Source: an uncultured Spirochaetia bacterium (GTDB lineage Bacteria; Spirochaetota; Brachyspiria; Brachyspirales; Brachyspiraceae). From it: a DNA stretch of 64,000 nt. Location of the stretch: contig CAMRBQ010000004.1 in NCBI GenBank assembly GCA_947040495.1, positions 1-64,000 of the forward strand, read 5' to 3'. Made by a program: the position numbers and the translations under genes. Under the pieces are notes generated by a model. That model searched no databases and had not been told where the DNA came from. It worked only from the letters and a program-made list of their open reading frames with translations. Below, in pieces: positions 1-64,000 of this stretch; the first letter of the stretch is position 1; each line of letters begins with the position of its first letter.

Positions 1-174
1 GTAATATGCCTCTTTAACATGAATATACTTTATAATATATACATTAACTTAGAAAAGTCAATTTATATTTGGTATATAAAACAATAGTAAATATATTATG
101 TTAAATATTTAATTATTATTTTAATTACAAAACAGATATTCTAAATATTGATAAGTTATTATTATTTTATACAA

Positions 175-541
175 GTTATTAACAATTAAGACACTAATCA
201 AATATTGAATTTATACAAACAAATTTAATATTTGATAGTCTATTACAGACTACTTAAAGGTATATATAGTTATTAACATGTTATAAATATAAATAATTAT
301 TTCCTTCTATATAATAAAATTAATTATTAATATTATTAAAGTTATTAACACTGTAATAATATTAATAATTAATTAATTTAAATATAATAGATTATATAAA
401 AGTTGACATTAGTGAAGAACTTAAAGTAAGATAATATATATCATATATTGAATTTATAAATTAAATTTATATTTTTAATATATCTATAAGTACATAAATT
501 AAATTTATAATTGTTAATAACTTGTTTATATTGTTAATAAA
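175..541. repeat. Five copies of DnaA-box-like nonamer TTATTAACA
   Basis: The decamer GTTATTAACA occurs exactly at 175-184, 269-278 and 341-350. Its exact reverse complement is at 512-521, and a nine-base inverted match lies at 532-540. Three direct copies followed by two inverted copies in under 400 bases suggests protein binding sites. Some chance matches are expected in sequence this AT-rich. Confidence 0.5.
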
Positions 542-651
542 ATTCAAAAATTAAATTTAATACATAGAAATTGGCATTTATGAATTTAAAAAATGAATTT
601 ATAAATTAAATTTTATATATGAATTTATAAAATAAATTTATATTTTAATAT
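450..651. repeat. AT-rich direct repeats
   Basis: The element GAATTTATAAATTAAATTT starts at 450 and 595, with a variant at 621. The 16-mer ATAAATTAAATTTATA is exact at 456-471 and 494-509. These may be the duplex-unwinding part of an origin. Confidence 0.5.
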
Positions 652-749
652 AGTTATATAAATTACATCATAATGGAATATAGTCATCTTGTCTTTTTAT
701 TACTTTAAATATATTATATTGTTATATAAATAATGAAGAAAGTAATTTT

Positions 750-1616
750 ATGGTAAAAATTTTTTATAAGATTAAAGAAAATATATTTGCTTTTTCTTTA
801 TCAATAATAATACATCTTATGATAGTATCATTTTTTATTTATAATATTAATTATTTACAAAGTATGGTGGATAATAGTATAGAAGATAATAAAAATAATG
901 AAGATGATAATTATGTTATATTAATTGATCCAATAGAAGAAGATATAGAAGAAGAACTTGAAGAAAAAACAAGATTTGTTTCTGATAAAAATATACAGTC
1001 ATCTGGTGAAATGACAGCAATACCAAATTTTTTCCCTTCAAAATGGGCAACACTTCAAAAAGAAAATCTAGTTAAAGAACAAGAACAAAAACAAAAAAAT
1101 ACTCAAGAAAACCCAATAAGTTTACCTAATGATGATATAGCTGATGTAGAAATATATAGGCCTGAAACAGAGAGCCAAAGCAGTACAGATAAAAAAATAC
1201 CTTCTAGTTTTGATGAGGGTGCTGAAAGAGCTATTGTATTTTCTAGTAAAACAGGTCAAATGAGAGTAGGTACTAAGGCATTACCATATTATTGGTATTT
1301 TAGAACATTAGTTAATTCTATATCGAAGATGTGGAATTATACAATACCAAATCAAGCACATTTTTTAGGGCTGATACGTAGTGATGAAGTTGAAATACTT
1401 TTATCTATAGATAAAGATGGTACAGTTGAATTTGTAGATTTCCTTAGAAAATCAACTTCAGGTCAGAATAGTTTAAATAATTCATGTCAAAAGGCTATTG
1501 AATATACAGGAAATATAGGAGAGCCACCTACAGAATTATATGAAGACTATCAAGAAAATGGTAAAATATATATACCATTTCGATTTATATATCAAAATCA
1601 CCTCTATGATGAATAA
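750..1616 (+). CDS. TonB-like energy-transducer protein
   Basis: This 288-residue protein has the layout of a TonB-type energy transducer. It has a short cytoplasmic N terminus, one membrane helix at about residues 13-33, a long acidic and Gln/Asn-rich spacer at about 40-160, and a folded C-terminal domain at about 175-285. That last part, with SKMWNYTIP, VEILLSIDKDGTVEFVDFL and IPFRFIYQ, matches the general pattern of TonB C-terminal domains. The spacer is acidic rather than the classic Pro/Lys-rich type. No exbB/exbD or TonB-dependent receptor is nearby, so its partner is unknown. The ribosome site upstream is weak. It sits between the candidate origin and the parS sites. Confidence 0.6.
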   Translation: MVKIFYKIKENIFAFSLSIIIHLMIVSFFIYNINYLQSMVDNSIEDNKNNEDDNYVILIDPIEEDIEEELEEKTRFVSDKNIQSSGEMTAIPNFFPSKWATLQKENLVKEQEQKQKNTQENPISLPNDDIADVEIYRPETESQSSTDKKIPSSFDEGAERAIVFSSKTGQMRVGTKALPYYWYFRTLVNSISKMWNYTIPNQAHFLGLIRSDEVEILLSIDKDGTVEFVDFLRKSTSGQNSLNNSCQKAIEYTGNIGEPPTELYEDYQENGKIYIPFRFIYQNHLYDE

Positions 1617-1624
1617 GTAAATAT

Positions 1625-1640
1625 TGTTTCACGTGGAACA
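1625..1640. other. parS-like ParB binding site 1
   Basis: The sequence TGTTTCACGTGGAACA agrees with the parS consensus TGTTNCACGTGAAACA, read on the opposite strand with the variable base opposite G. parS sites are loaded by ParB, spread around the origin and direct chromosome segregation. The site lies just after the stop codon of the TonB-like gene. Confidence 0.8.
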
Positions 1641-1678
1641 TTTTGCTTGATTTTTTAAATATTTGTAATTATATAAAG

Positions 1679-1692
1679 GTTTCACGTGAAAC
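1679..1692. other. parS-like ParB binding site 2
   Basis: GTTTCACGTGAAAC is a perfect 14-base palindrome equal to the core of parS; the outermost bases of the 16-mer differ from consensus. It lies 54 bases from site 1, about five helical turns, so the two could be bound on the same face. No parA/parB genes are in the window. Confidence 0.8.
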
Positions 1693-1732
1693 TTATACTT
1701 AATTGTAAATATAATTTATGTACTATATATTG

Positions 1733-1761
1733 TTGAAAAATTATATGTTTTTAACTAAAAT
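1733..1761 (+). promoter_or_regulatory. Sigma-70-type promoter for the candidate structured RNA
   Basis: The -35 element TTGAAA is at 1733-1738 and the -10 element TAAAAT at 1756-1761, with an ideal 17-base spacer. Transcription would start near 1768, just before the closing stem of the candidate RNA. Confidence 0.5.
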
Positions 1762-1767
1762 GTATTT

Positions 1768-1932
1768 AATGCCGTTATGGTATTTACGTATAGTGGGGTT
1801 CCAAAAGTGCTTGTAAGATAGTATTATTATTGTGAACAGTGTATAAAATTATGAAGAGGGTTTCGTATCTTAAAATGTTGCTAATTTTAGGTATCAACCT
1901 CATTATACGTAATTCTTTATTAATTCTTTTTT
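1768..1932 (+). ncRNA. Candidate structured RNA with 6S-like architecture
   Basis: A 17-bp closing stem is formed by 1784-1800 and 1896-1912. Every position pairs if two G-U wobbles are allowed, and those wobbles work only in a + strand transcript. Inside it, a 13-base unpaired left strand (1801-1813) faces a right strand with its own small hairpin (1872-1876 with 1884-1888). An apical stem UAAGAUA/UAUCUUA (1814-1820 with 1866-1872) then opens. Closing stem, large central bubble with a hairpin on the 3' side, and apical arm are the hallmarks of 6S RNA, and about 160 nt is in the usual size range. A good promoter lies upstream and a T6 run at 1927-1932 could end transcription. Base A1872 cannot serve both inner helices at once. 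The 3' arm overlaps the end of the facing methyltransferase gene. Homology to known 6S RNA is unproven. Confidence 0.45.
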
Positions 1933-2724
1933 ATCTTCTATTAAATCTAATCTATTATAATTTTCCCTTATATTTGCCATAGCATATTCATAAGCATTTT
2001 TATTTATTTCAAAACTAATAGTGCGTCTATTTAATCTTAATGCTGCTTCCATTGTAGAAAAACTACCGGCAAATAAATCAAGTATTAAATCATCTTCATT
2101 ACTACTATAGTTAATTATTTTTTCTAAAAGTGCCTTAGGTAATTGATTTTTATTTTTTATGGTAGACTTTTTATATTCTCTATTTATAATCCAAACATCT
2201 TCCATGTCATTATATCGTAAACTTCTACCAATATTATTTCTATCTTCAAGTGTATATCTACAATCAGTATTAAAAGTTATATTTTTATCACCTTTTGTAT
2301 AATATAAAATATGATAATGTGAACTGACATATTTTCTTGTTGTATAAACACCAAAATTGTATTTCCAAATAATATGATTACGTTCTATCATATTATTATT
2401 ATATTTTAAAGCATTTAATAAATAAACAAGATTTGTATAGCCAGAAACTATATATAATGAGCCACCAGGTCTCAATACTCTTATAGCTTCTTTTATCCAA
2501 TTATTTGTAAAAAATTCATATTCATTTTGTGGTATTTCTACATAGCCATCAATAACAAAACTTTCATTTCGATTATAATGTTTATCTAACTTATCACCTT
2601 CTATACCATATGGGGGGTCAGTTATAATAAGGTCGACAGAGTTATCTTCAATTTTTTTCATGCCACTTATTGCATCTTCATTATAACAGGCGTATCTAGT
2701 ATAATTTGTAAATAGTTTATTCAT
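1903..2724 (-). CDS. Orphan DNA methyltransferase (N6-adenine/N4-cytosine type)
   Basis: This 273-residue protein is an amino-group DNA methyltransferase. The catalytic motif IV TDPPYG is at residues 35-40, and the S-adenosylmethionine motif I LDLFAGSF is at 215-222, in the motif order of the beta class. The target-recognition part lies between them. The usual FAGSGT reads FAGSFS here, a noticeable change in the cofactor loop. Length and order are normal for the family. No restriction endonuclease gene is adjacent, so it may be a solitary methylase with a role in replication, expression or phage protection. Its position beside parS and the candidate origin recalls, without proving, cell-cycle methylases. 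The target sequence cannot be read from the protein. Confidence 0.8.
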   Translation of the reverse strand: MNKLFTNYTRYACYNEDAISGMKKIEDNSVDLIITDPPYGIEGDKLDKHYNRNESFVIDGYVEIPQNEYEFFTNNWIKEAIRVLRPGGSLYIVSGYTNLVYLLNALKYNNNMIERNHIIWKYNFGVYTTRKYVSSHYHILYYTKGDKNITFNTDCRYTLEDRNNIGRSLRYNDMEDVWIINREYKKSTIKNKNQLPKALLEKIINYSSNEDDLILDLFAGSFSTMEAALRLNRRTISFEINKNAYEYAMANIRENYNRLDLIEDKKELIKNYV

Positions 2725-2923
2725 AATTTATTAAAACAATATCAATTTTATATACTTTAATATTCGGTTTGCTTTAAATTTGCTTTAAAGATTTTATACA
2801 TATTTATATAGGGATTTATATATATTTATATAGTATAAAAATGAGATTATTATAATATTTATTGTTAAATCTAAATTTTTAATGATTTATAAATACTAAT
2901 TTATAAAATTGCATTGAAATATA

Positions 2924-2952
2924 TTGACTTGATTGCCGATATGTACTACAAT
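2924..2952 (+). promoter_or_regulatory. Promoter of the STAS gene
   Basis: The -35 element TTGACT (2924-2929) and -10 element TACAAT (2947-2952) are separated by 17 bases. An AGGAG ribosome site follows just before the start codon at 3002. Confidence 0.55.
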
Positions 2953-3001
2953 TAAAGTAGATAAAATATAGATTAATTATAAGTATATTAGGAGATTTTT
3001 A

Positions 3002-3343
3002 ATGGGTATTAAAGTTACAGAATTTGGGGATGTAAAAGTAATTCATTTTGAAGGAAAACTCGATGTGAATTTATCTTTAGCTGTTGAAGTAGAACTTGAA
3101 AAAATGATTACTTTAGGCGTAAAGAAAATAATTATTGATTTAAAAAATGTTGAGTATTTAAGTTCAAGTGGACTTAGGATATTTATTTCTGCTATGCGTA
3201 AACTAAATGAACAAGGTGGACACCTTCTTTTATGTTCTATTACACCTATGGTCAAGAAAATATTTAAAATTGTTGAACTTGAAGATTTATTTCAAGTATA
3301 TGATACTTTAGAGGAAGCTATAAAGTCTTGCGAAGATATGTAA
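3002..3343 (+). CDS. STAS-domain anti-sigma factor antagonist
   Basis: This 113-residue protein is a single STAS domain of the SpoIIAA/RsbV type. Such proteins bind an anti-sigma kinase when unphosphorylated and so release a sigma factor or another partner. The signature NVEYLSSSGLRIF places the phosphorylatable serine among residues 54-56. Length is normal for the family. It has its own promoter and a strong terminator, so it is monocistronic. No anti-sigma kinase or PP2C phosphatase gene is adjacent, and its partner must be elsewhere. A clear AGGAG supports the start. Confidence 0.85.
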   Translation: MGIKVTEFGDVKVIHFEGKLDVNLSLAVEVELEKMITLGVKKIIIDLKNVEYLSSSGLRIFISAMRKLNEQGGHLLLCSITPMVKKIFKIVELEDLFQVYDTLEEAIKSCEDM

Positions 3344-3352
3344 ATATCTTAT

Positions 3353-3399
3353 AAAACTAATAAAGCATTATACATAGAATATAATGCTTTATTAGTTTT
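3353..3399. terminator. Bidirectional terminator between convergent genes
   Basis: Two perfectly complementary 20-base arms, 3353-3372 and 3380-3399, surround a 7-base loop. The arms begin with A4 and end with T4, so the hairpin can stop transcription from both sides. It separates the STAS gene from the small membrane protein gene at 3403. Confidence 0.8.
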
Positions 3400-3402
3400 A
3401 AT

Positions 3403-3627
3403 TTAAGACCTGTTGACAATCTTATAGATTATAACAACCGCTGATAAACCTATTGCTCCACCAATTAATAAAGCCTTTGTCATACTTTTACCGTCTATAT
3501 TTTCAATTATATTTGTTATTTTTTCATTGATGGCATCTTTTGTAGATTCATCAATCATCTCTTTTGCAAAGTTTATTGCTGTTTCTATAATTTCTTTAGG
3601 TTTGTCTTCGTTAATATCATTATACAT
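3403..3627 (-). CDS. Small single-helix membrane protein, unknown function
   Basis: This 74-residue protein is not recognised. Residues 1-48 are charged and probably helical, and residues about 52-70 form one hydrophobic helix with small residues (LLIGGAIGLSAVVIIY), followed by a short basic tail. This resembles small phage-shock or YqjD-like membrane anchors, but no family can be named. It has a possible ribosome site, GAGG, before the start. It is transcribed towards the STAS gene and shares its terminator. Confidence 0.5.
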   Translation of the reverse strand: MYNDINEDKPKEIIETAINFAKEMIDESTKDAINEKITNIIENIDGKSMTKALLIGGAIGLSAVVIIYKIVNRS

Positions 3628-3731
3628 AAAATACTCCTCAATATATAATTTTCTTATAAATTAAAATACAATTATAAAGGTAAATTGTCAATATTATTTA
3701 AATAAATGTTAGTTTTACCTAACATATTATT

Positions 3732-3759
3732 TTGACAAAAAATTATAATTATATATAAT
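3732..3759 (+). promoter_or_regulatory. Promoter of gpmA
   Basis: Consensus -35 TTGACA (3732-3737) and consensus -10 TATAAT (3754-3759) are 16 bases apart. This is one of the strongest-looking promoters in the window and fits a glycolytic gene. Confidence 0.65.
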
Positions 3760-3789
3760 TCTAAAAAATCATTAATAGAGGATAATTTT

Positions 3790-4536
3790 ATGAAAAAAAT
3801 AGTACTTATAAGGCATGGAGAAAGTGTTTGGAATAAAGAAAATTTATTTACAGGCTGGACAGATGTTACTCTTTCTGAAAAAGGGATGGAAGAGGCAAAA
3901 AAAGGTGGTCAGGCTTTAAAAAATAATGGTTATAGTTTTGACAAAGCTTATACCTCAGTATTGGTTCGAGCAATAAAAACATTAAATATCGTACTTGAAG
4001 AAATGGGTGAATCATGGATACCTGTTGAAAAAGCATGGCAATTAAATGAAAGACATTATGGTGCATTACAAGGATTAAATAAATCTCAAACTGCTGAAAA
4101 ATATGGTGAAGAGCAAGTAAAAATCTGGAGACGTAGTTATGATACACCACCACCACCATTAGAAAAAACAGATGATAGATATCCAGGTAAAGATAAAAGA
4201 TATGCAAATATGAATGAAAAAGATTTACCTCTTACAGAATGTTTAAAAGATACAGTTGCAAGGGTTATTCCTTATTGGGAAAATGAAATACTTAAAGATG
4301 TCAAAGAGGGTAAAAATATTGTTGTAGCAGCACATGGGAATAGCTTACGTACCCTTGTTAAATATTTAGATGATATATCTGATGAAGATATTATAGAAGT
4401 AAATATACCTACTGGTATGCCACTTGTTTATGAGCTTGATGATAATTATAAAGCTATCAATAAATATTATCTTGGTGACCCAGAAGATGTAAAAAAGGCT
4501 ATGGAAGCCGTTGCTAATCAGGGTAAAAAAAAATAA
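3790..4536 (+). CDS. gpmA: 2,3-bisphosphoglycerate-dependent phosphoglycerate mutase
   Basis: This 248-residue enzyme interconverts 3-phosphoglycerate and 2-phosphoglycerate in glycolysis. The phosphohistidine motif LIRHGES is at residues 6-12, with His9 accepting the phosphate. It is followed by the typical [15 protein letters not shown], the substrate-loop element [12 protein letters not shown], and the second active-site motif [14 protein letters not shown] near residue 180. Length is normal for the dPGM family. A strong promoter lies upstream. The next gene begins 39 bases downstream with no terminator between, so the two may be cotranscribed. Confidence 0.95.
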
Positions 4537-4575
4537 ATCTTTCATATTATGGAATTATGGAATTATGGAGTTAAA

Positions 4576-6051
4576 ATGCAAAATTTATTACAACAAATTG
4601 ATGGCTTAGATGAACAAAAAGAGTACCAAAAGATTATAGATTTAATAGAAATATTAGATGAAAATGACCAAACATATGATATTAAATCTGAACTTGGCCG
4701 TGCTTATAATAATTTAGCAAATAACTCAGAGAATATTGAGGAACAGACAGAATACCTTAATGCAGCAGTAAATATTTTTCATGCTCTTGAAGAAGAAGAA
4801 AAGAGAGATAAAAAATTACATTATAGATTAGCATATTCATATTGGGGTCTTGGTAAATATTTTGATGCACTTGAGTCATTAAATAAAAGTTTGAGTATTG
4901 ACCATGAATATGATAATGCTAAAGAAATATATAATGATGTTATAGATTCTCTAAGCTCCCCATATCATAGATATAATACTAATGAACGTATAGAAGATTT
5001 TTGGAAAACATTTGAACAAGAAGAACAAAAAATACGAGAGGCTGTAGATAATAGCAATAATGAAAATGCAATAGATTTATCTAATTTAACTGATGATATT
5101 TTAAAAATTATTTTTGAAGATCCTATTTTTGAAATTGGTTTTTATACTGAAAAAAATAAATATGAAATTATTTTTCCAATTGATGGTAATAAATTTAGAA
5201 TATATGTAAGACAATATCTCATATCAAAAATGCCTGAAAGTCTGAAAGAAAATTGGATATTTACTCTTGGTAGAAGAAGGATGGATAATATAGATAAGCT
5301 TGCTATGAAAAGATATGAAACAACTATTACAGCAGGCGATATTAAAATTGTTCCAATATTAACAGATGATAATAAAATTGATATTGAAATATATCATAAT
5401 GAACTTGCAGAAATATCTAAAAAAGATCAAGACCAATGTTTTGGTATATTTTTTCCACTTTTAGATATGGCTATTGGTGAAATTATTACTATAGGATATA
5501 TTGGTACTATAGATTTTTTGGAAGAAGAACCAGAAGAAGAGACTATTACATTAGGTCAATTATATGATTATATATTAAAAAACCTAAAAAATGTTACAGA
5601 AAATATTACTTCATATACAGTTTATAATGTAAAGGCAAGGGAAGAGACCGATGAAGATGGCTATATTAACTATAGAGAAGATATCTTTATAGGTACTACA
5701 TCTTGTATGGACATCATTTCAGCCTATTATGATAATGATACATATATTATTAAAGAGCTTTATCAAGATACAGGAGCAATTTTAGGTTATTTTTATTTTG
5801 CCAATGATAAATTAAATAAAGATGAAATGCTAGATATAAGAACAAATATTGAAGATTCTATAATAGAAAAAGCTTCTGATTTTGGTGTTGTTATTGGTGG
5901 TGCTACGGGACAGAGTTATTGCTACATTGATTTTATTACATATGATTTTGCAAATTTTATTGAAATAAGTCAAACAATATTAAAAACATTAGATAGTGAA
6001 GATATAGGGCTTAGTGTCTTTTATCAACAAGCAATAAAATATACATTGTAA
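4576..6051 (+). CDS. TPR-containing protein of unknown function
   Basis: The protein is not assigned to a named family. The N-terminal part, about residues 1-130, is helical with tetratricopeptide-like repeats (RLAYSYWGLGKYFDALESLNKSL), a fold used for protein binding. The rest, about 145-490, is a mixed alpha/beta region rich in acidic residues. It has no signal peptide or membrane segment, so it is probably cytoplasmic. A longer reading frame starts at ATG 4549, but GGAG at 4567-4570 is correctly spaced for ATG 4576, which was chosen. It follows gpmA closely. Confidence 0.6.
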   Translation: MQNLLQQIDGLDEQKEYQKIIDLIEILDENDQTYDIKSELGRAYNNLANNSENIEEQTEYLNAAVNIFHALEEEEKRDKKLHYRLAYSYWGLGKYFDALESLNKSLSIDHEYDNAKEIYNDVIDSLSSPYHRYNTNERIEDFWKTFEQEEQKIREAVDNSNNENAIDLSNLTDDILKIIFEDPIFEIGFYTEKNKYEIIFPIDGNKFRIYVRQYLISKMPESLKENWIFTLGRRRMDNIDKLAMKRYETTITAGDIKIVPILTDDNKIDIEIYHNELAEISKKDQDQCFGIFFPLLDMAIGEIITIGYIGTIDFLEEEPEEETITLGQLYDYILKNLKNVTENITSYTVYNVKAREETDEDGYINYREDIFIGTTSCMDIISAYYDNDTYIIKELYQDTGAILGYFYFANDKLNKDEMLDIRTNIEDSIIEKASDFGVVIGGATGQSYCYIDFITYDFANFIEISQTILKTLDSEDIGLSVFYQQAIKYTL

Positions 6052-6066
6052 AAAATTATACTATAT

Positions 6067-6110
6067 TATAAAGTAATATTTGAATGAATCATTTTAAATG
6101 TTACTTTATA
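6067..6110 (+). terminator. Long hairpin between the TPR gene and rpoN
   Basis: Arms 6067-6081 and 6096-6110 pair over 15 bp with one G-U wobble that works only in the + strand RNA. No U-run follows, so it may be a weak terminator or an RNA-stability element at the boundary with rpoN. Confidence 0.45.
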
Positions 6111-6152
6111 GTTCTAGACAAAAAAACATTACTGATTTAATATTATTTATAT

Positions 6153-7442
6153 ATGGCAAGCATTAATAATAGACTACAAATTTCTACAAAGCAGAATCTT
6201 GTATTAAACAATAAAATGCTTATGTCTTTAGAAATCCTCTATATGTCTACAGCTGATTTAAATGAACATATTAAGCAACAATTAATAGAAAATCCATTTT
6301 TAGAATCTAATTCAAGCTATGACAGTTATGATTATAAAAACCAAGTAAAGAATAAATCTACAACAGACATACTAGAACAAACCATAGATTCTAAAAATGA
6401 AAGTTTATTTGAATATTTAATAGAACAGGTAAATATAACTAATATGAATGAGAATCAAAAATATATAGCTCAAATACTTATAGGTTATATTGACAATGAT
6501 GGGTATATAAAAACAACAACAACAAAAATATCTGAAGAAAATAATATCGACTTAGCAAATACTGAATATGTATTATCTATCATACAAACATTTGAACCTT
6601 TAGGTATTGCTTCAAACAATTTAGAGCAAGCACTGATCACACAGCTCAAAAGAAATAATAGTAAATATAAAGATATAGCTATAAATATAATAGAAAAATA
6701 TTTTAATGAGCTTATTGACTATCATTATAATATAATTATAGATAAACTTAGTATAACTATAGATGATATAGAAAAAGCAAGGGAGCTTATATCAAAACTT
6801 GAACCATATCCAGCTCGTGCTTTTGATAATAGCCATATCGAATATGTAGTGCCAGAACTTTTTATATTTAAGGAAAATGGGAAATGGACTGTAAAAACTA
6901 ATGATAAAGCTATTCCCCACTTGCAAATTAATAAAAAATATACTAGACTCAAAGAAGGGACTAAGGATAAAGACACTCTTCTTTATTTAAAAGAACAAGA
7001 AGAGAAAGCAAGTAATTTAATTAGATTTTTGTCAGACAGAGGTAAAACTTTATATAAGGTTGGACAAGCTTTAGTTGATTTACAAATAGAGTTCTTTGAG
7101 AATGGTAAAGAAAGCATTGTGCCGCTTAGATTAAAAGATATTGCTTTATATGAAAAAGTAAATGTTAGTGAATCTACAATAAGCCGCCTTGTAAATAGAA
7201 AATATTTAGAGACAGTTTGGGGTATATTTCCATTAAAGTATTTTTTTTCTAGCGTAATAGGAAGTTCAATGTCATCAAGGTCTGTAAAAGAGATGATAAA
7301 ACGTATTATATCTAATTCGACACAAAGCCTTAGCGATGAAAAAATAAAAAATATATTAATGGCAGAAGGTGTTAGTATTGCAAGACGCACTGTTTCAAAA
7401 TATCGTAGTCAGTTAAAGATTCCCTCATCAAGAAATAAATAG
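6153..7442 (+). CDS. rpoN: RNA polymerase sigma-54 factor
   Basis: This 429-residue protein is sigma-54, which directs RNA polymerase to -24/-12 promoters and needs an AAA+ activator. Region I is at residues about 1-50, rich in Gln and Leu with LENPFLE-like IENPFLE. The core-binding domain follows, then a helix-turn-helix, and the RpoN box ARRTVSKYR at 410-418 reads the -24 element. It is somewhat short because the acidic linker (region II) is reduced, which is common. It heads an operon with hpf, an EIIANtr gene and hprK, the classic sigma-54 neighbourhood. No clear Shine-Dalgarno precedes ATG 6153. No activator is in the window. Confidence 0.92.
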   Translation: MASINNRLQISTKQNLVLNNKMLMSLEILYMSTADLNEHIKQQLIENPFLESNSSYDSYDYKNQVKNKSTTDILEQTIDSKNESLFEYLIEQVNITNMNENQKYIAQILIGYIDNDGYIKTTTTKISEENNIDLANTEYVLSIIQTFEPLGIASNNLEQALITQLKRNNSKYKDIAINIIEKYFNELIDYHYNIIIDKLSITIDDIEKARELISKLEPYPARAFDNSHIEYVVPELFIFKENGKWTVKTNDKAIPHLQINKKYTRLKEGTKDKDTLLYLKEQEEKASNLIRFLSDRGKTLYKVGQALVDLQIEFFENGKESIVPLRLKDIALYEKVNVSESTISRLVNRKYLETVWGIFPLKYFFSSVIGSSMSSRSVKEMIKRIISNSTQSLSDEKIKNILMAEGVSIARRTVSKYRSQLKIPSSRNK

Positions 7443-7469
7443 ATTTAATAACAAAAAGGAGTAATATTT

Positions 7470-8249
7470 ATGCATCAACACATATTAGGAAGAAATGTCC
7501 GTGTAACAGAAAATGTTAAAAAACATATTTCAGATAAAATGTTTAAGATAAAACATTATTCTGATAAGATTATTGATGCCAGTATAATTTGTGAACATAT
7601 ACATAATGACTATATTGTTGAAATCACATTAATTTTTGGTAAAAAGATTTTTTATATTAAGCATATTGACAATGATTTATATATTGCAATAGATGCTCTT
7701 TTTGCAAAAGTAGAAAGAGAAGTTATAAAATTAAAAGAAAAAACACAAGAGCATAGAGTTAAAGAAGCACATACGAAGTCTGAATCAGCGCATGAGTATG
7801 ATGTAGATGTCGAAACTATATTTCATAAACCTATTGTAGATATTGTTGAAGGTGTTATGCAATGTAAATTACTTGGAAAACATTATTTTGTTTATTATCC
7901 AATAAAAAAGACAGATGATATGTATAAAGTAAAAGTAGGAAGTACACCTATATTTTTATTTAAATCTGGAGATGACGATAGTTATATAGAGATAGCAAGA
8001 GACGATGAAGAATATTATGATGATACATGGAGTGAAATAGAAATAAAATTAGTTGCTAATCATATAGTAGAAAAAAAGAAATCTGAATATGAATTAGTAG
8101 AACATAATGCAAGTAAAGCAATAGAGCACCTTATTTTAGACAAAAGTAGGAATTATATTGTTTACATAAATAGTATTACCAATTATCCTGAATGTATATA
8201 TAAAGAATCAGAGACTAAGTTTAAAATTATTAAAGTATTAGATTTTTAA
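7470..8249 (+). CDS. hpf: Ribosome hibernation-promoting factor, extended
   Basis: The N-terminal domain (residues 1-100) matches HPF/RaiA, which binds the 30S decoding centre and inactivates ribosomes in stationary phase. This includes VTENVKKHISDKMFKIKHYSDKI and the AIDALFAKVEREVIKLKEK helix. A second domain at about 110-180 resembles the S30EA C-terminal domain of long HPF, used for 100S dimerisation (MQCKLLGKHYFVYYP). At 259 residues it is clearly longer than usual long HPF. About 70 additional C-terminal residues have no assigned role. A good AAAGGAG ribosome site precedes the start. The rpoN-hpf-ptsN-hprK order supports the call. Confidence 0.82.
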   Translation: MHQHILGRNVRVTENVKKHISDKMFKIKHYSDKIIDASIICEHIHNDYIVEITLIFGKKIFYIKHIDNDLYIAIDALFAKVEREVIKLKEKTQEHRVKEAHTKSESAHEYDVDVETIFHKPIVDIVEGVMQCKLLGKHYFVYYPIKKTDDMYKVKVGSTPIFLFKSGDDDSYIEIARDDEEYYDDTWSEIEIKLVANHIVEKKKSEYELVEHNASKAIEHLILDKSRNYIVYINSITNYPECIYKESETKFKIIKVLDF

Positions 8250-8272
8250 AAAATATTGCTACAGAGGTACTT

Positions 8273-8737
8273 ATGAGATTGATTGATTTTATTGATGAAA
8301 GAGCTGTAATGCTTGATTTGGATGGAACAGATAAGGATAAATTATTATGTTCTATGGTAGAGCGTTTATATAAATCAGGCATTATAGAAGACCAACAAGA
8401 AGCAGAAAAAGCTATACTTGCTAGAGAACAACTTATGAGTACAGGTGTTGGCAATGGTATAGCAATACCACATGCTAAGACGAGTTCTATAAAATCAATA
8501 ACTATTGCTATAGCTACTTTACCAAAGGGTATAAATTATAAAGCATTTGACAAAAAAAAAGTTCATATATTATTTATGCTTTTATCGCCAAAAGAGGCTG
8601 CAAGTGAAAACCTCAAAGTGCTTACAACTATTGCTAAAATCCTTAGAGGGAATCAAAACTTTGTTGATAAGCTCATAAAGTCTGAGAGTGCTAAAGAACT
8701 TATAGAGTCTATAGCAAAAGAGGAAATGAAAGTTTAA
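8273..8737 (+). CDS. ptsN: PTS EIIA component, nitrogen-regulatory (PtsN) type
   Basis: This 154-residue protein is a PTS EIIA domain of the mannitol/fructose/Ntr type. It carries the active-site His67 within NGIAIPHAKT, which receives phosphate from HPr. Later elements VHILFMLLSPKEAASENLKVL and AKILRG are typical. A stand-alone EIIA beside rpoN and hprK points to regulation rather than sugar import. Its stop codon overlaps the start of hprK (TAATG), so translation is coupled. HPr and enzyme I genes are not in the window. Confidence 0.9.
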   Translation: MRLIDFIDERAVMLDLDGTDKDKLLCSMVERLYKSGIIEDQQEAEKAILAREQLMSTGVGNGIAIPHAKTSSIKSITIAIATLPKGINYKAFDKKKVHILFMLLSPKEAASENLKVLTTIAKILRGNQNFVDKLIKSESAKELIESIAKEEMKV

Positions 8738-9681
8738 TGGCAAAAATTTCTATACAAAGATTATTAGAAATAAATGATGAGAAGTCAAATCCTTTAAAAC
8801 TTCGTTTGGTTAATAATGTAGGTTTGTCTAATAGAATCTCAACCTATGATGTCAATCGACCGGGCATGGTTTTATTTGATTATTTTGAACATTTCTCATT
8901 TGATAGAATACAACTTTTTGGTATGGGTGAGGCAAGCTACGTTTGTGAAATGTATCAAAATAATAACAGTAGCACTATTGACAAAATATTTGAATATAAT
9001 ATCCCAGTTTTTTTATTTTCAAATGATATCACCCCTCCTAATGGTTTTATAGATAAATCGACAGAACATGAAGTCCCTATAATTATAAGCGAACTTAATA
9101 CTAGTAGGATTGTCCATGCACTTATAAATTTACTTGAAGATGAATTTGCAACAAGTACAACTATGCATGGTGTATTTATTGAGGTATTTGGTGTAGGTGT
9201 ATTTTTAAAAGGGAAAAGTGGTGTTGGCAAAAGTGAGGCTACACTAGAGCTCATTGAGCGAGGTCATCGACTTGTAGCAGACGATTCTGTTGAATTTAAG
9301 AGGCTCAATGATAACGTTATAGTTGGGAAAACTAATAAGGTATTAAAGCATAATATAGAAGTTCGTGGTATTGGTATCGTTGATGTAGCTAGACTTTCTG
9401 GCATGAGTGCTATTCGAGATAGGAAAAAACTTGAGCTTGTTATTTTACTTGAGGATTGGATTGAGGCTAAGCAATATGATAGAACTGGTCTTGATGATCA
9501 TTATGAAAATGTGCTTGGTATAAATGTGCCTTATCTTTGTATCCCTGTTAGACCGGGTCGTAATGTATATATACTAATAGAAACTGCCGCAAAAAATCAA
9601 AGATTGAAAGAGCTTGGTTATCATAGTGCCAAAGAGCTAAACAATAAAATGATACAAATGATGCAAGATGGCATTAAATAA
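8737..9681 (+). CDS. hprK: HPr kinase/phosphorylase
   Basis: This 314-residue enzyme phosphorylates HPr on a serine and removes that phosphate, linking carbon status to gene expression. Residues 1-130 form the N-terminal domain. The kinase domain has His144, the P-loop GKSGVGKS at 159-166, DD at 182-183 and the HprK signature EVRGIGIVDV at 208-217. Length is normal. It overlaps the EIIA gene by one base. In Gram-negative bacteria this enzyme usually acts with EIIANtr, as this operon suggests. The DUF3592 gene runs towards it from the right. Confidence 0.95.
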   Translation: MAKISIQRLLEINDEKSNPLKLRLVNNVGLSNRISTYDVNRPGMVLFDYFEHFSFDRIQLFGMGEASYVCEMYQNNNSSTIDKIFEYNIPVFLFSNDITPPNGFIDKSTEHEVPIIISELNTSRIVHALINLLEDEFATSTTMHGVFIEVFGVGVFLKGKSGVGKSEATLELIERGHRLVADDSVEFKRLNDNVIVGKTNKVLKHNIEVRGIGIVDVARLSGMSAIRDRKKLELVILLEDWIEAKQYDRTGLDDHYENVLGINVPYLCIPVRPGRNVYILIETAAKNQRLKELGYHSAKELNNKMIQMMQDGIK

Positions 9682-9698
9682 TAATATTAAGTAAAATT

Positions 9699-10217
9699 TT
9701 ATATCAAAATAAGTACAAAAAACACCAGTCCCAGCACAAAAAATATAGTGCCAAGTAATCTAAATATCACACTCGCAATAGCATAGTTTTTAATTATTGT
9801 ATCGCTATTAATAATTGCTTTTTCTGGGTTATGATTATAAATTCTGACCGATATTCTATCCCCTATGGCAAACTTATTACCTTCGGGTACCCCAAATTCA
9901 TACTCTGATCTAAAATTTAAATTATCTCCTGCCACAAAATGTTTGTTGCCATTGGGTTTTCTAAGTTTTACTGCCATTTCTGATTTTACTGTATGTTCTG
10001 TACCATTGTAGCTAAATTTTAAAATCGGATAATAGCTAACTGATGAGCCCTTATTCCTTCTACGAACTTTTCGTATTATGTCTATTATATCGGCGTTTGC
10101 AATTTCATAAGGGTCATTTTTAATTATTCGATATTTTTTTGTAAATACTATACCAACAAGTATATTTATACCACCGACAAACGAAAAGACCAAAGCTAAA
10201 AAAACGAAAGTATCCAA
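9699..10217 (-). CDS. Membrane protein of DUF3592 type
   Basis: The 172-residue protein has a membrane helix at about residues 3-27 and another at about 147-170, around a soluble beta-rich domain. In this domain, YYPILKFSYNGTEHTV, VRIYNHNPEKAII and the general pattern fit DUF3592 proteins, which are predicted membrane proteins of unknown function. The domain between the helices probably faces the periplasm. It converges on hprK, with 17 bases between them, and has no obvious operon partner. Confidence 0.6.
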   Translation of the reverse strand: MDTFVFLALVFSFVGGINILVGIVFTKKYRIIKNDPYEIANADIIDIIRKVRRRNKGSSVSYYPILKFSYNGTEHTVKSEMAVKLRKPNGNKHFVAGDNLNFRSEYEFGVPEGNKFAIGDRISVRIYNHNPEKAIINSDTIIKNYAIASVIFRLLGTIFFVLGLVFFVLILI

Positions 10218-10574
10218 AATTTTACCACCTTTTATATATTATCATAATGCTACCCAAATAATTTTCGCACATGCTCCTCACCACGAGGATATGTCGACGA
10301 GCTATTCAGAAATTATACGTTTTTCTATGCGGAATAAGAAATCAAGTGCGACGTAATTATTGAAACAATCTATACTTTATACTATAACAACAGATATTTC
10401 AATAAATAAATCTAGGTACTGGGTTCAATGACGAAGTGCTTATTATATATTTATGCTATCACAATATATTTTTTAATTTATAACGTAATTGGGAATTATA
10501 CCGACAAGAGTAGGAAGTGTTTATTTTATTAAATAAATAATACTTAAAAAATACTGAGGGGCTTCTTATAATTT
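10218..10574. other. Intergenic region with possible RNA structure
   Basis: No gene is seen. A stretch at 10260-10355 is clearly less AT-rich than its surroundings and has nested inverted repeats: TCGCAC (10265-10270) with GTGCGA (10346-10351), and the hairpin TCCTC/GAGGA (10275-10279 with 10285-10289). It could be a small RNA or the leader of the next gene, but no family was recognised and the pairing is short. Confidence 0.25.
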
Positions 10575-11000
10575 ATGGTAAATAAAAAATTGATGATAAA
10601 TGGAGAGAAGGCTGTACTTGCCGATATAAAATCTGCTGTATCCATTGCTTTTTTTGATGAAGAGCTTAGTAGATTTGAAGGAAGTATTGATGAGCATGTA
10701 AAGCGTGCTGTTATATATAATAAAGTTGTTGTTGAAAATCTTATAAAAAGAATATTTTCAGCACATATGCATATTGAAAATAATGATGAAGATATAAAGC
10801 AAAAACAAATCCAACTACGCGGCATGTTTTATCATGATTCTGAATATAAGGGCTATAGCAAAATATATTATGCTGATTTAGAAAAAGAATTATTTTCATT
10901 TGTAAAAGATATTTGTGATGAAAATAAACAAGTTAGAAGCTATAGCGAATATATTATTTACTCTTTAATAAATCATTATTTTGATTATATCAAAAATTGA
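10575..11000 (+). CDS. Conserved-looking cytoplasmic protein, unknown function
   Basis: This 141-residue protein is not recognised. It is predicted to be soluble and mostly helical, with no signal peptide, membrane segment or cysteine cluster. It ends in an aromatic stretch (YIIYSLINHYFDYIKN). GAGGGG lies upstream but is rather far from the ATG. It precedes the large Asp-Gly repeat protein by 74 bases in the same direction, so cotranscription is possible. Base composition and reading-frame length support a real gene, but no function can be given. Confidence 0.5.
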   Translation: MVNKKLMINGEKAVLADIKSAVSIAFFDEELSRFEGSIDEHVKRAVIYNKVVVENLIKRIFSAHMHIENNDEDIKQKQIQLRGMFYHDSEYKGYSKIYYADLEKELFSFVKDICDENKQVRSYSEYIIYSLINHYFDYIKN

Positions 11001-11074
11001 CAACTTTATATTTAAGTAGTTTTATACTTATAAATATCAATTGGAATTAATTTTATAAAGTATATGGGTAAAAA

Positions 11075-13816
11075 ATGAAAAAGTATCTTTCTCTCACTGT
11101 TATATTTATTATATTAAAAACAGCAGTTTATTCACAAGAAACATTAACTAATACAAATACTATAGATAATACAGAAGCAGTGACTAATAATACATCTATA
11201 ACAAATGCTCTAGAAGCACAAAGCCAAACAAACACATCTATATCAAATAGTCTATTAAATTCAGATACTAATTATTATGTTAGACCTATTTTGGATAAAG
11301 ATTTTCTTGATGCTGAAAAATTATTTTTTGACAAAAAGTATTATATTTCAAGGCGAGCATTTTTAAAATATCTTGAGAAGAATCCATTATCTAAAAATGA
11401 TATGCTTTATTTTTATTTGGGGACAACATATTTTATAGATAAGGATTATAAAAATGCCATTGATTATTATAAGATAGCATTAGACCTCAAAGATAGCACT
11501 TCATATTATAATAATATAGCTAATTCTTATTATCAGCTAAAAAATTATAAAGATGCATTAGATTGGTATAAAAAAGCTGCCAATAAAACATATTCACCAT
11601 ATTCATTTGAAATTATAGAAATAATGACGAACTCTATGGTTATTGAAACAAATTATATAACAAATATAGTTTTAAATGATACATCTGCTTATGATAAATT
11701 TACAGATAAATATTTTAATAATGCAAATACTTCTATAGAAAATAGCGATGATACTTCTATAGATACCAATGCAATATTTAATACAAATAATAATATAACA
11801 AATTCAATGTCTAATACAAATATAGATAATGCTATCACAAATGAAACAGAGCTAACTAATAATCAAAAAACATTTGAAGAAAAAAGTGATAGTATAAAAA
11901 ATATAACTGATAGACAAAATAAAATAGAAAGCCAAATGCTTTTTCATCAAACAAATATATTCACTTCACTTATATCTACAAATATAGTAACAAATTATAA
12001 ACCGTCTACAAATATTTCATTATTATTTTCAGAAGATACAAATAGTAATACTAATGCCTCTAATGAGGGTATAAATCCATCTATATATTATAGTCCATAT
12101 TTACATCTAGGGCATACTTATTTAGCGTTAAAAGAATATACAAATGCTTCTATTTATTATGAAATATATTTGACAAATGTTGGTAGCAATTATTATCAAT
12201 TTACTCAAATAGAAGATGTTATAAATATGATACGTAATCAAAATATTGAAGATATATTAAATCCAAAAGAAGCCAAAATATCAACTACAACAACTACTAA
12301 TAGTGATGGTTCTATAACTATCAAAGATTATAGTGAAAATATATTTGATGGTATGGGTGGTATAAAAGAGAGTGTGGTTACAACATATATAGACGGTAAT
12401 GTTTCAACTTTTAAAAAATATAATGATGGCTCTACTGTCAATATCATGCAAAAAAATGATGGCTCTCTATTGAAAGAAACTATATTTTCAAATGGTAAAA
12501 AAGATATAGAAAGTATTTTGAGAGATGGCTCACTAGTACGCACAAGTTTCATAACTGATGGTACAAAGCATATATATTCTACAAATGCAAATAATGAACA
12601 ATATATATATACAGAATATCTTGACGGTAGTGCTATAACAAAATTATCTAATGCTATAGAAAGTTCAACATTAATAGAAAGGATTGACGGTAGCCTAACA
12701 AAATATACAGTTGATAAAGATGGTACTATAGAAATATATACATTAAATACAGATAATAGTGAGCTTCAAAGGATAGAGTATCCAGATCAAAAAATATCTA
12801 CAATTACTAGCAAACCAGATGGAACAACTGTAAATAGAACTGATAATGCAGACGGGACCGTACTAAGCATAAGTAAGAATCCTGATGGTTCTATTGTGAC
12901 TATGATAATAGATAATGAAGGGATGGCTACAACAGAAACGGTATATGTTGATGGCAGTATGGTATCACGTATATCAAAAGTAAGTGATATGGATAAAATA
13001 ATATTACTAACAAGCAAAACTCGCGATACTGATGGCAGTATAATAATTAGGACAATCGATGAAAGTGGTACTATAAAAACAGTGACAAGGAAGCCTGATG
13101 CAAGAATTATAACAGAAGAGGCATTTCCTGATGGTACGATTATAATAAAAACGGAAAAAGCAGATGGTTCTATCGATACAAAAACCAATTCGACATCTGG
13201 AAATATTATAAATATTATAAATAATAAAGATGGCTCGACTACCAAAGAAGAAATATTCCCTGATGGTACAAATAAAACAGAGACTACTGATAAAGATGGG
13301 AATATCAATACAACTATAAAAAATATAGACGGAAGTATCGATATAAATATTCAAAATATAGATGGGACATATGAAAAAAATGTTACTAATAAAGATGGGA
13401 GTAGTCAACTAGAAACCCTTGATAAAAATGGTAGTAAAATAAAAATATTGACAAATAGTGATTCCTCAAGTGAAACAACTATAGATAAAAAAGAAGGCTC
13501 TATTATAAATATTAAAAAAAACAATGAGAATACGACTACTCTAATAAATTTTTATGATGGCAGTATATATACATTAATAGAACAAGGCGGCAAAAATCCA
13601 AAATTGATAGTCAAAAATACTGATATATTAGACCAATCATCTATAATGCAGAAATTAAAAGAAATATTAGATTATAGAATTATTGATGAAAGTATTATTG
13701 ATTTAGAAATTAATAATACAACAGATGCGGCAAATGTAGAAGCAGGGACTATAGAAGAAGATAATTTAATAGAAAGTGGTACTATTAATAATAATGAAGT
13801 AGAACAACAAATGTAA
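11075..13816 (+). CDS. Large secreted TPR protein with Asp-Gly repeats
   Basis: This 913-residue protein begins with a signal peptide (about 1-20, cleaved near VYSQE), so it is exported. An Asn/Thr-rich stretch leads into TPR-like repeats at about 75-180 (YFYLGTTYFIDKDYKNAIDYY). A second low-complexity region follows, and another TPR-like unit sits near 340-370. From about residue 405 to 810 the protein is a long array of short units built around DGS/DGT/DGN, spaced about 10-15 residues apart, each followed by an alternating beta-type stretch. This suggests a repetitive beta structure, perhaps a surface or periplasmic scaffold. The protein family is not known to me. No C-terminal anchor or sorting signal is visible. 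Confidence 0.65.
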   Translation: MKKYLSLTVIFIILKTAVYSQETLTNTNTIDNTEAVTNNTSITNALEAQSQTNTSISNSLLNSDTNYYVRPILDKDFLDAEKLFFDKKYYISRRAFLKYLEKNPLSKNDMLYFYLGTTYFIDKDYKNAIDYYKIALDLKDSTSYYNNIANSYYQLKNYKDALDWYKKAANKTYSPYSFEIIEIMTNSMVIETNYITNIVLNDTSAYDKFTDKYFNNANTSIENSDDTSIDTNAIFNTNNNITNSMSNTNIDNAITNETELTNNQKTFEEKSDSIKNITDRQNKIESQMLFHQTNIFTSLISTNIVTNYKPSTNISLLFSEDTNSNTNASNEGINPSIYYSPYLHLGHTYLALKEYTNASIYYEIYLTNVGSNYYQFTQIEDVINMIRNQNIEDILNPKEAKISTTTTTNSDGSITIKDYSENIFDGMGGIKESVVTTYIDGNVSTFKKYNDGSTVNIMQKNDGSLLKETIFSNGKKDIESILRDGSLVRTSFITDGTKHIYSTNANNEQYIYTEYLDGSAITKLSNAIESSTLIERIDGSLTKYTVDKDGTIEIYTLNTDNSELQRIEYPDQKISTITSKPDGTTVNRTDNADGTVLSISKNPDGSIVTMIIDNEGMATTETVYVDGSMVSRISKVSDMDKIILLTSKTRDTDGSIIIRTIDESGTIKTVTRKPDARIITEEAFPDGTIIIKTEKADGSIDTKTNSTSGNIINIINNKDGSTTKEEIFPDGTNKTETTDKDGNINTTIKNIDGSIDINIQNIDGTYEKNVTNKDGSSQLETLDKNGSKIKILTNSDSSSETTIDKKEGSIINIKKNNENTTTLINFYDGSIYTLIEQGGKNPKLIVKNTDILDQSSIMQKLKEILDYRIIDESIIDLEINNTTDAANVEAGTIEEDNLIESGTINNNEVEQQM
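12300..13510 (+). repeat. Asp-Gly-Ser/Thr codon repeat array
   Basis: Within the 11075-13816 gene, GATGG or GACGG followed by a Ser or Thr codon recurs more than 25 times, at irregular steps near 30-45 bases. Linking segments differ, so the array is old and diverged. It also opens long meaningless frames on the opposite strand. Confidence 0.7.
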
Positions 13817-13928
13817 CATAAACAGAATATTAAAAAGTATTATAAAAGATATAGATTAATAATTTAAATATGATATATTAAAAAACCAAAAATGGAGTAC
13901 AGTAGATTAATTAATTACTGAGAAAATT

Positions 13929-14945
13929 ATGAGTACATTTATAAATATAAGAAACTTTTTTGTATATTTTTCTATAATATTCTTTGCGTCATTTTTATTT
14001 TATTTATTAAAAATGATGGATATTTATAGTAATGTTTTTAGTATTGAAAATATGAATTATATTTATTTATTTTTTGTTTTTTTTATAAACTATTTTTTCC
14101 CATTATCTATATTTGCAAGTATATTTACTATTCTTTTAATATCCACAGGAAAGAAACTGCGTGGGAATATGTCAATAATTATATCTTTACTTGTTATAGC
14201 ATTTCTTGGTGTGATATATCCAGTTTATATAAAATATATAAATTATAATTCTATATCATCATTTCTCTTTCCTCAAAGCATAGAATTGGATGCCACTAGT
14301 TTTAAAAAACAGATGATTTATAATAATGGTGGAAATTTTATATATGTAGATAATTTAGATGCCAATGCTTATCAGTATGAAAATATATTAATTTTAGATA
14401 ATTATAATTTAATAGATGCAAAGTATGCTAATGAAAATAAAGGAAATTTGGAGCTAGTAGATGTAAGTATTATTGATATAGAAAATAATACAAAAAAGCA
14501 TTATGATAAATATGATTTTCAGATAAATGATAATAAGCAATATAATACTATATTGGATACATTTTTTGCTTTCCCATTTTTGAAATATTTTAGTATTATA
14601 TTTATTTTCTTTACTGATGTAAATACACCATTTTATATATACATAATATTATATATATCTTTATTCCTTTTGCTGATGGGTTTTTATATTCTTGGTGGAA
14701 CTTTATCAGTTGAGGGGCTTGAATTTCATAATATTATGGTTTCTTTTGGTGTATATTCTCTTTTTGTATTTATATTGAATATTATACTTACATTAATTAA
14801 TAAGCGTATCCCTATTTATAATTTACTGTATGGATTGGGTGTAGTGCAATCTTCTCTTGTAATTTTGTTTTTAGCTACAGCATTAAATATATTTGCTTTT
14901 TTATTACATTATACTCTAAGGTTTGATAAATATTATAAAAATTGA
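13929..14945 (+). CDS. Multi-pass membrane protein, possibly LptF/LptG-like
   Basis: The 338-residue protein has membrane helices at about 9-28, 42-68 and 76-100. A soluble loop spans about 105-210, and four or so further helices follow at about 215-330. Three N-terminal helices, a large periplasmic domain and three or four C-terminal helices is the arrangement of LptF/LptG lipopolysaccharide-export permeases. I do not see enough specific motifs to be sure. Its stop codon lies just before the start of ribF. Confidence 0.45.
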   Translation: MSTFINIRNFFVYFSIIFFASFLFYLLKMMDIYSNVFSIENMNYIYLFFVFFINYFFPLSIFASIFTILLISTGKKLRGNMSIIISLLVIAFLGVIYPVYIKYINYNSISSFLFPQSIELDATSFKKQMIYNNGGNFIYVDNLDANAYQYENILILDNYNLIDAKYANENKGNLELVDVSIIDIENNTKKHYDKYDFQINDNKQYNTILDTFFAFPFLKYFSIIFIFFTDVNTPFYIYIILYISLFLLLMGFYILGGTLSVEGLEFHNIMVSFGVYSLFVFILNIILTLINKRIPIYNLLYGLGVVQSSLVILFLATALNIFAFLLHYTLRFDKYYKN

Positions 14946-14946
14946 C

Positions 14947-15849
14947 ATGGATACTACAACTATAAACTTTGATAAATTATCACACATAGAAAATTCTATT
15001 GTAACAATAGGTAAATTTAATGGTGTACATCTAGGACATCAAAAACTTATAAAATATGTAGTAGATAAAGCATTACTACTTGATACAACTTCTGTTGTCA
15101 TCACATTTAAGATGGAATCGAAGACTATATATAATTTTGATGATAATATAAAGTTATTAAAAAAACTTGGTGTAAATTATATAGTTGTTATTGACTTTTC
15201 TAGCGAATTCTATAAAATGAATTACAGAGAGTTCTTTTATAAAATTATTGAGTATTATAATGCAAAAGAGATAGTTGTTGGCAATGATTTTGCTTTTGGA
15301 TACAATAGAGAAGGAACGATTTCTATTTTGAGATCGCTATGTGAAAAATCCGGTATTGATGCAACTATTTTTCCTTTTATTCTATATGAGAATAACAAAA
15401 TATCATCGACAACCATAAAAAAGTGTATAGAAGATGGCGATGTTGAACTTGCTTCTAATCTTTTGGGTAGAACATATAGTTATTCTTCTATTGTTGAAAA
15501 AGGTAGATTTCTTGGCAATACTATAGATTTCCCAACGGCAAATTCAGCTGTAAATGCTAATATTGTTTTACCAAAAGAAGGTGTTTACTTTTCTACATCT
15601 ACTGTAGAGGATGAAAATAAAGAGCATATTTCGATGACTTGTATTGGGAAGACATCACTCAATAGTGGTGTAAAATTTGAAACTTATATTTTTGATTATG
15701 ATAGAGCAATATACGGTAAAAACATAGATGTTAAATTATTTCATTATCATCGAAGTAATATAAAACTGGATTCATTAGAACAACTTAAAATTATATTAAA
15801 CAAAGATAAGCTAAGTACTTATCAATACTTTAAGAGGAGAGATTTATAA
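14947..15849 (+). CDS. ribF: Bifunctional riboflavin kinase/FAD synthetase
   Basis: RibF phosphorylates riboflavin to FMN and adenylates FMN to FAD. The adenylyltransferase domain covers about residues 1-175, with the nucleotide-binding motif [15 protein letters not shown] near the start and [14 protein letters not shown]. The kinase domain follows, with [14 protein letters not shown]. At about 300 residues it is full length. An upstream in-frame TTG at 14923 would overlap the previous gene by 23 bases; ATG 14947, two bases after that gene's stop, gives a better N terminus. Its stop overlaps the rpsO start, as in many bacteria where ribF-rpsO-pnp form one unit. Confidence 0.93.
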
Positions 15850-16118
15850 TGGCTATAACGGTAGAAGACAAAAAAGTTATAATGCAAGAATATGGTAAAA
15901 CTGGAAAAGACACAGGCTCACCCGAGGTACAGATTGCCTTACTGACAAATCGTATAATTTATCTGACAGGTCATTTCAAAACACATAAAAAAGATAATCA
16001 TTCAAGACTTGGGTTATTAAAATTAGTCGCAAGAAGAAGACGTCTTTTAAATTACCTTAAAAGAAAAAATTTAGAGACTTATAAATCTTTGATACAAAGA
16101 TTAAAAATTCGTAAATAA
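15849..16118 (+). CDS. rpsO: 30S ribosomal protein S15
   Basis: This 89-residue protein is S15, a primary 16S rRNA-binding protein of the small subunit. It shows the family pattern [34 protein letters not shown] and the basic [13 protein letters not shown]. Length is exactly as expected. It starts within the ribF stop codon (TAATG), with GAGGAGA as ribosome site. pnp follows after 81 bases, the widely conserved rpsO-pnp order. Confidence 0.97.
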
Positions 16119-16199
16119 TAAATACAGGAAAAGATATTTTTATATCTTAAAAAATATAATGGCAGATAATTAGAGTTTTGCCTAAGAGGATAGTACAAT

Positions 16200-18389
16200 A
16201 TGATTTCAGTAAAAGCTGGGTTTTGTGGAAAAGAGCTTATATTAGAGACAGGGCTACTTGCAAAGCAAGCTCATGGATCAGTAACACTTAGAGTAGGCGA
16301 TACGACTATACTTTCAACTGTGGTTGCAGATAAAAATCCAAAATTAGAATCTGATTTTTTCCCATTGATGGTAAACTATAATGAGAGATATTATGCTGGT
16401 GGAAAAATACCTGGTGGATTTCTAAAAAGAGAAGGAAGACCTAAGGATAAGGAAATATTAATATCAAGAATTATTGATAGACCAATACGACCGCTTTTTC
16501 CTGAAGGATTTAGAAATGAGGTTCAAGTTGTACCTACTGTACTTTCTGTTGATACAGAACTTCAAACAGATGCTCTTGCTATAATCGCTAGTAGTGCTTC
16601 TCTAATGATTTCATGGGTACCATTTTCTGGTCCTGTTGCCGCTGTTAGAGTTGGTTATGTAGATGGAACTCTTGTTGTAAATCCTACAAATGAAGAGCTA
16701 AAAAAAAGTGATCTAGATATCATTGTTGCTGGTACTGCTGATGCTATACTTATGATAGAAGGTGAGGCAAAAGAAGTATCTGAAGCAATATTTATTGAAG
16801 CAGTTGAACTTGCCCATAAAGAAATGCAGCCATATATTGAAATGCAAATAGAATTACAGCGTCTTTGTAAGACTGAAAAACTTGAAATGCCTCTATTTAA
16901 GTTTGATGAAATATTAAAAAAAGAAGTAGAAGAGTATGCAACTGAAAAAATAAGAAATGCAAATGAAAATGCTGACAAAATGAAGCGTAATGAAAATATG
17001 AAACTTGCTTATAATGAAACAGTTGAAGCCCTTAAAGATAAATATACAGAAGATAAAATAAAACAAATACCAGCTATCTGCCATGCTATCGAAGAAGTAG
17101 TGGTTAGAGATGCTATTGTCATGCATGAAAAAAGACCTGATGGACGTGCTCTTGATGAGATACGTGCTCTTGATGTACAGGTTGGTATCTTGCCTCGTGT
17201 ACATGGGTGTGGATTATTTACTCGTGGACAGACACAATGTCTATCTGCTATAACACTAGGTAGTGAAAAAGATTCACAGCTGCTTGATGATATGTATGGT
17301 AAAGAAAATAAAAATTTTATGCTACATTATAATTTCCCACCATTTTCTGTTGGTGAAGTTGGTAGATATGGTTCTCCCGGACGTCGTGAAATCGGACATG
17401 GAAATTTGGCAGAGCGTTCATTTAATGCAGTGCTTCCAACAAAAGACGCTTTCCCATATACAATACGTATAGTTGCTGAAGTACTCGAAAGTAATGGTTC
17501 TTCATCAATGGCTACAATATGTGCCTCAACACTTGGTATGCTTAATGCTGGTGTGCCATTAAAAGATTCTGTTGCTGGAATTGCGATGGGTCTTGTTACA
17601 TGTGAAGATAAATATAAAGTATTAACAGATATACAGGGTGTAGAAGACCATCTTGGCGATATGGATTTTAAAGTTGCTGGTACTAAAAATGGTATAACAG
17701 CATTTCAGCTTGATATAAAACTTCTCGGTATATCTTCATCTATTTTGAAAGAAGCATTAGAGCAGGCAAAAAAAGCTAGGCTTGAAATACTTACTGCAAT
17801 GGATAAAGTTATCACAAATGCAGGAAATGAAGTTTCAGACAATGCTCCAAAATTTAAAACTATACATGTTAATACTGACAAAATTAGAATTTTAATTGGT
17901 CCTGGTGGAAAAAATATCAAGGCTATTATTGAAGAAACAGGTAGTGATGTAGATATACAAGATACTGGCATTGTAACAATATTTTCTTCGTCTACAGATA
18001 TTATGGATAAAACTATTGCTCTTATTGAAAGATATACAAAAGAACCTGAGATTGATGATATATATCAAGGTACTGTAAAGAATATAACTGACTTTGGTGC
18101 TTTTGTAGAGATATCTCCTGGTGTTGAAGGTTTATGCCATATATCTGAATTGGCTTATGAACGTGTTGAATCTGTAGACCAAATATTAAATACTGGCGAT
18201 GTTATTGAAGTAAAAGTCATATCACTTTCTTCTGGAAAGATTGGTTTAAGTAGAAAAGCATTGCTTGAAAAACCTGAAGGTTATGTTGAGCCTCCAAAGA
18301 GAAGCAATTTTAATAATGATTCAGGTAGAAGAAATGACAACAACAATAGAGATAGAGGTTATAACAGAGATAGAGATGGAAGAAGATAA
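16200..18389 (+). CDS. pnp: Polynucleotide phosphorylase
   Basis: PNPase degrades RNA 3' to 5' by phosphorolysis. The 729-residue protein has the full set: the first RNase PH domain (about 1-145), the helical linker, the second RNase PH domain (about 310-540, with GRREIGHGNLAERSF), a KH domain with LIGPGGKNIKAIIEETG near 565, and an S1 domain with GTVKNITDFGAFVEISPG near 625. The tail from about 705 is rich in Asn, Arg and Asp (NNNRDRGYNRDRDGRR), an RNA-binding type extension. Its position after rpsO fits autoregulated operons. Confidence 0.97.
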   Translation: MISVKAGFCGKELILETGLLAKQAHGSVTLRVGDTTILSTVVADKNPKLESDFFPLMVNYNERYYAGGKIPGGFLKREGRPKDKEILISRIIDRPIRPLFPEGFRNEVQVVPTVLSVDTELQTDALAIIASSASLMISWVPFSGPVAAVRVGYVDGTLVVNPTNEELKKSDLDIIVAGTADAILMIEGEAKEVSEAIFIEAVELAHKEMQPYIEMQIELQRLCKTEKLEMPLFKFDEILKKEVEEYATEKIRNANENADKMKRNENMKLAYNETVEALKDKYTEDKIKQIPAICHAIEEVVVRDAIVMHEKRPDGRALDEIRALDVQVGILPRVHGCGLFTRGQTQCLSAITLGSEKDSQLLDDMYGKENKNFMLHYNFPPFSVGEVGRYGSPGRREIGHGNLAERSFNAVLPTKDAFPYTIRIVAEVLESNGSSSMATICASTLGMLNAGVPLKDSVAGIAMGLVTCEDKYKVLTDIQGVEDHLGDMDFKVAGTKNGITAFQLDIKLLGISSSILKEALEQAKKARLEILTAMDKVITNAGNEVSDNAPKFKTIHVNTDKIRILIGPGGKNIKAIIEETGSDVDIQDTGIVTIFSSSTDIMDKTIALIERYTKEPEIDDIYQGTVKNITDFGAFVEISPGVEGLCHISELAYERVESVDQILNTGDVIEVKVISLSSGKIGLSRKALLEKPEGYVEPPKRSNFNNDSGRRNDNNNRDRGYNRDRDGRR

Positions 18390-18430
18390 TTTTTCTATTT
18401 TCTCAGCATAGATATATTGCATAATAGTTA

Positions 18431-18458
18431 TTGAAAAAAATGTTATAAATGCTATAAT
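18431..18458 (+). promoter_or_regulatory. Promoter of secG
   Basis: TTGAAA (18431-18436) and consensus TATAAT (18453-18458) are 16 bases apart, in the gap between pnp and secG. Confidence 0.55.
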
Positions 18459-18533
18459 GTTTTGGTGATATAGTGGTTTGGCTATTTTATAAATATGCTT
18501 TTCTCTAATAAAAAATCGAGGAATTAATAAATT

Positions 18534-18938
18534 ATGGGTGGTTTACTTACTTTTTTTATAATTTTATATGGTATAGTTTGTGTACTTTTGGTCCTACTTG
18601 TTATAATACAAGGTGGCAAGGCTGAAGGACTATTCGCTAGTGCACAGGCTAATGTGCTTGGTAGTAGAGGTACTGATGTTTTGACTAAAATGACTAGAAT
18701 CCTTTCGGCTATATTTATAGTTGGAGCTTTATTAATATCTATATTTATTAGCTCACAAAGAACAGTGTTTGATACAGTTGATACAGTTGATACAACACAA
18801 CCAAATACATCTCTTGTTGCTCCATTAGATACTACTAATATGGCGAGTACTAATGATATTAAAGTATTGCCTTTAGAGCCATTTATAAATCAAGATGCTA
18901 CAGAAAATACAACGGCTGCTGGTACAGAAACAGAATAA
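18534..18938 (+). CDS. secG: Preprotein translocase subunit SecG
   Basis: SecG stabilises the SecYEG channel. The protein has two membrane helices (about 3-26 and 54-74) joined by the conserved loop VIIQGGKAEGLFASAQANVLGSRGTDVLTKMTR, abbreviated here by its key residues QGGK and RGTDVLTK. At 134 residues it is longer than usual because of a Thr/Asp-rich tail beginning near 85 that includes a short DTVDTVDTT repeat. secD, secF and yajC are elsewhere in this window. Confidence 0.9.
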   Translation: MGGLLTFFIILYGIVCVLLVLLVIIQGGKAEGLFASAQANVLGSRGTDVLTKMTRILSAIFIVGALLISIFISSQRTVFDTVDTVDTTQPNTSLVAPLDTTNMASTNDIKVLPLEPFINQDATENTTAAGTETE

Positions 18939-18975
18939 AGTATATTTATTCATAACTTATTGTTCATAGGAAAAT

Positions 18976-20115
18976 ATGAAATTATTTTATCTTATCTTGC
19001 TATTTGTGGCTATTTTATTTTCTTCATGTACTAAGAGTAAAAGTGATTCTGAAATAGTAGAAGAGATTGAACTCCTAAAAGAAGTTAGTTTTATCTTTGT
19101 AGGGGATTTGATGACACATCCATTCCTAGTTAATTCGGTACAAGAAGATAATAGCACATTAATGCATCTAAGCAATAGCCTTAATCAAGATATTTCATTT
19201 GCAAATCTCGAGTTCACAGTTAATACAAATAAAGAAGCATTACCATATCCTCAATTTAATGGAACATATGATTATTTAAAATATTTTTCTACATTTTTTA
19301 ATACTTTTAGTGTAGCTAATAATCATGCTTATGACCAAGGCCCTAAAAGTCAAACAGAAACTATGGGTTTTCTTAGCTCATTTGGCGATATAGCAATCGG
19401 TGGGTCTACAAATGAAAAAAAGATAAAGCCTGTTATTACAAATATAAATGGTGTAGATATATTTATGACGGCATTTTCAACCCTCGATAATGGATTAGCC
19501 AAAAGATATACAACCAATAAAGAAGGCTATTCATATTATATGAACTTCTATACAAATAATAATATGCTTATCAAAAAGGTGCAAAGCGATTTATCAAATA
19601 TAGCTCCCCATGTATTAAAAATAGTGTCTATACATTATGGTGCAGAATGGGTTACTAATGCTAGAAAAAGTGATAAAAAACTCATGAGAGATATGATTGA
19701 AAGTGGTGTTGATATAGTTGTAGGGCATCATCCCCATGTTCCACGTGAGGTTGAATGGTATGATGGAACGAATCATAGTGGTGTAATAATTTATTCTTTG
19801 GGTAATTTTTTAGCAAATCACAAATCAAAATATCCATATATAGATATAGGGGCCACAGTTTTATTGAAAGTTAATGAAAAGAAAGAGTATCAGTTCGATT
19901 ACTATGCGACATATATCTACTATTTTAATACAGATAAAGGTAGGCGTGCGAGGGTTATTCCAATATACGAAGACCCCAATATAGAATTGCCATTTACAAA
20001 TCTTTATAAGTATAGAGATATAGATATAAACAAAATGAAAGATGGATATAAAGTTATAAATAGTTTTTTTGGAGATATTACTAATTATAAAAAAGGTTTG
20101 ACGAGTTCTAATTAA
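18976..20115 (+). CDS. CapA/PgsA-type lipoprotein
   Basis: The 379-residue protein begins with a lipoprotein signal peptide ending in LFSSC, so Cys18 is probably lipidated. The mature part is a CapA-family metallophosphatase-like domain with FVGDLMTHPF near 38, SVANNHAYDQG near 115, VVGHHPHVPREVEWYDG near 250 and IIYSLGNFLANHKS. Members are best known from poly-gamma-glutamate capsule synthesis, but most, including this one, occur without other capsule genes and their function is unknown. It follows secG by 37 bases. Confidence 0.85.
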   Translation: MKLFYLILLFVAILFSSCTKSKSDSEIVEEIELLKEVSFIFVGDLMTHPFLVNSVQEDNSTLMHLSNSLNQDISFANLEFTVNTNKEALPYPQFNGTYDYLKYFSTFFNTFSVANNHAYDQGPKSQTETMGFLSSFGDIAIGGSTNEKKIKPVITNINGVDIFMTAFSTLDNGLAKRYTTNKEGYSYYMNFYTNNNMLIKKVQSDLSNIAPHVLKIVSIHYGAEWVTNARKSDKKLMRDMIESGVDIVVGHHPHVPREVEWYDGTNHSGVIIYSLGNFLANHKSKYPYIDIGATVLLKVNEKKEYQFDYYATYIYYFNTDKGRRARVIPIYEDPNIELPFTNLYKYRDIDINKMKDGYKVINSFFGDITNYKKGLTSSN

Positions 20116-20164
20116 ATATAGAAATTAACATAAAATTGATTTTTTTATATTTTTATCATATACT

Positions 20165-20192
20165 TTGCTAAAATTATTACACTTACTATAAT
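20165..20192 (+). promoter_or_regulatory. Promoter of aspS
   Basis: TTGCTA (20165-20170) and TATAAT (20187-20192) are 16 bases apart, ending 16 bases before the aspS start codon. Confidence 0.5.
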
Positions 20193-20208
20193 ATAGGGAA
20201 AAATACAA

Positions 20209-21972
20209 ATGAGATTTAAAACAATAGATAATGGAATATTAACAAAAAATGATGTTGATAAAAAAGTAAAAGTTTGTGGATGGATAAAACATCGCAGAGA
20301 CCATGGTGGTGTTATATTTATTGATTTAAGAGATAGAACTGGATTTGTTCAGGTTGTATTTAATCCCGAGACCAATAAAGAGGCACATGAACAAGCCGAG
20401 AGCCTAAGGGTTGAATTTGTTATATCTGTTGAAGGTGTTATAAGGAAGAGAACTGATGACATGATAAATCCAAAAATACCCACAGGTGAAATAGAGATAA
20501 TGGTAGAAAAGCTTGAAATATTAAATACATCTTCTACCCCACCATTTTCACTTGAAGATGAAATAGACACAAATGAAGACACACGATTAAAGTATCGGTA
20601 TTTAGATATTAGACGCAAGCCTATGTATGATAATTTATATAAGCGTCATTTGATAATTAAATCAATACGTGAGCATATGAATAAAAATGGATTTTTGGAT
20701 ATTGAAACTCCAATTTTAAATAAGAGTACACCAGAGGGAGCACGAGATTTTTTAGTACCTTCAAGATTGAGCAAGGGCGAGTTTTATGCTCTACCACAAT
20801 CACCACAGATATTCAAACAAATTCTTATGATAGGTGGTATTGAAAAATACTACCAAATAGCTAGATGTTTTAGAGATGAAGATTTAAGGGCAGATAGACA
20901 ACCTGAGTTTACACAAGTTGATATAGAATCTAGCTTTTTATCTACAGATGAATTTTTGACTATTATGGAAGACCTTCTCTCCTCTACAATTAAAGATGTT
21001 TATAATATCGATGTTCCAAAGCCATTCCCACGTATGGATTATTTTGAGGCTATGGAAAAATATGGTAGCGATAAACCAGATACAAGATTTGATTTGCATA
21101 TTATAAATGTTGAGGATGCTGTTAAGGGATGTGATTTTCAGGTATTCAAAAGTGCTATTGAAAATAAAGGCATCATTCGTTGTATCAATGCCAAAGGTGG
21201 TGAGAAGCTTAGCCGTAAAGATATTGATGATTTCACAAAATTTGTTGGTATCTATGGAGCAAAGGGGCTTGCTTGGATGCGTGTAACTGAGAATGGGTTA
21301 GAATCTAATATTGTAAAGTTTTTCACAGATGATATGCAGAAAAATATTATTGCAACTACAAATGCAGAAAAAGGTGATTTACTATTCTTCGTTGCTGATA
21401 TTAAGAAAGTGGCCTATGATGCACTTGGAAATCTGAGATTAAAAATTGGGGAGAAATTATCCCTCATAGGTGAAAATAAAATGAATTTACTTTGGGTTAT
21501 CAATTTCCCTTTATTTGAATATGATGCTAAGGATAAACGCTATTATTCAACTCATCATCCATTTACTGCGACTGTAGCAGAGGATGTAGATAAGCTCGAT
21601 AATGATGTAGAAAATATTAGAAGTGATAGCTATGACTGTGTTTTAAATGGTGTTGAAATTGGTGGGGGAAGTCAGCGTATTTATAATAGTGAAATACAAG
21701 CAAAAGTATTTAGAATACTTGGCATAGATGATGAAACGGCAAAAGAAAGATTTGGCTTTTTACTTGATGCATTAAAATATGGAGCACCACCTATGTGTGG
21801 GGTTGCATTTGGTATAGACAGAATGGTTATGTTATTACAAAAGCAAAGTAGTATACGTGATGTAATAGCTTTTCCAAAAACGCAAAAAGGTCAATGTAAT
21901 ATGAGTGAAAGTCCTTCTACTGTAGACGATTCACAATTAGAAGAGCTAGGTATAGATTTGTCAAAAGAGTAG
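20209..21972 (+). CDS. aspS: Aspartyl-tRNA synthetase
   Basis: AspRS charges tRNA-Asp in the cytoplasm. The 587-residue length and the class II layout are typical of the bacterial form. The N-terminal OB anticodon domain contains VKVCGWIKHRRDHGGVIFIDLRDR. Motif 2 is CFRDEDLRADRQPEFTQVD near 225, an inserted GAD domain follows, and motif 3 is FGIDRMVMLL near 540. Whether it charges tRNA-Asp only or also tRNA-Asn cannot be told from this sequence alone. tsaE follows after 16 bases and is probably cotranscribed. Confidence 0.96.
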   Translation: MRFKTIDNGILTKNDVDKKVKVCGWIKHRRDHGGVIFIDLRDRTGFVQVVFNPETNKEAHEQAESLRVEFVISVEGVIRKRTDDMINPKIPTGEIEIMVEKLEILNTSSTPPFSLEDEIDTNEDTRLKYRYLDIRRKPMYDNLYKRHLIIKSIREHMNKNGFLDIETPILNKSTPEGARDFLVPSRLSKGEFYALPQSPQIFKQILMIGGIEKYYQIARCFRDEDLRADRQPEFTQVDIESSFLSTDEFLTIMEDLLSSTIKDVYNIDVPKPFPRMDYFEAMEKYGSDKPDTRFDLHIINVEDAVKGCDFQVFKSAIENKGIIRCINAKGGEKLSRKDIDDFTKFVGIYGAKGLAWMRVTENGLESNIVKFFTDDMQKNIIATTNAEKGDLLFFVADIKKVAYDALGNLRLKIGEKLSLIGENKMNLLWVINFPLFEYDAKDKRYYSTHHPFTATVAEDVDKLDNDVENIRSDSYDCVLNGVEIGGGSQRIYNSEIQAKVFRILGIDDETAKERFGFLLDALKYGAPPMCGVAFGIDRMVMLLQKQSSIRDVIAFPKTQKGQCNMSESPSTVDDSQLEELGIDLSKE

Positions 21973-21988
21973 CCAATAATATTATAAA

Positions 21989-22429
21989 ATGTTAGATAAA
22001 AAACTTGTATATCAAAAAAATATTTCTATAGATGAAATTGATAATCTATCTTCTACAATTATAGATATTGCTAAAAATAAAGATATATTTATATTAAATG
22101 GCGATTTAGGCTATGGCAAAACCACACTTGTACGATCTATTGCAAATAAGATGCAAACTAATACAATTGTAAGTAGCCCAACATTTACTATTATTAATGA
22201 ATATGATGTGATTTTTAAAAATAATGAGACCATACTTAGACATGTCGACTTATATAGACTAGATGATATTGCTGAGGCATATACTATTGGATTATTAGAT
22301 ATAATTTATGAAGATGGCATAACATTTGTCGAATGGGGCTCAAAGTTTATAGATTTATTTAATAATTACTATTTTATAGATATAAAAATGCTTGATGAAA
22401 ATAACAGAGCATATAAAATTTTAAAATAA
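21989..22429 (+). CDS. tsaE: tRNA t6A modification ATPase TsaE
   Basis: TsaE is the ATPase that works with TsaB/TsaD to make t6A at position 37 of ANN-decoding tRNAs. At 146 residues the length is normal. The P-loop GDLGYGKTT is at residues 38-46, followed by SSPTFTIINEY, the HVDLYRL motif and FVEWGSK, all characteristic. It lies directly after aspS and shares its promoter. Its 3' end faces the ankyrin gene. Confidence 0.93.
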   Translation: MLDKKLVYQKNISIDEIDNLSSTIIDIAKNKDIFILNGDLGYGKTTLVRSIANKMQTNTIVSSPTFTIINEYDVIFKNNETILRHVDLYRLDDIAEAYTIGLLDIIYEDGITFVEWGSKFIDLFNNYYFIDIKMLDENNRAYKILK

Positions 22430-22450
22430 TTTTTTAGATATGCATAATTA

Positions 22451-22925
22451 TCAAAAAGCCAATTTAACAACTAGACTGGCTTTATATATGTTATTTTGAT
22501 TGGTGGAAGCTTCTTTGAGTAAAAAAATAATCTCTTTAATATTTGGAGGCATTGTTCTTTCATAAAAATATGGAATCTTTTTTAGAATAATATAAAGCAG
22601 TATTATTAAATAGATTCATAGCATGAACATCGACACCAGAATCTAAGAGCATTCTTACAATCTCTACAATTCTGGAACTAGCGGCACTTATTAAAGAGGT
22701 ATACCCACCTACAGTAGAAACATTAACATCAGCACCTATAAGTATTTTTATTATTTCTATGTCTTCATTATAAGTTGCATTAAGTAAAGATGTAGAACGA
22801 GAATATATAGCATTGACAGAAATAGCTTTACTTATTAATTTTTTAACAAGATTTACATTTTTAGAACTCACTGCTTCTATCAGAGTATTATGTGATATAA
22901 TATTTTTTTCATAAACAAATTCCAT
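22451..22925 (-). pseudogene. Ankyrin-repeat protein, frameshifted at a homopolymer
   Basis: The reading frame from 22925 encodes 121 residues with about three ankyrin repeats (TLIEAVSSKNVNLVKKLI, TSLLNATYNEDIEIIKILI, TSLISAASSRIVEIVRMLL) and then stops at 22560. The +2 frame continues the protein with ERTMPPNIKEIIFLLKEAS and ends at 22451, a plausible C-terminal cap. The shift falls at or near a run of six A on the coding strand (T6 at 22578-22583). Losing or gaining bases there would join the frames. It may be a phase-variable gene, a real pseudogene or a sequencing slip. Ankyrin proteins bind other proteins; the target is unknown. Confidence 0.65.
22455..22483. terminator. Weak hairpin at the tsaE/ankyrin boundary
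   Basis: AAAGCCA (22455-22461) pairs with TGGCTTT (22477-22483). It lies between the convergent tsaE and ankyrin genes and is followed by T-rich sequence on the + strand. Confidence 0.4.
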
Positions 22926-23212
22926 TATTCATTAGCACATATATAAGAATAAACAAATTAAATATTTTGTATATTAAATGCTTTCCATAATTATACTGAA
23001 TAGTATTTTATTTATATATTTTTGCGAGTATTTTAGTAATAAGAAAAAGTAAATATGATACAGAATTGTAAATTTTATATACTTTTTGTATAGTTTATGA
23101 GATTAAATTCGAGTTTAAAAAAATATAAAAGTTCTTTCTAAAAGAGTAGACTTTTATTATAAAAAATATATATTAGATAAAAATTACAGATATATTTATA
23201 GAGAAAATAATT

Positions 23213-25483
23213 ATGTATAGTAGTGATAATAATCAAAAAAATAAGCGAATGTGTAATAAAGCTCTATCCATATGGAATATAGAGATACTCGTTTCAAACT
23301 TTACATTACAATTTTCTGGTGTACTTGTAAATGGATTTGTAATATCTGTTTACCTTGTTGATGTACTTAAAGCGAGCCCTGCTTTTATAGGTCTTATTTC
23401 AGGTATTGCAATGTTTCAAGGTTTATTGCAGCCTTTTTCTGCTATGGTGGTTAGAAAAATAAAAAGAAGAAAGCTTTTTACTATAACTGCTTTGTTCATT
23501 TCAAGGATTATATATTTTTCTTCTCTTATATATGGATATTTTGCTTCTATTAACGGTGATATAATATTCCCATTAATAGCTATATTATGTTTTATAGCCA
23601 CAATTGTACAGAGCCTATCACTAGAACTCAATAGTTGGTTTGTAGATTTAACAAATATAGAAAATCGTGGAAAACATCTTATTATAAGAAGTACATTAAC
23701 AAATATAGGTGCAATGGCAGGGATTTTATTATCAGGTCTTGTATTAAGGTATACAGATAATATTCATGCATTTGCTATTATATTTATAATATCATTTGTT
23801 TTTTTTATAGCTGCTTTTATTATATTTTTTCAAGCATATGACCCACCAAAACAAACGAAGATGAATGTACCAATTAAGGAAATGTTTAAGCCTATATTAA
23901 AAGATAAAAACTATATCGCCTTTTTATTTACGGTTGCATTATCTAATATAGGTGTTTATATAACGATGCCTTTTTTTAATACATTTTATCTAGAATATTT
24001 GCATATGCCATATGATATTTTGGGTTTTGCGAATGCTGCCTCGACACTTGTACTTGCATTTGGTTTTTTCTTTTGGGGAAGAATGATGGGTTTATTTGGG
24101 GCGAGGCTACTTTCAAAAATTACTATACTTCTACTTGCATTTATACCACTTCTTTGGCTATTTGTAAGTCCAACAAAAAATACACTTCCTCATATGGTAC
24201 TTATAATGCTATTATATAGTTTTGCACAAGGTGGCTGGGGTATAGCACAATCTACAGTAGCGTATAACATAGGCAAAGAAGAGCATAGCACAGCATATAC
24301 AAGCTTATATTTTGCGACAGTGGCATTTTGTGCTTTTACAGCTCCAAATATTGGTGGACTTTTTATAGAATTTTATGGTGAACATAGACCATTTTCTACA
24401 GATATAAGTATAAAAAATCCTATTATGATTACATTTATACTAAGCTTTATAATAAATATGATTTGTGTCATTGTTTATCCGACATATAAAATACATAGAG
24501 ATAGAAGTAATCTAAGATTAAGAGATGTTTTAATAAGAGTAGATGCCGTATCTGTATTATATCGATTAACAGCCGCAACATTTATACCTAACCTTATAGG
24601 TAGTAGAAAAAAACTTGCTGCAGAAATGGGTGAAACAAAAACAGTTGTAGCTTTGCCCAAGCTTGTTTCAATGCTTGATGATTTAGAACAGAGTGTAAGG
24701 CTTTCTGCTATAGAGGCAATTGGTCAAATACCAGATATAGATGCTAAAGATATTTTAATTAATTTTTCAAAAGAAGCTAATATTTTGGAACAACAAGCCA
24801 TCATACAGTCTCTTGGTAATTTTCATGATAAAGATACAATAGAATTTTTGACAAATATATATACGAGTAAATTTCCTTTGTTAAGAATGAGTGCAGCAAA
24901 TGCATTATCAAAACATCCAAATGATGGTGTCAAGGAGATTGCATTATGGTGGATAAGTACAAAAAAATATAAAGAGCATGATTTTATAGCACATCTTGCT
25001 GTACTGGCTGCAAATAAAGCATATGAAGCCATACCAGATATTATAAAACATTATAATAAAATGAAAGATTGTAAGCATAAAGAACAGGTATTATATTATT
25101 TATCTATTATATTTAATATAGAAAAATCCTATTATAAATCTTACTATCAAGATTCATTGAAATCATGTAAAAAAAATATAAATAAAATGATTGATACTAT
25201 TTGTAGCTTAGATAATATTAAAAAAAATAAGAATAAAAAGTTGGATATTGAGCGAGAATTCGAAAAATTATTATTTTTGATATCTTCAGAAGAAGGAGAT
25301 GTGTCATTTATTAAATATAGTAATATACTCACACCTATTATTTTAAATAAAACTGAAAAAGAAAAATTTTATGCTATAGAATACTTTATGAAACAAAAAA
25401 AATTAACAGCAAATGAGATCAATTTTTTATCTCTTAGTATAAATGAAATATTAAAACAATTAATTAAAATTAAATTAAAGTAA
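23213..25483 (+). CDS. MFS transporter fused to HEAT-like repeats
   Basis: The first 420 or so residues of this 756-residue protein form a major facilitator superfamily transporter with about twelve membrane helices. It has the loop motif RKIKRRK after the second helix pair and many Gly-rich helices. From about 455 to 640 the sequence changes to HEAT-like helical repeats (LVSMLDDLEQSVRLSAIEAIG, LRMSAANALSKHP), followed by a Lys-rich helical tail. A soluble repeat domain of this size on an MFS protein is uncommon and suggests binding of a regulator or membrane partner. The substrate cannot be predicted. The gene stands alone, with 288 AT-rich bases upstream. Confidence 0.8.
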   Translation: MYSSDNNQKNKRMCNKALSIWNIEILVSNFTLQFSGVLVNGFVISVYLVDVLKASPAFIGLISGIAMFQGLLQPFSAMVVRKIKRRKLFTITALFISRIIYFSSLIYGYFASINGDIIFPLIAILCFIATIVQSLSLELNSWFVDLTNIENRGKHLIIRSTLTNIGAMAGILLSGLVLRYTDNIHAFAIIFIISFVFFIAAFIIFFQAYDPPKQTKMNVPIKEMFKPILKDKNYIAFLFTVALSNIGVYITMPFFNTFYLEYLHMPYDILGFANAASTLVLAFGFFFWGRMMGLFGARLLSKITILLLAFIPLLWLFVSPTKNTLPHMVLIMLLYSFAQGGWGIAQSTVAYNIGKEEHSTAYTSLYFATVAFCAFTAPNIGGLFIEFYGEHRPFSTDISIKNPIMITFILSFIINMICVIVYPTYKIHRDRSNLRLRDVLIRVDAVSVLYRLTAATFIPNLIGSRKKLAAEMGETKTVVALPKLVSMLDDLEQSVRLSAIEAIGQIPDIDAKDILINFSKEANILEQQAIIQSLGNFHDKDTIEFLTNIYTSKFPLLRMSAANALSKHPNDGVKEIALWWISTKKYKEHDFIAHLAVLAANKAYEAIPDIIKHYNKMKDCKHKEQVLYYLSIIFNIEKSYYKSYYQDSLKSCKKNINKMIDTICSLDNIKKNKNKKLDIEREFEKLLFLISSEEGDVSFIKYSNILTPIILNKTEKEKFYAIEYFMKQKKLTANEINFLSLSINEILKQLIKIKLK

Positions 25484-25500
25484 AAACTGTAGTATCAATA

Positions 25501-25794
25501 TTAATAATTTTTTATATGCAAAATAAATAAAACTATAAAAACTACAAGCACTAAAAACATAGCTGCAAAACCAATCAGTAAAAATCTAGTAACAGCCATA
25601 ATACTATTTATATCTTTTGTATTAGCCCTTTTTATATCTTCATACATTTTTTCAAGAGATTCATCGATATATTCATGTGAATCTTTTTTTATTTGACGCA
25701 TTTCATTTTTATTTTTATATGACATAACAACCTTGCTTACTTCACTTGCTATAGTGGGGATTCCAACTCCTAGTAAAATTTTTAACATACTCAT
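25501..25794 (-). CDS. Small membrane protein, unknown function
   Basis: The 97-residue protein has a short hydrophobic N terminus, a charged helical middle (about 25-60, rich in Lys and Glu) and one strong membrane helix at about 68-93. No family was recognised. Its general layout, charged helix followed by a C-terminal membrane anchor, is like that of the 3403-3627 product, although their sequences are not clearly related. It lies 30 bases downstream of the thioesterase gene in the same direction and may share its transcript. Confidence 0.5.
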   Translation of the reverse strand: MSMLKILLGVGIPTIASEVSKVVMSYKNKNEMRQIKKDSHEYIDESLEKMYEDIKRANTKDINSIMAVTRFLLIGFAAMFLVLVVFIVLFILHIKNY

Positions 25795-25824
25795 TAAATA
25801 ATCCTTTTATATTTTAAAATACTA

Positions 25825-26235
25825 TTATATACCTTTTTGTAAAACATTATAAAGTTCATCAGGGAGCTTAGAAAGTTTACCATCTGAATTTACAAATGGA
25901 TGTAGAGTATAGCCTTTTGTTAAAAGTTTTTCACTACCTTTTATATATATTTCATACATTATTTTCATAGATACATGTTTTAATGTAGCAACCCATGTTT
26001 TTACAATAATTATATCATCACTTTTAGCAGATGCTTTATAGTCTATAAAAACTTCTTTTACAGGGAGCATAAAACCATATTCTTCAAATTCTTTATAAGA
26101 CATACCAAAAGTACGAAACAGTTCAACCCTTGCCGCTTCAAAATATCTTAGATAATTGCCATGCCAAACAATTTTCATTTGATCTGTATCAGCATACATC
26201 ACCCTTATCTCATGGTTTATATATTTATGATTCAT
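25825..26235 (-). CDS. Acyl-CoA thioesterase, YbgC/4HBT hot-dog family
   Basis: The 136-residue protein belongs to the 4-hydroxybenzoyl-CoA thioesterase-like hot-dog fold family, which cleaves acyl-CoA esters. The signature VMYADTDQMKIVWHGNYLRYFE places the catalytic Asp at residue 16 or 18 and shows the conserved HGNY. Length is normal. YbgC members are often next to tol-pal genes, but that is not the case here. Substrate chain length is unknown. Confidence 0.85.
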   Translation of the reverse strand: MNHKYINHEIRVMYADTDQMKIVWHGNYLRYFEAARVELFRTFGMSYKEFEEYGFMLPVKEVFIDYKASAKSDDIIIVKTWVATLKHVSMKIMYEIYIKGSEKLLTKGYTLHPFVNSDGKLSKLPDELYNVLQKGI

Positions 26236-26297
26236 AATATATGCTCCTTACTTTTATATAATATTTTAAGTTTAATAAATATCAATAAAAAATATCA

Positions 26298-27032
26298 CTA
26301 AAATATTATAGCAAATAATTTTATTAATAGTGGTATAAAAATAATACTTATAATTCCTGATATAGTTAAAGCTAGACTAGACATTGCTCCCTCTGTTGTG
26401 CCTAATGTCATAGCTTTTGCTGTTCCTACTGCATGAGAAGAATTGCCAAGTCCAAGGCCCTGTGCTAGTGGTGATTTTATTCTAAATAATTTATAAATAA
26501 ACAAAGGTAATGATGCTCCTATTATACCAGATATAAAAACAGCTAATATAGTAACAGATTGTATGCCTCCAAGTTTATCTGTAAGTTCTATTGCAATTGG
26601 TGTTGTAATGGATTTTGATAATAATGATATTAGTAATTTATAATCAAGATTAAAAGCATATCTAGCAAACAAAAATGTGGATATAAAACCAAATAAAATA
26701 CCTATAGATATACTGATAAATATTATAACATAATTTTCTTTGAGTATTTTTTTCCTTCTATAAACTTGTAATGCCAATGTTAATGTTGCGGGTACTGCTA
26801 AATATGTTATAAACTTAGCCCCTTCATTATAAGTTGCATAACTTACATCAAATATTTTTAGAAATAAACATAAAAAAATCATAGAAATTACAATAGGTGA
26901 GAAAATGGATAATTTTATCTTGGATAAAAATGTAGAGATATAGCATGATAATACATAGATTATAATAGTTAATGTTATTGGTATCATTGGGTTTGCTATA
27001 AATAATTGTTCCATAATTATTTTATCTCTCAT
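26298..27032 (-). CDS. lrgB: LrgB-family membrane protein
   Basis: The 244-residue protein has about seven membrane helices and the LrgB signature region GLGNSSHAVGTAKAMTLG. LrgB/CidB proteins act with LrgA/CidA partners in membrane permeability, murein hydrolase control and, in some bacteria, pyruvate or glycolate transport. Length is normal. Its start overlaps the end of lrgA by 11 bases, which indicates coupled translation. Confidence 0.88.
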   Translation of the reverse strand: MRDKIIMEQLFIANPMIPITLTIIIYVLSCYISTFLSKIKLSIFSPIVISMIFLCLFLKIFDVSYATYNEGAKFITYLAVPATLTLALQVYRRKKILKENYVIIFISISIGILFGFISTFLFARYAFNLDYKLLISLLSKSITTPIAIELTDKLGGIQSVTILAVFISGIIGASLPLFIYKLFRIKSPLAQGLGLGNSSHAVGTAKAMTLGTTEGAMSSLALTISGIISIIFIPLLIKLFAIIF

Positions 27033-27378
27033 GTTCTTTTATTTCTGTGCATATTTGTGCTGTGATAGAAGTAGAAACCATTATAATAATTGTACAAAAA
27101 ACACATATAATAATGAATGGTATTATATCTTTTTTTATATAATGATACTCTTCTATTATTGCAACAGCTGCTGGTATATAAAAAAAGATTAGGTTATGAG
27201 ATAAAAAATCAGCTGTATCTTTTATATCATCTTCTTTTATAATTTTAGTCATTAATAGTATAAACAATATTATTATACCTGTAACACTTGCAGATATGGG
27301 GAATCTAAAAGTGAAAACCAGTATTTGAGAAACGACACTGATAGATAGTATTATGCTAATTTCTTTAAATATTTTCAC
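27022..27378 (-). CDS. lrgA: LrgA/CidA holin-like membrane protein
   Basis: The 118-residue protein has four membrane helices, the size and layout of LrgA/CidA. It shows FPISASVTGIIILFILL and the later FFYIPAAVAII element typical of the family. It is the first gene of a two-gene lrgAB unit. No LytSR-type regulator gene is nearby. Confidence 0.85.
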   Translation of the reverse strand: MKIFKEISIILSISVVSQILVFTFRFPISASVTGIIILFILLMTKIIKEDDIKDTADFLSHNLIFFYIPAAVAIIEEYHYIKKDIIPFIIICVFCTIIIMVSTSITAQICTEIKEHER

Positions 27379-27440
27379 ACTTAAATAATATCCCTTATAT
27401 TAACAGTAATAATAAAATAAAAACACTTTATAAATTTCTT

Positions 27441-30400
27441 TTATGCATTTTGTAGGCTTATCTTTAAAAGAGATCGAATTCCTTCATGCGTGCTATTAAT
27501 AAAATTACTATTAGCATTCACACAATATTTATTGCCCAAAGATAAAGCTACAGCCCCATTATCATCAACAAGATTTACAACAACAGGACAAAGACCAGGG
27601 TGCTTTTCTATTGTATCTTGCAGACAATGTAAGTCCATATCATCGAATGTTTTCTTTAATAAATGTATTAAAATATATTTAGCATTATTATCAAGGCTGA
27701 TATTTTGCATATTTGAGTTCATGGCACTATCATATAAATTATTATCTATATTAGAGTTTGTATTATTGGAAATATTTTCTTTGTTATCATGTTTATTAGA
27801 ATTATTATTTTTTGGAATTTTTATTTTTACTTTTTTATTTAGTATATCATTAAGCGTGTATATATTTAGAACGCTAGTAAATATTCTATCATTATATCTT
27901 GATTGTTCACGCCTGCCATGTATAAGTACAGCAATAGTTGGCATGCATATATATCTAAATTTAGTAATATTTTCGCCCATAATAAAAAATGCTTTTGTGC
28001 TAAACATATCCTCAGTATCGACAACAAACATAGGAGCACCTTTTTTTGTACTAGAATCTCGAGAGTTTGTTATGACACAAGGGACATAAAATTCCCCTTT
28101 ATCGGCTATATTATCGATATCGGCAAGCTTGTTATATTTTGATAAATCTAAGTTTGGATAATCGCTAAATATACTATATTTTAAATTAAAACCAACAGTT
28201 TCTAATTCATGTTCTCTTAATGTTGTATTATCATACTCCTCTTTTTTTGTTATAAATAATGATGAACTATCAATATTAGCAACACTATCAAAGAGCATAT
28301 TTTGCCCAGCTTTTGCTTCTGCTTGGAAACTAGAACCATATGCAATCATAGGCTCTATACTGTCTAATAAAGATTGGTTTGTATATCCAAGGCTAGAAAA
28401 TGCCCCAGATTTTATAAGTGCCTCATAGACTTTTTTATTAACAGTATGAGTATTAACCCTCTTCGCAAAATCCTCTATAGATTTGAATATACCATTCTTT
28501 TCTCTCTCTTGTTCTATGCTAAGAGCAGCCTGATATCCAACACCTTTTATTGCATGGAGAGCATATACAATATTACCATCTCTTTGAGAGAACATAGCAG
28601 CCCCTTCTGTAACAGATGGATTTATAACTTCAATATTTTTTTCATGTATTTCGTTTAAATAAATTCTTATTTTATCTGTATCATCTATTACAGTATTTAA
28701 TAAAGCTATATAATATTCGAGCGGATAATGTGCTTTTAGATATGCTTGATGATAGGCAATTATAGCATAACATACAGAGTGAGATTTATTAAAACCATAT
28801 TCACCAAATCCACGCATCATATTATATATTTCTGAAAGCATTTTTTTATCATAGCCAGATGCAAGCCCACCAGAGATAAAATCTGCTTCAAGTTTATCCA
28901 TCATATCAATTTTCTTTTTACCCATAGCTTTACGTAGCTCATCTGCCTTTCCCGGGGTAAATCCTCCAAGTACACGGCTTATACCCATGATTTGCTCTTG
29001 ATATATTAATACACCTTGTGTCTCTTCTAATACGGGCTTTAAATTAGCATGTGGATATGTGATAGGTTCTCTTTTATTTTTTCTATCAGCATATGATTTA
29101 CCCATTCCGCAGCTTAATGGACCTGGGCGATATAATGCAACAGCAGATACCAAATCACTAAACTCTGTAGGTGCTATATCAGTAAGTAGATTCCTCATTC
29201 CATCGCTTTCAAATTGGAATATCCCCATAGTATTTGCTTCTCTAAATAATTCAAATACCTTATTATCATTCATAGATACTTCATCCATGTTGATTTCTAT
29301 ATTATGATATTCTTTGATATTTTTTATAGAATCTTTTATTAATCTTAGATTCTTGATACCCAAAAAATCAATCTTTATAAGACCAACACTTTCAATATGT
29401 TCCATCTCATATTGGCATGCTCTATTGCCTGTTTTAGAATCTTGATATATAGGGGCACATTCTATAATAGGTCTATCAGCAATAACAACACCAGCGGCAT
29501 GTAGTCCAACACTTCTAACAAGCCCTTCTAGTTTTAATGCAGTACTATACATATCTTTTAATAGGCTGCTTTCATTTATAGCATCTCTAAATTCTTTTAT
29601 ATCCTCATAGGCATCACCTAGGCTTGATGAGTTTGGTAGCATTTTTGCAATTCTATCTGCTATAGCAAGTTCTATTTCCATTGCACGGCAGACATCACGT
29701 ATAACAGAGCGACCATGTAATGTACTAAACGTAGTTATTTGAGAGACATTATTTTCACCATATTTATCTTTAACATATTGTATAATTTCATCACGTCTAT
29801 CATCTTGAAAATCGATGTCTATATCGGGCATACTTAATCTGTCTGGATTTAAGAATCTTTCAAATAGTAAATTATATTGAAGTGGGTTTACATCTGTAAT
29901 ACCAGTAGCATATGAAACAATAGAGCCTGCTGCACTACCACGACCGGGGCCTACGCTTATATCAATACTTTTAGCATAGTTAATAAAATCTTGAACGATT
30001 AAAAAATATCCCTCAAAGCCCATCTTACCAATCACAGATAATTCCATATCAAGTCTATCTAACATTTCTTGGCTTATATTATTATCAAATCTTTTATTAA
30101 GCCCATCAATACATAATTTTCTTAATGTTGTAGCCTCTGTTTCGCCATCATGCATAGGATATTTTGGCATGAAATATTTTTTTGTTAGTATATCTAAGTC
30201 GCGGCATTTTTCAGCAATATTAACAGTATTTAGAAATGCATTATTCATCTTTGGAAATTTTTCTCTCATTTCCTCTTCGCTTTTTAGATAAAATTCATCA
30301 CTTCCAAATCGCATTCTATTTTTATTTGATATTGTCGATTTTGTTTGCACAGCTAAAAGGATATCATGTGAATGGCTATCACTACGCTCTACATAATGCA

Positions 30401-31076
30401 CATCATTTGTTACAACAGTTTGTATACCATTTTCTTTTGCCAATTTGAATAATGATGCATTAATTTGCCTTTGATTTAATATATTTTGGTCTTGTAGTTC
30501 TATATAAAAATCATCACCAAATATAGATTGATAATATTTGGCTAATTTATCAGCACCACTATAGTCATTCATCCTTATACAAGTAGGGATTTCGCCACCA
30601 ATACAAGCACTTAAAGCAATTATTCCTTTGTTATATTTTTCTATAAGTTCATGGTCTATACGTGGTTTATAATAGAAGCCCTCAGTATAACCAAATGATA
30701 CAAGTTTTTTTAAATTATCATAACCTTCTTTATCTTTTGCAAGTAGCACTAAATGTAAGGCACTTTTACCTTCTCGACTATCTGCTTTTTTATCAAATCT
30801 ACTTTTTGGAGCAACGTATACTTCACAACCAATAATAGGTGTAATATTTTTTGCTTTTGCTTCCATATAAAATTCTATAGCACCAAACATATTGCCATGA
30901 TCTGTTATTGCAATAGCTGGCATTTGTAGCTCTATAGCTTTATCGATGAGACCAATAGAAAGTAATTTCTTTTCTCTTTTTTTATCTTTATTTGCTTTAC
31001 TATAGCATGATTTTATACGTGAAGCACCATCTAATATTGAATATTGAGTATGAACATGCAAGTGAACAAAAGCCAT
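27441..31076 (-). CDS. dnaE: DNA polymerase III alpha subunit
   Basis: DnaE is the replicative polymerase. The 1211-residue protein has the PHP domain first (HVHTQYSILDGASRI, TDHGNMFG). The polymerase core follows, with GPGRGSAAGSIVSYATGIT, the catalytic PDIDIDFQDDRRDEI and later FVKNKSHS-like FNKSHSVCYA. A helix-hairpin-helix region and a C-terminal OB domain complete it. An Asn-rich low-complexity insert at about residues 1090-1131 interrupts the C-terminal region. It is monocistronic and lies on the - strand, against the local trend. The frame is intact over 3.6 kb, which argues against a high error rate in the sequence. Confidence 0.97.
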   Translation of the reverse strand: MAFVHLHVHTQYSILDGASRIKSCYSKANKDKKREKKLLSIGLIDKAIELQMPAIAITDHGNMFGAIEFYMEAKAKNITPIIGCEVYVAPKSRFDKKADSREGKSALHLVLLAKDKEGYDNLKKLVSFGYTEGFYYKPRIDHELIEKYNKGIIALSACIGGEIPTCIRMNDYSGADKLAKYYQSIFGDDFYIELQDQNILNQRQINASLFKLAKENGIQTVVTNDVHYVERSDSHSHDILLAVQTKSTISNKNRMRFGSDEFYLKSEEEMREKFPKMNNAFLNTVNIAEKCRDLDILTKKYFMPKYPMHDGETEATTLRKLCIDGLNKRFDNNISQEMLDRLDMELSVIGKMGFEGYFLIVQDFINYAKSIDISVGPGRGSAAGSIVSYATGITDVNPLQYNLLFERFLNPDRLSMPDIDIDFQDDRRDEIIQYVKDKYGENNVSQITTFSTLHGRSVIRDVCRAMEIELAIADRIAKMLPNSSSLGDAYEDIKEFRDAINESSLLKDMYSTALKLEGLVRSVGLHAAGVVIADRPIIECAPIYQDSKTGNRACQYEMEHIESVGLIKIDFLGIKNLRLIKDSIKNIKEYHNIEINMDEVSMNDNKVFELFREANTMGIFQFESDGMRNLLTDIAPTEFSDLVSAVALYRPGPLSCGMGKSYADRKNKREPITYPHANLKPVLEETQGVLIYQEQIMGISRVLGGFTPGKADELRKAMGKKKIDMMDKLEADFISGGLASGYDKKMLSEIYNMMRGFGEYGFNKSHSVCYAIIAYHQAYLKAHYPLEYYIALLNTVIDDTDKIRIYLNEIHEKNIEVINPSVTEGAAMFSQRDGNIVYALHAIKGVGYQAALSIEQEREKNGIFKSIEDFAKRVNTHTVNKKVYEALIKSGAFSSLGYTNQSLLDSIEPMIAYGSSFQAEAKAGQNMLFDSVANIDSSSLFITKKEEYDNTTLREHELETVGFNLKYSIFSDYPNLDLSKYNKLADIDNIADKGEFYVPCVITNSRDSSTKKGAPMFVVDTEDMFSTKAFFIMGENITKFRYICMPTIAVLIHGRREQSRYNDRIFTSVLNIYTLNDILNKKVKIKIPKNNNSNKHDNKENISNNTNSNIDNNLYDSAMNSNMQNISLDNNAKYILIHLLKKTFDDMDLHCLQDTIEKHPGLCPVVVNLVDDNGAVALSLGNKYCVNANSNFINSTHEGIRSLLKISLQNA

Positions 31077-31398
31077 ATATTAACTCCACTCTATTTAGAT
31101 TATAATGTTATATCATACATATAAAAAATCAAATTTATATATATAAATATACGGTAATAATATCTTAAAAATACATTAAAATACATCAAAAATATATCAA
31201 CATAATTATATGTAAAATATTAAATATAAAAACTACATATAATTTTTATTTATGCTACATTTTGTATATAATAGAATAAATCTAATATTTTATATAAATT
31301 TGATTAAATATATAAATGAGTCTCTTTATACTACAGTTTAAATTTATATAAAATTAGTGTATATTGGATATTAGATAATGCAAAATAGGGATTATTTT
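31077..31398. other. Divergent intergenic region dnaE / oxidoreductase
   Basis: These 322 bases are almost all A/T and must hold both promoters. Several -10-like hexamers are present, for example TATACT near 31328, but none has a convincing -35 partner. No RNA structure or gene is evident. Confidence 0.4.
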
Positions 31399-32361
31399 AT
31401 GAATGAAAAAATAGTGATTGGAATAATAGGTTGTGGCAAGATGGGTCAATATCATATTAATGTTGTAAATCAAAGCCCATTTATAGAACTTTCTGGCATA
31501 TATGATTTAGATAAAGAGAAAGTAGAAGAATTATCAAAAAAACATGGCATAAATGCATTTCAAAGCATTGATAGTTTAATTGCAAATTCAGATGCAATTA
31601 TAATCGCCGCTCCAACCAAGTATCATTTTGAACTTTCTATGAAATGTTTGAGTGAAAATAAGCATGTCCTTGTAGAAAAGCCAATGGCGACATCTACAGA
31701 TGAAGCTAAGCAAATGGTTGCCCTTGCAAATGAAAAAAATCTAATATTTCAAGTTGGTCATGTTGAAAGGTTTAATGGTGCGGTACAAGAAATAAAAAAT
31801 ATTATTAAATCTCCTCGAATTATCGAAGCAAGGAGATTAGCCCCATTCAATCCAAGGATAAGTGATGCGGGTGTTGTCTTTGATTTAATGATACATGATA
31901 TAGATATTGTGCTTTCTCTTGTAAAAAGTAAACTTAAAAAAATTCATGCTATTGGTAAAAAAGTTAAAACAGATTTTGAAGATTCTGCTACATGTATACT
32001 TGAATTTGAGAGCAATACAATAGCTATTATTACATCAAGTAGAGTAACAGAGGAAAAAATACGTACACTTTCTATAAGTGATGAAGATGCATATTTAATC
32101 TTAGATTATGCAACTCAAGATATAACAATACATAGGCAATATGCTTCCCATACTACATTACATGGAAAAGAGGGGCTTAATTATAGCCAAGAGAGTGTTA
32201 TAGAACGTGTTATGATACATCGAGATAATCCGCTTAAACTTGAGATAGAACATTTTTCTAACTGTATATTAGGTAAAGATAGTCCGATAAGAAAGTTAGA
32301 AGAAGAGTTAGAAACACTTACTATAGCTCAGAATATTGTAGAGCAGATACATAGTGTATAA
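31399..32361 (+). CDS. Gfo/Idh/MocA-family oxidoreductase
   Basis: The protein (about 320 residues) has an N-terminal Rossmann fold with GIIGCGKMGQYH, then AAPTKYHFELSMKCLSENKHVLVEKPMA. The latter contains the EKP motif of the family, and the C-terminal alpha/beta substrate domain follows. It should be a cytoplasmic NAD(P)-dependent dehydrogenase acting on a sugar, inositol or nucleotide-sugar substrate, which the sequence alone cannot define. A longer frame starts at 31378. AGGG at 31387-31390 is spaced for ATG 31399, and the Rossmann motif begins soon after, so this start was chosen. Confidence 0.85.
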   Translation: MNEKIVIGIIGCGKMGQYHINVVNQSPFIELSGIYDLDKEKVEELSKKHGINAFQSIDSLIANSDAIIIAAPTKYHFELSMKCLSENKHVLVEKPMATSTDEAKQMVALANEKNLIFQVGHVERFNGAVQEIKNIIKSPRIIEARRLAPFNPRISDAGVVFDLMIHDIDIVLSLVKSKLKKIHAIGKKVKTDFEDSATCILEFESNTIAIITSSRVTEEKIRTLSISDEDAYLILDYATQDITIHRQYASHTTLHGKEGLNYSQESVIERVMIHRDNPLKLEIEHFSNCILGKDSPIRKLEEELETLTIAQNIVEQIHSV

Positions 32362-32412
32362 AAAGTTATAATAAAATAAATTATAAAAATAATATATTTT
32401 GGAGAAATATTT

Positions 32413-32958
32413 ATGAAAGAGCCTCATGATAAACGCATGCAAAAAACAGTCGATAGTCTAATTCATGATTTACAGGGTATAAGAACAGGCAGAGCTAATG
32501 CTGGTATACTCGATGGTGTACGTGTTGAAGCATATGGTACACTTTCACCTATTAAGCAAGTTGCTAGTATATCAACAAGTGATTCTAAGACTATAGTTGT
32601 ACAGCCATTTGATAAGGCATTAATTGGAGAGATAGAAAAAGCTATATTAAAAGCAGATTTAGGTTTTAATCCATATAATGATAATGGAATCATAAAAGTA
32701 CCTGTACCAGAGATAACACATGATAGAAGGGAAGACCTTAAAAAAGGGGTTCGTCATAGAGCAGAGGAGGCACGTGTATCTATCAGAAATATTAGGCGTG
32801 ATGAAAATACACATACAAAACAAGAATTAAAAGATAAAAACATAAGTGAAGATGATGGTAAAAAATTAGATAAAAAAATACAGGAAGATACTGATAAATT
32901 CATAAAAAAAATTGATGATTTAGCAAGTAATAAAGAAAAAGAATTAGATACAATATAG
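32413..32958 (+). CDS. frr: Ribosome recycling factor
   Basis: RRF splits post-termination ribosomes with EF-G. The 181-residue protein shows the family elements LIHDLQGIRTGRAN, VEAYGTLSPIKQVASIS, PFDKALIGEIEKAI and VRHRAEEARVSIRNIRRD. GGAG precedes the start at the right distance. It begins a compact frr-uppS-cdsA unit, a common bacterial order. Confidence 0.96.
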   Translation: MKEPHDKRMQKTVDSLIHDLQGIRTGRANAGILDGVRVEAYGTLSPIKQVASISTSDSKTIVVQPFDKALIGEIEKAILKADLGFNPYNDNGIIKVPVPEITHDRREDLKKGVRHRAEEARVSIRNIRRDENTHTKQELKDKNISEDDGKKLDKKIQEDTDKFIKKIDDLASNKEKELDTI

Positions 32959-32978
32959 GTTAAAATTATAAAAAATCT

Positions 32979-33704
32979 ATGTTAAATAAAACTGAAGATA
33001 AGATAAAACATGTTGCTATAATAATGGATGGCAATGGTCGCTGGGCAAAAGAGCATGGTAAAGATAGAAAATATGGCCATAGAGCGGGGGCACAAAATCT
33101 TATAGATATATCTGAAACATGTATTAAAAATAATATAGATTATCTTACAGTATATGCTTTTTCTACAGAGAATTGGAACAGACCAGAGGATGAAAAAAAA
33201 TCTTTATTTACTTTGCTAGAAGAATTTTATAAAAAAGAAATAAAACGTCTTATAAAAAATAATATAAAAATATGTCATATAGGGGATATTTCAAAATTTC
33301 CAGAGAGGACATATAATATTATAAAAAAAACAGAGGAAGAAACAAGGCAATACTTAGAGGGCAAAGATATAAAATTAACGATAACTATTGCTTTAAATTA
33401 TGGTTCTCGTGATGAATTATCTAGGTCGATAAAAAATATATGTTTAGATTTTGATAAGGGGATAATAACTACTGATGATATAGATGAAAATCTTATATTG
33501 AGATACTTAGATACAAATGATATACCAGAGCCTGATTTATTAATTAGAACATCTGGTGAGTATAGGCTGAGTAATTTTTTGCTTTATCAAATAGCTTATA
33601 CAGAATTATATTTCACCGATATATACTGGCCTGATTTTTCTGAAGAAGAATTTATAAAGGCTATTGAAAATTATAAAAAACGTAAAAGAAGGTTTGGGGG
33701 ATAA
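32979..33704 (+). CDS. uppS: Isoprenyl (undecaprenyl) diphosphate synthase
   Basis: This cis-prenyltransferase makes the C55 lipid carrier for peptidoglycan and other surface polymers. The 241-residue protein has the diphosphate-binding IIMDGNGRWAKEHG near residue 15, the HRAGAQNL segment, YAFSTENWNRP near 65 and the C-terminal PDLLIRTSGEYRLSNFLLYQIAYTE region. All catalytic landmarks are present. It sits 20 bases after frr and three bases before cdsA. Confidence 0.95.
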   Translation: MLNKTEDKIKHVAIIMDGNGRWAKEHGKDRKYGHRAGAQNLIDISETCIKNNIDYLTVYAFSTENWNRPEDEKKSLFTLLEEFYKKEIKRLIKNNIKICHIGDISKFPERTYNIIKKTEEETRQYLEGKDIKLTITIALNYGSRDELSRSIKNICLDFDKGIITTDDIDENLILRYLDTNDIPEPDLLIRTSGEYRLSNFLLYQIAYTELYFTDIYWPDFSEEEFIKAIENYKKRKRRFGG

Positions 33705-33707
33705 CAA

Positions 33708-34616
33708 ATGAAAAAGCGTGTAATACAGGCAATTTTTTTTATACCATTTTACTCATGTATTTTGTTTATAGATGTTTTAATACCAGTATTTAATTTATTT
33801 ATACTTGCTGTATCGCTAGTAATAGTATGGGAAATATTACATATGGCTGATATAGATAGATATGGTGATAGAAGAACTATTATAACAACTATGATATTTA
33901 TGGTTTTTGCATATATTGTTACAGTTTGTGGCAAAAATCTTTTTACAAATTTGGATTTTTCGCCATTATATACAATTACAAAATATGAATATCGATATAT
34001 GCAATTTGCGATGTGGCTTTCGATATTATTAATAACATTATTATTTATTGTTAATATCTTTGAAAAAAATACTAATTTTCAAAATCATAGTAGAGCAATA
34101 TTTACAGCATTATTTGCCTTCACATATGCGGGTATTTGTTTTTGGCATTTCCCTCTATTGAGAACAGCTCCTATGGGAAAATATAATATTTTAATTATAC
34201 ATTTATGTGCATGGCTTGCTGACACAGGCGGTTATATAATAGGTTCAAAATTTGGTAAACATAAACTTCTTCATACACCATCACCAAATAAAAGTGTTGA
34301 AGGATTTTTTGGGATGTTTATTTTTTCAATACCAGCTGTTTTAGGTATACATTATCTTGCTACAACAGGAAAACTTACATTTATGTTGGGGGAGCAAATT
34401 CCTAACTATTCATTAACAACTATGATTATACTTACTATAATATTTACAATGACAGGATTTTTGGGAGATATGGCTGAAAGTTTGATTAAACGTGCTTATA
34501 ACAAAAAAGATTCTGGCTCTTTATTTCCAGGGCATGGTGGGGTATTCGATATATTTGATAGTGTCATTCTTACAATGCCGATAGCATATTATATTTTTAT
34601 ATTACTAACATATTAG
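33708..34616 (+). CDS. cdsA: Phosphatidate cytidylyltransferase
   Basis: CdsA makes CDP-diacylglycerol from phosphatidate and CTP at the inner membrane. The 302-residue protein has about eight membrane helices and the C-terminal signature SLIKRAYNKKDSGSLFPGHGG followed by FDIFDS. The family pattern ends in D-R-x-D, and here the Arg is Ile, an unusual change in a metal-binding motif; the other residues are kept. It follows uppS by three bases and ends the unit. The leftward redox-island gene converges on it. Confidence 0.92.
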   Translation: MKKRVIQAIFFIPFYSCILFIDVLIPVFNLFILAVSLVIVWEILHMADIDRYGDRRTIITTMIFMVFAYIVTVCGKNLFTNLDFSPLYTITKYEYRYMQFAMWLSILLITLLFIVNIFEKNTNFQNHSRAIFTALFAFTYAGICFWHFPLLRTAPMGKYNILIIHLCAWLADTGGYIIGSKFGKHKLLHTPSPNKSVEGFFGMFIFSIPAVLGIHYLATTGKLTFMLGEQIPNYSLTTMIILTIIFTMTGFLGDMAESLIKRAYNKKDSGSLFPGHGGVFDIFDSVILTMPIAYYIFILLTY

Positions 34617-34654
34617 GCTAGCAATATAAAAATATAATTTATTTTAAAGAGCTA

Positions 34655-35599
34655 TTATTTTTGCTCTAATCCATTATCTTTTAATGTTGCTTTATACGAA
34701 GAGATATTTGTATAAAGATCATTTGCAAATGAATTTTTAATACTTTGTTTTTTCATTTGTATAATTTGGAATATAAGAACTCCAATATTTACAGATAATG
34801 ATGCTATACTCAATACAAGCATGGCATTTGGATTATTTGTTGATTTAACTGCAAATTGTGAAGAGCTTGCAAAAGCTGGAATAGTCAATGTGAACATAGC
34901 ATATAATGCTAAAGTTTGTGCACGATGTTGTAGCCAGACACCCTTCTTAATAAAAAATGAAGCAATCATTGCTGTTATTACAAGCAAGGTTCCCGCATAA
35001 AAAGAACGGTCTGAAATTGAATTATAACAATATGATGCATTCCATAGACTATAAGCAATTATCCAAAACCAAAGCATATCAGGCCATACAAGGTCACGGC
35101 TCTTTGTGTTTGCAATTTTTATACCTAGCCAACCTGTAATAGTAATTATACTAATAATACCAGCTATGGCATTAATAATATTCCATGAACCACCCATCAT
35201 TGTAAGACCATTTTCAACAACTTTTAGACCATTAAAATTTGCATATACTTCATAATCACGATAGACAGCTTCTAAAATATTAAATGAAAGTATTGCGGCA
35301 GGAAATATAAACATAAATTTTGAGCCTTCAAGTCTTTTAATATGTCTAATAGCCATAAATCCAATAATACCTAAAAGTGCTGAGTATGTCTTTACCCATG
35401 CAAACCAATAACCAGAAGTTGAGCCCTCGCCCGCTGTTTTTGGCCATACAAAAATAGTAAGTATAATTGGCAAGAGAATATATATACCTATTGATAAATA
35501 TTTTGATCTACGGGTAATCTCATTTAGGAGTAGTAATACTCCAATGACAAGAGCCGCCATAAGTAATGTTGTAACTGGGATTTTTTCATAAAAGAACAT
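34655..35599 (-). CDS. Multi-pass membrane protein (DUF5692-like) of the redox island
   Basis: The 314-residue protein has about nine membrane helices and a short polar C terminus. A central motif (LWFWIIAYSLWNASYCYNS) is shared with the broken gene at 38326-39108, so the two are paralogues. I associate the family with DUF5692, but only from memory. It may be the membrane partner of the flavin reductase encoded directly upstream, 12 bases away. GAGG before the start supports ATG at 35599. The frame is intact. No heme or quinone motif can be proven. Confidence 0.6.
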   Translation of the reverse strand: MFFYEKIPVTTLLMAALVIGVLLLLNEITRRSKYLSIGIYILLPIILTIFVWPKTAGEGSTSGYWFAWVKTYSALLGIIGFMAIRHIKRLEGSKFMFIFPAAILSFNILEAVYRDYEVYANFNGLKVVENGLTMMGGSWNIINAIAGIISIITITGWLGIKIANTKSRDLVWPDMLWFWIIAYSLWNASYCYNSISDRSFYAGTLLVITAMIASFFIKKGVWLQHRAQTLALYAMFTLTIPAFASSSQFAVKSTNNPNAMLVLSIASLSVNIGVLIFQIIQMKKQSIKNSFANDLYTNISSYKATLKDNGLEQK

Positions 35600-35611
35600 G
35601 GGAACCTCGCT

Positions 35612-36775
35612 TTATAATCTTATTTCTACATTTGAAATTGGATAGGCTTTACAAGAATGTATATATCCAAATTTAGTATCCGTAAGCCTCAATGCAACTC
35701 CACGAGGCATGAACACTTTACCGCTTATAAGCTTGATACGACATAGACTACATTCGCCACTTCTACAACATACATTTATACGAATATTTTCTCGTTCCAG
35801 TGAAGTAAGTATAGATTCGTTTGCTTTTGCATTAATTACTTTATCACCGATAGTTATTTTGAATGTTTCATTGCCAATGAGTTCTTTTGGCCAGCCTTCC
35901 TCATTTTGTATATCTTGACGAGAGCCAAATACTTCTCTTCGAATATGATTATGTGGTGTGTTTAATAATTGCAATGCTTTCATACAGAAGTCAGTCATTA
36001 TCTGTGGTCCGCATAAATAAAAAGTATAATCGTTTACATTTCCGATTAATTCTTTGATACATTTGTCATCAATAAAGCCTGTCTTACATTTACAATCTTT
36101 GTTAGGCTCTGATAATACTAAATGATAGTTGAAATTAGAATGAGTTTTTCCTAACTTAGTTAGTTCATCATTAAAAATAGCTATGTCTTCGCTACGACTA
36201 CCATAAATTAAATGTATTTCACGGTCAGCACCGCTTTCAACAATCTCTTTTGTCATACTCATAAATGGAGTAATTCCACTACCACCAGCAAGAAATACAG
36301 ATTTTCTCTTATGAAAAATAGGGTTATAATGAAATGTCCCAGCAGGCCCGTTAGCTTTAAAAACATCACCGATTTTTACTTTATCTAGGAAATAGTCGGA
36401 TATAAACCCCGCAGGAATTTTTGCAACTGTGATTTCATAATATGCACGTTGTTTAGGACTACTTGAAATACTATATGGACGACTTGTACGAATACCATCA
36501 ATTTCAATAAATATATTAATATATTGCCCCGCTTGAAAAACAGGCAAATATCCATTTGTAGATATAAGACGAATTGTTTTTGCAATGTTTGTTTCATTAG
36601 TAATTTCTAAGACTTTCAAATAGAGTCTTTGAGGATGTATTTTATTTATAATGTCCCTTGTTTGAAAACGATCGGCAGCATAATCACGACCATTGCGTGT
36701 GCCTACCATACGGTCAAGTAAAACATCGGGACCATTTACCATTGAGCTTATAATTGTGTCTTTTAAACTTGGCAT
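35612..36775 (-). CDS. Flavin reductase with C-terminal [2Fe-2S] domain
   Basis: The 387-residue protein is a ferredoxin-NADP reductase-type flavoprotein fused to a plant-type ferredoxin. RPYS at 99-102 binds FAD, GGSGITP at 164-170 and FYLCGPQIM near 253 bind NAD(P)H. Cysteines 337, 342, 345 and 375 form the C-X4-C-X2-C-X29-C iron-sulfur site. The first 45 residues are an extension without assigned function. Electrons would flow from NAD(P)H through FAD to the cluster and on to a partner. Its start overlaps the stop of the neighbouring flavoprotein gene by one base. It is intact, unlike that neighbour. Confidence 0.85.
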   Translation of the reverse strand: MPSLKDTIISSMVNGPDVLLDRMVGTRNGRDYAADRFQTRDIINKIHPQRLYLKVLEITNETNIAKTIRLISTNGYLPVFQAGQYINIFIEIDGIRTSRPYSISSSPKQRAYYEITVAKIPAGFISDYFLDKVKIGDVFKANGPAGTFHYNPIFHKRKSVFLAGGSGITPFMSMTKEIVESGADREIHLIYGSRSEDIAIFNDELTKLGKTHSNFNYHLVLSEPNKDCKCKTGFIDDKCIKELIGNVNDYTFYLCGPQIMTDFCMKALQLLNTPHNHIRREVFGSRQDIQNEEGWPKELIGNETFKITIGDKVINAKANESILTSLERENIRINVCCRSGECSLCRIKLISGKVFMPRGVALRLTDTKFGYIHSCKAYPISNVEIRL

Positions 36776-38307
36776 TATTCTGTCTCCTTAATAACTCTTT
36801 TAGCAATTCTATCACCATAAATGTAGTTGGGGCCAAAGCCGCATGTGTTTACCCAACCGCTTGTAAATGTAAGTCCTTTAATAAATTCATCTTGTGGGAA
36901 AAAGAATACAGATGATTTAAGGTCTTGCTCAAACCCATATACTGAACCACCAGGATGACCTAAATAACGCATATGTGTTAGAGGTGTTGCAACTTCAATT
37001 TCTTCAATATGACTACGGAAACCTGGGAATTTGACTTCAAGTCTATCAATAATTTGATTGGCTAGTCTATACTTTGTTTCATTATATTGCTCAGGTGAAA
37101 GCTCTTCCCAAGGTGCCGAATATTTTAAAACACCAGCTGTTATAATGCTCGTACCTTCGGGAGAAACGGTCGGGTCATCAACAGTATAATTAGTTGCAAT
37201 AATAGGGTCAACAGTGGCATTAAGATTATATGCATTCATAAAATCTTTATTTGCATCTAAGCTATCATAATTTAGATTAAATGAATCTGTAAAGCCAATC
37301 GTTTCAGGTGGACAATCAAGTCCAATAAAACAGGTTAATGCAGAAATACCAACTGTATAACCTTTCAAATATTCACGAGCCTCAGCAGGGATTTCATTTT
37401 CTTGTAATAATTTAAAATATGTATGAATTGGCGAAATATTTGAAATAATAGTTTTAGCATGATATTCATTACCAAATTCATCAACAACAGCTACTGCTTT
37501 TTTATCTTCAATTATAATATGTTCGATAGCACAATTATATTTTATCTCTCCACCAAGGTCTATAATTCTATCAGCTAGTGATTGAGATATAACTTGTGAA
37601 CCACCACGAATATAAAAAGGTTTTTCTTCTGTGTATATATGAAGGACACGAGCTAAAATTGAAAATGGAAAGCGTTTTGGAGGCATGCCCATAAAGCATC
37701 AATGTGCTGACAATGCTAGTTGTAGTTCACGACTTTTAAAAAATTCGTCCAAAACATCTTGTGTGCTACGTACTGCATACTTTGCAAGAGTTGGATATTT
37801 TTTTGGAAAACCTATTTTCATAATCATTTTTTTTAGAGAAGAGGCTTCGCCTGTACTACCAGCACTGGCTGCTAGAAATGAATTTATTTCTTTATTAAAG
37901 AGATATACCATTTTATAATATTCTAAAATAGAATTTTCTTCTTCAGGAAATTCTTTTATCAATGCTTTTTCAGCAAGATCTCTATTTGCAGGTAGAGCAA
38001 TACCTTTATTTCCAGGCAAATTAACTTTATATAGAGTATCAATTTCTATCCAGTCAATATTATCGACTATTCCATATTCTTAAAATAGTGTACGTAGTGG
38101 ACCAGGGTTTTCTTTCGTCCCCATACTGCTTAATTGATGTAGTGCGACCTCAAATTCAAAGCGACCACGGCGAAAGCTAGTACCACAACCACCGGGTATA
38201 TTATGCTTTTCAAATATTACAACTTTTTTATTTGCTATTGCAAGTCTTGTTGCGGCAGAAAGACCAGCATTCCCCGCACCAATTATAATTACATCGTAAT
38301 CATTCAT
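36775..38307 (-). pseudogene. Phytoene-desaturase-like FAD oxidoreductase with two in-frame stops
   Basis: A single continuous frame of about 510 codons encodes a CrtI-like flavoprotein. The FAD motif is IIIGAGNAGLSAATRL at residues 6-21, then EKHNIPGGCGTSF, GGSQVISQSLADRI in the middle and the C-terminal motif YGFEQDLK. The frame is interrupted twice: TAA at 38080-38082 after PLRTLF, and TGA at 37699-37701 between SAH and CFMGMPP. No frameshift separates the parts. Both look like point mutations, probably Glu and Trp codons. The C-terminal piece could be translated from an internal ATG but would lack the FAD site. It is translationally linked to the downstream reductase. Confidence 0.85.
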
Positions 38308-38325
38308 AGAGTTATTCCCCTTTTA

Positions 38326-39108
38326 TTATTTTAATATCACAGAGAGTACCATTAGTACAATGTTTACTATCATAAATACAATTTGTGCTCGAGTAGTCTT
38401 TGTACAGTTTACAAATTTACTGAAAGCATCTGATTCTAAGGCAACTTCAAGTTGTTGTTTTCCATTTGTACACATCCGCCAAAGGTTAGGGAATTAGCTC
38501 TAAAGATAAGCCAGTAGCCAGGTGTCCATAATAATAGGCAGCTAACAATAGGTGCTAATAAAATTCCAACATGTAATCTTGAAATAGAATCTGAAAATTC
38601 ATTAGTTACAAATATCCAATTCCAGATAGTATATGCTATAATCCAAAATATAGTTCCCCAAACGGTTAGCATATTTGCTTCATAGATATGAGCAAAAGGG
38701 GCTAAATCTGTTAAGTCAATCCATTTTGTTTGTAGGAAATATACTGAAATTGTAAGTAAAATACCGGTTATACCATTCCATATTTTCTTACGTTTAAAAT
38801 CTGTAAGTGTTGCTTCTATTATATTTATATCTAAAAATATAAGTACTATTTTTAGATATAAATATATCTCGGTTTAAAATATTAAACACCGCAAGCAAAA
38901 TGGCAGCACGTAGTATTATTAATGTAGAAAGTTTTAGTTTTTCAAAGAAAACCATTTTACAAGTGAGCATAATCCCTATAGGCAAAAGCACATTTATAGG
39001 TATATTAGCAAAAACTGGCAAAAATGATGAGAGCATAGATACGCTCATTATTGAAACTGTTAGAATTAGCCATAATATACGTTGTTTATTCTTATTTTTA
39101 GATTCCAT
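38326..39108 (-). pseudogene. Paralogous membrane protein, two frameshifts
   Basis: The start (MESKNKNKQRILWLIL) opens a multi-helix membrane protein. At about 38850 the frame must shift to continue with DINIIEATLTDFKRKKIWNG and the motif IFWIIAYTIWNW. Near 38455 a second shift is needed to reach the end, QLEVALESDAFSKFV and a last membrane helix, stopping at 38326. The central motif matches the intact membrane protein at 34655-35599, so this is a second copy of that family. It is the first gene of the leftward arm, 18 bases before the broken flavoprotein gene. Confidence 0.75.
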
Positions 39109-39181
39109 AAATATACACCCCTTTTTAATATATATTATAATTAAAGTCTATGCTTAATATCTCGATTGTCAAGAAAGATCT

Positions 39182-39209
39182 TTGCAATTTGATAAAATAA
39201 TACTATATT
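39182..39209 (+). promoter_or_regulatory. Promoter of the rightward island arm
   Basis: TTGCAA (39182-39187) and TATATT (39204-39209) are 16 bases apart in the 143-base gap between the divergent arms. A run GGGGGG follows near 39218. The leftward promoter was not identified. Confidence 0.4.
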
Positions 39210-39251
39210 TAACTTTAGGGGGGTATATTTTAGATTTAAATAGGACTTAAT

Positions 39252-39922
39252 ATGGAAAATTTTAGAATTATTGAGATCAAAGAAAGTATTTATAAAAATA
39301 ATAATGAGCAGGCAGATTTGCTTAGAGAAAAACTTAAAAAAGAAAAAACTTTTTTATTAAATTTGATGTCATCACCGGGCTCTGGAAAAACTACTACGGT
39401 TTTAAGAACTATCGAGGCATTAAAAGATGAAATAAAAATAGGCATTGTAGAAGCTGATATAGATTCTGATGTAGATGCAAAATCAGTTGCTAAAACTGGC
39501 ACAAAAGTAATTCAATTGCATACAGGGGGCATGTGCCATCTCAATGCTGATATGACTAAACAAGGATTAAACGCATTGGGTACAGAGGAACTTGATTTTG
39601 TTATACTTGAAAATATTGGAAACCTGATTTGTCCTGCTGAATTTGATACGGGCTCATCTAAAAATGCTATGATTTTGAGTGTGCCTGAAGGAGATGATAA
39701 ACCATTAAAATATCCATCAATGTTTGCGCTAGTTGATGTTCTTCTAATAAGTAAAATAGATGTGCTAGAACATTTTGACTTGATGCTAATGCTGTAATAA
39801 GTGTGGTGAAAAAATCAAATCCTAATATTAAAATATTTCAAATCTCTTCTAAAACAGGTCAAGGTATTGAAGAGTGGATTAATTGGGTACGTATTGAAGA
39901 AAAAAAATGGAATAATAAATAA
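39252..39922 (+). pseudogene. hypB: Nickel-insertion GTPase HypB, frameshifted
   Basis: HypB delivers nickel to metalloenzymes, classically [NiFe] hydrogenase. The frame begins with the P-loop SSPGSGKTT (residues 41-48 for the core), has the metal site GGMCHLNADM around Cys95-His96, and FVILENIGNLICPAEFD. After VLEHFD (about 39780) it shifts, and DANAVISVV, FQISSKTGQGIEEW continues in another frame to 39922. Loss of one T in GACTTTGAT explains the shift. The truncated product keeps most GTPase elements but lacks the last 45 or so residues. There is no His-rich nickel-storage N terminus. Confidence 0.85.
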
Positions 39923-39942
39923 ATAACAATGGGAGAATGGTG

Positions 39943-42137
39943 ATGGTAAATGAAAAAATATTAGACCTTGCTAATAAAATTAGTAGGACAAAACGTGGCT
40001 CAAAATCAGAGATTAAACCGGAATATCCTGAGTATAAAATTTTAGAGCCAGTTGTAACAGATGAAATGGCGGATGTTGCGATTTTTCTTGAATTCCATGC
40101 TCCACAAAGTGCAGAAGAGGTTGCTGCTTTATGTGGAAAATCGCTAGAAGAAACTTCTAGAATTCTTTGGGATTTAGCGATTGCTGGTGTTGCTTTAATG
40201 GGCGAAAAAGATGGTGTAGATAAGTATTGGTTTGAAGTTTGGGTACACCCGGTCATATGGAGATGATTGTTAATCATCCATTTAAGGGCAGTGTTGAAAA
40301 TTATAAGCAAATAGCAAAGGCCTTTGATGATTATGGTAAAAGGCGTGGTCCTATGGGGGCTGGTATTTTTCCTGTAGGAATGGGGCCTATGCGTGTAATT
40401 CCTATTGAGCAGGCAATTCAAGGTGATACAAAAAGAGTTTCATATGAAGAGGTTTCAAAATATCTGAATGATAATACTATTTTTTCTGTATCAGACTGTT
40501 CTTGTCGTGCTTCAAGAGAGGCTTTAGGTGAAGGTTGTGGACACTTGAAAGAGGATATGTGTATTCAATTAGGGCATGGTGCGGAGTATTATATTCGTAC
40601 AAAACGTGGTCGTGAGATTACACGAGAAGAGGCTTTTGATATTATTAAAAGGGCTGAAGAAAATGGCTTGATGCATGAAATGCCAAATATGGATGGCTCG
40701 GGTAAAACACATGCTATTTGTAATTGCTGTGGATGTTCATGTTATTCATTAAGAATAGCAGGTATGTTTTTAAATAATGATATGATACGTTCTAATTATG
40801 TATCAAATGTTGATAAAGAGAAATGTGTCGCTTGTGGAGAATGTGTTGCAGTATGTCCTGTTAATGCTTTGAAACTAGGTCAAAAGATATGTTCTAAAGA
40901 GCCATTGCCAGAAAATAGGAGATAGGATTTTCCAACCGATACAGAATGGGGAACTGATAAGTGGAACCATGATTATCGTACAAATAGAGAGGGTTGTAGA
41001 AACAGGTACTAGCCCTTGTAAGACAAAATGCCCTGCTCATATTTCTGTTCAAGGATATATAAAATTAGCAGCACAAGGTAAATATAAAGAAGCATTGGAA
41101 CTTATAAAAAATGAGAATCCTTTTCCTGCTGTTTGTGGATGCATTTGCCCAAGTGAATGTGAGTCTGCTTGTACCAGAGGTGATATTGATTCACCTGTTG
41201 CTATAGATGAGATTAAAAAATTTATTGCTGAACAAGATTTGAATATTGAAAATAGGTATATTCCAAGAATAAGACATGAATATGATAAAATGAAGAGATG
41301 CCTGCTTTACCAGAAGAACTTGAAGAGGCTTTAACTGAAGATGTTGGAATAAATAATTCATGGGGGCCTAAGCGTATACTTGTAAAAAATGGAAAAGTTG
41401 TAGGTGTTGAATTTATAAAGTGCCTTTCTGTCTTTGATGAAAATGGAAAATTCAACCCAGTTTATGATGATGCTAATATTAAAAAAGTAGAGGCAGATAA
41501 AGTATTACTTTCTGTAGGACAAGTGATTGAATGGGGTAATCTTATAGATGGTAGCAAAGTATCTCTTAATACAAATCATACAGCGAAAGCTGATTCATTT
41601 ACATTACAAACAGATGAACCTGATATATTTGTAGGTGGTGATGTTATGACAGGACCAAGATTTGCTATTGATGCCATTTCATTCGGTAAAGAAGCGGCTA
41701 TTTCAATACATCGTTATGTTCAAGTAGGACAGAGTTTAACTTTAGGTAGAGATAAAAGACATTTTCATTCGCTCGATAAAGATAATTTAAATTTAGCCGG
41801 TTATGATGCAATACCTAGAGAAAAGGCAGGGCATGATAAAACGGCTGCCCCGAAGTCATCATTTAAGGATATTAGAAATACATTTACAGCTGAGCAAATT
41901 GCCAAAGAAACTGAACGTTGTCTTGGGTGTGGAGTGACTGTTGTTGATGAATATTTATGCTTAGGTTGTGGTGCTTGTACGACTAGATGTAAATTAGATG
42001 CTATCTCACTTAAGAGAGCACATGATGCAACAGGGAAGGTATTTGAAGAACTTAAACCTGTAATTGTTCGAGCAGCTATAAAGCGTAAGGGAAAAATTAT
42101 TGCTAAAAAAATTAAGGGCGTATTTAAGAAAAAATAA
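39943..42137 (+). pseudogene. Large Fe-S/FAD oxidoreductase, heavily decayed
   Basis: The pieces belong to one protein: an N-terminal helical segment, a ferredoxin-type part with DCSCRASREALGEGCG, CNCCGCSC and CVACGECVAVCP, and a GltD-like part with CKTKCPAHI, CGCICPSECESACTRGDID. The C-terminal end has DEPDIFVGGDVMTGP and CLGCGACTTRC. Breaks are: a 2-base insertion near 40245-40248, a TAG at 40923-40925, a frameshift near 40989, and a deletion near 41290 that removes the expected FAD-binding GxGxxG and neighbouring sequence. GGGAG supports the start at 39943. Intact relatives would be about twice-domain flavoproteins that pass electrons between NAD(P)H and Fe-S centres. It cannot be functional as a whole. 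Confidence 0.85.
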
Positions 42138-42158
42138 TAATAAAATAGGTGGTATAAA

Positions 42159-42479
42159 TTGCATGAATTAAGTGTTGTTTTTGAGATTGTCAAGTCGGTA
42201 GAAAAGTTTGTACAGACGAATAATTTAGTCAAAGTTGATAAACTAGTTTTACAGATAGGGCAATTGTCCGCAATGATTCCAAAATATATAGAGGAATGTT
42301 ATCCTGCTGCTGTGGATGGCGCAATATTGGAAGATACAAAATTAGAGATTGAAATATTACCCGCCAATGGACTTTGTAAGGATTGTAAAAAGGTTTTTAA
42401 TTTGATAGAAAATAATAAAATTTGCCCTCATTGTGGATGCGATTCTTGGGATCTACTTGGGGGAGAGAATTTTTTATAA
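42159..42479 (+). CDS. hypA: Nickel metallochaperone HypA
   Basis: The 106-residue protein matches HypA. The essential nickel ligand His2 follows the initiator directly (M-H-E-L-S), which fixes the start at the TTG codon 42159, with AGGTGG as ribosome site. A C-terminal zinc site has CKDC and CPHC. Length is normal. It is intact although hypB and the flavoprotein gene upstream are broken. No hydrogenase subunit or hypC-F gene is in the window, so its client may be another nickel enzyme. Confidence 0.9.
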   Translation: MHELSVVFEIVKSVEKFVQTNNLVKVDKLVLQIGQLSAMIPKYIEECYPAAVDGAILEDTKLEIEILPANGLCKDCKKVFNLIENNKICPHCGCDSWDLLGGENFL

Positions 42480-42786
42480 AAGAAATAGTTGCCTGTTAAT
42501 TAGTACATATATAATGTTTATATAATTGATACTATAATTATACTTTAGATTAATATAGTCTAGGGGTATAAAATGAAAAAAATTATTTGTTTTATTAAAT
42601 TTATTGCATTTAATATTGGTGGAAGGGTATATTTTTAATATACTTTAGTTTCATAATAAAAAATGTTTATATATTTTTATCGATATAATAGCTATAAATT
42701 AAACTTAATCAATATATCAAATCATTGATTTTTTTGCCTTTAACTATATACTCACTAGAATATAATAAATTTGGGGAATATAATAG
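42480..42786. other. Intergenic region before smc
   Basis: This gap of about 300 bases marks the right edge of the redox island. It holds a possible 21-codon reading frame at 42573 and a plausible smc promoter, TTGATT (starting about 42726) followed 16 bases later by TATACT. Nothing else is evident. Confidence 0.4.
42573..42638 (+). CDS. Possible 21-residue hydrophobic small protein
   Basis: An ATG is preceded by AGGGG at ideal spacing (six bases) and opens MKKIICFIKFIAFNIGGRVYF followed by TAA. The basic start and hydrophobic body could be a small membrane peptide or the remnant of a signal sequence from a deleted gene at the edge of the decaying island. A frame this short can arise by chance. 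Confidence 0.3.
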   Translation: MKKIICFIKFIAFNIGGRVYF

Positions 42787-45648
42787 ATGTATGTAAAGCG
42801 TCTTAGCATTTACGGATTTAAATCATTTGCTCTAGAGACTCATGTTGATTTTAATGAGGGTGTTACTGTAGTATTGGGTCCAAATGGTATTGGTAAAAGC
42901 AATATTGTTGAGGCATTCCTTTGGGTTTTGGGCGAGCAGTCATCGTCAAAACTTAGAATAGACAGAAATCAAGGTCTTGAAAGTATAATATTTCATGGCA
43001 CCGAGTCAAGAAAGCCTTCTTCGCTTGCTGACGTCACGCTTAGCTTAGATAATACAGCTAGGTGGGTTAAAGAATATGAAACAGATGAGATAACTGTAAA
43101 ACGAAAATATTATCGAAAAGGTTTATCCGAATACTATATAAATGACAAGCCTGTAAGATTAAAAGATATTACTGATTTATTTCTCGATACTGGTTTTGGT
43201 AAGAGTACATATTCTGTTATAAAGCAGGGTATGGTTGATAAAATTGCACAACAAAATCCTGATGATAGACGTTTTCTTATAGAGGATGCTGCGGGTATTA
43301 GTAAATATCTTGAAAAAAGACGTGAAGCAAATAAAAAGCTTGAAGAGTCTGATAAAAATATAATCCAAGTGAATACTATGATACGAGAGGCAGAGCGTAG
43401 CTATAAAGGGCTTAAAGAACAGGCTGAACGTACTGAAAAATATTATAAACTAAATGATGAAAGAAAGAAAATTCAAATTAGTATAAGTTTATATCAAATA
43501 TTGAAACTTAAAGAAAGTCAAGAAAATCTTAATAAAGAATATAAAGAACTTGAGCTAACAAGAATACAAATAACTAATGAACTGCGAGAGCTTGATGATA
43601 AAAAGAAAGCACAGACAGTTAAATTTGAACAAACAAGAGAACTCGCTACAGATTTGGATAAAAAAACATCTTTATTATTTAATGATATAACTCATACCGA
43701 GAGAATATATACTCAAATTGATGCTCAAATAGCAAATATAACACAAGATATAAATGATGCAAAAAAAAGAAAAGATAGCCTAAATGAAAGATACACTGAA
43801 GAAAATACACATATAAAAGAAATAGAAAAAAATTCAGTTAACACAATAGAAGATATATCTAAGTCAATTGTCAACCAAGAAATAGAACAAAATAAAATAA
43901 ATGAATTAAATATAAATATAGAAAATCTTACAAATAAAATAAATAATCTTACAGAAATAAATATTAAATTTAATGATGAGCTTGTTATATTAAGGTCTAG
44001 GCAAAAAGAATTAATAGATAAAATTATTACTGAGATAGATGAAAAAAAACGTGATGTTGAAAAAATGAGTTTTTATCAAAATAGAGATAAACATGAACTT
44101 GATATCGATATCGGATTTACTAATTTACTCTCATCAATAAAGCAAAAACATGAAAGGATAAGTGAGTTTGGTAATCTTGGTGTGCTAACTAATTTAAATG
44201 AAGCAAATTTTAATAGGCTTACCGAGTTTGTAAATAATTTGATGGACAAACTTGAAACAGAAAAAAATGAAATACTTTTATTAAAAGATATATTTGAGGA
44301 ATATAATAAAATCAAAGACCCATTTATAGATATTCTTTTTAATAAAGAAGGGACATATACACAAAAAGAAAATATTGATAATGCTATAGCAGATTATGAA
44401 AGAGATATCAAAAGAAATAGTAATGCTATAGAAATGCTATCTAATGAAATAAAAAAAGCCAATGAAAAAATTTCTCAATCCACAAATAATTTTACAGTTT
44501 TATCTGTTAATCATGCTAGGCTAGAAGAAAAGCGTATTTCTTTTGAAAAAGAAAAAGAGAGAGCATTAAAAACAAGGGCTACTATAGAAGAAGAAATTGC
44601 AAATCAAGCATTAAAAATAGAAAAGTTAGAGCTTTCATTAAATGATATGAAGCAGGACCTCAATATAAATAAAGAGAAGCTTCGAGATTTAAAAGAAAAA
44701 CGTAAGAATATAGAAAGCGAAGTAAAGGCTAAAGAAAAAGAAATAAAAGAAGCGGCCAATACAATAAATAATGTTGGTGAAGATTTTAATAAAAAATCAA
44801 AAAAATTAAATGAACTGAATGAAACATATACAAGAGTAGCCGAGAGAATTGATCAATCTAAATATAAAATTGAAGATATATATAATCATTTTTATGAAAG
44901 CTTTTCTATACGACTACAAGATTTTGAAGGCAATAATGAAAAAATAGAGCCTGAAAAACTTAAAGAAAAACTTAATGTTTTAAATGATAAAATAAAAGCT
45001 ATCGGTCAAATAAATGAAATGGCTCTTGATGAATATCAAAATGCAAAAGAACGTTTTGAATTTTTAACTACACAAAAAGAGGACCTTGAAAAATCAAAAA
45101 TAGAAATATTAAATATTATTGATGAGGCAAATAAAAAAGCTAGCGAAGAATTTAAGATAACATTTGATGCTATAAATAAAAAATTCTTAGAGACATTTAA
45201 AGTATTATTTGGTGGCGGTAAAGCGGGTCTTGTTATTCAAGATGAAAATGATATACTAAATAGTCCAATTGATATATTTGCTCAACCGCCGGGTAAAAAA
45301 ATGGAAAATATTGACGCATATTCTGGTGGGGAGCTTACTATGACAGGGCTTGCTTTGGTATTTGCGATATTTTTATATAGACCAAGCCCATTTTGTATAC
45401 TTGATGAAGTTGATGCGGCATTAGATGGGGCTAATATCATACGCTATAAAAATATGGTAAAGAGTCTATCAGATAAAACGCAGTTTCTTTTAATAACACA
45501 TAATGATGTTTCTGCCACAATAGCCACAACATATTATGGTATTACAGCAGAGGAAAAAGGAATATCTAAGGTTTATACTGTAAAGGTAGATGAAGATGGT
45601 AGCGTCAATGGGAGTAAAGAGATAAAAATTGAGGAAAGTAATATCTAA
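42787..45648 (+). CDS. smc: SMC-type chromosome segregation ATPase, short form
   Basis: The head domain is clear: Walker [10 protein letters not shown] at residues 31-39 and the early YGFKSFA near 9. The C-terminal head has the signature [19 protein letters not shown] and Walker [14 protein letters not shown]. Between lie long coiled coils. At 953 residues it is about 200 shorter than usual bacterial SMC, and the middle (about 400-560) shows no recognisable globular hinge. A RecN- or Rad50-like call is less likely because of the KSF and YSGGE context. It would compact and segregate DNA with ScpA/ScpB, whose genes are not here. Confidence 0.85.
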
Positions 45649-45946
45649 TATAAAAAAAATATTTATTAATATTTTTGGCAAAACAAAAAATCTTAAAGAT
45701 ATACCATTACCATCTTTTTTATTTAGAAAAAAAACATTAATAATTATTATATCTATCTTTATTTGTTCTATTGTTATTGGATTAATTGTAGGCTTACTTA
45801 ATATAAAAATTGTGGATGTTGAAAGAGAAAATAGAGAGCTACTTAAATTATATAATAAAGATAGAGACCTTGTTAAAAGAGGAGAGGCTATGTCTACAGA
45901 AAATAATACTCCAATCGATAGAATTCCAATAAAAAATAAAAAATAA
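45629..45946 (+). CDS. Single-helix membrane protein, unknown function
   Basis: The 105-residue frame starts at TTG 45629, overlapping smc by 20 bases. It has a basic N terminus, one membrane helix at about 36-57 and a Glu/Arg-rich tail that would be outside. No family was recognised. Lying between smc and a TPR lipid- or envelope-type gene, it may be translated with smc by coupling. The start is uncertain, but no ATG occurs before the helix. Confidence 0.5.
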   Translation: MRKVISNIKKIFINIFGKTKNLKDIPLPSFLFRKKTLIIIISIFICSIVIGLIVGLLNIKIVDVERENRELLKLYNKDRDLVKRGEAMSTENNTPIDRIPIKNKK

Positions 45947-45971
45947 ATATTACTATAAACAGAGGTTTTTT

Positions 45972-47117
45972 ATGAAAATACTATTTAATATTTTTGCTTT
46001 ATTATTTTTAATTATGTTAACATTTGTAAAAAATACTTATGCAAATACTAATATAATAACACTGATGCTTGACAATAAATCTGCCACTAATTCAAATTTA
46101 TCAGTGAACCAAAAAAATCCACCAAAATTACCAGATGTAAAGCGTACTGTATATATAGGTGTTTCACAAAATTTGTCAATTAATATCTCAGCGACAAATA
46201 TTAATTCATATATAAGAATAATGGGTTATTCTACTAACATTGATTTTGTAACATTTACTAGAGAAAAGACAAGGGCAATTATAAGTTTTAGAACACTATC
46301 TGCTGGTGGGGCTAATATTAAATTTCAAATTGATGATAAAAATAATATTATACAAAGGCATATATATAGTATAAATATTACAAATATAGAGAGTAATTCC
46401 AAACAGCCTCCATCTATGCCATCTCCACCAATACCAAATTTTACTCCGTCAAGTAAAGAAAATGAAAATACAACTGAAGATAAAATATTAGATGATAAAG
46501 CAATGGTCGCACTTGATATTGCAAACTTATTATATGAATCAAAAAATTATGATAAATCTTTATCCGCATTTTCAAATATAGTAACAACCTATCCTGAAAC
46601 TACGTATGTTATAGATAGTAAATTGGCTATGGCAAAGATATATGCATCTCAAAAAAAATATAAAAATGCTTTTGATGAATATAAAAGTGTATATGATAAT
46701 CCTATGTCAAACATGACTAATAAATCTTACGCCCTATATTCGATGGGGCTTATAAATAAAGCAGAAAATAAAAATGATGAAGCGATAGCATATTTTCTTG
46801 AAGTTATAGAAATATTTCCAGAAACACAAGAGGCATTAAATAGCTCCTATGAGTATGCCCTTCAGTTAAATAAAAAACGTATGGGTAAAAACTATATAGA
46901 TAAATTATCCTCTGTCGTATTCTCTGATAAAGATTTTAATAAAAAAGAGCATGCTATAATATTACTTGCAGATATATATGAAAAATCAAATGAGTATCAA
47001 AAATCATATGAAACATATACATTTTATATAAATGAGTATAAAGATTTTGGAATATTTAAAGATAAAGCTACAAAAAGAATGAAATTTTTAGAGCGTAATT
47101 TCTTAAACATAAAATAA
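45972..47117 (+). CDS. Exported TPR protein (YbgF/BamD-like)
   Basis: The 381-residue protein begins with a signal peptide (about 1-24, cleaved near NTYA). A beta-rich domain occupies about 50-145, a Pro/Ser-rich linker follows, and TPR-like repeats run from about 175 to 375 (ALDIANLLYESKNYDKSLSAF, YPETTYVIDSKLAMAKIYASQ). The repeat style recalls YbgF and BamD, which organise outer-membrane processes, but the N-terminal domain differs. It is probably periplasmic. GAGG is present upstream of the start. Confidence 0.65.
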   Translation: MKILFNIFALLFLIMLTFVKNTYANTNIITLMLDNKSATNSNLSVNQKNPPKLPDVKRTVYIGVSQNLSINISATNINSYIRIMGYSTNIDFVTFTREKTRAIISFRTLSAGGANIKFQIDDKNNIIQRHIYSINITNIESNSKQPPSMPSPPIPNFTPSSKENENTTEDKILDDKAMVALDIANLLYESKNYDKSLSAFSNIVTTYPETTYVIDSKLAMAKIYASQKKYKNAFDEYKSVYDNPMSNMTNKSYALYSMGLINKAENKNDEAIAYFLEVIEIFPETQEALNSSYEYALQLNKKRMGKNYIDKLSSVVFSDKDFNKKEHAIILLADIYEKSNEYQKSYETYTFYINEYKDFGIFKDKATKRMKFLERNFLNIK

Positions 47118-47236
47118 CAACTAGCCAGGTTTAATCTACTCTATTTAATGTAAGTTAAAATATAAATAAACTATTAGTTAAGATTAAGTGCGCATAATAA
47201 TGCATTAAGTATATAATACCAAAGCGTACGCAGTAC

Positions 47237-48535
47237 TTATATACAGCATACAGGAAGTTGTCTGATACTTAATATAACAGAACTACCCTCGCCAAATACA
47301 TTGTCCATATATGAGATATATTCATTAACTTGAGCATTTGGTATAATCGCTTCGACTGTTCCGGCAAAGCCACCACCATGCACACGAATAGCACCGTCAT
47401 TTTTTAAAAATGTTTGGCTCAACATATATGCAAGACCAACACTCATAGATTTTATATTTGTAACAGAATATACATTTTGTAAATACATATAACTTGAAAG
47501 GCCTGATTCATTTGTAAGTTTTATATATTCTTTTATATCATTATTTTTTAATGCATTAATTTGTTTTAAGACCCTTTTATTATCAGCAAAAAAATGCATG
47601 GCTCTAAGTATAGCCCTATCGCCAACAGCATTTCTCAGAGAAGTTATATTATTAAATATGTCAGCCTCATTTATACTACGGCATACATCTTTATTAAAAT
47701 ATTTAGCAACAGTATTCATCTCTTTTCTTATAGCACTATATTCATCTGTAAGATTGGAATGGTCACCTTTTGTATCTACAATTATAAGAGTGTAGCCGTT
47801 AGAACTGAAATCATACTCGACTTTTTCAATCTTTGGATTTTTATTGTCCTTAAAATCAATAGAAACTATACCACCAACAGCACAGGCTATTTGATCCATT
47901 AATCCACATGGTTTGTCAAAATATATATTTTCCGCATATTGACCTATCATAGCAAGTTCAAGTGGCTTTATTTTACTATCATTAAAAAAAACATTAAATA
48001 TCATACCAACAAGCACTTCAAAGCTTGCTGAACTAGAAAGCCCACTACCAAAAAGTACAAGACTATCAATATAAGCTTCAAATCCACCTACTCTATAGCC
48101 ATTTTCTTTAAATTTATTTGCTATCCCACGTATAAGTGCTTTTGATGAGCCTTTTTCATTTTCTATAATATTTGTGTTGGTAATATCTATTTCATCATGA
48201 GATTCTATACCATCTGTATAAATTATAATTTTATTATCATCTCTTGGGGTTGCTAGAGTAAGTTTGTCAAGATTTATTGAGCCTGCAAGTACATAACCAT
48301 TATTATGATCGGTATGATTACCTGATAATTCTGTACGACCAGATGCACTAAATATAGCTGCATTATTTTTAAAAAATGTTGATTTAAATTTATTACAAAG
48401 ATTATATAACCTGTCATAAGAGGCAGTTTCTGTTTTTGAACATCCATCATAAAGGGATGAAAAATTTTTATAAAAACTAGAATCATCCAATTTTTTTTGA
48501 GAGAGACTTATTATATCCTCAATACTTCTTAACAT
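47237..48535 (-). CDS. galK: Galactokinase
   Basis: Galactokinase phosphorylates galactose in the Leloir pathway. The 432-residue GHMP kinase has the substrate motif ASGRTELSGNHTDHNNGY near residue 65, the nucleotide loop LFGSGLSSSASFE near 165 and the C-terminal VHGGGFAGTVEA. The first motif is the SGNHTDHN variant rather than IGEHTDYN, and an N-terminal extension of about 45 residues precedes it; both occur in related anaerobes. galT and galE are not in the window, so the gene is isolated. Confidence 0.9.
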   Translation of the reverse strand: MLRSIEDIISLSQKKLDDSSFYKNFSSLYDGCSKTETASYDRLYNLCNKFKSTFFKNNAAIFSASGRTELSGNHTDHNNGYVLAGSINLDKLTLATPRDDNKIIIYTDGIESHDEIDITNTNIIENEKGSSKALIRGIANKFKENGYRVGGFEAYIDSLVLFGSGLSSSASFEVLVGMIFNVFFNDSKIKPLELAMIGQYAENIYFDKPCGLMDQIACAVGGIVSIDFKDNKNPKIEKVEYDFSSNGYTLIIVDTKGDHSNLTDEYSAIRKEMNTVAKYFNKDVCRSINEADIFNNITSLRNAVGDRAILRAMHFFADNKRVLKQINALKNNDIKEYIKLTNESGLSSYMYLQNVYSVTNIKSMSVGLAYMLSQTFLKNDGAIRVHGGGFAGTVEAIIPNAQVNEYISYMDNVFGEGSSVILSIRQLPVCCI

Positions 48536-48587
48536 CTTTATTCTCCTAAATTAAATATAAAGATATATGATATTATCTATTACAAAA

Positions 48588-49538
48588 TCAAACCTTTTGT
48601 GGGGTTTTATTATGATGAGAACCTTCTACTTTTTTTGTTCTAATTTTTATAAACTTTATAAGCAAGCTTGTTGCGATTAAATTACTGGCATAAGTACCAA
48701 TACATACACCAATAAAGAAAGTTAAAGCAAAATCAAATAAAATATCTCCGCCCCATATTAAAATAGCACCAGCAGCAAGTAGGGTTGAAACACTAGTCAT
48801 AACAGTACGTGAGAATATTTGCTTTAAGCTTATATTTACTATTTCTTTGAGTGGCTTTGCGCTTTCAATATTCATATTTTCTCTTATTCTATCATAAACA
48901 ACAATAGTGTCATTTATAGAATACCCTATCAATGTAAGTAGGGCAGAGAGTGTTAAAATAGTTAATTCATTTCCTAGAAAAAGCAGTATAGCAAATGTTA
49001 TAACAATATTATGTATTAGAGATAGTATGGCAGGGACAGCATAATTTATATCAAATCGAATTGTAATATAAAGTAATATAAGAGCCCATGACACAATAAT
49101 AAGGATAGCAGCAAGTTTAATATTATCTGATGACACTACCCCACTTATGGCAGAATTTGAAAGCACTAAAACATTACTATATTTTTCATTAAGTTTGTCA
49201 ACAGTAAGTGCAGTTTTTTCATTAATATCGGTACCAACACTACGCATACGAAGTATAAATACATTTTTATTATCAATGCCTGTACTTTCTTGTATATTAA
49301 CATTTTCATCAAAGTTTTTGTATACTTCTCTTATTTCATCGATAGCGATTTCATCATCTTGTTCGACTTTGACTTTTATTTCGATACCACCTGCAAAATC
49401 AATACCAAGATTAAATGAATCTGTTGCTATTTTATAAGAGATAAATCCAACAGATAGTATAAACAATACGATTGAAATAATTGATGCAATACTCATTAAT
49501 TTCAAGAATGGAATATTTATTTTATTTAAAAACTTCAT
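48588..49538 (-). CDS. secF: Protein translocase subunit SecF
   Basis: SecF forms, with SecD, the proton-driven complex that completes protein export. The 316-residue protein has six membrane helices, the SecF marker NLGIDFAGGIEIKV near residue 42, and the later segments ALLTLIGYSINDTIVVYDRIREN and SRTVMTSVSTLLAAGAIL. It is the last gene of the yajC-secD-secF unit, 24 bases after secD. Confidence 0.96.
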   Translation of the reverse strand: MKFLNKINIPFLKLMSIASIISIVLFILSVGFISYKIATDSFNLGIDFAGGIEIKVKVEQDDEIAIDEIREVYKNFDENVNIQESTGIDNKNVFILRMRSVGTDINEKTALTVDKLNEKYSNVLVLSNSAISGVVSSDNIKLAAILIIVSWALILLYITIRFDINYAVPAILSLIHNIVITFAILLFLGNELTILTLSALLTLIGYSINDTIVVYDRIRENMNIESAKPLKEIVNISLKQIFSRTVMTSVSTLLAAGAILIWGGDILFDFALTFFIGVCIGTYASNLIATSLLIKFIKIRTKKVEGSHHNKTPQKV

Positions 49539-49562
49539 CTCATTTCCTTTTTTATATGCTAC

Positions 49563-51074
49563 TTATATGAAAAATCTGTTTTGCTTTTTAATTATTTTTC
49601 GTCTTATAATTTCTTCATAGATATATCTAGTAATAAATACAGCAGTAAATAGGTTTATAAGAATACCAAAAAATAATGTTATAGCAAATCCTTGAACTGG
49701 GCCTTTACCAAATATCCAAAGAACAAAGGCTACTATTATTGTAGTTATATTTGAATCGAAAATAGTCGCAAATGCCCTGTCATATCCTGATAGTATCGCA
49801 TCTTCAAATGATTTTGTCCCTCGAAGTTCTTCTTTAATACGTTCAAAAACAATAACATTTGCATCAACTGCCATACCAATTGTAAGTATAAATCCTGCGA
49901 TACCAGGGAGTGTAAGTGTAAATTGTAATGGTGAAAGAACCGCAATTATAAGTATAACATTTATAAACATAGCAATTATAGCGAGTATACCTGAAAATTT
50001 ATATATAATAATCATAAATACGCTTACAAAAATAGTTGCCATTATTAAAGCCTTAGTACCAGCTCGAACAGAATCTGCCCCTATAGCTTGACCGACAATT
50101 TCTTCTTCTACAATCGTTACACCAAGAGGTAAAGCACCCTCTTTTAATATCTTAGAAAGATCTTGTGCCTCTTCTACTGTGAAGCCTCCCCTTATATTGC
50201 CGCTTCCACCAGTAATAGGTTCATCTATATTTGGTGCACTTACAACTTTATCATCTAATACTATTGCTAATGCCCTTCCACTATTTTGTCTAGTTACATC
50301 AGCAAATATATCAGTACCTTCATTATTCAGTTCAAAATCAACAGTAACATCACCAAATTGCCCACTTGAAACCCATGAATTTTTTAGCATATTACCATCT
50401 AATGAGGCTGTCTTTTCAACAAATACTGGAGTACCCCTTATACGGCGACCAAAATCATCTTTTTTATCATGCATATATAAAAGCATATCATTTTCTGGAA
50501 TTTTTGCTGTATTAGTAAATATACCGAGAAGCATATCATTTGTTGTAATTGTTCTAGTAGCTATTTCATCAACCAAATGAAATGCTAATCGACCTTCACT
50601 TAGAATAACACTTTTTACTCTGTCAGGGTCTTTGGCACCGGGAAGTTCGATAACAATACTATCACTACCTTGCTTTCTTATACCAACTTCACTAACACCA
50701 AATTGATCTATACGAGAGCTTAGTCTGTCTAATAGTCTATCTAAAGCTTCAGTTTTTTCTTCATCTGTTATTTCTTGCTCTTCTTTTTGAAGTTTTTTAG
50801 CATATTCTTCAAAGTTTGCCTGTAATACAATTCTAACACCACCTTGCAAATCAAGACCAAGGTTTACAGATTCAGAACGCAGCCTTTTTAATCTATTAAT
50901 TTCATCAATTTTATCTTTTGTATAATTTTTGGCTATCATTTGATCAAGCGATAGATTGGTTTCTTCTTTTTTCTCATCTGATATTAAAAAATACCAGCGT
51001 ACAGTGGGGGTTATAAACCAAGCCATAATTAGAAGCCCGATTACAATAAATGCCAATCTCAGATTATGCGTCAT
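49563..51074 (-). CDS. secD: Protein translocase subunit SecD
   Basis: The 503-residue SecD has one N-terminal helix, a periplasmic domain starting with NLGLDLQGGVRIVLQ near residue 73, and the core GTPVFVEKTASLDG region. Five C-terminal membrane helices follow, with IAGFILTIGMAVDANVIVFERIKEEL. Length is at the short end for SecD but all landmarks are present. It lies between yajC and secF in one operon. Confidence 0.96.
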   Translation of the reverse strand: MTHNLRLAFIVIGLLIMAWFITPTVRWYFLISDEKKEETNLSLDQMIAKNYTKDKIDEINRLKRLRSESVNLGLDLQGGVRIVLQANFEEYAKKLQKEEQEITDEEKTEALDRLLDRLSSRIDQFGVSEVGIRKQGSDSIVIELPGAKDPDRVKSVILSEGRLAFHLVDEIATRTITTNDMLLGIFTNTAKIPENDMLLYMHDKKDDFGRRIRGTPVFVEKTASLDGNMLKNSWVSSGQFGDVTVDFELNNEGTDIFADVTRQNSGRALAIVLDDKVVSAPNIDEPITGGSGNIRGGFTVEEAQDLSKILKEGALPLGVTIVEEEIVGQAIGADSVRAGTKALIMATIFVSVFMIIIYKFSGILAIIAMFINVILIIAVLSPLQFTLTLPGIAGFILTIGMAVDANVIVFERIKEELRGTKSFEDAILSGYDRAFATIFDSNITTIIVAFVLWIFGKGPVQGFAITLFFGILINLFTAVFITRYIYEEIIRRKIIKKQNRFFI

Positions 51075-51126
51075 GATAATTATCCTTATCTATTAATAGA
51101 TATATTTTACTTAAATTAAGTATTCT

Positions 51127-51531
51127 CTATTTTTTATCTTTTTCTTCTACCTTTTTAATTTCTTCTTTGATAGAATTTTTTTCTTCTTTTTTACCTTTAG
51201 TTGGTGCTTGTACTGGAACATCTGATAATACGCTAGATATTCTAGATTTTAATACTTCTATTTTTGTATCTTCACCTATTTTTACAAGAGCAATTTTACC
51301 ATTTTCTTTATCACTAACATATTCAGCAAAAATACCATCAGCTAATAAAACTTTATCCCCTTTTTTCAAAGTGCTTATAGCAGATTGAAGTTTTTTCTGT
51401 TGCATTTTTTGTGGGCGAATAAGTAAGAAATAAAATATAGCAAAAATAGCTCCCATCATAAGTAGAGAAGGCATCATTGAGGCAGCCCCCTGTGGCTTTG
51501 CACCTTGTGCATATAACATTTGAGTGAACAT
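51127..51531 (-). CDS. yajC: Preprotein translocase subunit YajC
   Basis: This 134-residue protein is YajC, an accessory of SecDF. It has one membrane helix (about 22-42), the family motif YFLLIRPQKMQQKKLQSAISTLKKGDKVLLADGI, seen here from its parts RPQ and KKGDKV, and a charged Lys/Glu-rich tail. It is the first gene of the yajC-secD-secF operon, whose promoter should lie in the 258 bases to the right. Confidence 0.93.
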   Translation of the reverse strand: MFTQMLYAQGAKPQGAASMMPSLLMMGAIFAIFYFLLIRPQKMQQKKLQSAISTLKKGDKVLLADGIFAEYVSDKENGKIALVKIGEDTKIEVLKSRISSVLSDVPVQAPTKGKKEEKNSIKEEIKKVEEKDKK

Positions 51532-51789
51532 TTTTATTATCCTTATAGTTTGATTTTTTATATAATTTTATATACTTAAAAGCATGGGAAATACTATCAT
51601 AATAGACTATAATGTCAAGAAAATAAATATTTAACTATTACTCCCTTCTAAAAAATAATCTACTAAAATTATACGATATGTTGACTACTCATATAACAGG
51701 TATAGCACCTCATAAATAAACTTTCTCTTTTAAGCATTAAATTTATATTCTCTAGAGCAACAATAAATTAAATACTTATGGAGGTATAC

Positions 51790-52386
51790 ATGAGTATAAC
51801 TAAATTGACAATATTTTTTTTGTTTATTATCTCATTAAATAAAATCGAAAGTAGCACCATTGATATTCAACAAAGTATAGAGAAATCAATACAAATGAAT
51901 AGACAAATAGAAAGAGAGAAATATTTAAAACAACAGAAGTATAATAATATAATCAATGAGATAGCCTCTAGATATAATACAAATGTAAATGTTATAAAAT
52001 ATATATATGATATTACAAAACAAAATGGTGTTGATTTTTATATTATGCTTGCACTTATAGATAAGGAAAGTAATTTTAGGTCTTGGGCTAAAAGTAAAAG
52101 TAATGCAATTGGTTATTGCCAAATAAAAAATATTGTTGTAAGAGATATTAAAAGAACGGATCTTGATATATATAATCCAGAAGACAATATATTGATTGGT
52201 ACATTATTTTTGAAAGAACTACAAACAAGGTATAAATTTGATATATTAAATGCATTAATTTTTTATAATACGGGCTCAATAAAAAGCTTACGTCAAAGTG
52301 GGTATAAGTATGCTACGAGTATTTTACGAGAAAGTGATTTTACTAGAAATAAATATAGTGTAACAATAGAAGAAACACTAAATTAA
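51790..52386 (+). CDS. Lytic transglycosylase-like (SLT domain) exported protein
   Basis: The protein (198 residues) has a signal peptide (about 1-20) and a charged coil, then a goose-type lysozyme/SLT domain. The latter has LALIDKESNFRSWAKSKSNAIGYCQIKN, where the Glu of KES is catalytic, and NILIGTLFLKEL, ALIFYNTG. It should cleave peptidoglycan in the periplasm. GGAGGT at 51780-51785 fits ATG 51790; the ATG at 51778 overlaps this ribosome site and is too early. Its end overlaps the convergent argF by nine bases. Confidence 0.82.
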   Translation: MSITKLTIFFLFIISLNKIESSTIDIQQSIEKSIQMNRQIEREKYLKQQKYNNIINEIASRYNTNVNVIKYIYDITKQNGVDFYIMLALIDKESNFRSWAKSKSNAIGYCQIKNIVVRDIKRTDLDIYNPEDNILIGTLFLKELQTRYKFDILNALIFYNTGSIKSLRQSGYKYATSILRESDFTRNKYSVTIEETLN

Positions 52387-53268
52387 TAGTAGTTTATAAA
52401 GTAAAGCCTTTTGGGCATGCATTCTGTTTTCTGCTTCGTCAAAGATAACAGAATGTTGTCCATCAATGATATCTTCGGTAACCTCTTTTCCTCTATATGC
52501 AGGAAGACAATGTAAAAATATATAATCATCTTTGCATAGACTTGTTAATTTTTTATTGACTTGATAATCAGCAAAATATTTTAGTTTTTTTTCATATTGG
52601 TCTTCCTCGCCCATAGATATCCATGTATCTGTATATACAACAGAGGCATTTTTTGCCGCTTTCTCTACATCATCGGTATAGATAACAGATTTTGTTTTAT
52701 TTCTTATAAACTCATCAACCATATAATTATTTGGGCTTGCGATGGCACATTCTATGCCAAGTATATCAGCAGCTATTGCGAGAGAGGCTGCTACATTATT
52801 GCCATCACCAAAGTATGCTATTTTTAAATCAAAACTTTTTTTATGTTCATATATAGTCATCAAGTCTGCCAATATTTGACAGGGATGTTCATCATCTGTA
52901 AGTGCATTTATTACAGGGACATCAGAATGTAGAGCCAACTCTTGTACATCTTTATGTTTATATGTTCTTATCATTATAGCATCAATATATCTTGAAAGAA
53001 CTTTTGCTGTATCAGAGATACCTTCACCACGACCAAGCTGTATATCATTAGTATTTAAAAATATAGCATTGCCACCGCTAGTTAGCATAGCTGTTTCAAA
53101 TGAAAGCCTTGTCCTTGTGCTCGACTTTGCAAATATCATAGCGAGTATTTTATTTTTAAATGATGAGCAATATTTATCTCTATTATTTTTCATATCTATA
53201 CCTAGATTTACTATCTCGATAATCTCTTCTTTGGTTAAATCGGACATAGATACCAAATCTTTTTTCAT
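52378..53268 (-). CDS. argF: Ornithine carbamoyltransferase
   Basis: The enzyme joins carbamoyl phosphate and ornithine to citrulline, in arginine synthesis or the deiminase pathway. The 296-residue protein has the carbamoyl-phosphate motif STRTR at 50-54, HPCQILADLMT near 128, the ornithine loop DTWISMG near 215 and HCLPAYRG near 258. These favour ornithine over other carbamoyltransferase substrates. It stands alone, so the pathway direction cannot be inferred. It overlaps the transglycosylase gene tail to tail. Confidence 0.92.
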   Translation of the reverse strand: MKKDLVSMSDLTKEEIIEIVNLGIDMKNNRDKYCSSFKNKILAMIFAKSSTRTRLSFETAMLTSGGNAIFLNTNDIQLGRGEGISDTAKVLSRYIDAIMIRTYKHKDVQELALHSDVPVINALTDDEHPCQILADLMTIYEHKKSFDLKIAYFGDGNNVAASLAIAADILGIECAIASPNNYMVDEFIRNKTKSVIYTDDVEKAAKNASVVYTDTWISMGEEDQYEKKLKYFADYQVNKKLTSLCKDDYIFLHCLPAYRGKEVTEDIIDGQHSVIFDEAENRMHAQKALLYKLLLI

Positions 53269-53379
53269 AATATTATCTCCATTTATTTTATTTATATAGC
53301 ATACAATATAATTCTAAAATATATAATATTCAATAGAAATATATATAATAATATGATACAATTAATCTTATATTTTATT

Positions 53380-54126
53380 ATGAAACATATAAAAACTATT
53401 TTTTCTATATTAATATTTTGTATTATATTTTTTAATACGAGCCTATATGCAAACCCAATTGAATATTGGAAAGGGAAGGTAGCTATAGATAAAGGCAACA
53501 AACTTTTATCTAAGGGCGACTATGACAATGCTTTAAAAGAATATGAAAAGGCTAAAAATTATATAGAAAATAGCGATGTACTTTATTATAATATAGCTAA
53601 TACCTTTTTTAAAAAAGGCGACTATCTTGGTTCGACGATGGCATATGATTACGCTAAAAAATATATTGTCAAAGAAAAAATAGATGTGGATTTAAATGCA
53701 AGTATATATCATAACAGTGGAATAAATAATATAAATAAAAGAGATTATCAAGCTGCCATTGATGATTTTATAGAAGCACTTGCAATGAAACCAAAAGATA
53801 GTGATACAATATCAGCTTTAGAATATGCTAGAAAAAAACTCAAAGAAAGTCAATCTTCAGGTGGGCAAGGGGGCGGTGGTGGGGATAATAATAAAAACAA
53901 TAATGGTTTAGAACCTGATAAGCCCGAAGATAATAAAGGCAATAATCAAAATAAAAGAAACAATAAAGAACAGCAAAACAAACCAAATAGTAGCGAAAGT
54001 AGCAAGGATAAAATAAGTAGAGAAGAAGCAGAGCGTATCCTTGATGCTCTAAGAAATGATAGAGATGATACAGATAATACCAAGCAAAATTATGGTGGGG
54101 GCAGCAAAATTGATAAAGATTGGTAA
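53380..54126 (+). CDS. TPR protein of Bat (aerotolerance) type, BatC/BatE-like
   Basis: The protein (about 248 residues) has a signal peptide ending near SLYA, three TPR units (DKGNKLLSKGDYDNALKEYEKAK, YNIANTFFKKGDYLGSTMAYDYA, AAIDDFIEALAMKPKD) and a Gly/Asn/Lys-rich tail from about 165. Size and neighbour match the small TPR protein of Bat operons. A frame opens at 53353, but the signal peptide fits ATG 53380 better. The BatD-like gene overlaps its end. batA, batB and the MoxR ATPase are not present here. Confidence 0.7.
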   Translation: MKHIKTIFSILIFCIIFFNTSLYANPIEYWKGKVAIDKGNKLLSKGDYDNALKEYEKAKNYIENSDVLYYNIANTFFKKGDYLGSTMAYDYAKKYIVKEKIDVDLNASIYHNSGINNINKRDYQAAIDDFIEALAMKPKDSDTISALEYARKKLKESQSSGGQGGGGGDNNKNNNGLEPDKPEDNKGNNQNKRNNKEQQNKPNSSESSKDKISREEAERILDALRNDRDDTDNTKQNYGGGSKIDKDW

Positions 54127-55903
54127 AGTAATTTTAATTTTTTTAATTATAAATATATTTTTATATGCCAATGATGAAAAAGTATCAGCTATCTTATCAA
54201 AATCAGATGTATACATAGATGAAACATTTACATTATCAATAATAATAGACGGTATTTCTGCATCGACAAATCCACCAGAAATAGAAAATTTAACCCATAT
54301 AGGCACATCGCAAAAAAAAGAAATTAATTATATAGGTGGTATAAAAAGTACAAAAACTATTTATAACTATATGTATCAAGCAGAAGCAATAGGCTCATAT
54401 TTAATTGATGCTATACCTGTTAGAATAAAAGGACAAACATATTATACAGAGCCTATGAATTTAGAGGTGAGTGATAGACCTCTCGTGCAATCACAAAATA
54501 GTAATTCTCAAAATAATTTACTAGGCAGTATTTTATCTTTTATGGATGGAGATAGTAATACAATAGAGAAATCTGTATTTTTACATTCACAATTATCAAA
54601 AACAAATGTCTATGTATATGAGCCTATATATTTTGAACAAAGTATTTATATAAAAAATCATACACAAGCTGACATTGTTGATATAGATATAGGAAATAAA
54701 AATATTTTTTGGATAAAAAATGATGACAATCAATATACCCCTAGGCATGAATTATTAAATAATGAATTATATTTTATACGCCTGTTAAATAGAGAGGTAC
54801 TATTCCCAATTTTAGAGGGAAAACATAATGTAGTAGAAAATACATATGTACTTGACGTTTCAACAAAATCTATAGGTTTTAGTGATAGAATAAAAAAAGG
54901 TGGAAAAAATCTAACTATACATGTAGCACCATTACCAACAGAGAATAAACCTAAAAACTTTTCAGGCGGTGTTGGTAATTTCGATTTTGCGGTACTAGTT
55001 AATACTGATAAAGCCAATATAGGTGAGGCTTTTTTATTAAAAGTTATAGTTTGGGGAGAGGGAACTACAGATACAATAAAATTACCAGATATTAGAGAGA
55101 TGCTTTTGGAAAAATATAGTAATACAAGCCTTGATATATATTCACCAAGAGAGTATTTGACAAATGAAATACGTGGTGGAAGGATATATAGTGAAAAAAT
55201 AATTGAATATATGATAGTAATTAATGATAACAATAAAAATATACCAAGCGAAATAGAGATAGACCCACTATCTTTTTCATTTTTCTCTCTAATAAATAAT
55301 GATTATATAACGTTAAATAGTGAAAGAATATCCTTAAATATAAAGAATGCTAATTTAGTAAATGGTAATATAATAAATGAAAATAACATGCTCAATGAAC
55401 ATATAGAAGAGCAAGTCTATCAAAATAAAATTATGCCTATAAAAATGGGTTCTATAAAATTAAATGATAAGTTTGTATTTCCAAATATGTTTATTTCTAT
55501 TTATCTATCTATATCCATTTTTATTATACTTATAATATTTTTATCAAAGAGATTTATTGTTCCATATTTTTTAAATAAAAAAGAATGTAGCAAAAATATA
55601 TCATTTGATAATGCTATTGAATATTTAAATAATAATGATATAAAAAACTATATAAAAGAAATAGAAAAAATATTTTATGAAAATATATCCAATATTTTAT
55701 CGAAAGATATAATATCAAAATCTAGTATGGAAGAGGCTTTTAAAACAAATAATATTGACATTGATATACAAAATAAATCTATAAAAATTATAGATAAATG
55801 TCATTATTTTTTATATAGCCCGATAGAAGATAAAGATATAAAAGACTATTGTTATCATAATGAAATGAAAATTATTATAGATGAAATAAATAAGAATTTA
55901 TAA
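54092..55903 (+). CDS. batD: BatD-like aerotolerance protein
   Basis: The protein (about 600 residues) has an N-terminal signal segment (ILIFLIINIFLYAND). A long periplasmic beta-rich region matches the BatD pattern (LSIIIDGISASTNPPEIENL, GGVGNFDFAVLVNTDKANIGEAFLLKVIVWGEGT). One membrane helix lies near residue 480, followed by a cytoplasmic tail. The start is uncertain: ATG 54092 is given, but TTG 54110, preceded by GGGGG, is also good. Bat proteins are linked to oxygen and stress tolerance. It overlaps the TPR gene by 35 bases, showing coupled expression. Confidence 0.7.
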   Translation: MVGAAKLIKIGKVILIFLIINIFLYANDEKVSAILSKSDVYIDETFTLSIIIDGISASTNPPEIENLTHIGTSQKKEINYIGGIKSTKTIYNYMYQAEAIGSYLIDAIPVRIKGQTYYTEPMNLEVSDRPLVQSQNSNSQNNLLGSILSFMDGDSNTIEKSVFLHSQLSKTNVYVYEPIYFEQSIYIKNHTQADIVDIDIGNKNIFWIKNDDNQYTPRHELLNNELYFIRLLNREVLFPILEGKHNVVENTYVLDVSTKSIGFSDRIKKGGKNLTIHVAPLPTENKPKNFSGGVGNFDFAVLVNTDKANIGEAFLLKVIVWGEGTTDTIKLPDIREMLLEKYSNTSLDIYSPREYLTNEIRGGRIYSEKIIEYMIVINDNNKNIPSEIEIDPLSFSFFSLINNDYITLNSERISLNIKNANLVNGNIINENNMLNEHIEEQVYQNKIMPIKMGSIKLNDKFVFPNMFISIYLSISIFIILIIFLSKRFIVPYFLNKKECSKNISFDNAIEYLNNNDIKNYIKEIEKIFYENISNILSKDIISKSSMEEAFKTNNIDIDIQNKSIKIIDKCHYFLYSPIEDKDIKDYCYHNEMKIIIDEINKNL

Positions 55904-55954
55904 AATAAAAGCAATCTAATAAAATATATTTATAAAAATTGTTTAAGGGTATTT

Positions 55955-56746
55955 ATGTTAAAAAGAGTATGCTGTTTGATTTGTATTTTATCATCTATAA
56001 TTTTGCCAATAGAAGTAGTAGCAAAAGATATATCTACTGGTTCTAAAAAAGCCTTGTCATCTACCACAACAATTTTTATTGCAAACTCTACAATTGATGC
56101 TGTTAAAAAAATTGCTCTAAAATATGAAAAACTTTATCCGCTACAAAAAATTAATATAGCACATTCAGGTTCAGGAACATTAGCTAGGCAAATATCAGAA
56201 GGAGCCCCGGCAGAAATATTTATATCCGCATCAAAAAAATGGGTAGACTATCTTGATGAAAAAAAAGTGCTTATTACCGATAGTATCAAACCATTGCCAT
56301 TAAAAACTAGTCTTATTTTAATTGCTAAGAAAGGCATTAAAAATGTTACACTTGATAATTTTGCTGAATATTTAATTAAAAATAATGCTAAAATTTCTTT
56401 GGGTGATCCAAAATCTGTTCCTGCAGGTGCTTATACTCATGAGTTTTTAATAAAAAATAAAATATTTGAAAAAATTAAAAATAATATCGTATATGTTAAT
56501 GCTGTTAGAGCATCATTAAATTATATTAAATTGGGCGAAGCAGATTTAGCAATAGTATATTCTACCGATGTACTTTCTATCCCTAATCAATATCAATATA
56601 TTGCTACAATAGCTTCTAAAGATCATAGCCTAATAAAATATTATATAGCTTTGGTATCAGAGAATGCCAATGCCACTGCGGCTCAATTTTATAATTATCT
56701 ATTTACTGATGATGCATTAAAAATATATAAAGAGTTTGGATTCTAA
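55955..56746 (+). CDS. modA: Molybdate ABC transporter substrate-binding protein
   Basis: The 263-residue protein has a signal peptide (about 1-24) and the ModA fold. ANSTIDAVKKIALKYEK and AHSGSGTLARQISEGAPAEIFISASKKWVDYL provide oxyanion ligands, followed by SLGDPKSVPAGAYTHE. It binds molybdate or tungstate in the periplasm. It starts a tight modABC unit: modB begins one base after its stop. No molybdoenzyme is in the window. Confidence 0.9.
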   Translation: MLKRVCCLICILSSIILPIEVVAKDISTGSKKALSSTTTIFIANSTIDAVKKIALKYEKLYPLQKINIAHSGSGTLARQISEGAPAEIFISASKKWVDYLDEKKVLITDSIKPLPLKTSLILIAKKGIKNVTLDNFAEYLIKNNAKISLGDPKSVPAGAYTHEFLIKNKIFEKIKNNIVYVNAVRASLNYIKLGEADLAIVYSTDVLSIPNQYQYIATIASKDHSLIKYYIALVSENANATAAQFYNYLFTDDALKIYKEFGF

Positions 56747-57451
56747 ATGATAGATTTTTTTTATCTTTCTCCAAATGAAATAACCTCTATACTTTTATCT
56801 TTGAGAGTATCTATTACTGCATTGATATTTTCTCTACCTGTCGGGATATTATTTGCATATGTTTTAGCGAGATATTCATTTTTTGGCAAAACTATTCTTG
56901 ATGCATTAATTCATCTGCCACTAGTTATGCCACCTGTTATTACTGGTTATATCTTACTTATTCTTTTTGGTAGAAATGGTGTCATTGGTAGTTCTTTATA
57001 TAAACACTTTAATATTGTATTTGCTTTTAATTGGAAAGGGGCTGCTCTCGCATCGGCAGTAGTATCATTACCGCTTATGATTAGGACAATTCGTGTTGCA
57101 ATCGAACAGATAGATGTCGGCTATGAAAATGTTGCGGCAACATTAGGTGCTGGGCGGATTAAGATATTTTTTACGATAACTATGCCTCTTGCATTTAATG
57201 GTATTATCGCAGGCATTGTTATATTTTTTGCACGCAGCTTGGGAGAGTTTGGTGCAACGATGACATTTGTAGCTAATATACCCGGAAAAACAAATACTAT
57301 ACCTATCGAAATATATTCTTTAATTAATAGCCCCTCTTACGATTCATCAGCTATTATAACACTCTCTGTTATATCAATTTTGGTTGCATTTATATCATTA
57401 ATATTATCAGAAATATTAATCAAACGTAGCATGAGGTTGCAACGTGGCTAA
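56747..57451 (+). CDS. modB: Molybdate ABC transporter permease
   Basis: The 234-residue protein has five or six membrane helices and the permease EAA loop ENVAATLGAGRIKIFFTITMPLAFNGI near residue 125, where ModC docks. FARSLGEFGATMTFVANIPGKTNTIPIEIY is highly typical of ModB. It follows modA directly and overlaps modC by eight bases. Confidence 0.95.
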   Translation: MIDFFYLSPNEITSILLSLRVSITALIFSLPVGILFAYVLARYSFFGKTILDALIHLPLVMPPVITGYILLILFGRNGVIGSSLYKHFNIVFAFNWKGAALASAVVSLPLMIRTIRVAIEQIDVGYENVAATLGAGRIKIFFTITMPLAFNGIIAGIVIFFARSLGEFGATMTFVANIPGKTNTIPIEIYSLINSPSYDSSAIITLSVISILVAFISLILSEILIKRSMRLQRG

Positions 57452-58139
57452 TAATTCTATGATAAATATTGATATATATAAAAAACTATCGGATATAGAG
57501 TTTCATTATAATTATGCAGTAGATGATTTTGAAATATTAGGTGTCTTTGGTAAATCCGGCTCGGGTAAAAGTACCCTGCTTAACATGATTGCTGGTATAA
57601 TTAAACCTAATAGTGGCAAGATTATAATTAATAGTCGCACTATATATGATAGCTCTAATAAAATTAATATACCTATTAATAAACGTAATATTGGGTTTAT
57701 CTTTCAAGAGAATAGGGTATTCCCTCATCTATCTGTAAAGTCCAACCTCAATTATGGAATAAAAGAAATATTAGGGCATGAAAAAAATAATATTGATATC
57801 GAAAAAAATGATTTTGATGAAGTTATATCAATACTAGGTGTTGAAAATTTATTAGATAGAAAACCATATACTCTATCAGGTGGTGAAAAAAGTAGGGTAG
57901 CTATTGGTCGAGCTATTCTTGCCAAGCCAGAATTACTTCTCATGGATGAACCTAATGCCTCATTAGATTCTGACAAAAGGCATGAACTATTAGGTCTATA
58001 TAAACTTGTTACAGATAGATTTAATATTCCAATAATTTTTGTTACTCATTCTAAAGAAGAATTAAAACTTATCACTCAATATACTATTCTCATTGAAAAC
58101 TATTCTGTCTCTAATATAATTAGCAGCATAGAATTATAA
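57444..58139 (+). CDS. modC: Molybdate ABC transporter ATPase
   Basis: The 231-residue ATPase has Walker A GKSGSGKST near residue 37, the Q-loop GFIFQENRVFPHL, the ABC signature LSGGEKSRVAIGRA near 142, Walker B LLLMDEPNASLD and the switch His in VTHSKEE. It drives molybdate uptake with ModAB. It is short because the C-terminal molybdate-binding (TOBE) domain of many ModC proteins is absent. The start overlaps the end of modB. Confidence 0.93.
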   Translation: MANNSMINIDIYKKLSDIEFHYNYAVDDFEILGVFGKSGSGKSTLLNMIAGIIKPNSGKIIINSRTIYDSSNKINIPINKRNIGFIFQENRVFPHLSVKSNLNYGIKEILGHEKNNIDIEKNDFDEVISILGVENLLDRKPYTLSGGEKSRVAIGRAILAKPELLLMDEPNASLDSDKRHELLGLYKLVTDRFNIPIIFVTHSKEELKLITQYTILIENYSVSNIISSIEL

Positions 58140-58226
58140 TATCTAATAAGATAGTTGATGTTAATTTGATTAAAGATTAATTTAGTTATAAGACAGTAAA
58201 GTTAATTTTAGAGATAAGGAAATATT

Positions 58227-58949
58227 ATGAAATTTGTAAGAACTGAAAAATATGACAAACAATTTGTAACAGAAAATCTCATGGGTCCTAATGCACTTAA
58301 AATGCTTGAAGAATTAATTTCTACATTAGACATTCATTCAGGGATGAAAATTTTAGATTTGGGTTGCGGCAAGGGGTTAACTTCTATTTTTTTAGCAAAA
58401 GAATTTGGTGCAACTGTTTATGCTACAGATTTATGGATTGCTGCAACAGATAACTATACCCGTTTTAAGGCGGCAGGTTTAGACAATCTTATTATTCCTA
58501 TCCATGCAGATGCAATAGATATGCCATTTGCGGATGAATATTTTGATGCAATTATTAGCATTGATGCTTATGCATATTTTGGCACAGAAGCATCTTTCAT
58601 GGATACAAAACTTGCCCCAGTTGTAAAACAAGGTGCTCCGATAGCACTGGCTTTTGCAGGATTTAAAGAAGAAATACATGATAATTTGCCCAGTGAAATT
58701 TTGGCTTTTTGGACAAAAGAAGATGTAGAATATTTTCATAGCTGTAAATGGTGGAGAAATATGCTATCAGAATCTAAGCAAATACAAATACAAAATATAC
58801 AAGAAATGGCTTGCTTTGAAGAAGCTTGGCAAGATTGGCTAGATAGTTCTAATGAGTATGCTGCTCTTGCACTTAATGATAAACAAGCTATGGAATCTGG
58901 TGCTCAAAAGTATATGAATTTCATTTCAATATTGGCAAGAAAAATATAA
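58227..58949 (+). CDS. SAM-dependent methyltransferase
   Basis: The 240-residue protein is a class I Rossmann methyltransferase. Motif I MKILDLGCGKGLTSIFLAKEFG is near residues 38-60, with an acidic cofactor residue in TDLW and motif IV-like IISIDAYAYFG near 110. The remainder has no distinctive substrate domain. It is a small-molecule methyltransferase of unknown substrate. GATAAGGA precedes the start. It lies between modC and the oxidoreductase genes, apparently as a single gene. Confidence 0.8.
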   Translation: MKFVRTEKYDKQFVTENLMGPNALKMLEELISTLDIHSGMKILDLGCGKGLTSIFLAKEFGATVYATDLWIAATDNYTRFKAAGLDNLIIPIHADAIDMPFADEYFDAIISIDAYAYFGTEASFMDTKLAPVVKQGAPIALAFAGFKEEIHDNLPSEILAFWTKEDVEYFHSCKWWRNMLSESKQIQIQNIQEMACFEEAWQDWLDSSNEYAALALNDKQAMESGAQKYMNFISILARKI

Positions 58950-59065
58950 AAACAGTAATGTAATAATTGAAGAAAAACCCATCCTAAATATAGTCTGTAT
59001 TCTTTTTATCTCGTTCTATAATTCGCATTATAAATAAAATTTTCATGTATTTAGATTCTTTATAT

Positions 59066-59094
59066 TTGACTAAATATTCTTTTTGTGATAAAAT
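59066..59094 (+). promoter_or_regulatory. Promoter of the 2-oxoacid oxidoreductase operon
   Basis: TTGACT (59066-59071) and TAAAAT (59089-59094) are 17 bases apart. The leader of about 125 bases ends in a very strong ribosome site AAGGAGG at 59214-59220. Confidence 0.6.
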
Positions 59095-59225
59095 GGTACA
59101 GTATTTTTATGAACTTTTACTATTAATCTTAGCTTTTTATGAAAAAATTATCTTGTAATATTATTTGGTAAGGGTTTATCTAAATTAAAAGTAAATATAA
59201 TAAAATTTTTTAAAAGGAGGCAATC

Positions 59226-60236
59226 GTGAAACTTCCAAAAGTAAACGATTTAGGTTTCTTTGAAATCCGTCTTGAAAGCATTGGTGGATTAGGTGCCAAT
59301 GGTGCTGGAAAGATGATAGCCGAGGTTGGCGTATTAAGCCAAGGTTATAACGGAGCAACTTTTTCAAGCTATGGTTCAGAAAAAAAAGGTTCACCTATAA
59401 AATCATTTGTTCGATTTGCAGACGACAAAACACCAGTTAAGGTTAATTCAACAATTGAAGAACCGCATATAATAGCGGTATTTCATATGAATTTATTAAA
59501 AATACCTACAACACTTATGGGTGTAAAGCCAGATTCAGTTATAATTTTAAACACAAGCATGGATCCAGATGAAGCACGCAAATTTGCAAAACTGCATGCT
59601 GGTACTCTTGTTTGTATTGATGCTACTAAAATTGCAATGGAAGAAAATCTACCTGCAACAAATACTGTTATAATGGGAGCAATGCTTAATTATATGCCTT
59701 TCTTAGATAAAGATATCTTTGAAGAAATTATTAGAAAGCAATTTGCAAACAAACCACATGTTCTTGAAGAAAATATTAGAGCATTCAAACGTGGTATGGA
59801 AGAAGGTACTGAGAAAGTCTTTAAAAAAGATGGAAAATTTCCATATCTTCCATATAAAAAACCAAACCCAAAATATGGTAAAAATAGCCAAACAATTGGT
59901 GGTGTTTTAGTTGAGGCAGGTAACAGTACATTAAAAGATTTATCTGTTACTCGTACAGGAAGAATACCAGTATTTACTTCTTCAGTATGTATAAATTGTG
60001 GACAATGCGATATTGTATGCCCTGATATGGCATTAAATTTTGAGCGTGGTAGCGATGGTAAAATGTATTTGAAAGGTGTTGATTATCAGTATTGTAAGGG
60101 ATGTTTAAAATGTGTTGAAATATGCCCTACAAGAAAAAAAGAGGGTGAAGATAATCATGCTCTAAAAGTAGGTTTTGAAACTGATTATGATGTAGCCTCA
60201 TTGACAAAACCACATCATGCACATCAAAAGAAATAA
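59226..60236 (+). CDS. 2-oxoacid:ferredoxin oxidoreductase, fused gamma-delta subunit
   Basis: The 336-residue protein joins two parts. The gamma domain (about 1-190) starts with EIRLESIGGLGANGAGKMIAE and has FSSYGSEKKGSPIKSFVR. The ferredoxin-like delta domain at about 250-315 has two 4Fe-4S motifs, CINCGQCDIVCP and CKGCLKCVEICP. Together with the next gene it forms an enzyme that oxidises pyruvate or a branched 2-oxoacid to the acyl-CoA, reducing ferredoxin. The start is GTG 59226, set by AAGGAGG five bases upstream. Confidence 0.9.
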   Translation: MKLPKVNDLGFFEIRLESIGGLGANGAGKMIAEVGVLSQGYNGATFSSYGSEKKGSPIKSFVRFADDKTPVKVNSTIEEPHIIAVFHMNLLKIPTTLMGVKPDSVIILNTSMDPDEARKFAKLHAGTLVCIDATKIAMEENLPATNTVIMGAMLNYMPFLDKDIFEEIIRKQFANKPHVLEENIRAFKRGMEEGTEKVFKKDGKFPYLPYKKPNPKYGKNSQTIGGVLVEAGNSTLKDLSVTRTGRIPVFTSSVCINCGQCDIVCPDMALNFERGSDGKMYLKGVDYQYCKGCLKCVEICPTRKKEGEDNHALKVGFETDYDVASLTKPHHAHQKK

Positions 60237-60248
60237 AGGAGTATAAAT

Positions 60249-62546
60249 ATGGCTAGTAAAAAAACTACTGCCGGAAGTAAAATTGCCGAGCAGAAATATA
60301 TACTTGAAAGTGGTAATGAGCTTGCTGCTATTGCTGCTTCTCAGATAAATTATCATGTAATGGGATACTATCCTATTACACCATCAACACAGATTGCTGA
60401 ATATCTTGATGCAATGAAAGCAAATGGTATTCACGATGTAAAGATGGTGCCAGCTGATGGCGAACATGGAGCTGCTGGAATTTGTTATGGTGCTGCAACA
60501 GGTGGCGGACGTGTATTTAATGCTACAAGTGCTAATGGACTACTTTTTGCCCTAGAGCAACTTCCTGTTCAATCAGGTACACGTTTTCCTATGGTATTAA
60601 ATGTTGTAAATCGTACAGTATCTGGTCCACTTGATATTAAATGTGACCATTCTGATATAATGATGGCATTGAATACTGGTTGGATAATACTCATGGCTCA
60701 TGACCCACAAATGGTTTATGACTTAAATGTTTGTGCTTTAAAAGTAGGTGAAGCAGAGGGAGTACAACTTCCAGTAATTGTTTCATCTGATGGATTTTTT
60801 ACTTCTCATCAAAAGAAAAAGATAAAGATGTTTGCAGACGGTCAAGTTGTTCGTGATTTTTTGGGTACATATAAAGCTAAGTTTACATCTTTAGAGCCAG
60901 GTAAAAATCCTGTAACAATCGGTGCCCATATGAATGAAGATGAGCTTACTGCAAATCATCAGCAGCTTGTTGAGGCAATGGAAGCAGCAAGACCTGTTAT
61001 CAAAAAAGTATTTGAAGAGTATTCAAAACTTTCTGGTAGAAAATATAATCCAGTTGAAACTCATAATATGAAAGATGCAGAGATAGCATTATTTGTTTCT
61101 GGTAGTTCATATGAGACAGCATGTCTTGTTTCTGACATTCTACGTAAAGAGAAAAAAGTTAAAGTTGGTGTAGTTGCTACAACTCAAATTAGACCTTTCC
61201 CTGAAAAAGAATTACAAAAAGCACTTGAAAATGTAAAGATACTTGTTGTTGGTGATAGACAAGATTCATACTCTGGTATGGGTGGTAACTTCTCTACAGA
61301 AATTAGAAGTGCTCTAAAAAATGATACCAAAAACAAAACTATTGTTTTAAGTAGAATATATGGTCTTGGTGGTACTGAGTTTTCTCCAGATAGTGCTACA
61401 AAAATGTTTGAAGTTGGTATCAAAGCTCTTAAAGAACTTAAAGAAAAGAAAAAAGTTAATGTTAAATCATATGATTATCTTGAGCAATATCCTGGTGAGA
61501 AAGGTTTTACACCAAAGCCATTATTCAAACCACTTACTCTTGAAAGTCAAAAATCTAATATTACTGTAGAGATGAACCCTGAAACTAATAAACTTGATGT
61601 AAAGGGTGTCAACCTAAGAGAACTAACAGGAAAAGCACGTCGTCTTGCTCAAGGGCATGGGGCATGTAATGGTTGTGGTATATTTAGTGCCATAAACACA
61701 TTCCTAAAAGGTCTTGAAGGTGAGGTTGTTTTATTAGTACATACAGGTTGTGCGATGGTTGTAACTACAGGCTATCCATACAGTTCATATAGAACTACAT
61801 ATGTACATAACCTATTCCAAAATGGGGCCGCAACATTAAGTGGTATTGTTGAAATGTATCATGAAAGAAAAAGACGTGGCGAAATAACAGGACCAGAAGA
61901 TCCAACATTTGTTATGATTACAGGTGATGGTGGACATGATATCGGTATGGGGCCTTCAATTGGTGCTGCTATACGTAATCACAAAATGATTATACTTGAA
62001 TATGATAATGAAGGTTATATGAACACAGGTAATCAATTATCATTCTCTACACCACTTGGTCATAGAACATCAACTTCAAATGTTGGTAAAGCTCAAGTTG
62101 GTAAACAATTCCAACATAAAGATGTTGCACAAATATTTGCTGCTTGTCATATTCCTTATATATTCACTGGTACAGAAAGTAACCCTATGGATTTAATCAA
62201 AAAGGCTGCTAAAGCACAGTGGTATTCAAAGAATGTTGGACTTGCATTTGGTAAATTATTTATTGCTTGTCCATTCAACTGGAAAACTCCTGATAATATG
62301 GGTACACGTGTTATTGAAGCCGCTGTAAACTCATGTTTCTTCCCTTTATATGAAGTAGAAAATGGAATTACAAATATTACATATAATCCTGGCGATAAAA
62401 AGATTGATGTATCAGAATGGCTTGGTATGATGGGAAAAACAAAACATCTTCTAAAAAACAATGATGATATACTTGATTCATTTAGAAAAGAAGTAGATAG
62501 ACGTTGGACTAGACTAAATGCGATGAATGATTGTGATCTACTGTAA
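60249..62546 (+). CDS. 2-oxoacid:ferredoxin oxidoreductase, fused alpha-beta subunit
   Basis: The 765-residue protein joins the alpha subunit (about 1-410, with YYPITPSTQIAEY and ADGEHGAAGICYGAATGGGR) to the thiamine-diphosphate beta subunit (about 455-765). The beta part has GHGACNGCGIF, TGCAMVVTTGYPYSSYRT and the cofactor motif GDGGHDIGMG followed by EYDNEGYMNTGNQ. It is the catalytic half of the complex with the preceding gene, 12 bases away. Pyruvate is the most likely substrate for an anaerobe, but a 2-ketoisovalerate-type enzyme cannot be excluded. A terminator follows. Confidence 0.92.
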   Translation: MASKKTTAGSKIAEQKYILESGNELAAIAASQINYHVMGYYPITPSTQIAEYLDAMKANGIHDVKMVPADGEHGAAGICYGAATGGGRVFNATSANGLLFALEQLPVQSGTRFPMVLNVVNRTVSGPLDIKCDHSDIMMALNTGWIILMAHDPQMVYDLNVCALKVGEAEGVQLPVIVSSDGFFTSHQKKKIKMFADGQVVRDFLGTYKAKFTSLEPGKNPVTIGAHMNEDELTANHQQLVEAMEAARPVIKKVFEEYSKLSGRKYNPVETHNMKDAEIALFVSGSSYETACLVSDILRKEKKVKVGVVATTQIRPFPEKELQKALENVKILVVGDRQDSYSGMGGNFSTEIRSALKNDTKNKTIVLSRIYGLGGTEFSPDSATKMFEVGIKALKELKEKKKVNVKSYDYLEQYPGEKGFTPKPLFKPLTLESQKSNITVEMNPETNKLDVKGVNLRELTGKARRLAQGHGACNGCGIFSAINTFLKGLEGEVVLLVHTGCAMVVTTGYPYSSYRTTYVHNLFQNGAATLSGIVEMYHERKRRGEITGPEDPTFVMITGDGGHDIGMGPSIGAAIRNHKMIILEYDNEGYMNTGNQLSFSTPLGHRTSTSNVGKAQVGKQFQHKDVAQIFAACHIPYIFTGTESNPMDLIKKAAKAQWYSKNVGLAFGKLFIACPFNWKTPDNMGTRVIEAAVNSCFFPLYEVENGITNITYNPGDKKIDVSEWLGMMGKTKHLLKNNDDILDSFRKEVDRRWTRLNAMNDCDLL

Positions 62547-62584
62547 CTATGATAAAATAATTTAATTATATTTTATTAAATAAA

Positions 62585-62627
62585 AAAAATACCCTGCTTG
62601 GTTATAATAACTAGGCGGGGTATTTTT
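62585..62627 (+). terminator. Terminator of the oxidoreductase operon
   Basis: Arms 62585-62601 and 62611-62627 pair over 17 bp with three G-U wobbles that work in the + strand RNA, ending in TATTTTT. It lies about 40 bases after the stop codon. Confidence 0.8.
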
Positions 62628-62659
62628 ATATCTTTTATTGATTTGATGAGTTAATATTA

Positions 62660-62702
62660 AAAAAGCCCTTCTGTAATGATTATAATTACAAAAAGGCTTT
62701 TT
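62660..62702. terminator. Bidirectional terminator before the FMN-binding gene
   Basis: AAAAAGCC (62660-62667) pairs with GGCTTTTT (62695-62702), and TGTAAT/ATTACA forms an inner stem. A- and T-runs flank both sides. It can end the - strand gene whose stop is at 62719. Confidence 0.75.
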
Positions 62703-62718
62703 CATATTTTATAAAATA

Positions 62719-63062
62719 TTATTTTTTTACATTGTCTTTTAAGGCATTATATACCAATTCTTTCCATGTGGCTGAAGTCTCTGCATCTACATCTATCATA
62801 TTTTTCTTTACCATTTGTGTAAAAGCAAGGTCTAGCTTTCTCTTGGCAGGTGCACTTGGGGCTTTGTTTTCAAGTTTTATACTTGTTATTTTACCAGCTT
62901 TAATTACTACATTAACCTTATATATATATGATCATATTGTGCTTTTTTTTCGCCTATATAAGTACCATCAGGAATTTTGGCGATATCTAAATTATAACTA
63001 GCAGCAAAGAGTCCCGTCACAACTAAGATCATGACAGCAAAAACTAATAAATATTTTTTCAT
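62719..63062 (-). pseudogene. Exported FMN-binding-domain protein, out of frame by one TA repeat
   Basis: The gene starts at 63062 with a signal peptide (MKKYLLVFAVMILVVTGLFA) and reads IPDGTYIGEKKAQYDH, then a stop arises soon after a TA repeat. The -1 frame continues with YKVNVVIKAGKITSIKLENK and DVDAETSATWKELVYNALKDN, ending at 62719. The pattern DGTY...VxIKxGKI...DVDAxTxAT is the small FMN-binding domain in which flavin is attached to a Thr. Removing one TA from the repeat at 62919-62928 restores one frame of about 113 residues. CTCCT on the + strand gives an AGGAG ribosome site. Phase variation or a simple indel are both possible. Confidence 0.75.
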
Positions 63063-63519
63063 CTAATATTTCTCCTAATAAAATTTATAATTACTTATTA
63101 GTATATTCTATTTATAGAGACAGAATTGTCAATATATTTTTTATGAAAAATTATAAAAATTATACTAGACAAAAAACACATATGCATAAGACAATCCCTT
63201 TTATTACTAATATAGTTGCTATAGTTTGATGTAATATTCAAACAAAATCTCTTACCTAAAATCGTTACTCGTATGCTAGAGATTTGTATTAATATAAGTT
63301 CTAGTAAAAAATTTACTACTAAGAATAAATATAAATCTTGGAAGATATTTTGATAAAATAGAAAAGATAGATATGAACCTTTATAATTAAATATATTTTT
63401 TAATACATACTATACTCAAGTGTTAAATTGTACTTTTATATTGAATCCACCTGATTGATTTTATATTGACAAAGACAATCAAGTATGTTAGACTTAATAT
63501 ATTCTAAAAAGAGGTTATC
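63063..63519. other. Intergenic region between the FMN-binding gene and ilvD
   Basis: About 457 AT-rich bases contain the divergent promoters. No gene, T-box or leader-peptide attenuator with branched-chain codons was recognised. A small hairpin TAGTAAA/TTTACTA lies near 63304-63320. Confidence 0.4.
63466..63494 (+). promoter_or_regulatory. Promoter of ilvD
   Basis: A consensus -35 TTGACA (63466-63471) and -10 TAGACT (63489-63494) are 17 bases apart. The predicted leader is only about 20 bases, which argues against an attenuator. Confidence 0.5.
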
Positions 63520-64000
63520 ATGGCTTTTAGAGATAAAAAGGCATTAAAAAGTGATGAGATGCTGAAAGGAGCTGAACGAGCGCCAAACAGATCTCTCTTT
63601 TATGCTATGGGATATACGAATGACGAACTTTCTCGTCCTATAATAGGTGTTGTTTCTGCCTATAGTGAAATAGTGCCAGGTCATATACATCTCGATAAAA
63701 TTTCTAATGCAGTAATGGCTGGCATATTAATGGCTGGAGGGACTCCAATATTAATACCTTCTATAGGTGTATGCGATGGCATAGCTATGGGACATCAAGG
63801 CATGAAATATTCTTTGCCTTCAAGGGAGCTAATAGCAGATTCTGTAGAAACTATGGCGATGGCTCATTGTTTTGATGCAATGGTGATGGTTCCAAATTGT
63901 GATAAAATAGTCCCAGGCATGATAATGGGAGCAACAAGGGTTAATATACCTACTATCGTTGTAAGTGGTGGACCTATGCTTGCAGGACATACAGATAAGG
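63520..64000 (+). CDS. ilvD: Dihydroxy-acid dehydratase, N-terminal part
   Basis: The gene runs past the end of the window; 160 codons are seen. IlvD dehydrates dihydroxy acids to 2-oxoacids for valine, leucine and isoleucine synthesis. The N terminus shows [14 protein letters not shown], a [25 protein letters not shown]-type segment (key residues CDGIAMGH), and [12 protein letters not shown], where cysteines bind the Fe-S cluster. AGAGG precedes ATG 63520. Other ilv genes would be expected downstream. Confidence 0.92.

Follow-up and report, generated by a model that had tools for sequence, protein, structure and literature searches.

A decaying island in an uncultured spirochaete carries a putative nickel-linked, two-module system for anaerobic double-bond hydrogenation

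Introduction

Anaerobes hydrogenate unactivated conjugated double bonds, acting on isoprene in soils and on linoleic acid in the rumen and gut; for the reductase step, neither a proven gene nor a proven mechanism was found in the literature consulted. The closest described system comes from a proteogenomic study of Acetobacterium wieringae (Kronen et al. 2023; PMC10134865), which describes a putative isoprene reductase of 901 amino acids, IsrA, whose gene shares an operon with those for HypA and HypB, without a [NiFe] hydrogenase. That paper also reports the genes found near 988 IsrA homologues: HypA (0.73), HypB (0.56), DUF5692 (0.40) and TetR (0.21). Strain Y reduces conjugated dienes and not isolated double bonds (PMC9765523).

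The window analyzed here, a stretch of 64,000 nucleotides, is part of a contig of an uncultured Spirochaetia bacterium (G000; draft assembly of 2.55 Mb in 165 contigs). It includes an island in which an isrA-type gene and nickel-chaperone genes are found together with flavoenzyme and membrane protein genes. We consider it probable that this island was acquired recently and is a copy, by now broken, of a nickel-linked anaerobic system that hydrogenates double bonds by means of two modules, and that an unsaturated fatty acid or a similar lipid is the most likely substrate. What is new is the second module, composed of a CrtI-like flavoprotein, a [2Fe-2S] reductase and DUF5692 proteins and joined to isrA; the IsrA family itself was known. 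The initial annotation of this DNA had left the function unnamed, a position that can be improved, since the genes belong to an IsrA-type (putative isoprene reductase) system whose family is already published.

Results

The island lies between cdsA and smc and has two divergent arms, with DUF5692-family genes, the CrtI-like gene and the reductase gene leftward and hypB-isrA-hypA rightward. In order of transcription, the leftward arm encodes the second DUF5692 protein, the CrtI-like flavoprotein, the reductase (FRed) and the DUF5692 protein. Lesions were called by alignment with the same genes of G003, a genome of the same family and another genus. Open reading frames and profile matches showed that the gene content and coordinates of the initial annotation were right, and the features are listed below.

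34655..35599, minus strand: DUF5692 (PF18948) integral membrane protein, 314 aa, intact (Pfam E 2.5e-111; 89% identity to G003)
35612..36775, minus strand: NAD(P)H-FAD-[2Fe-2S] reductase (FRed), PaaE/HCR-like with an N-terminal extension, 387 aa, intact (FAD_binding_6, NAD_binding_1, Fer2)
36775..38307, minus strand: CrtI/carotenoid-isomerase-like flavoprotein, pseudogene (two nonsense codons relative to G003)
38329..39108, minus strand: second, shorter DUF5692-family membrane protein, pseudogene (+4 and -4 frameshifts; G003 copy intact, 260 aa)
39109..39251, no strand: divergent intergenic region separating both arms, 143 bp
39252..39922 (end approximate), plus strand: hypB (nickel GTPase), frameshifted (TIGR00073 E 7.4e-59, above cut-off; G003 copy intact, 223 aa)
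39937..42137, plus strand: isrA-type Fe-S/FAD oxidoreductase, pseudogene (intact 893-aa orthologue in G003)
42159..42479, plus strand: hypA (nickel metallochaperone), TTG start (PF01155 E 1.5e-25, above cut-off; frameshift in the last residues only)

The PaaE-like match of FRed falls below the cut-off in the profile search. The TTG start codon of hypA is common to the window (42159) and G003 (L009 5288).

Analysis of the lesions confirmed that four of the seven genes are broken by several kinds of mutation. The nonsense codons of the CrtI-like gene are TAA at 38082 and TGA at 37701, and the second DUF5692 gene has one frameshift of each sign. There is a -1 frameshift near residue 177 of hypB, while the isrA-type gene has two frameshifts (+2 and -2), one nonsense codon and a deletion of 493 bp at 41290/41291. 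The tail of hypA is changed as well, by a -1 frameshift that alters its last residues only and that had been missed before. The first DUF5692 gene and FRed are open. The genes on either side, cdsA (302 aa) and smc (953 aa), are also open, as had been stated, and ORF tiling of the window outside the island revealed no other obvious split genes. Sequencing or assembly errors in an island that is in fact intact could produce such a picture, considering that the assembly is a draft in 165 contigs and that adapter sequence is visible in that of the relative G003. We regard this explanation as highly improbable because one of the lesions is a large deletion and all of them are restricted to the island; they include two nonsense codons in a single gene and frameshifts of 1, 2 and 4 bases, and the neighboring genes are open.

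At the exact position of the +4 frameshift in the second DUF5692 gene, the window has a perfect 20-nt inverted repeat with a 7-nt loop (38820-38866), the G003 equivalent of which is only an imperfect palindrome. On this evidence the frameshift looks like a hairpin-templated (template-switch) mutation.

The dN/dS values relative to G003 are 0.06-0.13 in every island gene, broken or not, which indicates that all of them were under selection until recently and that the decay is recent. These values, together with the presence in G003 of all seven genes free of these lesions and the occurrence of six of the seven as intact operons in two clostridial genomes, argue that the island is not a product of chance.

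The same genes are found in the same arrangement in G003, on two contigs, with 86% nucleotide identity to the window and with none of these lesions. In G003, contig ends interrupt the CrtI-like gene, and adapter sequence is present in FRed. Residues that are likely from an Illumina adapter are present in G003:C92 (L008) around 4080-4115 and at the contig end; FRed reads ...RSEEHTSELQ... and the end-of-contig frame begins GVQTCALPIC.

The island proteins of G000 and G003 share 79-93% identity (HypA is the lowest, the others are at 86-93%) with dS values of 0.55-0.97, compared with 72% for Pnp, 69% for Frr, 61% for UppS and 48% for CdsA, housekeeping proteins with dS values of 1.1-2.2. Furthermore, the G003 island is located beside smpB and lipoprotein genes rather than between cdsA and smc. 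Among 29 genomes of the same family that were searched, DUF5692 was found only in G000 and G003. The much higher similarity of the island than of the housekeeping genes, and its different chromosomal site, show horizontal acquisition: the island was exchanged horizontally, or received from a common donor, after the G000 and G003 lineages split, and broke afterwards. The view that the island is being lost in this lineage therefore holds for the decay of the copy but not for its age, since it is not simply an old trait. The frr-uppS-cdsA order is conserved in relatives, but cdsA is not followed there by smc, so that no clean empty site can be demonstrated. No integration scar was found: the window contains no tRNA, nothing in Rfam matches the island, and the island is not flanked by any convincing direct repeats.

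By full-length alignment, the large Fe-S/FAD protein belongs to clade 9 as an orthologue of IsrA, the putative isoprene reductase. The G003 copy is intact, and the pieces in the window span the same protein except for the deletion. The G003 protein has the FAD/NAD(P) domain PF07992, the DPYD-II domain PF14691 and additional 4Fe-4S sites. Its two CxC motifs, C185/187 and C259/261, are 72 residues apart, are invariant in 16 aligned sequences and are present in the window fragment; the match in spacing to IsrA rests on the N-terminal positions published for the latter, Cys180/182 and Cys254/256, in the available part of PMC10134865. Membership in this family suggests an ene-reductase-like activity on conjugated dienes. 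Orthologues of full length from Spirochaetota and Clostridia are 59-74% identical. Among spirochaetes they occur in roughly two dozen of 393 genomes, and they are also found in many Clostridia, Chloroflexota and others. The IsrA of one member of the Spirochaetota (G182) is identical to that of 'Spirochaetae bacterium HGW-Spirochaetae-5'. A plasmid search for IsrA produced one distant match (49%), on a Subdoligranulum replicon, which is not informative for the island.

In the isrA neighborhoods, hypA is near 82 of 100 loci and hypB is near 74 of 100. HypA and HypB classically serve [NiFe] hydrogenase, and the maturation genes of the island could belong to a nickel enzyme encoded elsewhere (hydrogenase, CODH or lactate racemase), in which case the oxidoreductase would be a bystander. 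This is improbable in our estimation. Not only do hypA and hypB track isrA across phyla, but no [NiFe] large subunit (PF00374) was found in G000, G003 or G048 and no HypD (PF01924) in the 8 genomes searched; these two families were what the searches covered. [NiFe] hydrogenase maturation was consequently rejected, and the initial description of the island as one without a hydrogenase agrees with these results. A constant extra nickel enzyme, the presence of which had been anticipated, was not found in homologous loci, where the constant partner of hypA and hypB is the IsrA-type oxidoreductase itself with its invariant cysteine motifs. Since neither hydrogenase nor HypD is present, IsrA itself is most likely the nickel client of HypA and HypB, as was likewise proposed in PMC10134865.

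CbiM/CbiQ-type cobalt/nickel ECF uptake genes are located within a few genes of isrA in five loci (L046, L059, L086, L094, L096), which fits a role of IsrA as nickel client. FecCD/BtuF-like ABC importers are found at other isrA loci.

The leftward arm represents a second conserved unit. In all 15 loci viewed, FRed comes directly after the CrtI-like gene, even where identity drops to 30-40%, and the complete order found in the window (small DUF5692-CrtI-FRed-DUF5692) recurs in five other spirochaete loci of the close clade. Intact CrtI-like orthologues are 61-72% identical. The PDB fold nearest to the model of the CrtI-like protein is gamma-carotene desaturase 4rep (TM 0.82-0.85), and the predicted fold resembles those suited to long hydrophobic substrates. 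The DUF5692 model is mostly helical (pLDDT 91), and the fold search found no PDB relative at E<=0.001. Two distant matches (26-31%) were obtained in a plasmid search for CrtI-like proteins and are not informative for the island. One of the two is on a Ligilactobacillus acidipiscis plasmid of stingless-bee source (L189 8001-10369), which has the arrangement TetR, CrtI-like, FAD-binding oxidoreductase, at ~31% identity to the family.

The HMM and fold matches of the CrtI/CrtISO type raise the question of whether the CrtI-like desaturase and its reductase are a carotenoid pathway remnant beside an unrelated nickel-chaperone operon. Genes of the phytoene/squalene-synthase family are indeed present elsewhere in G000 (G000:C62:191-781) and G003 (G003:C6:21728-22549), unlinked to the island. 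Such genes are absent from the other 8 of 10 CrtI-clade genomes, which makes a carotenoid role unlikely and led us to reject the pathway for most hosts. In addition, every family score lies far below its curated cut-off even though the CrtI fold and the FAD motif are present, and CrtI-FRed and isrA-hypA share one operon in two clostridia. Taken as a whole, this explanation has very little probability.

These two clostridial loci contain intact co-directional operons with the gene orders TetR-DUF5692s-CrtI-FRed-isrA-hypA (L117) and DUF5692s-CrtI-FRed-hypB-isrA-hypA (L187), and their genomes are the only 2 of 295 of that taxonomic order that carry the CrtI clade. The modules are usually apart, as in G048, at 0.61 and 1.02 Mb. 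A full isrA is present in 6 of 8 CrtI-clade spirochaete genomes vs 21 of 385 others (393 genomes; Fisher p 1.5e-6, not corrected for phylogeny). The CrtI module occurs without isrA in two of those eight spirochaetes, and most genomes that carry isrA have no CrtI module. In the trees, the island CrtI and FRed are nearest to those of L117 (support 96/99), while the island IsrA, which is 74% identical to that of Clostridium sulfidigenes and 62% identical to that of L117, falls in a clade different from that of L117. This conflict between the module trees shows that the two modules were joined at least twice, and repeated joining is strong evidence for a shared function. The proposal that the genes form one coherent system is thus supported by their intact recurrence in G003, L117 and L187: the neighborhood search in other anaerobes showed that the homologues co-occur, all seven being free of these lesions in G003 and six of seven forming operons in the two clostridia.

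Discussion

Several weak lines, taken from gene neighborhoods, suggest that unsaturated fatty acids are perhaps the substrate, and we treat them as the leading, putative candidate. Flavoproteins resembling PAI are encoded near isrA in 10 of 100 loci that belong to two separate IsrA clades; the best of them matches 2b9w at full length (E 4.5e-56), an entry that we take to be the PAI fatty-acid isomerase. PAI is a linoleate isomerase according to a review (PMC13365329). The PAI-like genes adjoin isrA in genomes without a CrtI-like gene, which suggests equivalent roles. One Anaeromonas locus (L076) has the gene set PAI-hypB-isrA-DUF5692-hypA. In an A. woodii MAG, a gene for oleate hydratase (MCRA) separates DUF5692 from hypB, and the Anaeromonas locus with the PAI-like gene has one as well. 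An oleate hydratase near IsrA homologues was also noted in the available part of PMC10134865, where linoleic acid is not discussed. Distant CrtI-FRed pairs (L165, L167) are located amid genes that read as thiolase-, acyl-CoA synthetase- and enoyl-CoA hydratase-like by inspection of the sequence rather than by a profile scan. Their position inside such acyl-CoA/beta-oxidation-like clusters hints that CrtI-FRed acts on acyl chains. Decades ago, rumen spirochaetes were reported to hydrogenate linoleate. It counts against the fatty-acid reading that the PAI and MCRA neighbors occur at isrA loci without the CrtI-FRed module. Oleate hydratase as a constant partner was unsupported, since MCRA is absent from 8 of 10 CrtI-clade genomes and one of the remaining two has a match only below the cut-off.

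The PAI-like genes beside isrA (L059, L076, L077, L113, L125, L127, L131, L146) are paired with a gene for a conserved protein of ~330-355 aa. By its sequence, this protein looks like a helix-turn-helix/transposase-derived regulator.

A different substrate, a small or terpenoid conjugated hydrocarbon such as isoprene or monoterpenes, would be expected if the island encoded an IsrA-type system in which the CrtI-like enzyme acts on a terpenoid. The carotenoid desaturase that is the nearest PDB fold to the CrtI-like protein is in agreement with this alternative, but the full isr operon, with its second hypA and its ferredoxin, is absent here and the PAI-like, oleate hydratase and acyl-CoA neighbor genes point to fatty acids. 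Moreover, PMC10134865 states that isoprene is not reduced by other Acetobacterium that have homologues of IsrA. A terpenoid substrate is therefore rather unlikely, if by no means the weakest of the alternatives.

In the preferred explanation, that of a two-module system acting on an unsaturated fatty acid or similar lipid, HypB and HypA of the first module (hypB-isrA-hypA) would load nickel into the IsrA-type oxidoreductase. Electrons would then pass from NAD(P)H to FAD, through a [4Fe-4S] chain and on to the N-terminal cysteine-rich site with its two CxC motifs, which may contain nickel and at which a C=C bond would be reduced, probably one in a conjugated diene. In the second module, FRed would feed electrons from NAD(P)H to the CrtI-like flavoenzyme and keep its FAD reduced. 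Plant CRTISO requires reduced FAD. The CrtI-like enzyme would prepare a long hydrophobic chain as substrate by isomerizing one of its double bonds, or would itself saturate that bond, and the two DUF5692 membrane proteins might keep the lipid in place or serve as an anchor for the complex. With such a substrate, the system would serve to detoxify it or to use it as an electron sink. Against this explanation, the CrtI-FRed clade has no member of tested activity, IsrA is an isoprene reductase supported only by proteomics and its nickel is putative.

A broader and more tentative idea, which we put forward as possible while inclining to doubt it, is that the missing anaerobic reductases of conjugated fatty acids are encoded by IsrA-type operons that include HypA/HypB and DUF5692. 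These enzymes would be nickel-dependent, would act after FAD isomerases or hydratases that can replace one another (PAI-like, oleate hydratase or the pair of CrtI-like protein and [2Fe-2S] reductase) and would have been passed horizontally between Clostridia and spirochaetes. A search of the accessible literature found no earlier proposal tying these genes to fatty-acid biohydrogenation.

The island ties IsrA, the only candidate family for the reductase step, to a second flavoenzyme module, and relatives of IsrA to fatty-acid isomerases and hydratases. The intact operons of the relatives provide a short list for expression. If nickel were confirmed in IsrA, the protein would represent a new class of nickel redox enzyme.

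In comparison with known systems, the island protein resembles A. wieringae IsrA and clade 9 in being an Fe-S/FAD oxidoreductase of ~900 aa with the same domain order and two CxC motifs at the same spacing. The loci are also alike in their adjacent hypA and hypB, their DUF5692 neighbor and the lack of a [NiFe] hydrogenase, as far as the available part of the published description extends. Unlike the isr operon proper, the loci in the window, G003, L117 and L187 have one hypA and no separate ENOG4105DQ9-type ferredoxin gene. Relative to the IsrA systems in the available published description, the island adds the CrtI-like flavoprotein, the [2Fe-2S] reductase and a second DUF5692 protein, and its genes are broken in G000. 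The CrtI-like protein shares its fold and FAD motif with flavoenzymes of the CRTISO/CrtI/retinol-saturase type, which act on long hydrophobic polyenes, but it differs from them in its sub-cut-off scores, in the lack of a carotenoid synthase in most hosts and in the [2Fe-2S] reductase that always adjoins it as a partner. Like PAI, it is an FAD enzyme of the amine-oxidase fold; unlike PAI, it belongs to the CrtI/CRTISO branch and has a dedicated reductase. Finally, IsrA shares the central FAD/NAD(P) and Fer4_20 domains with flavoproteins of the NfnB/GltD type, to which it adds a cysteine-rich N-terminal region and C-terminal clusters.
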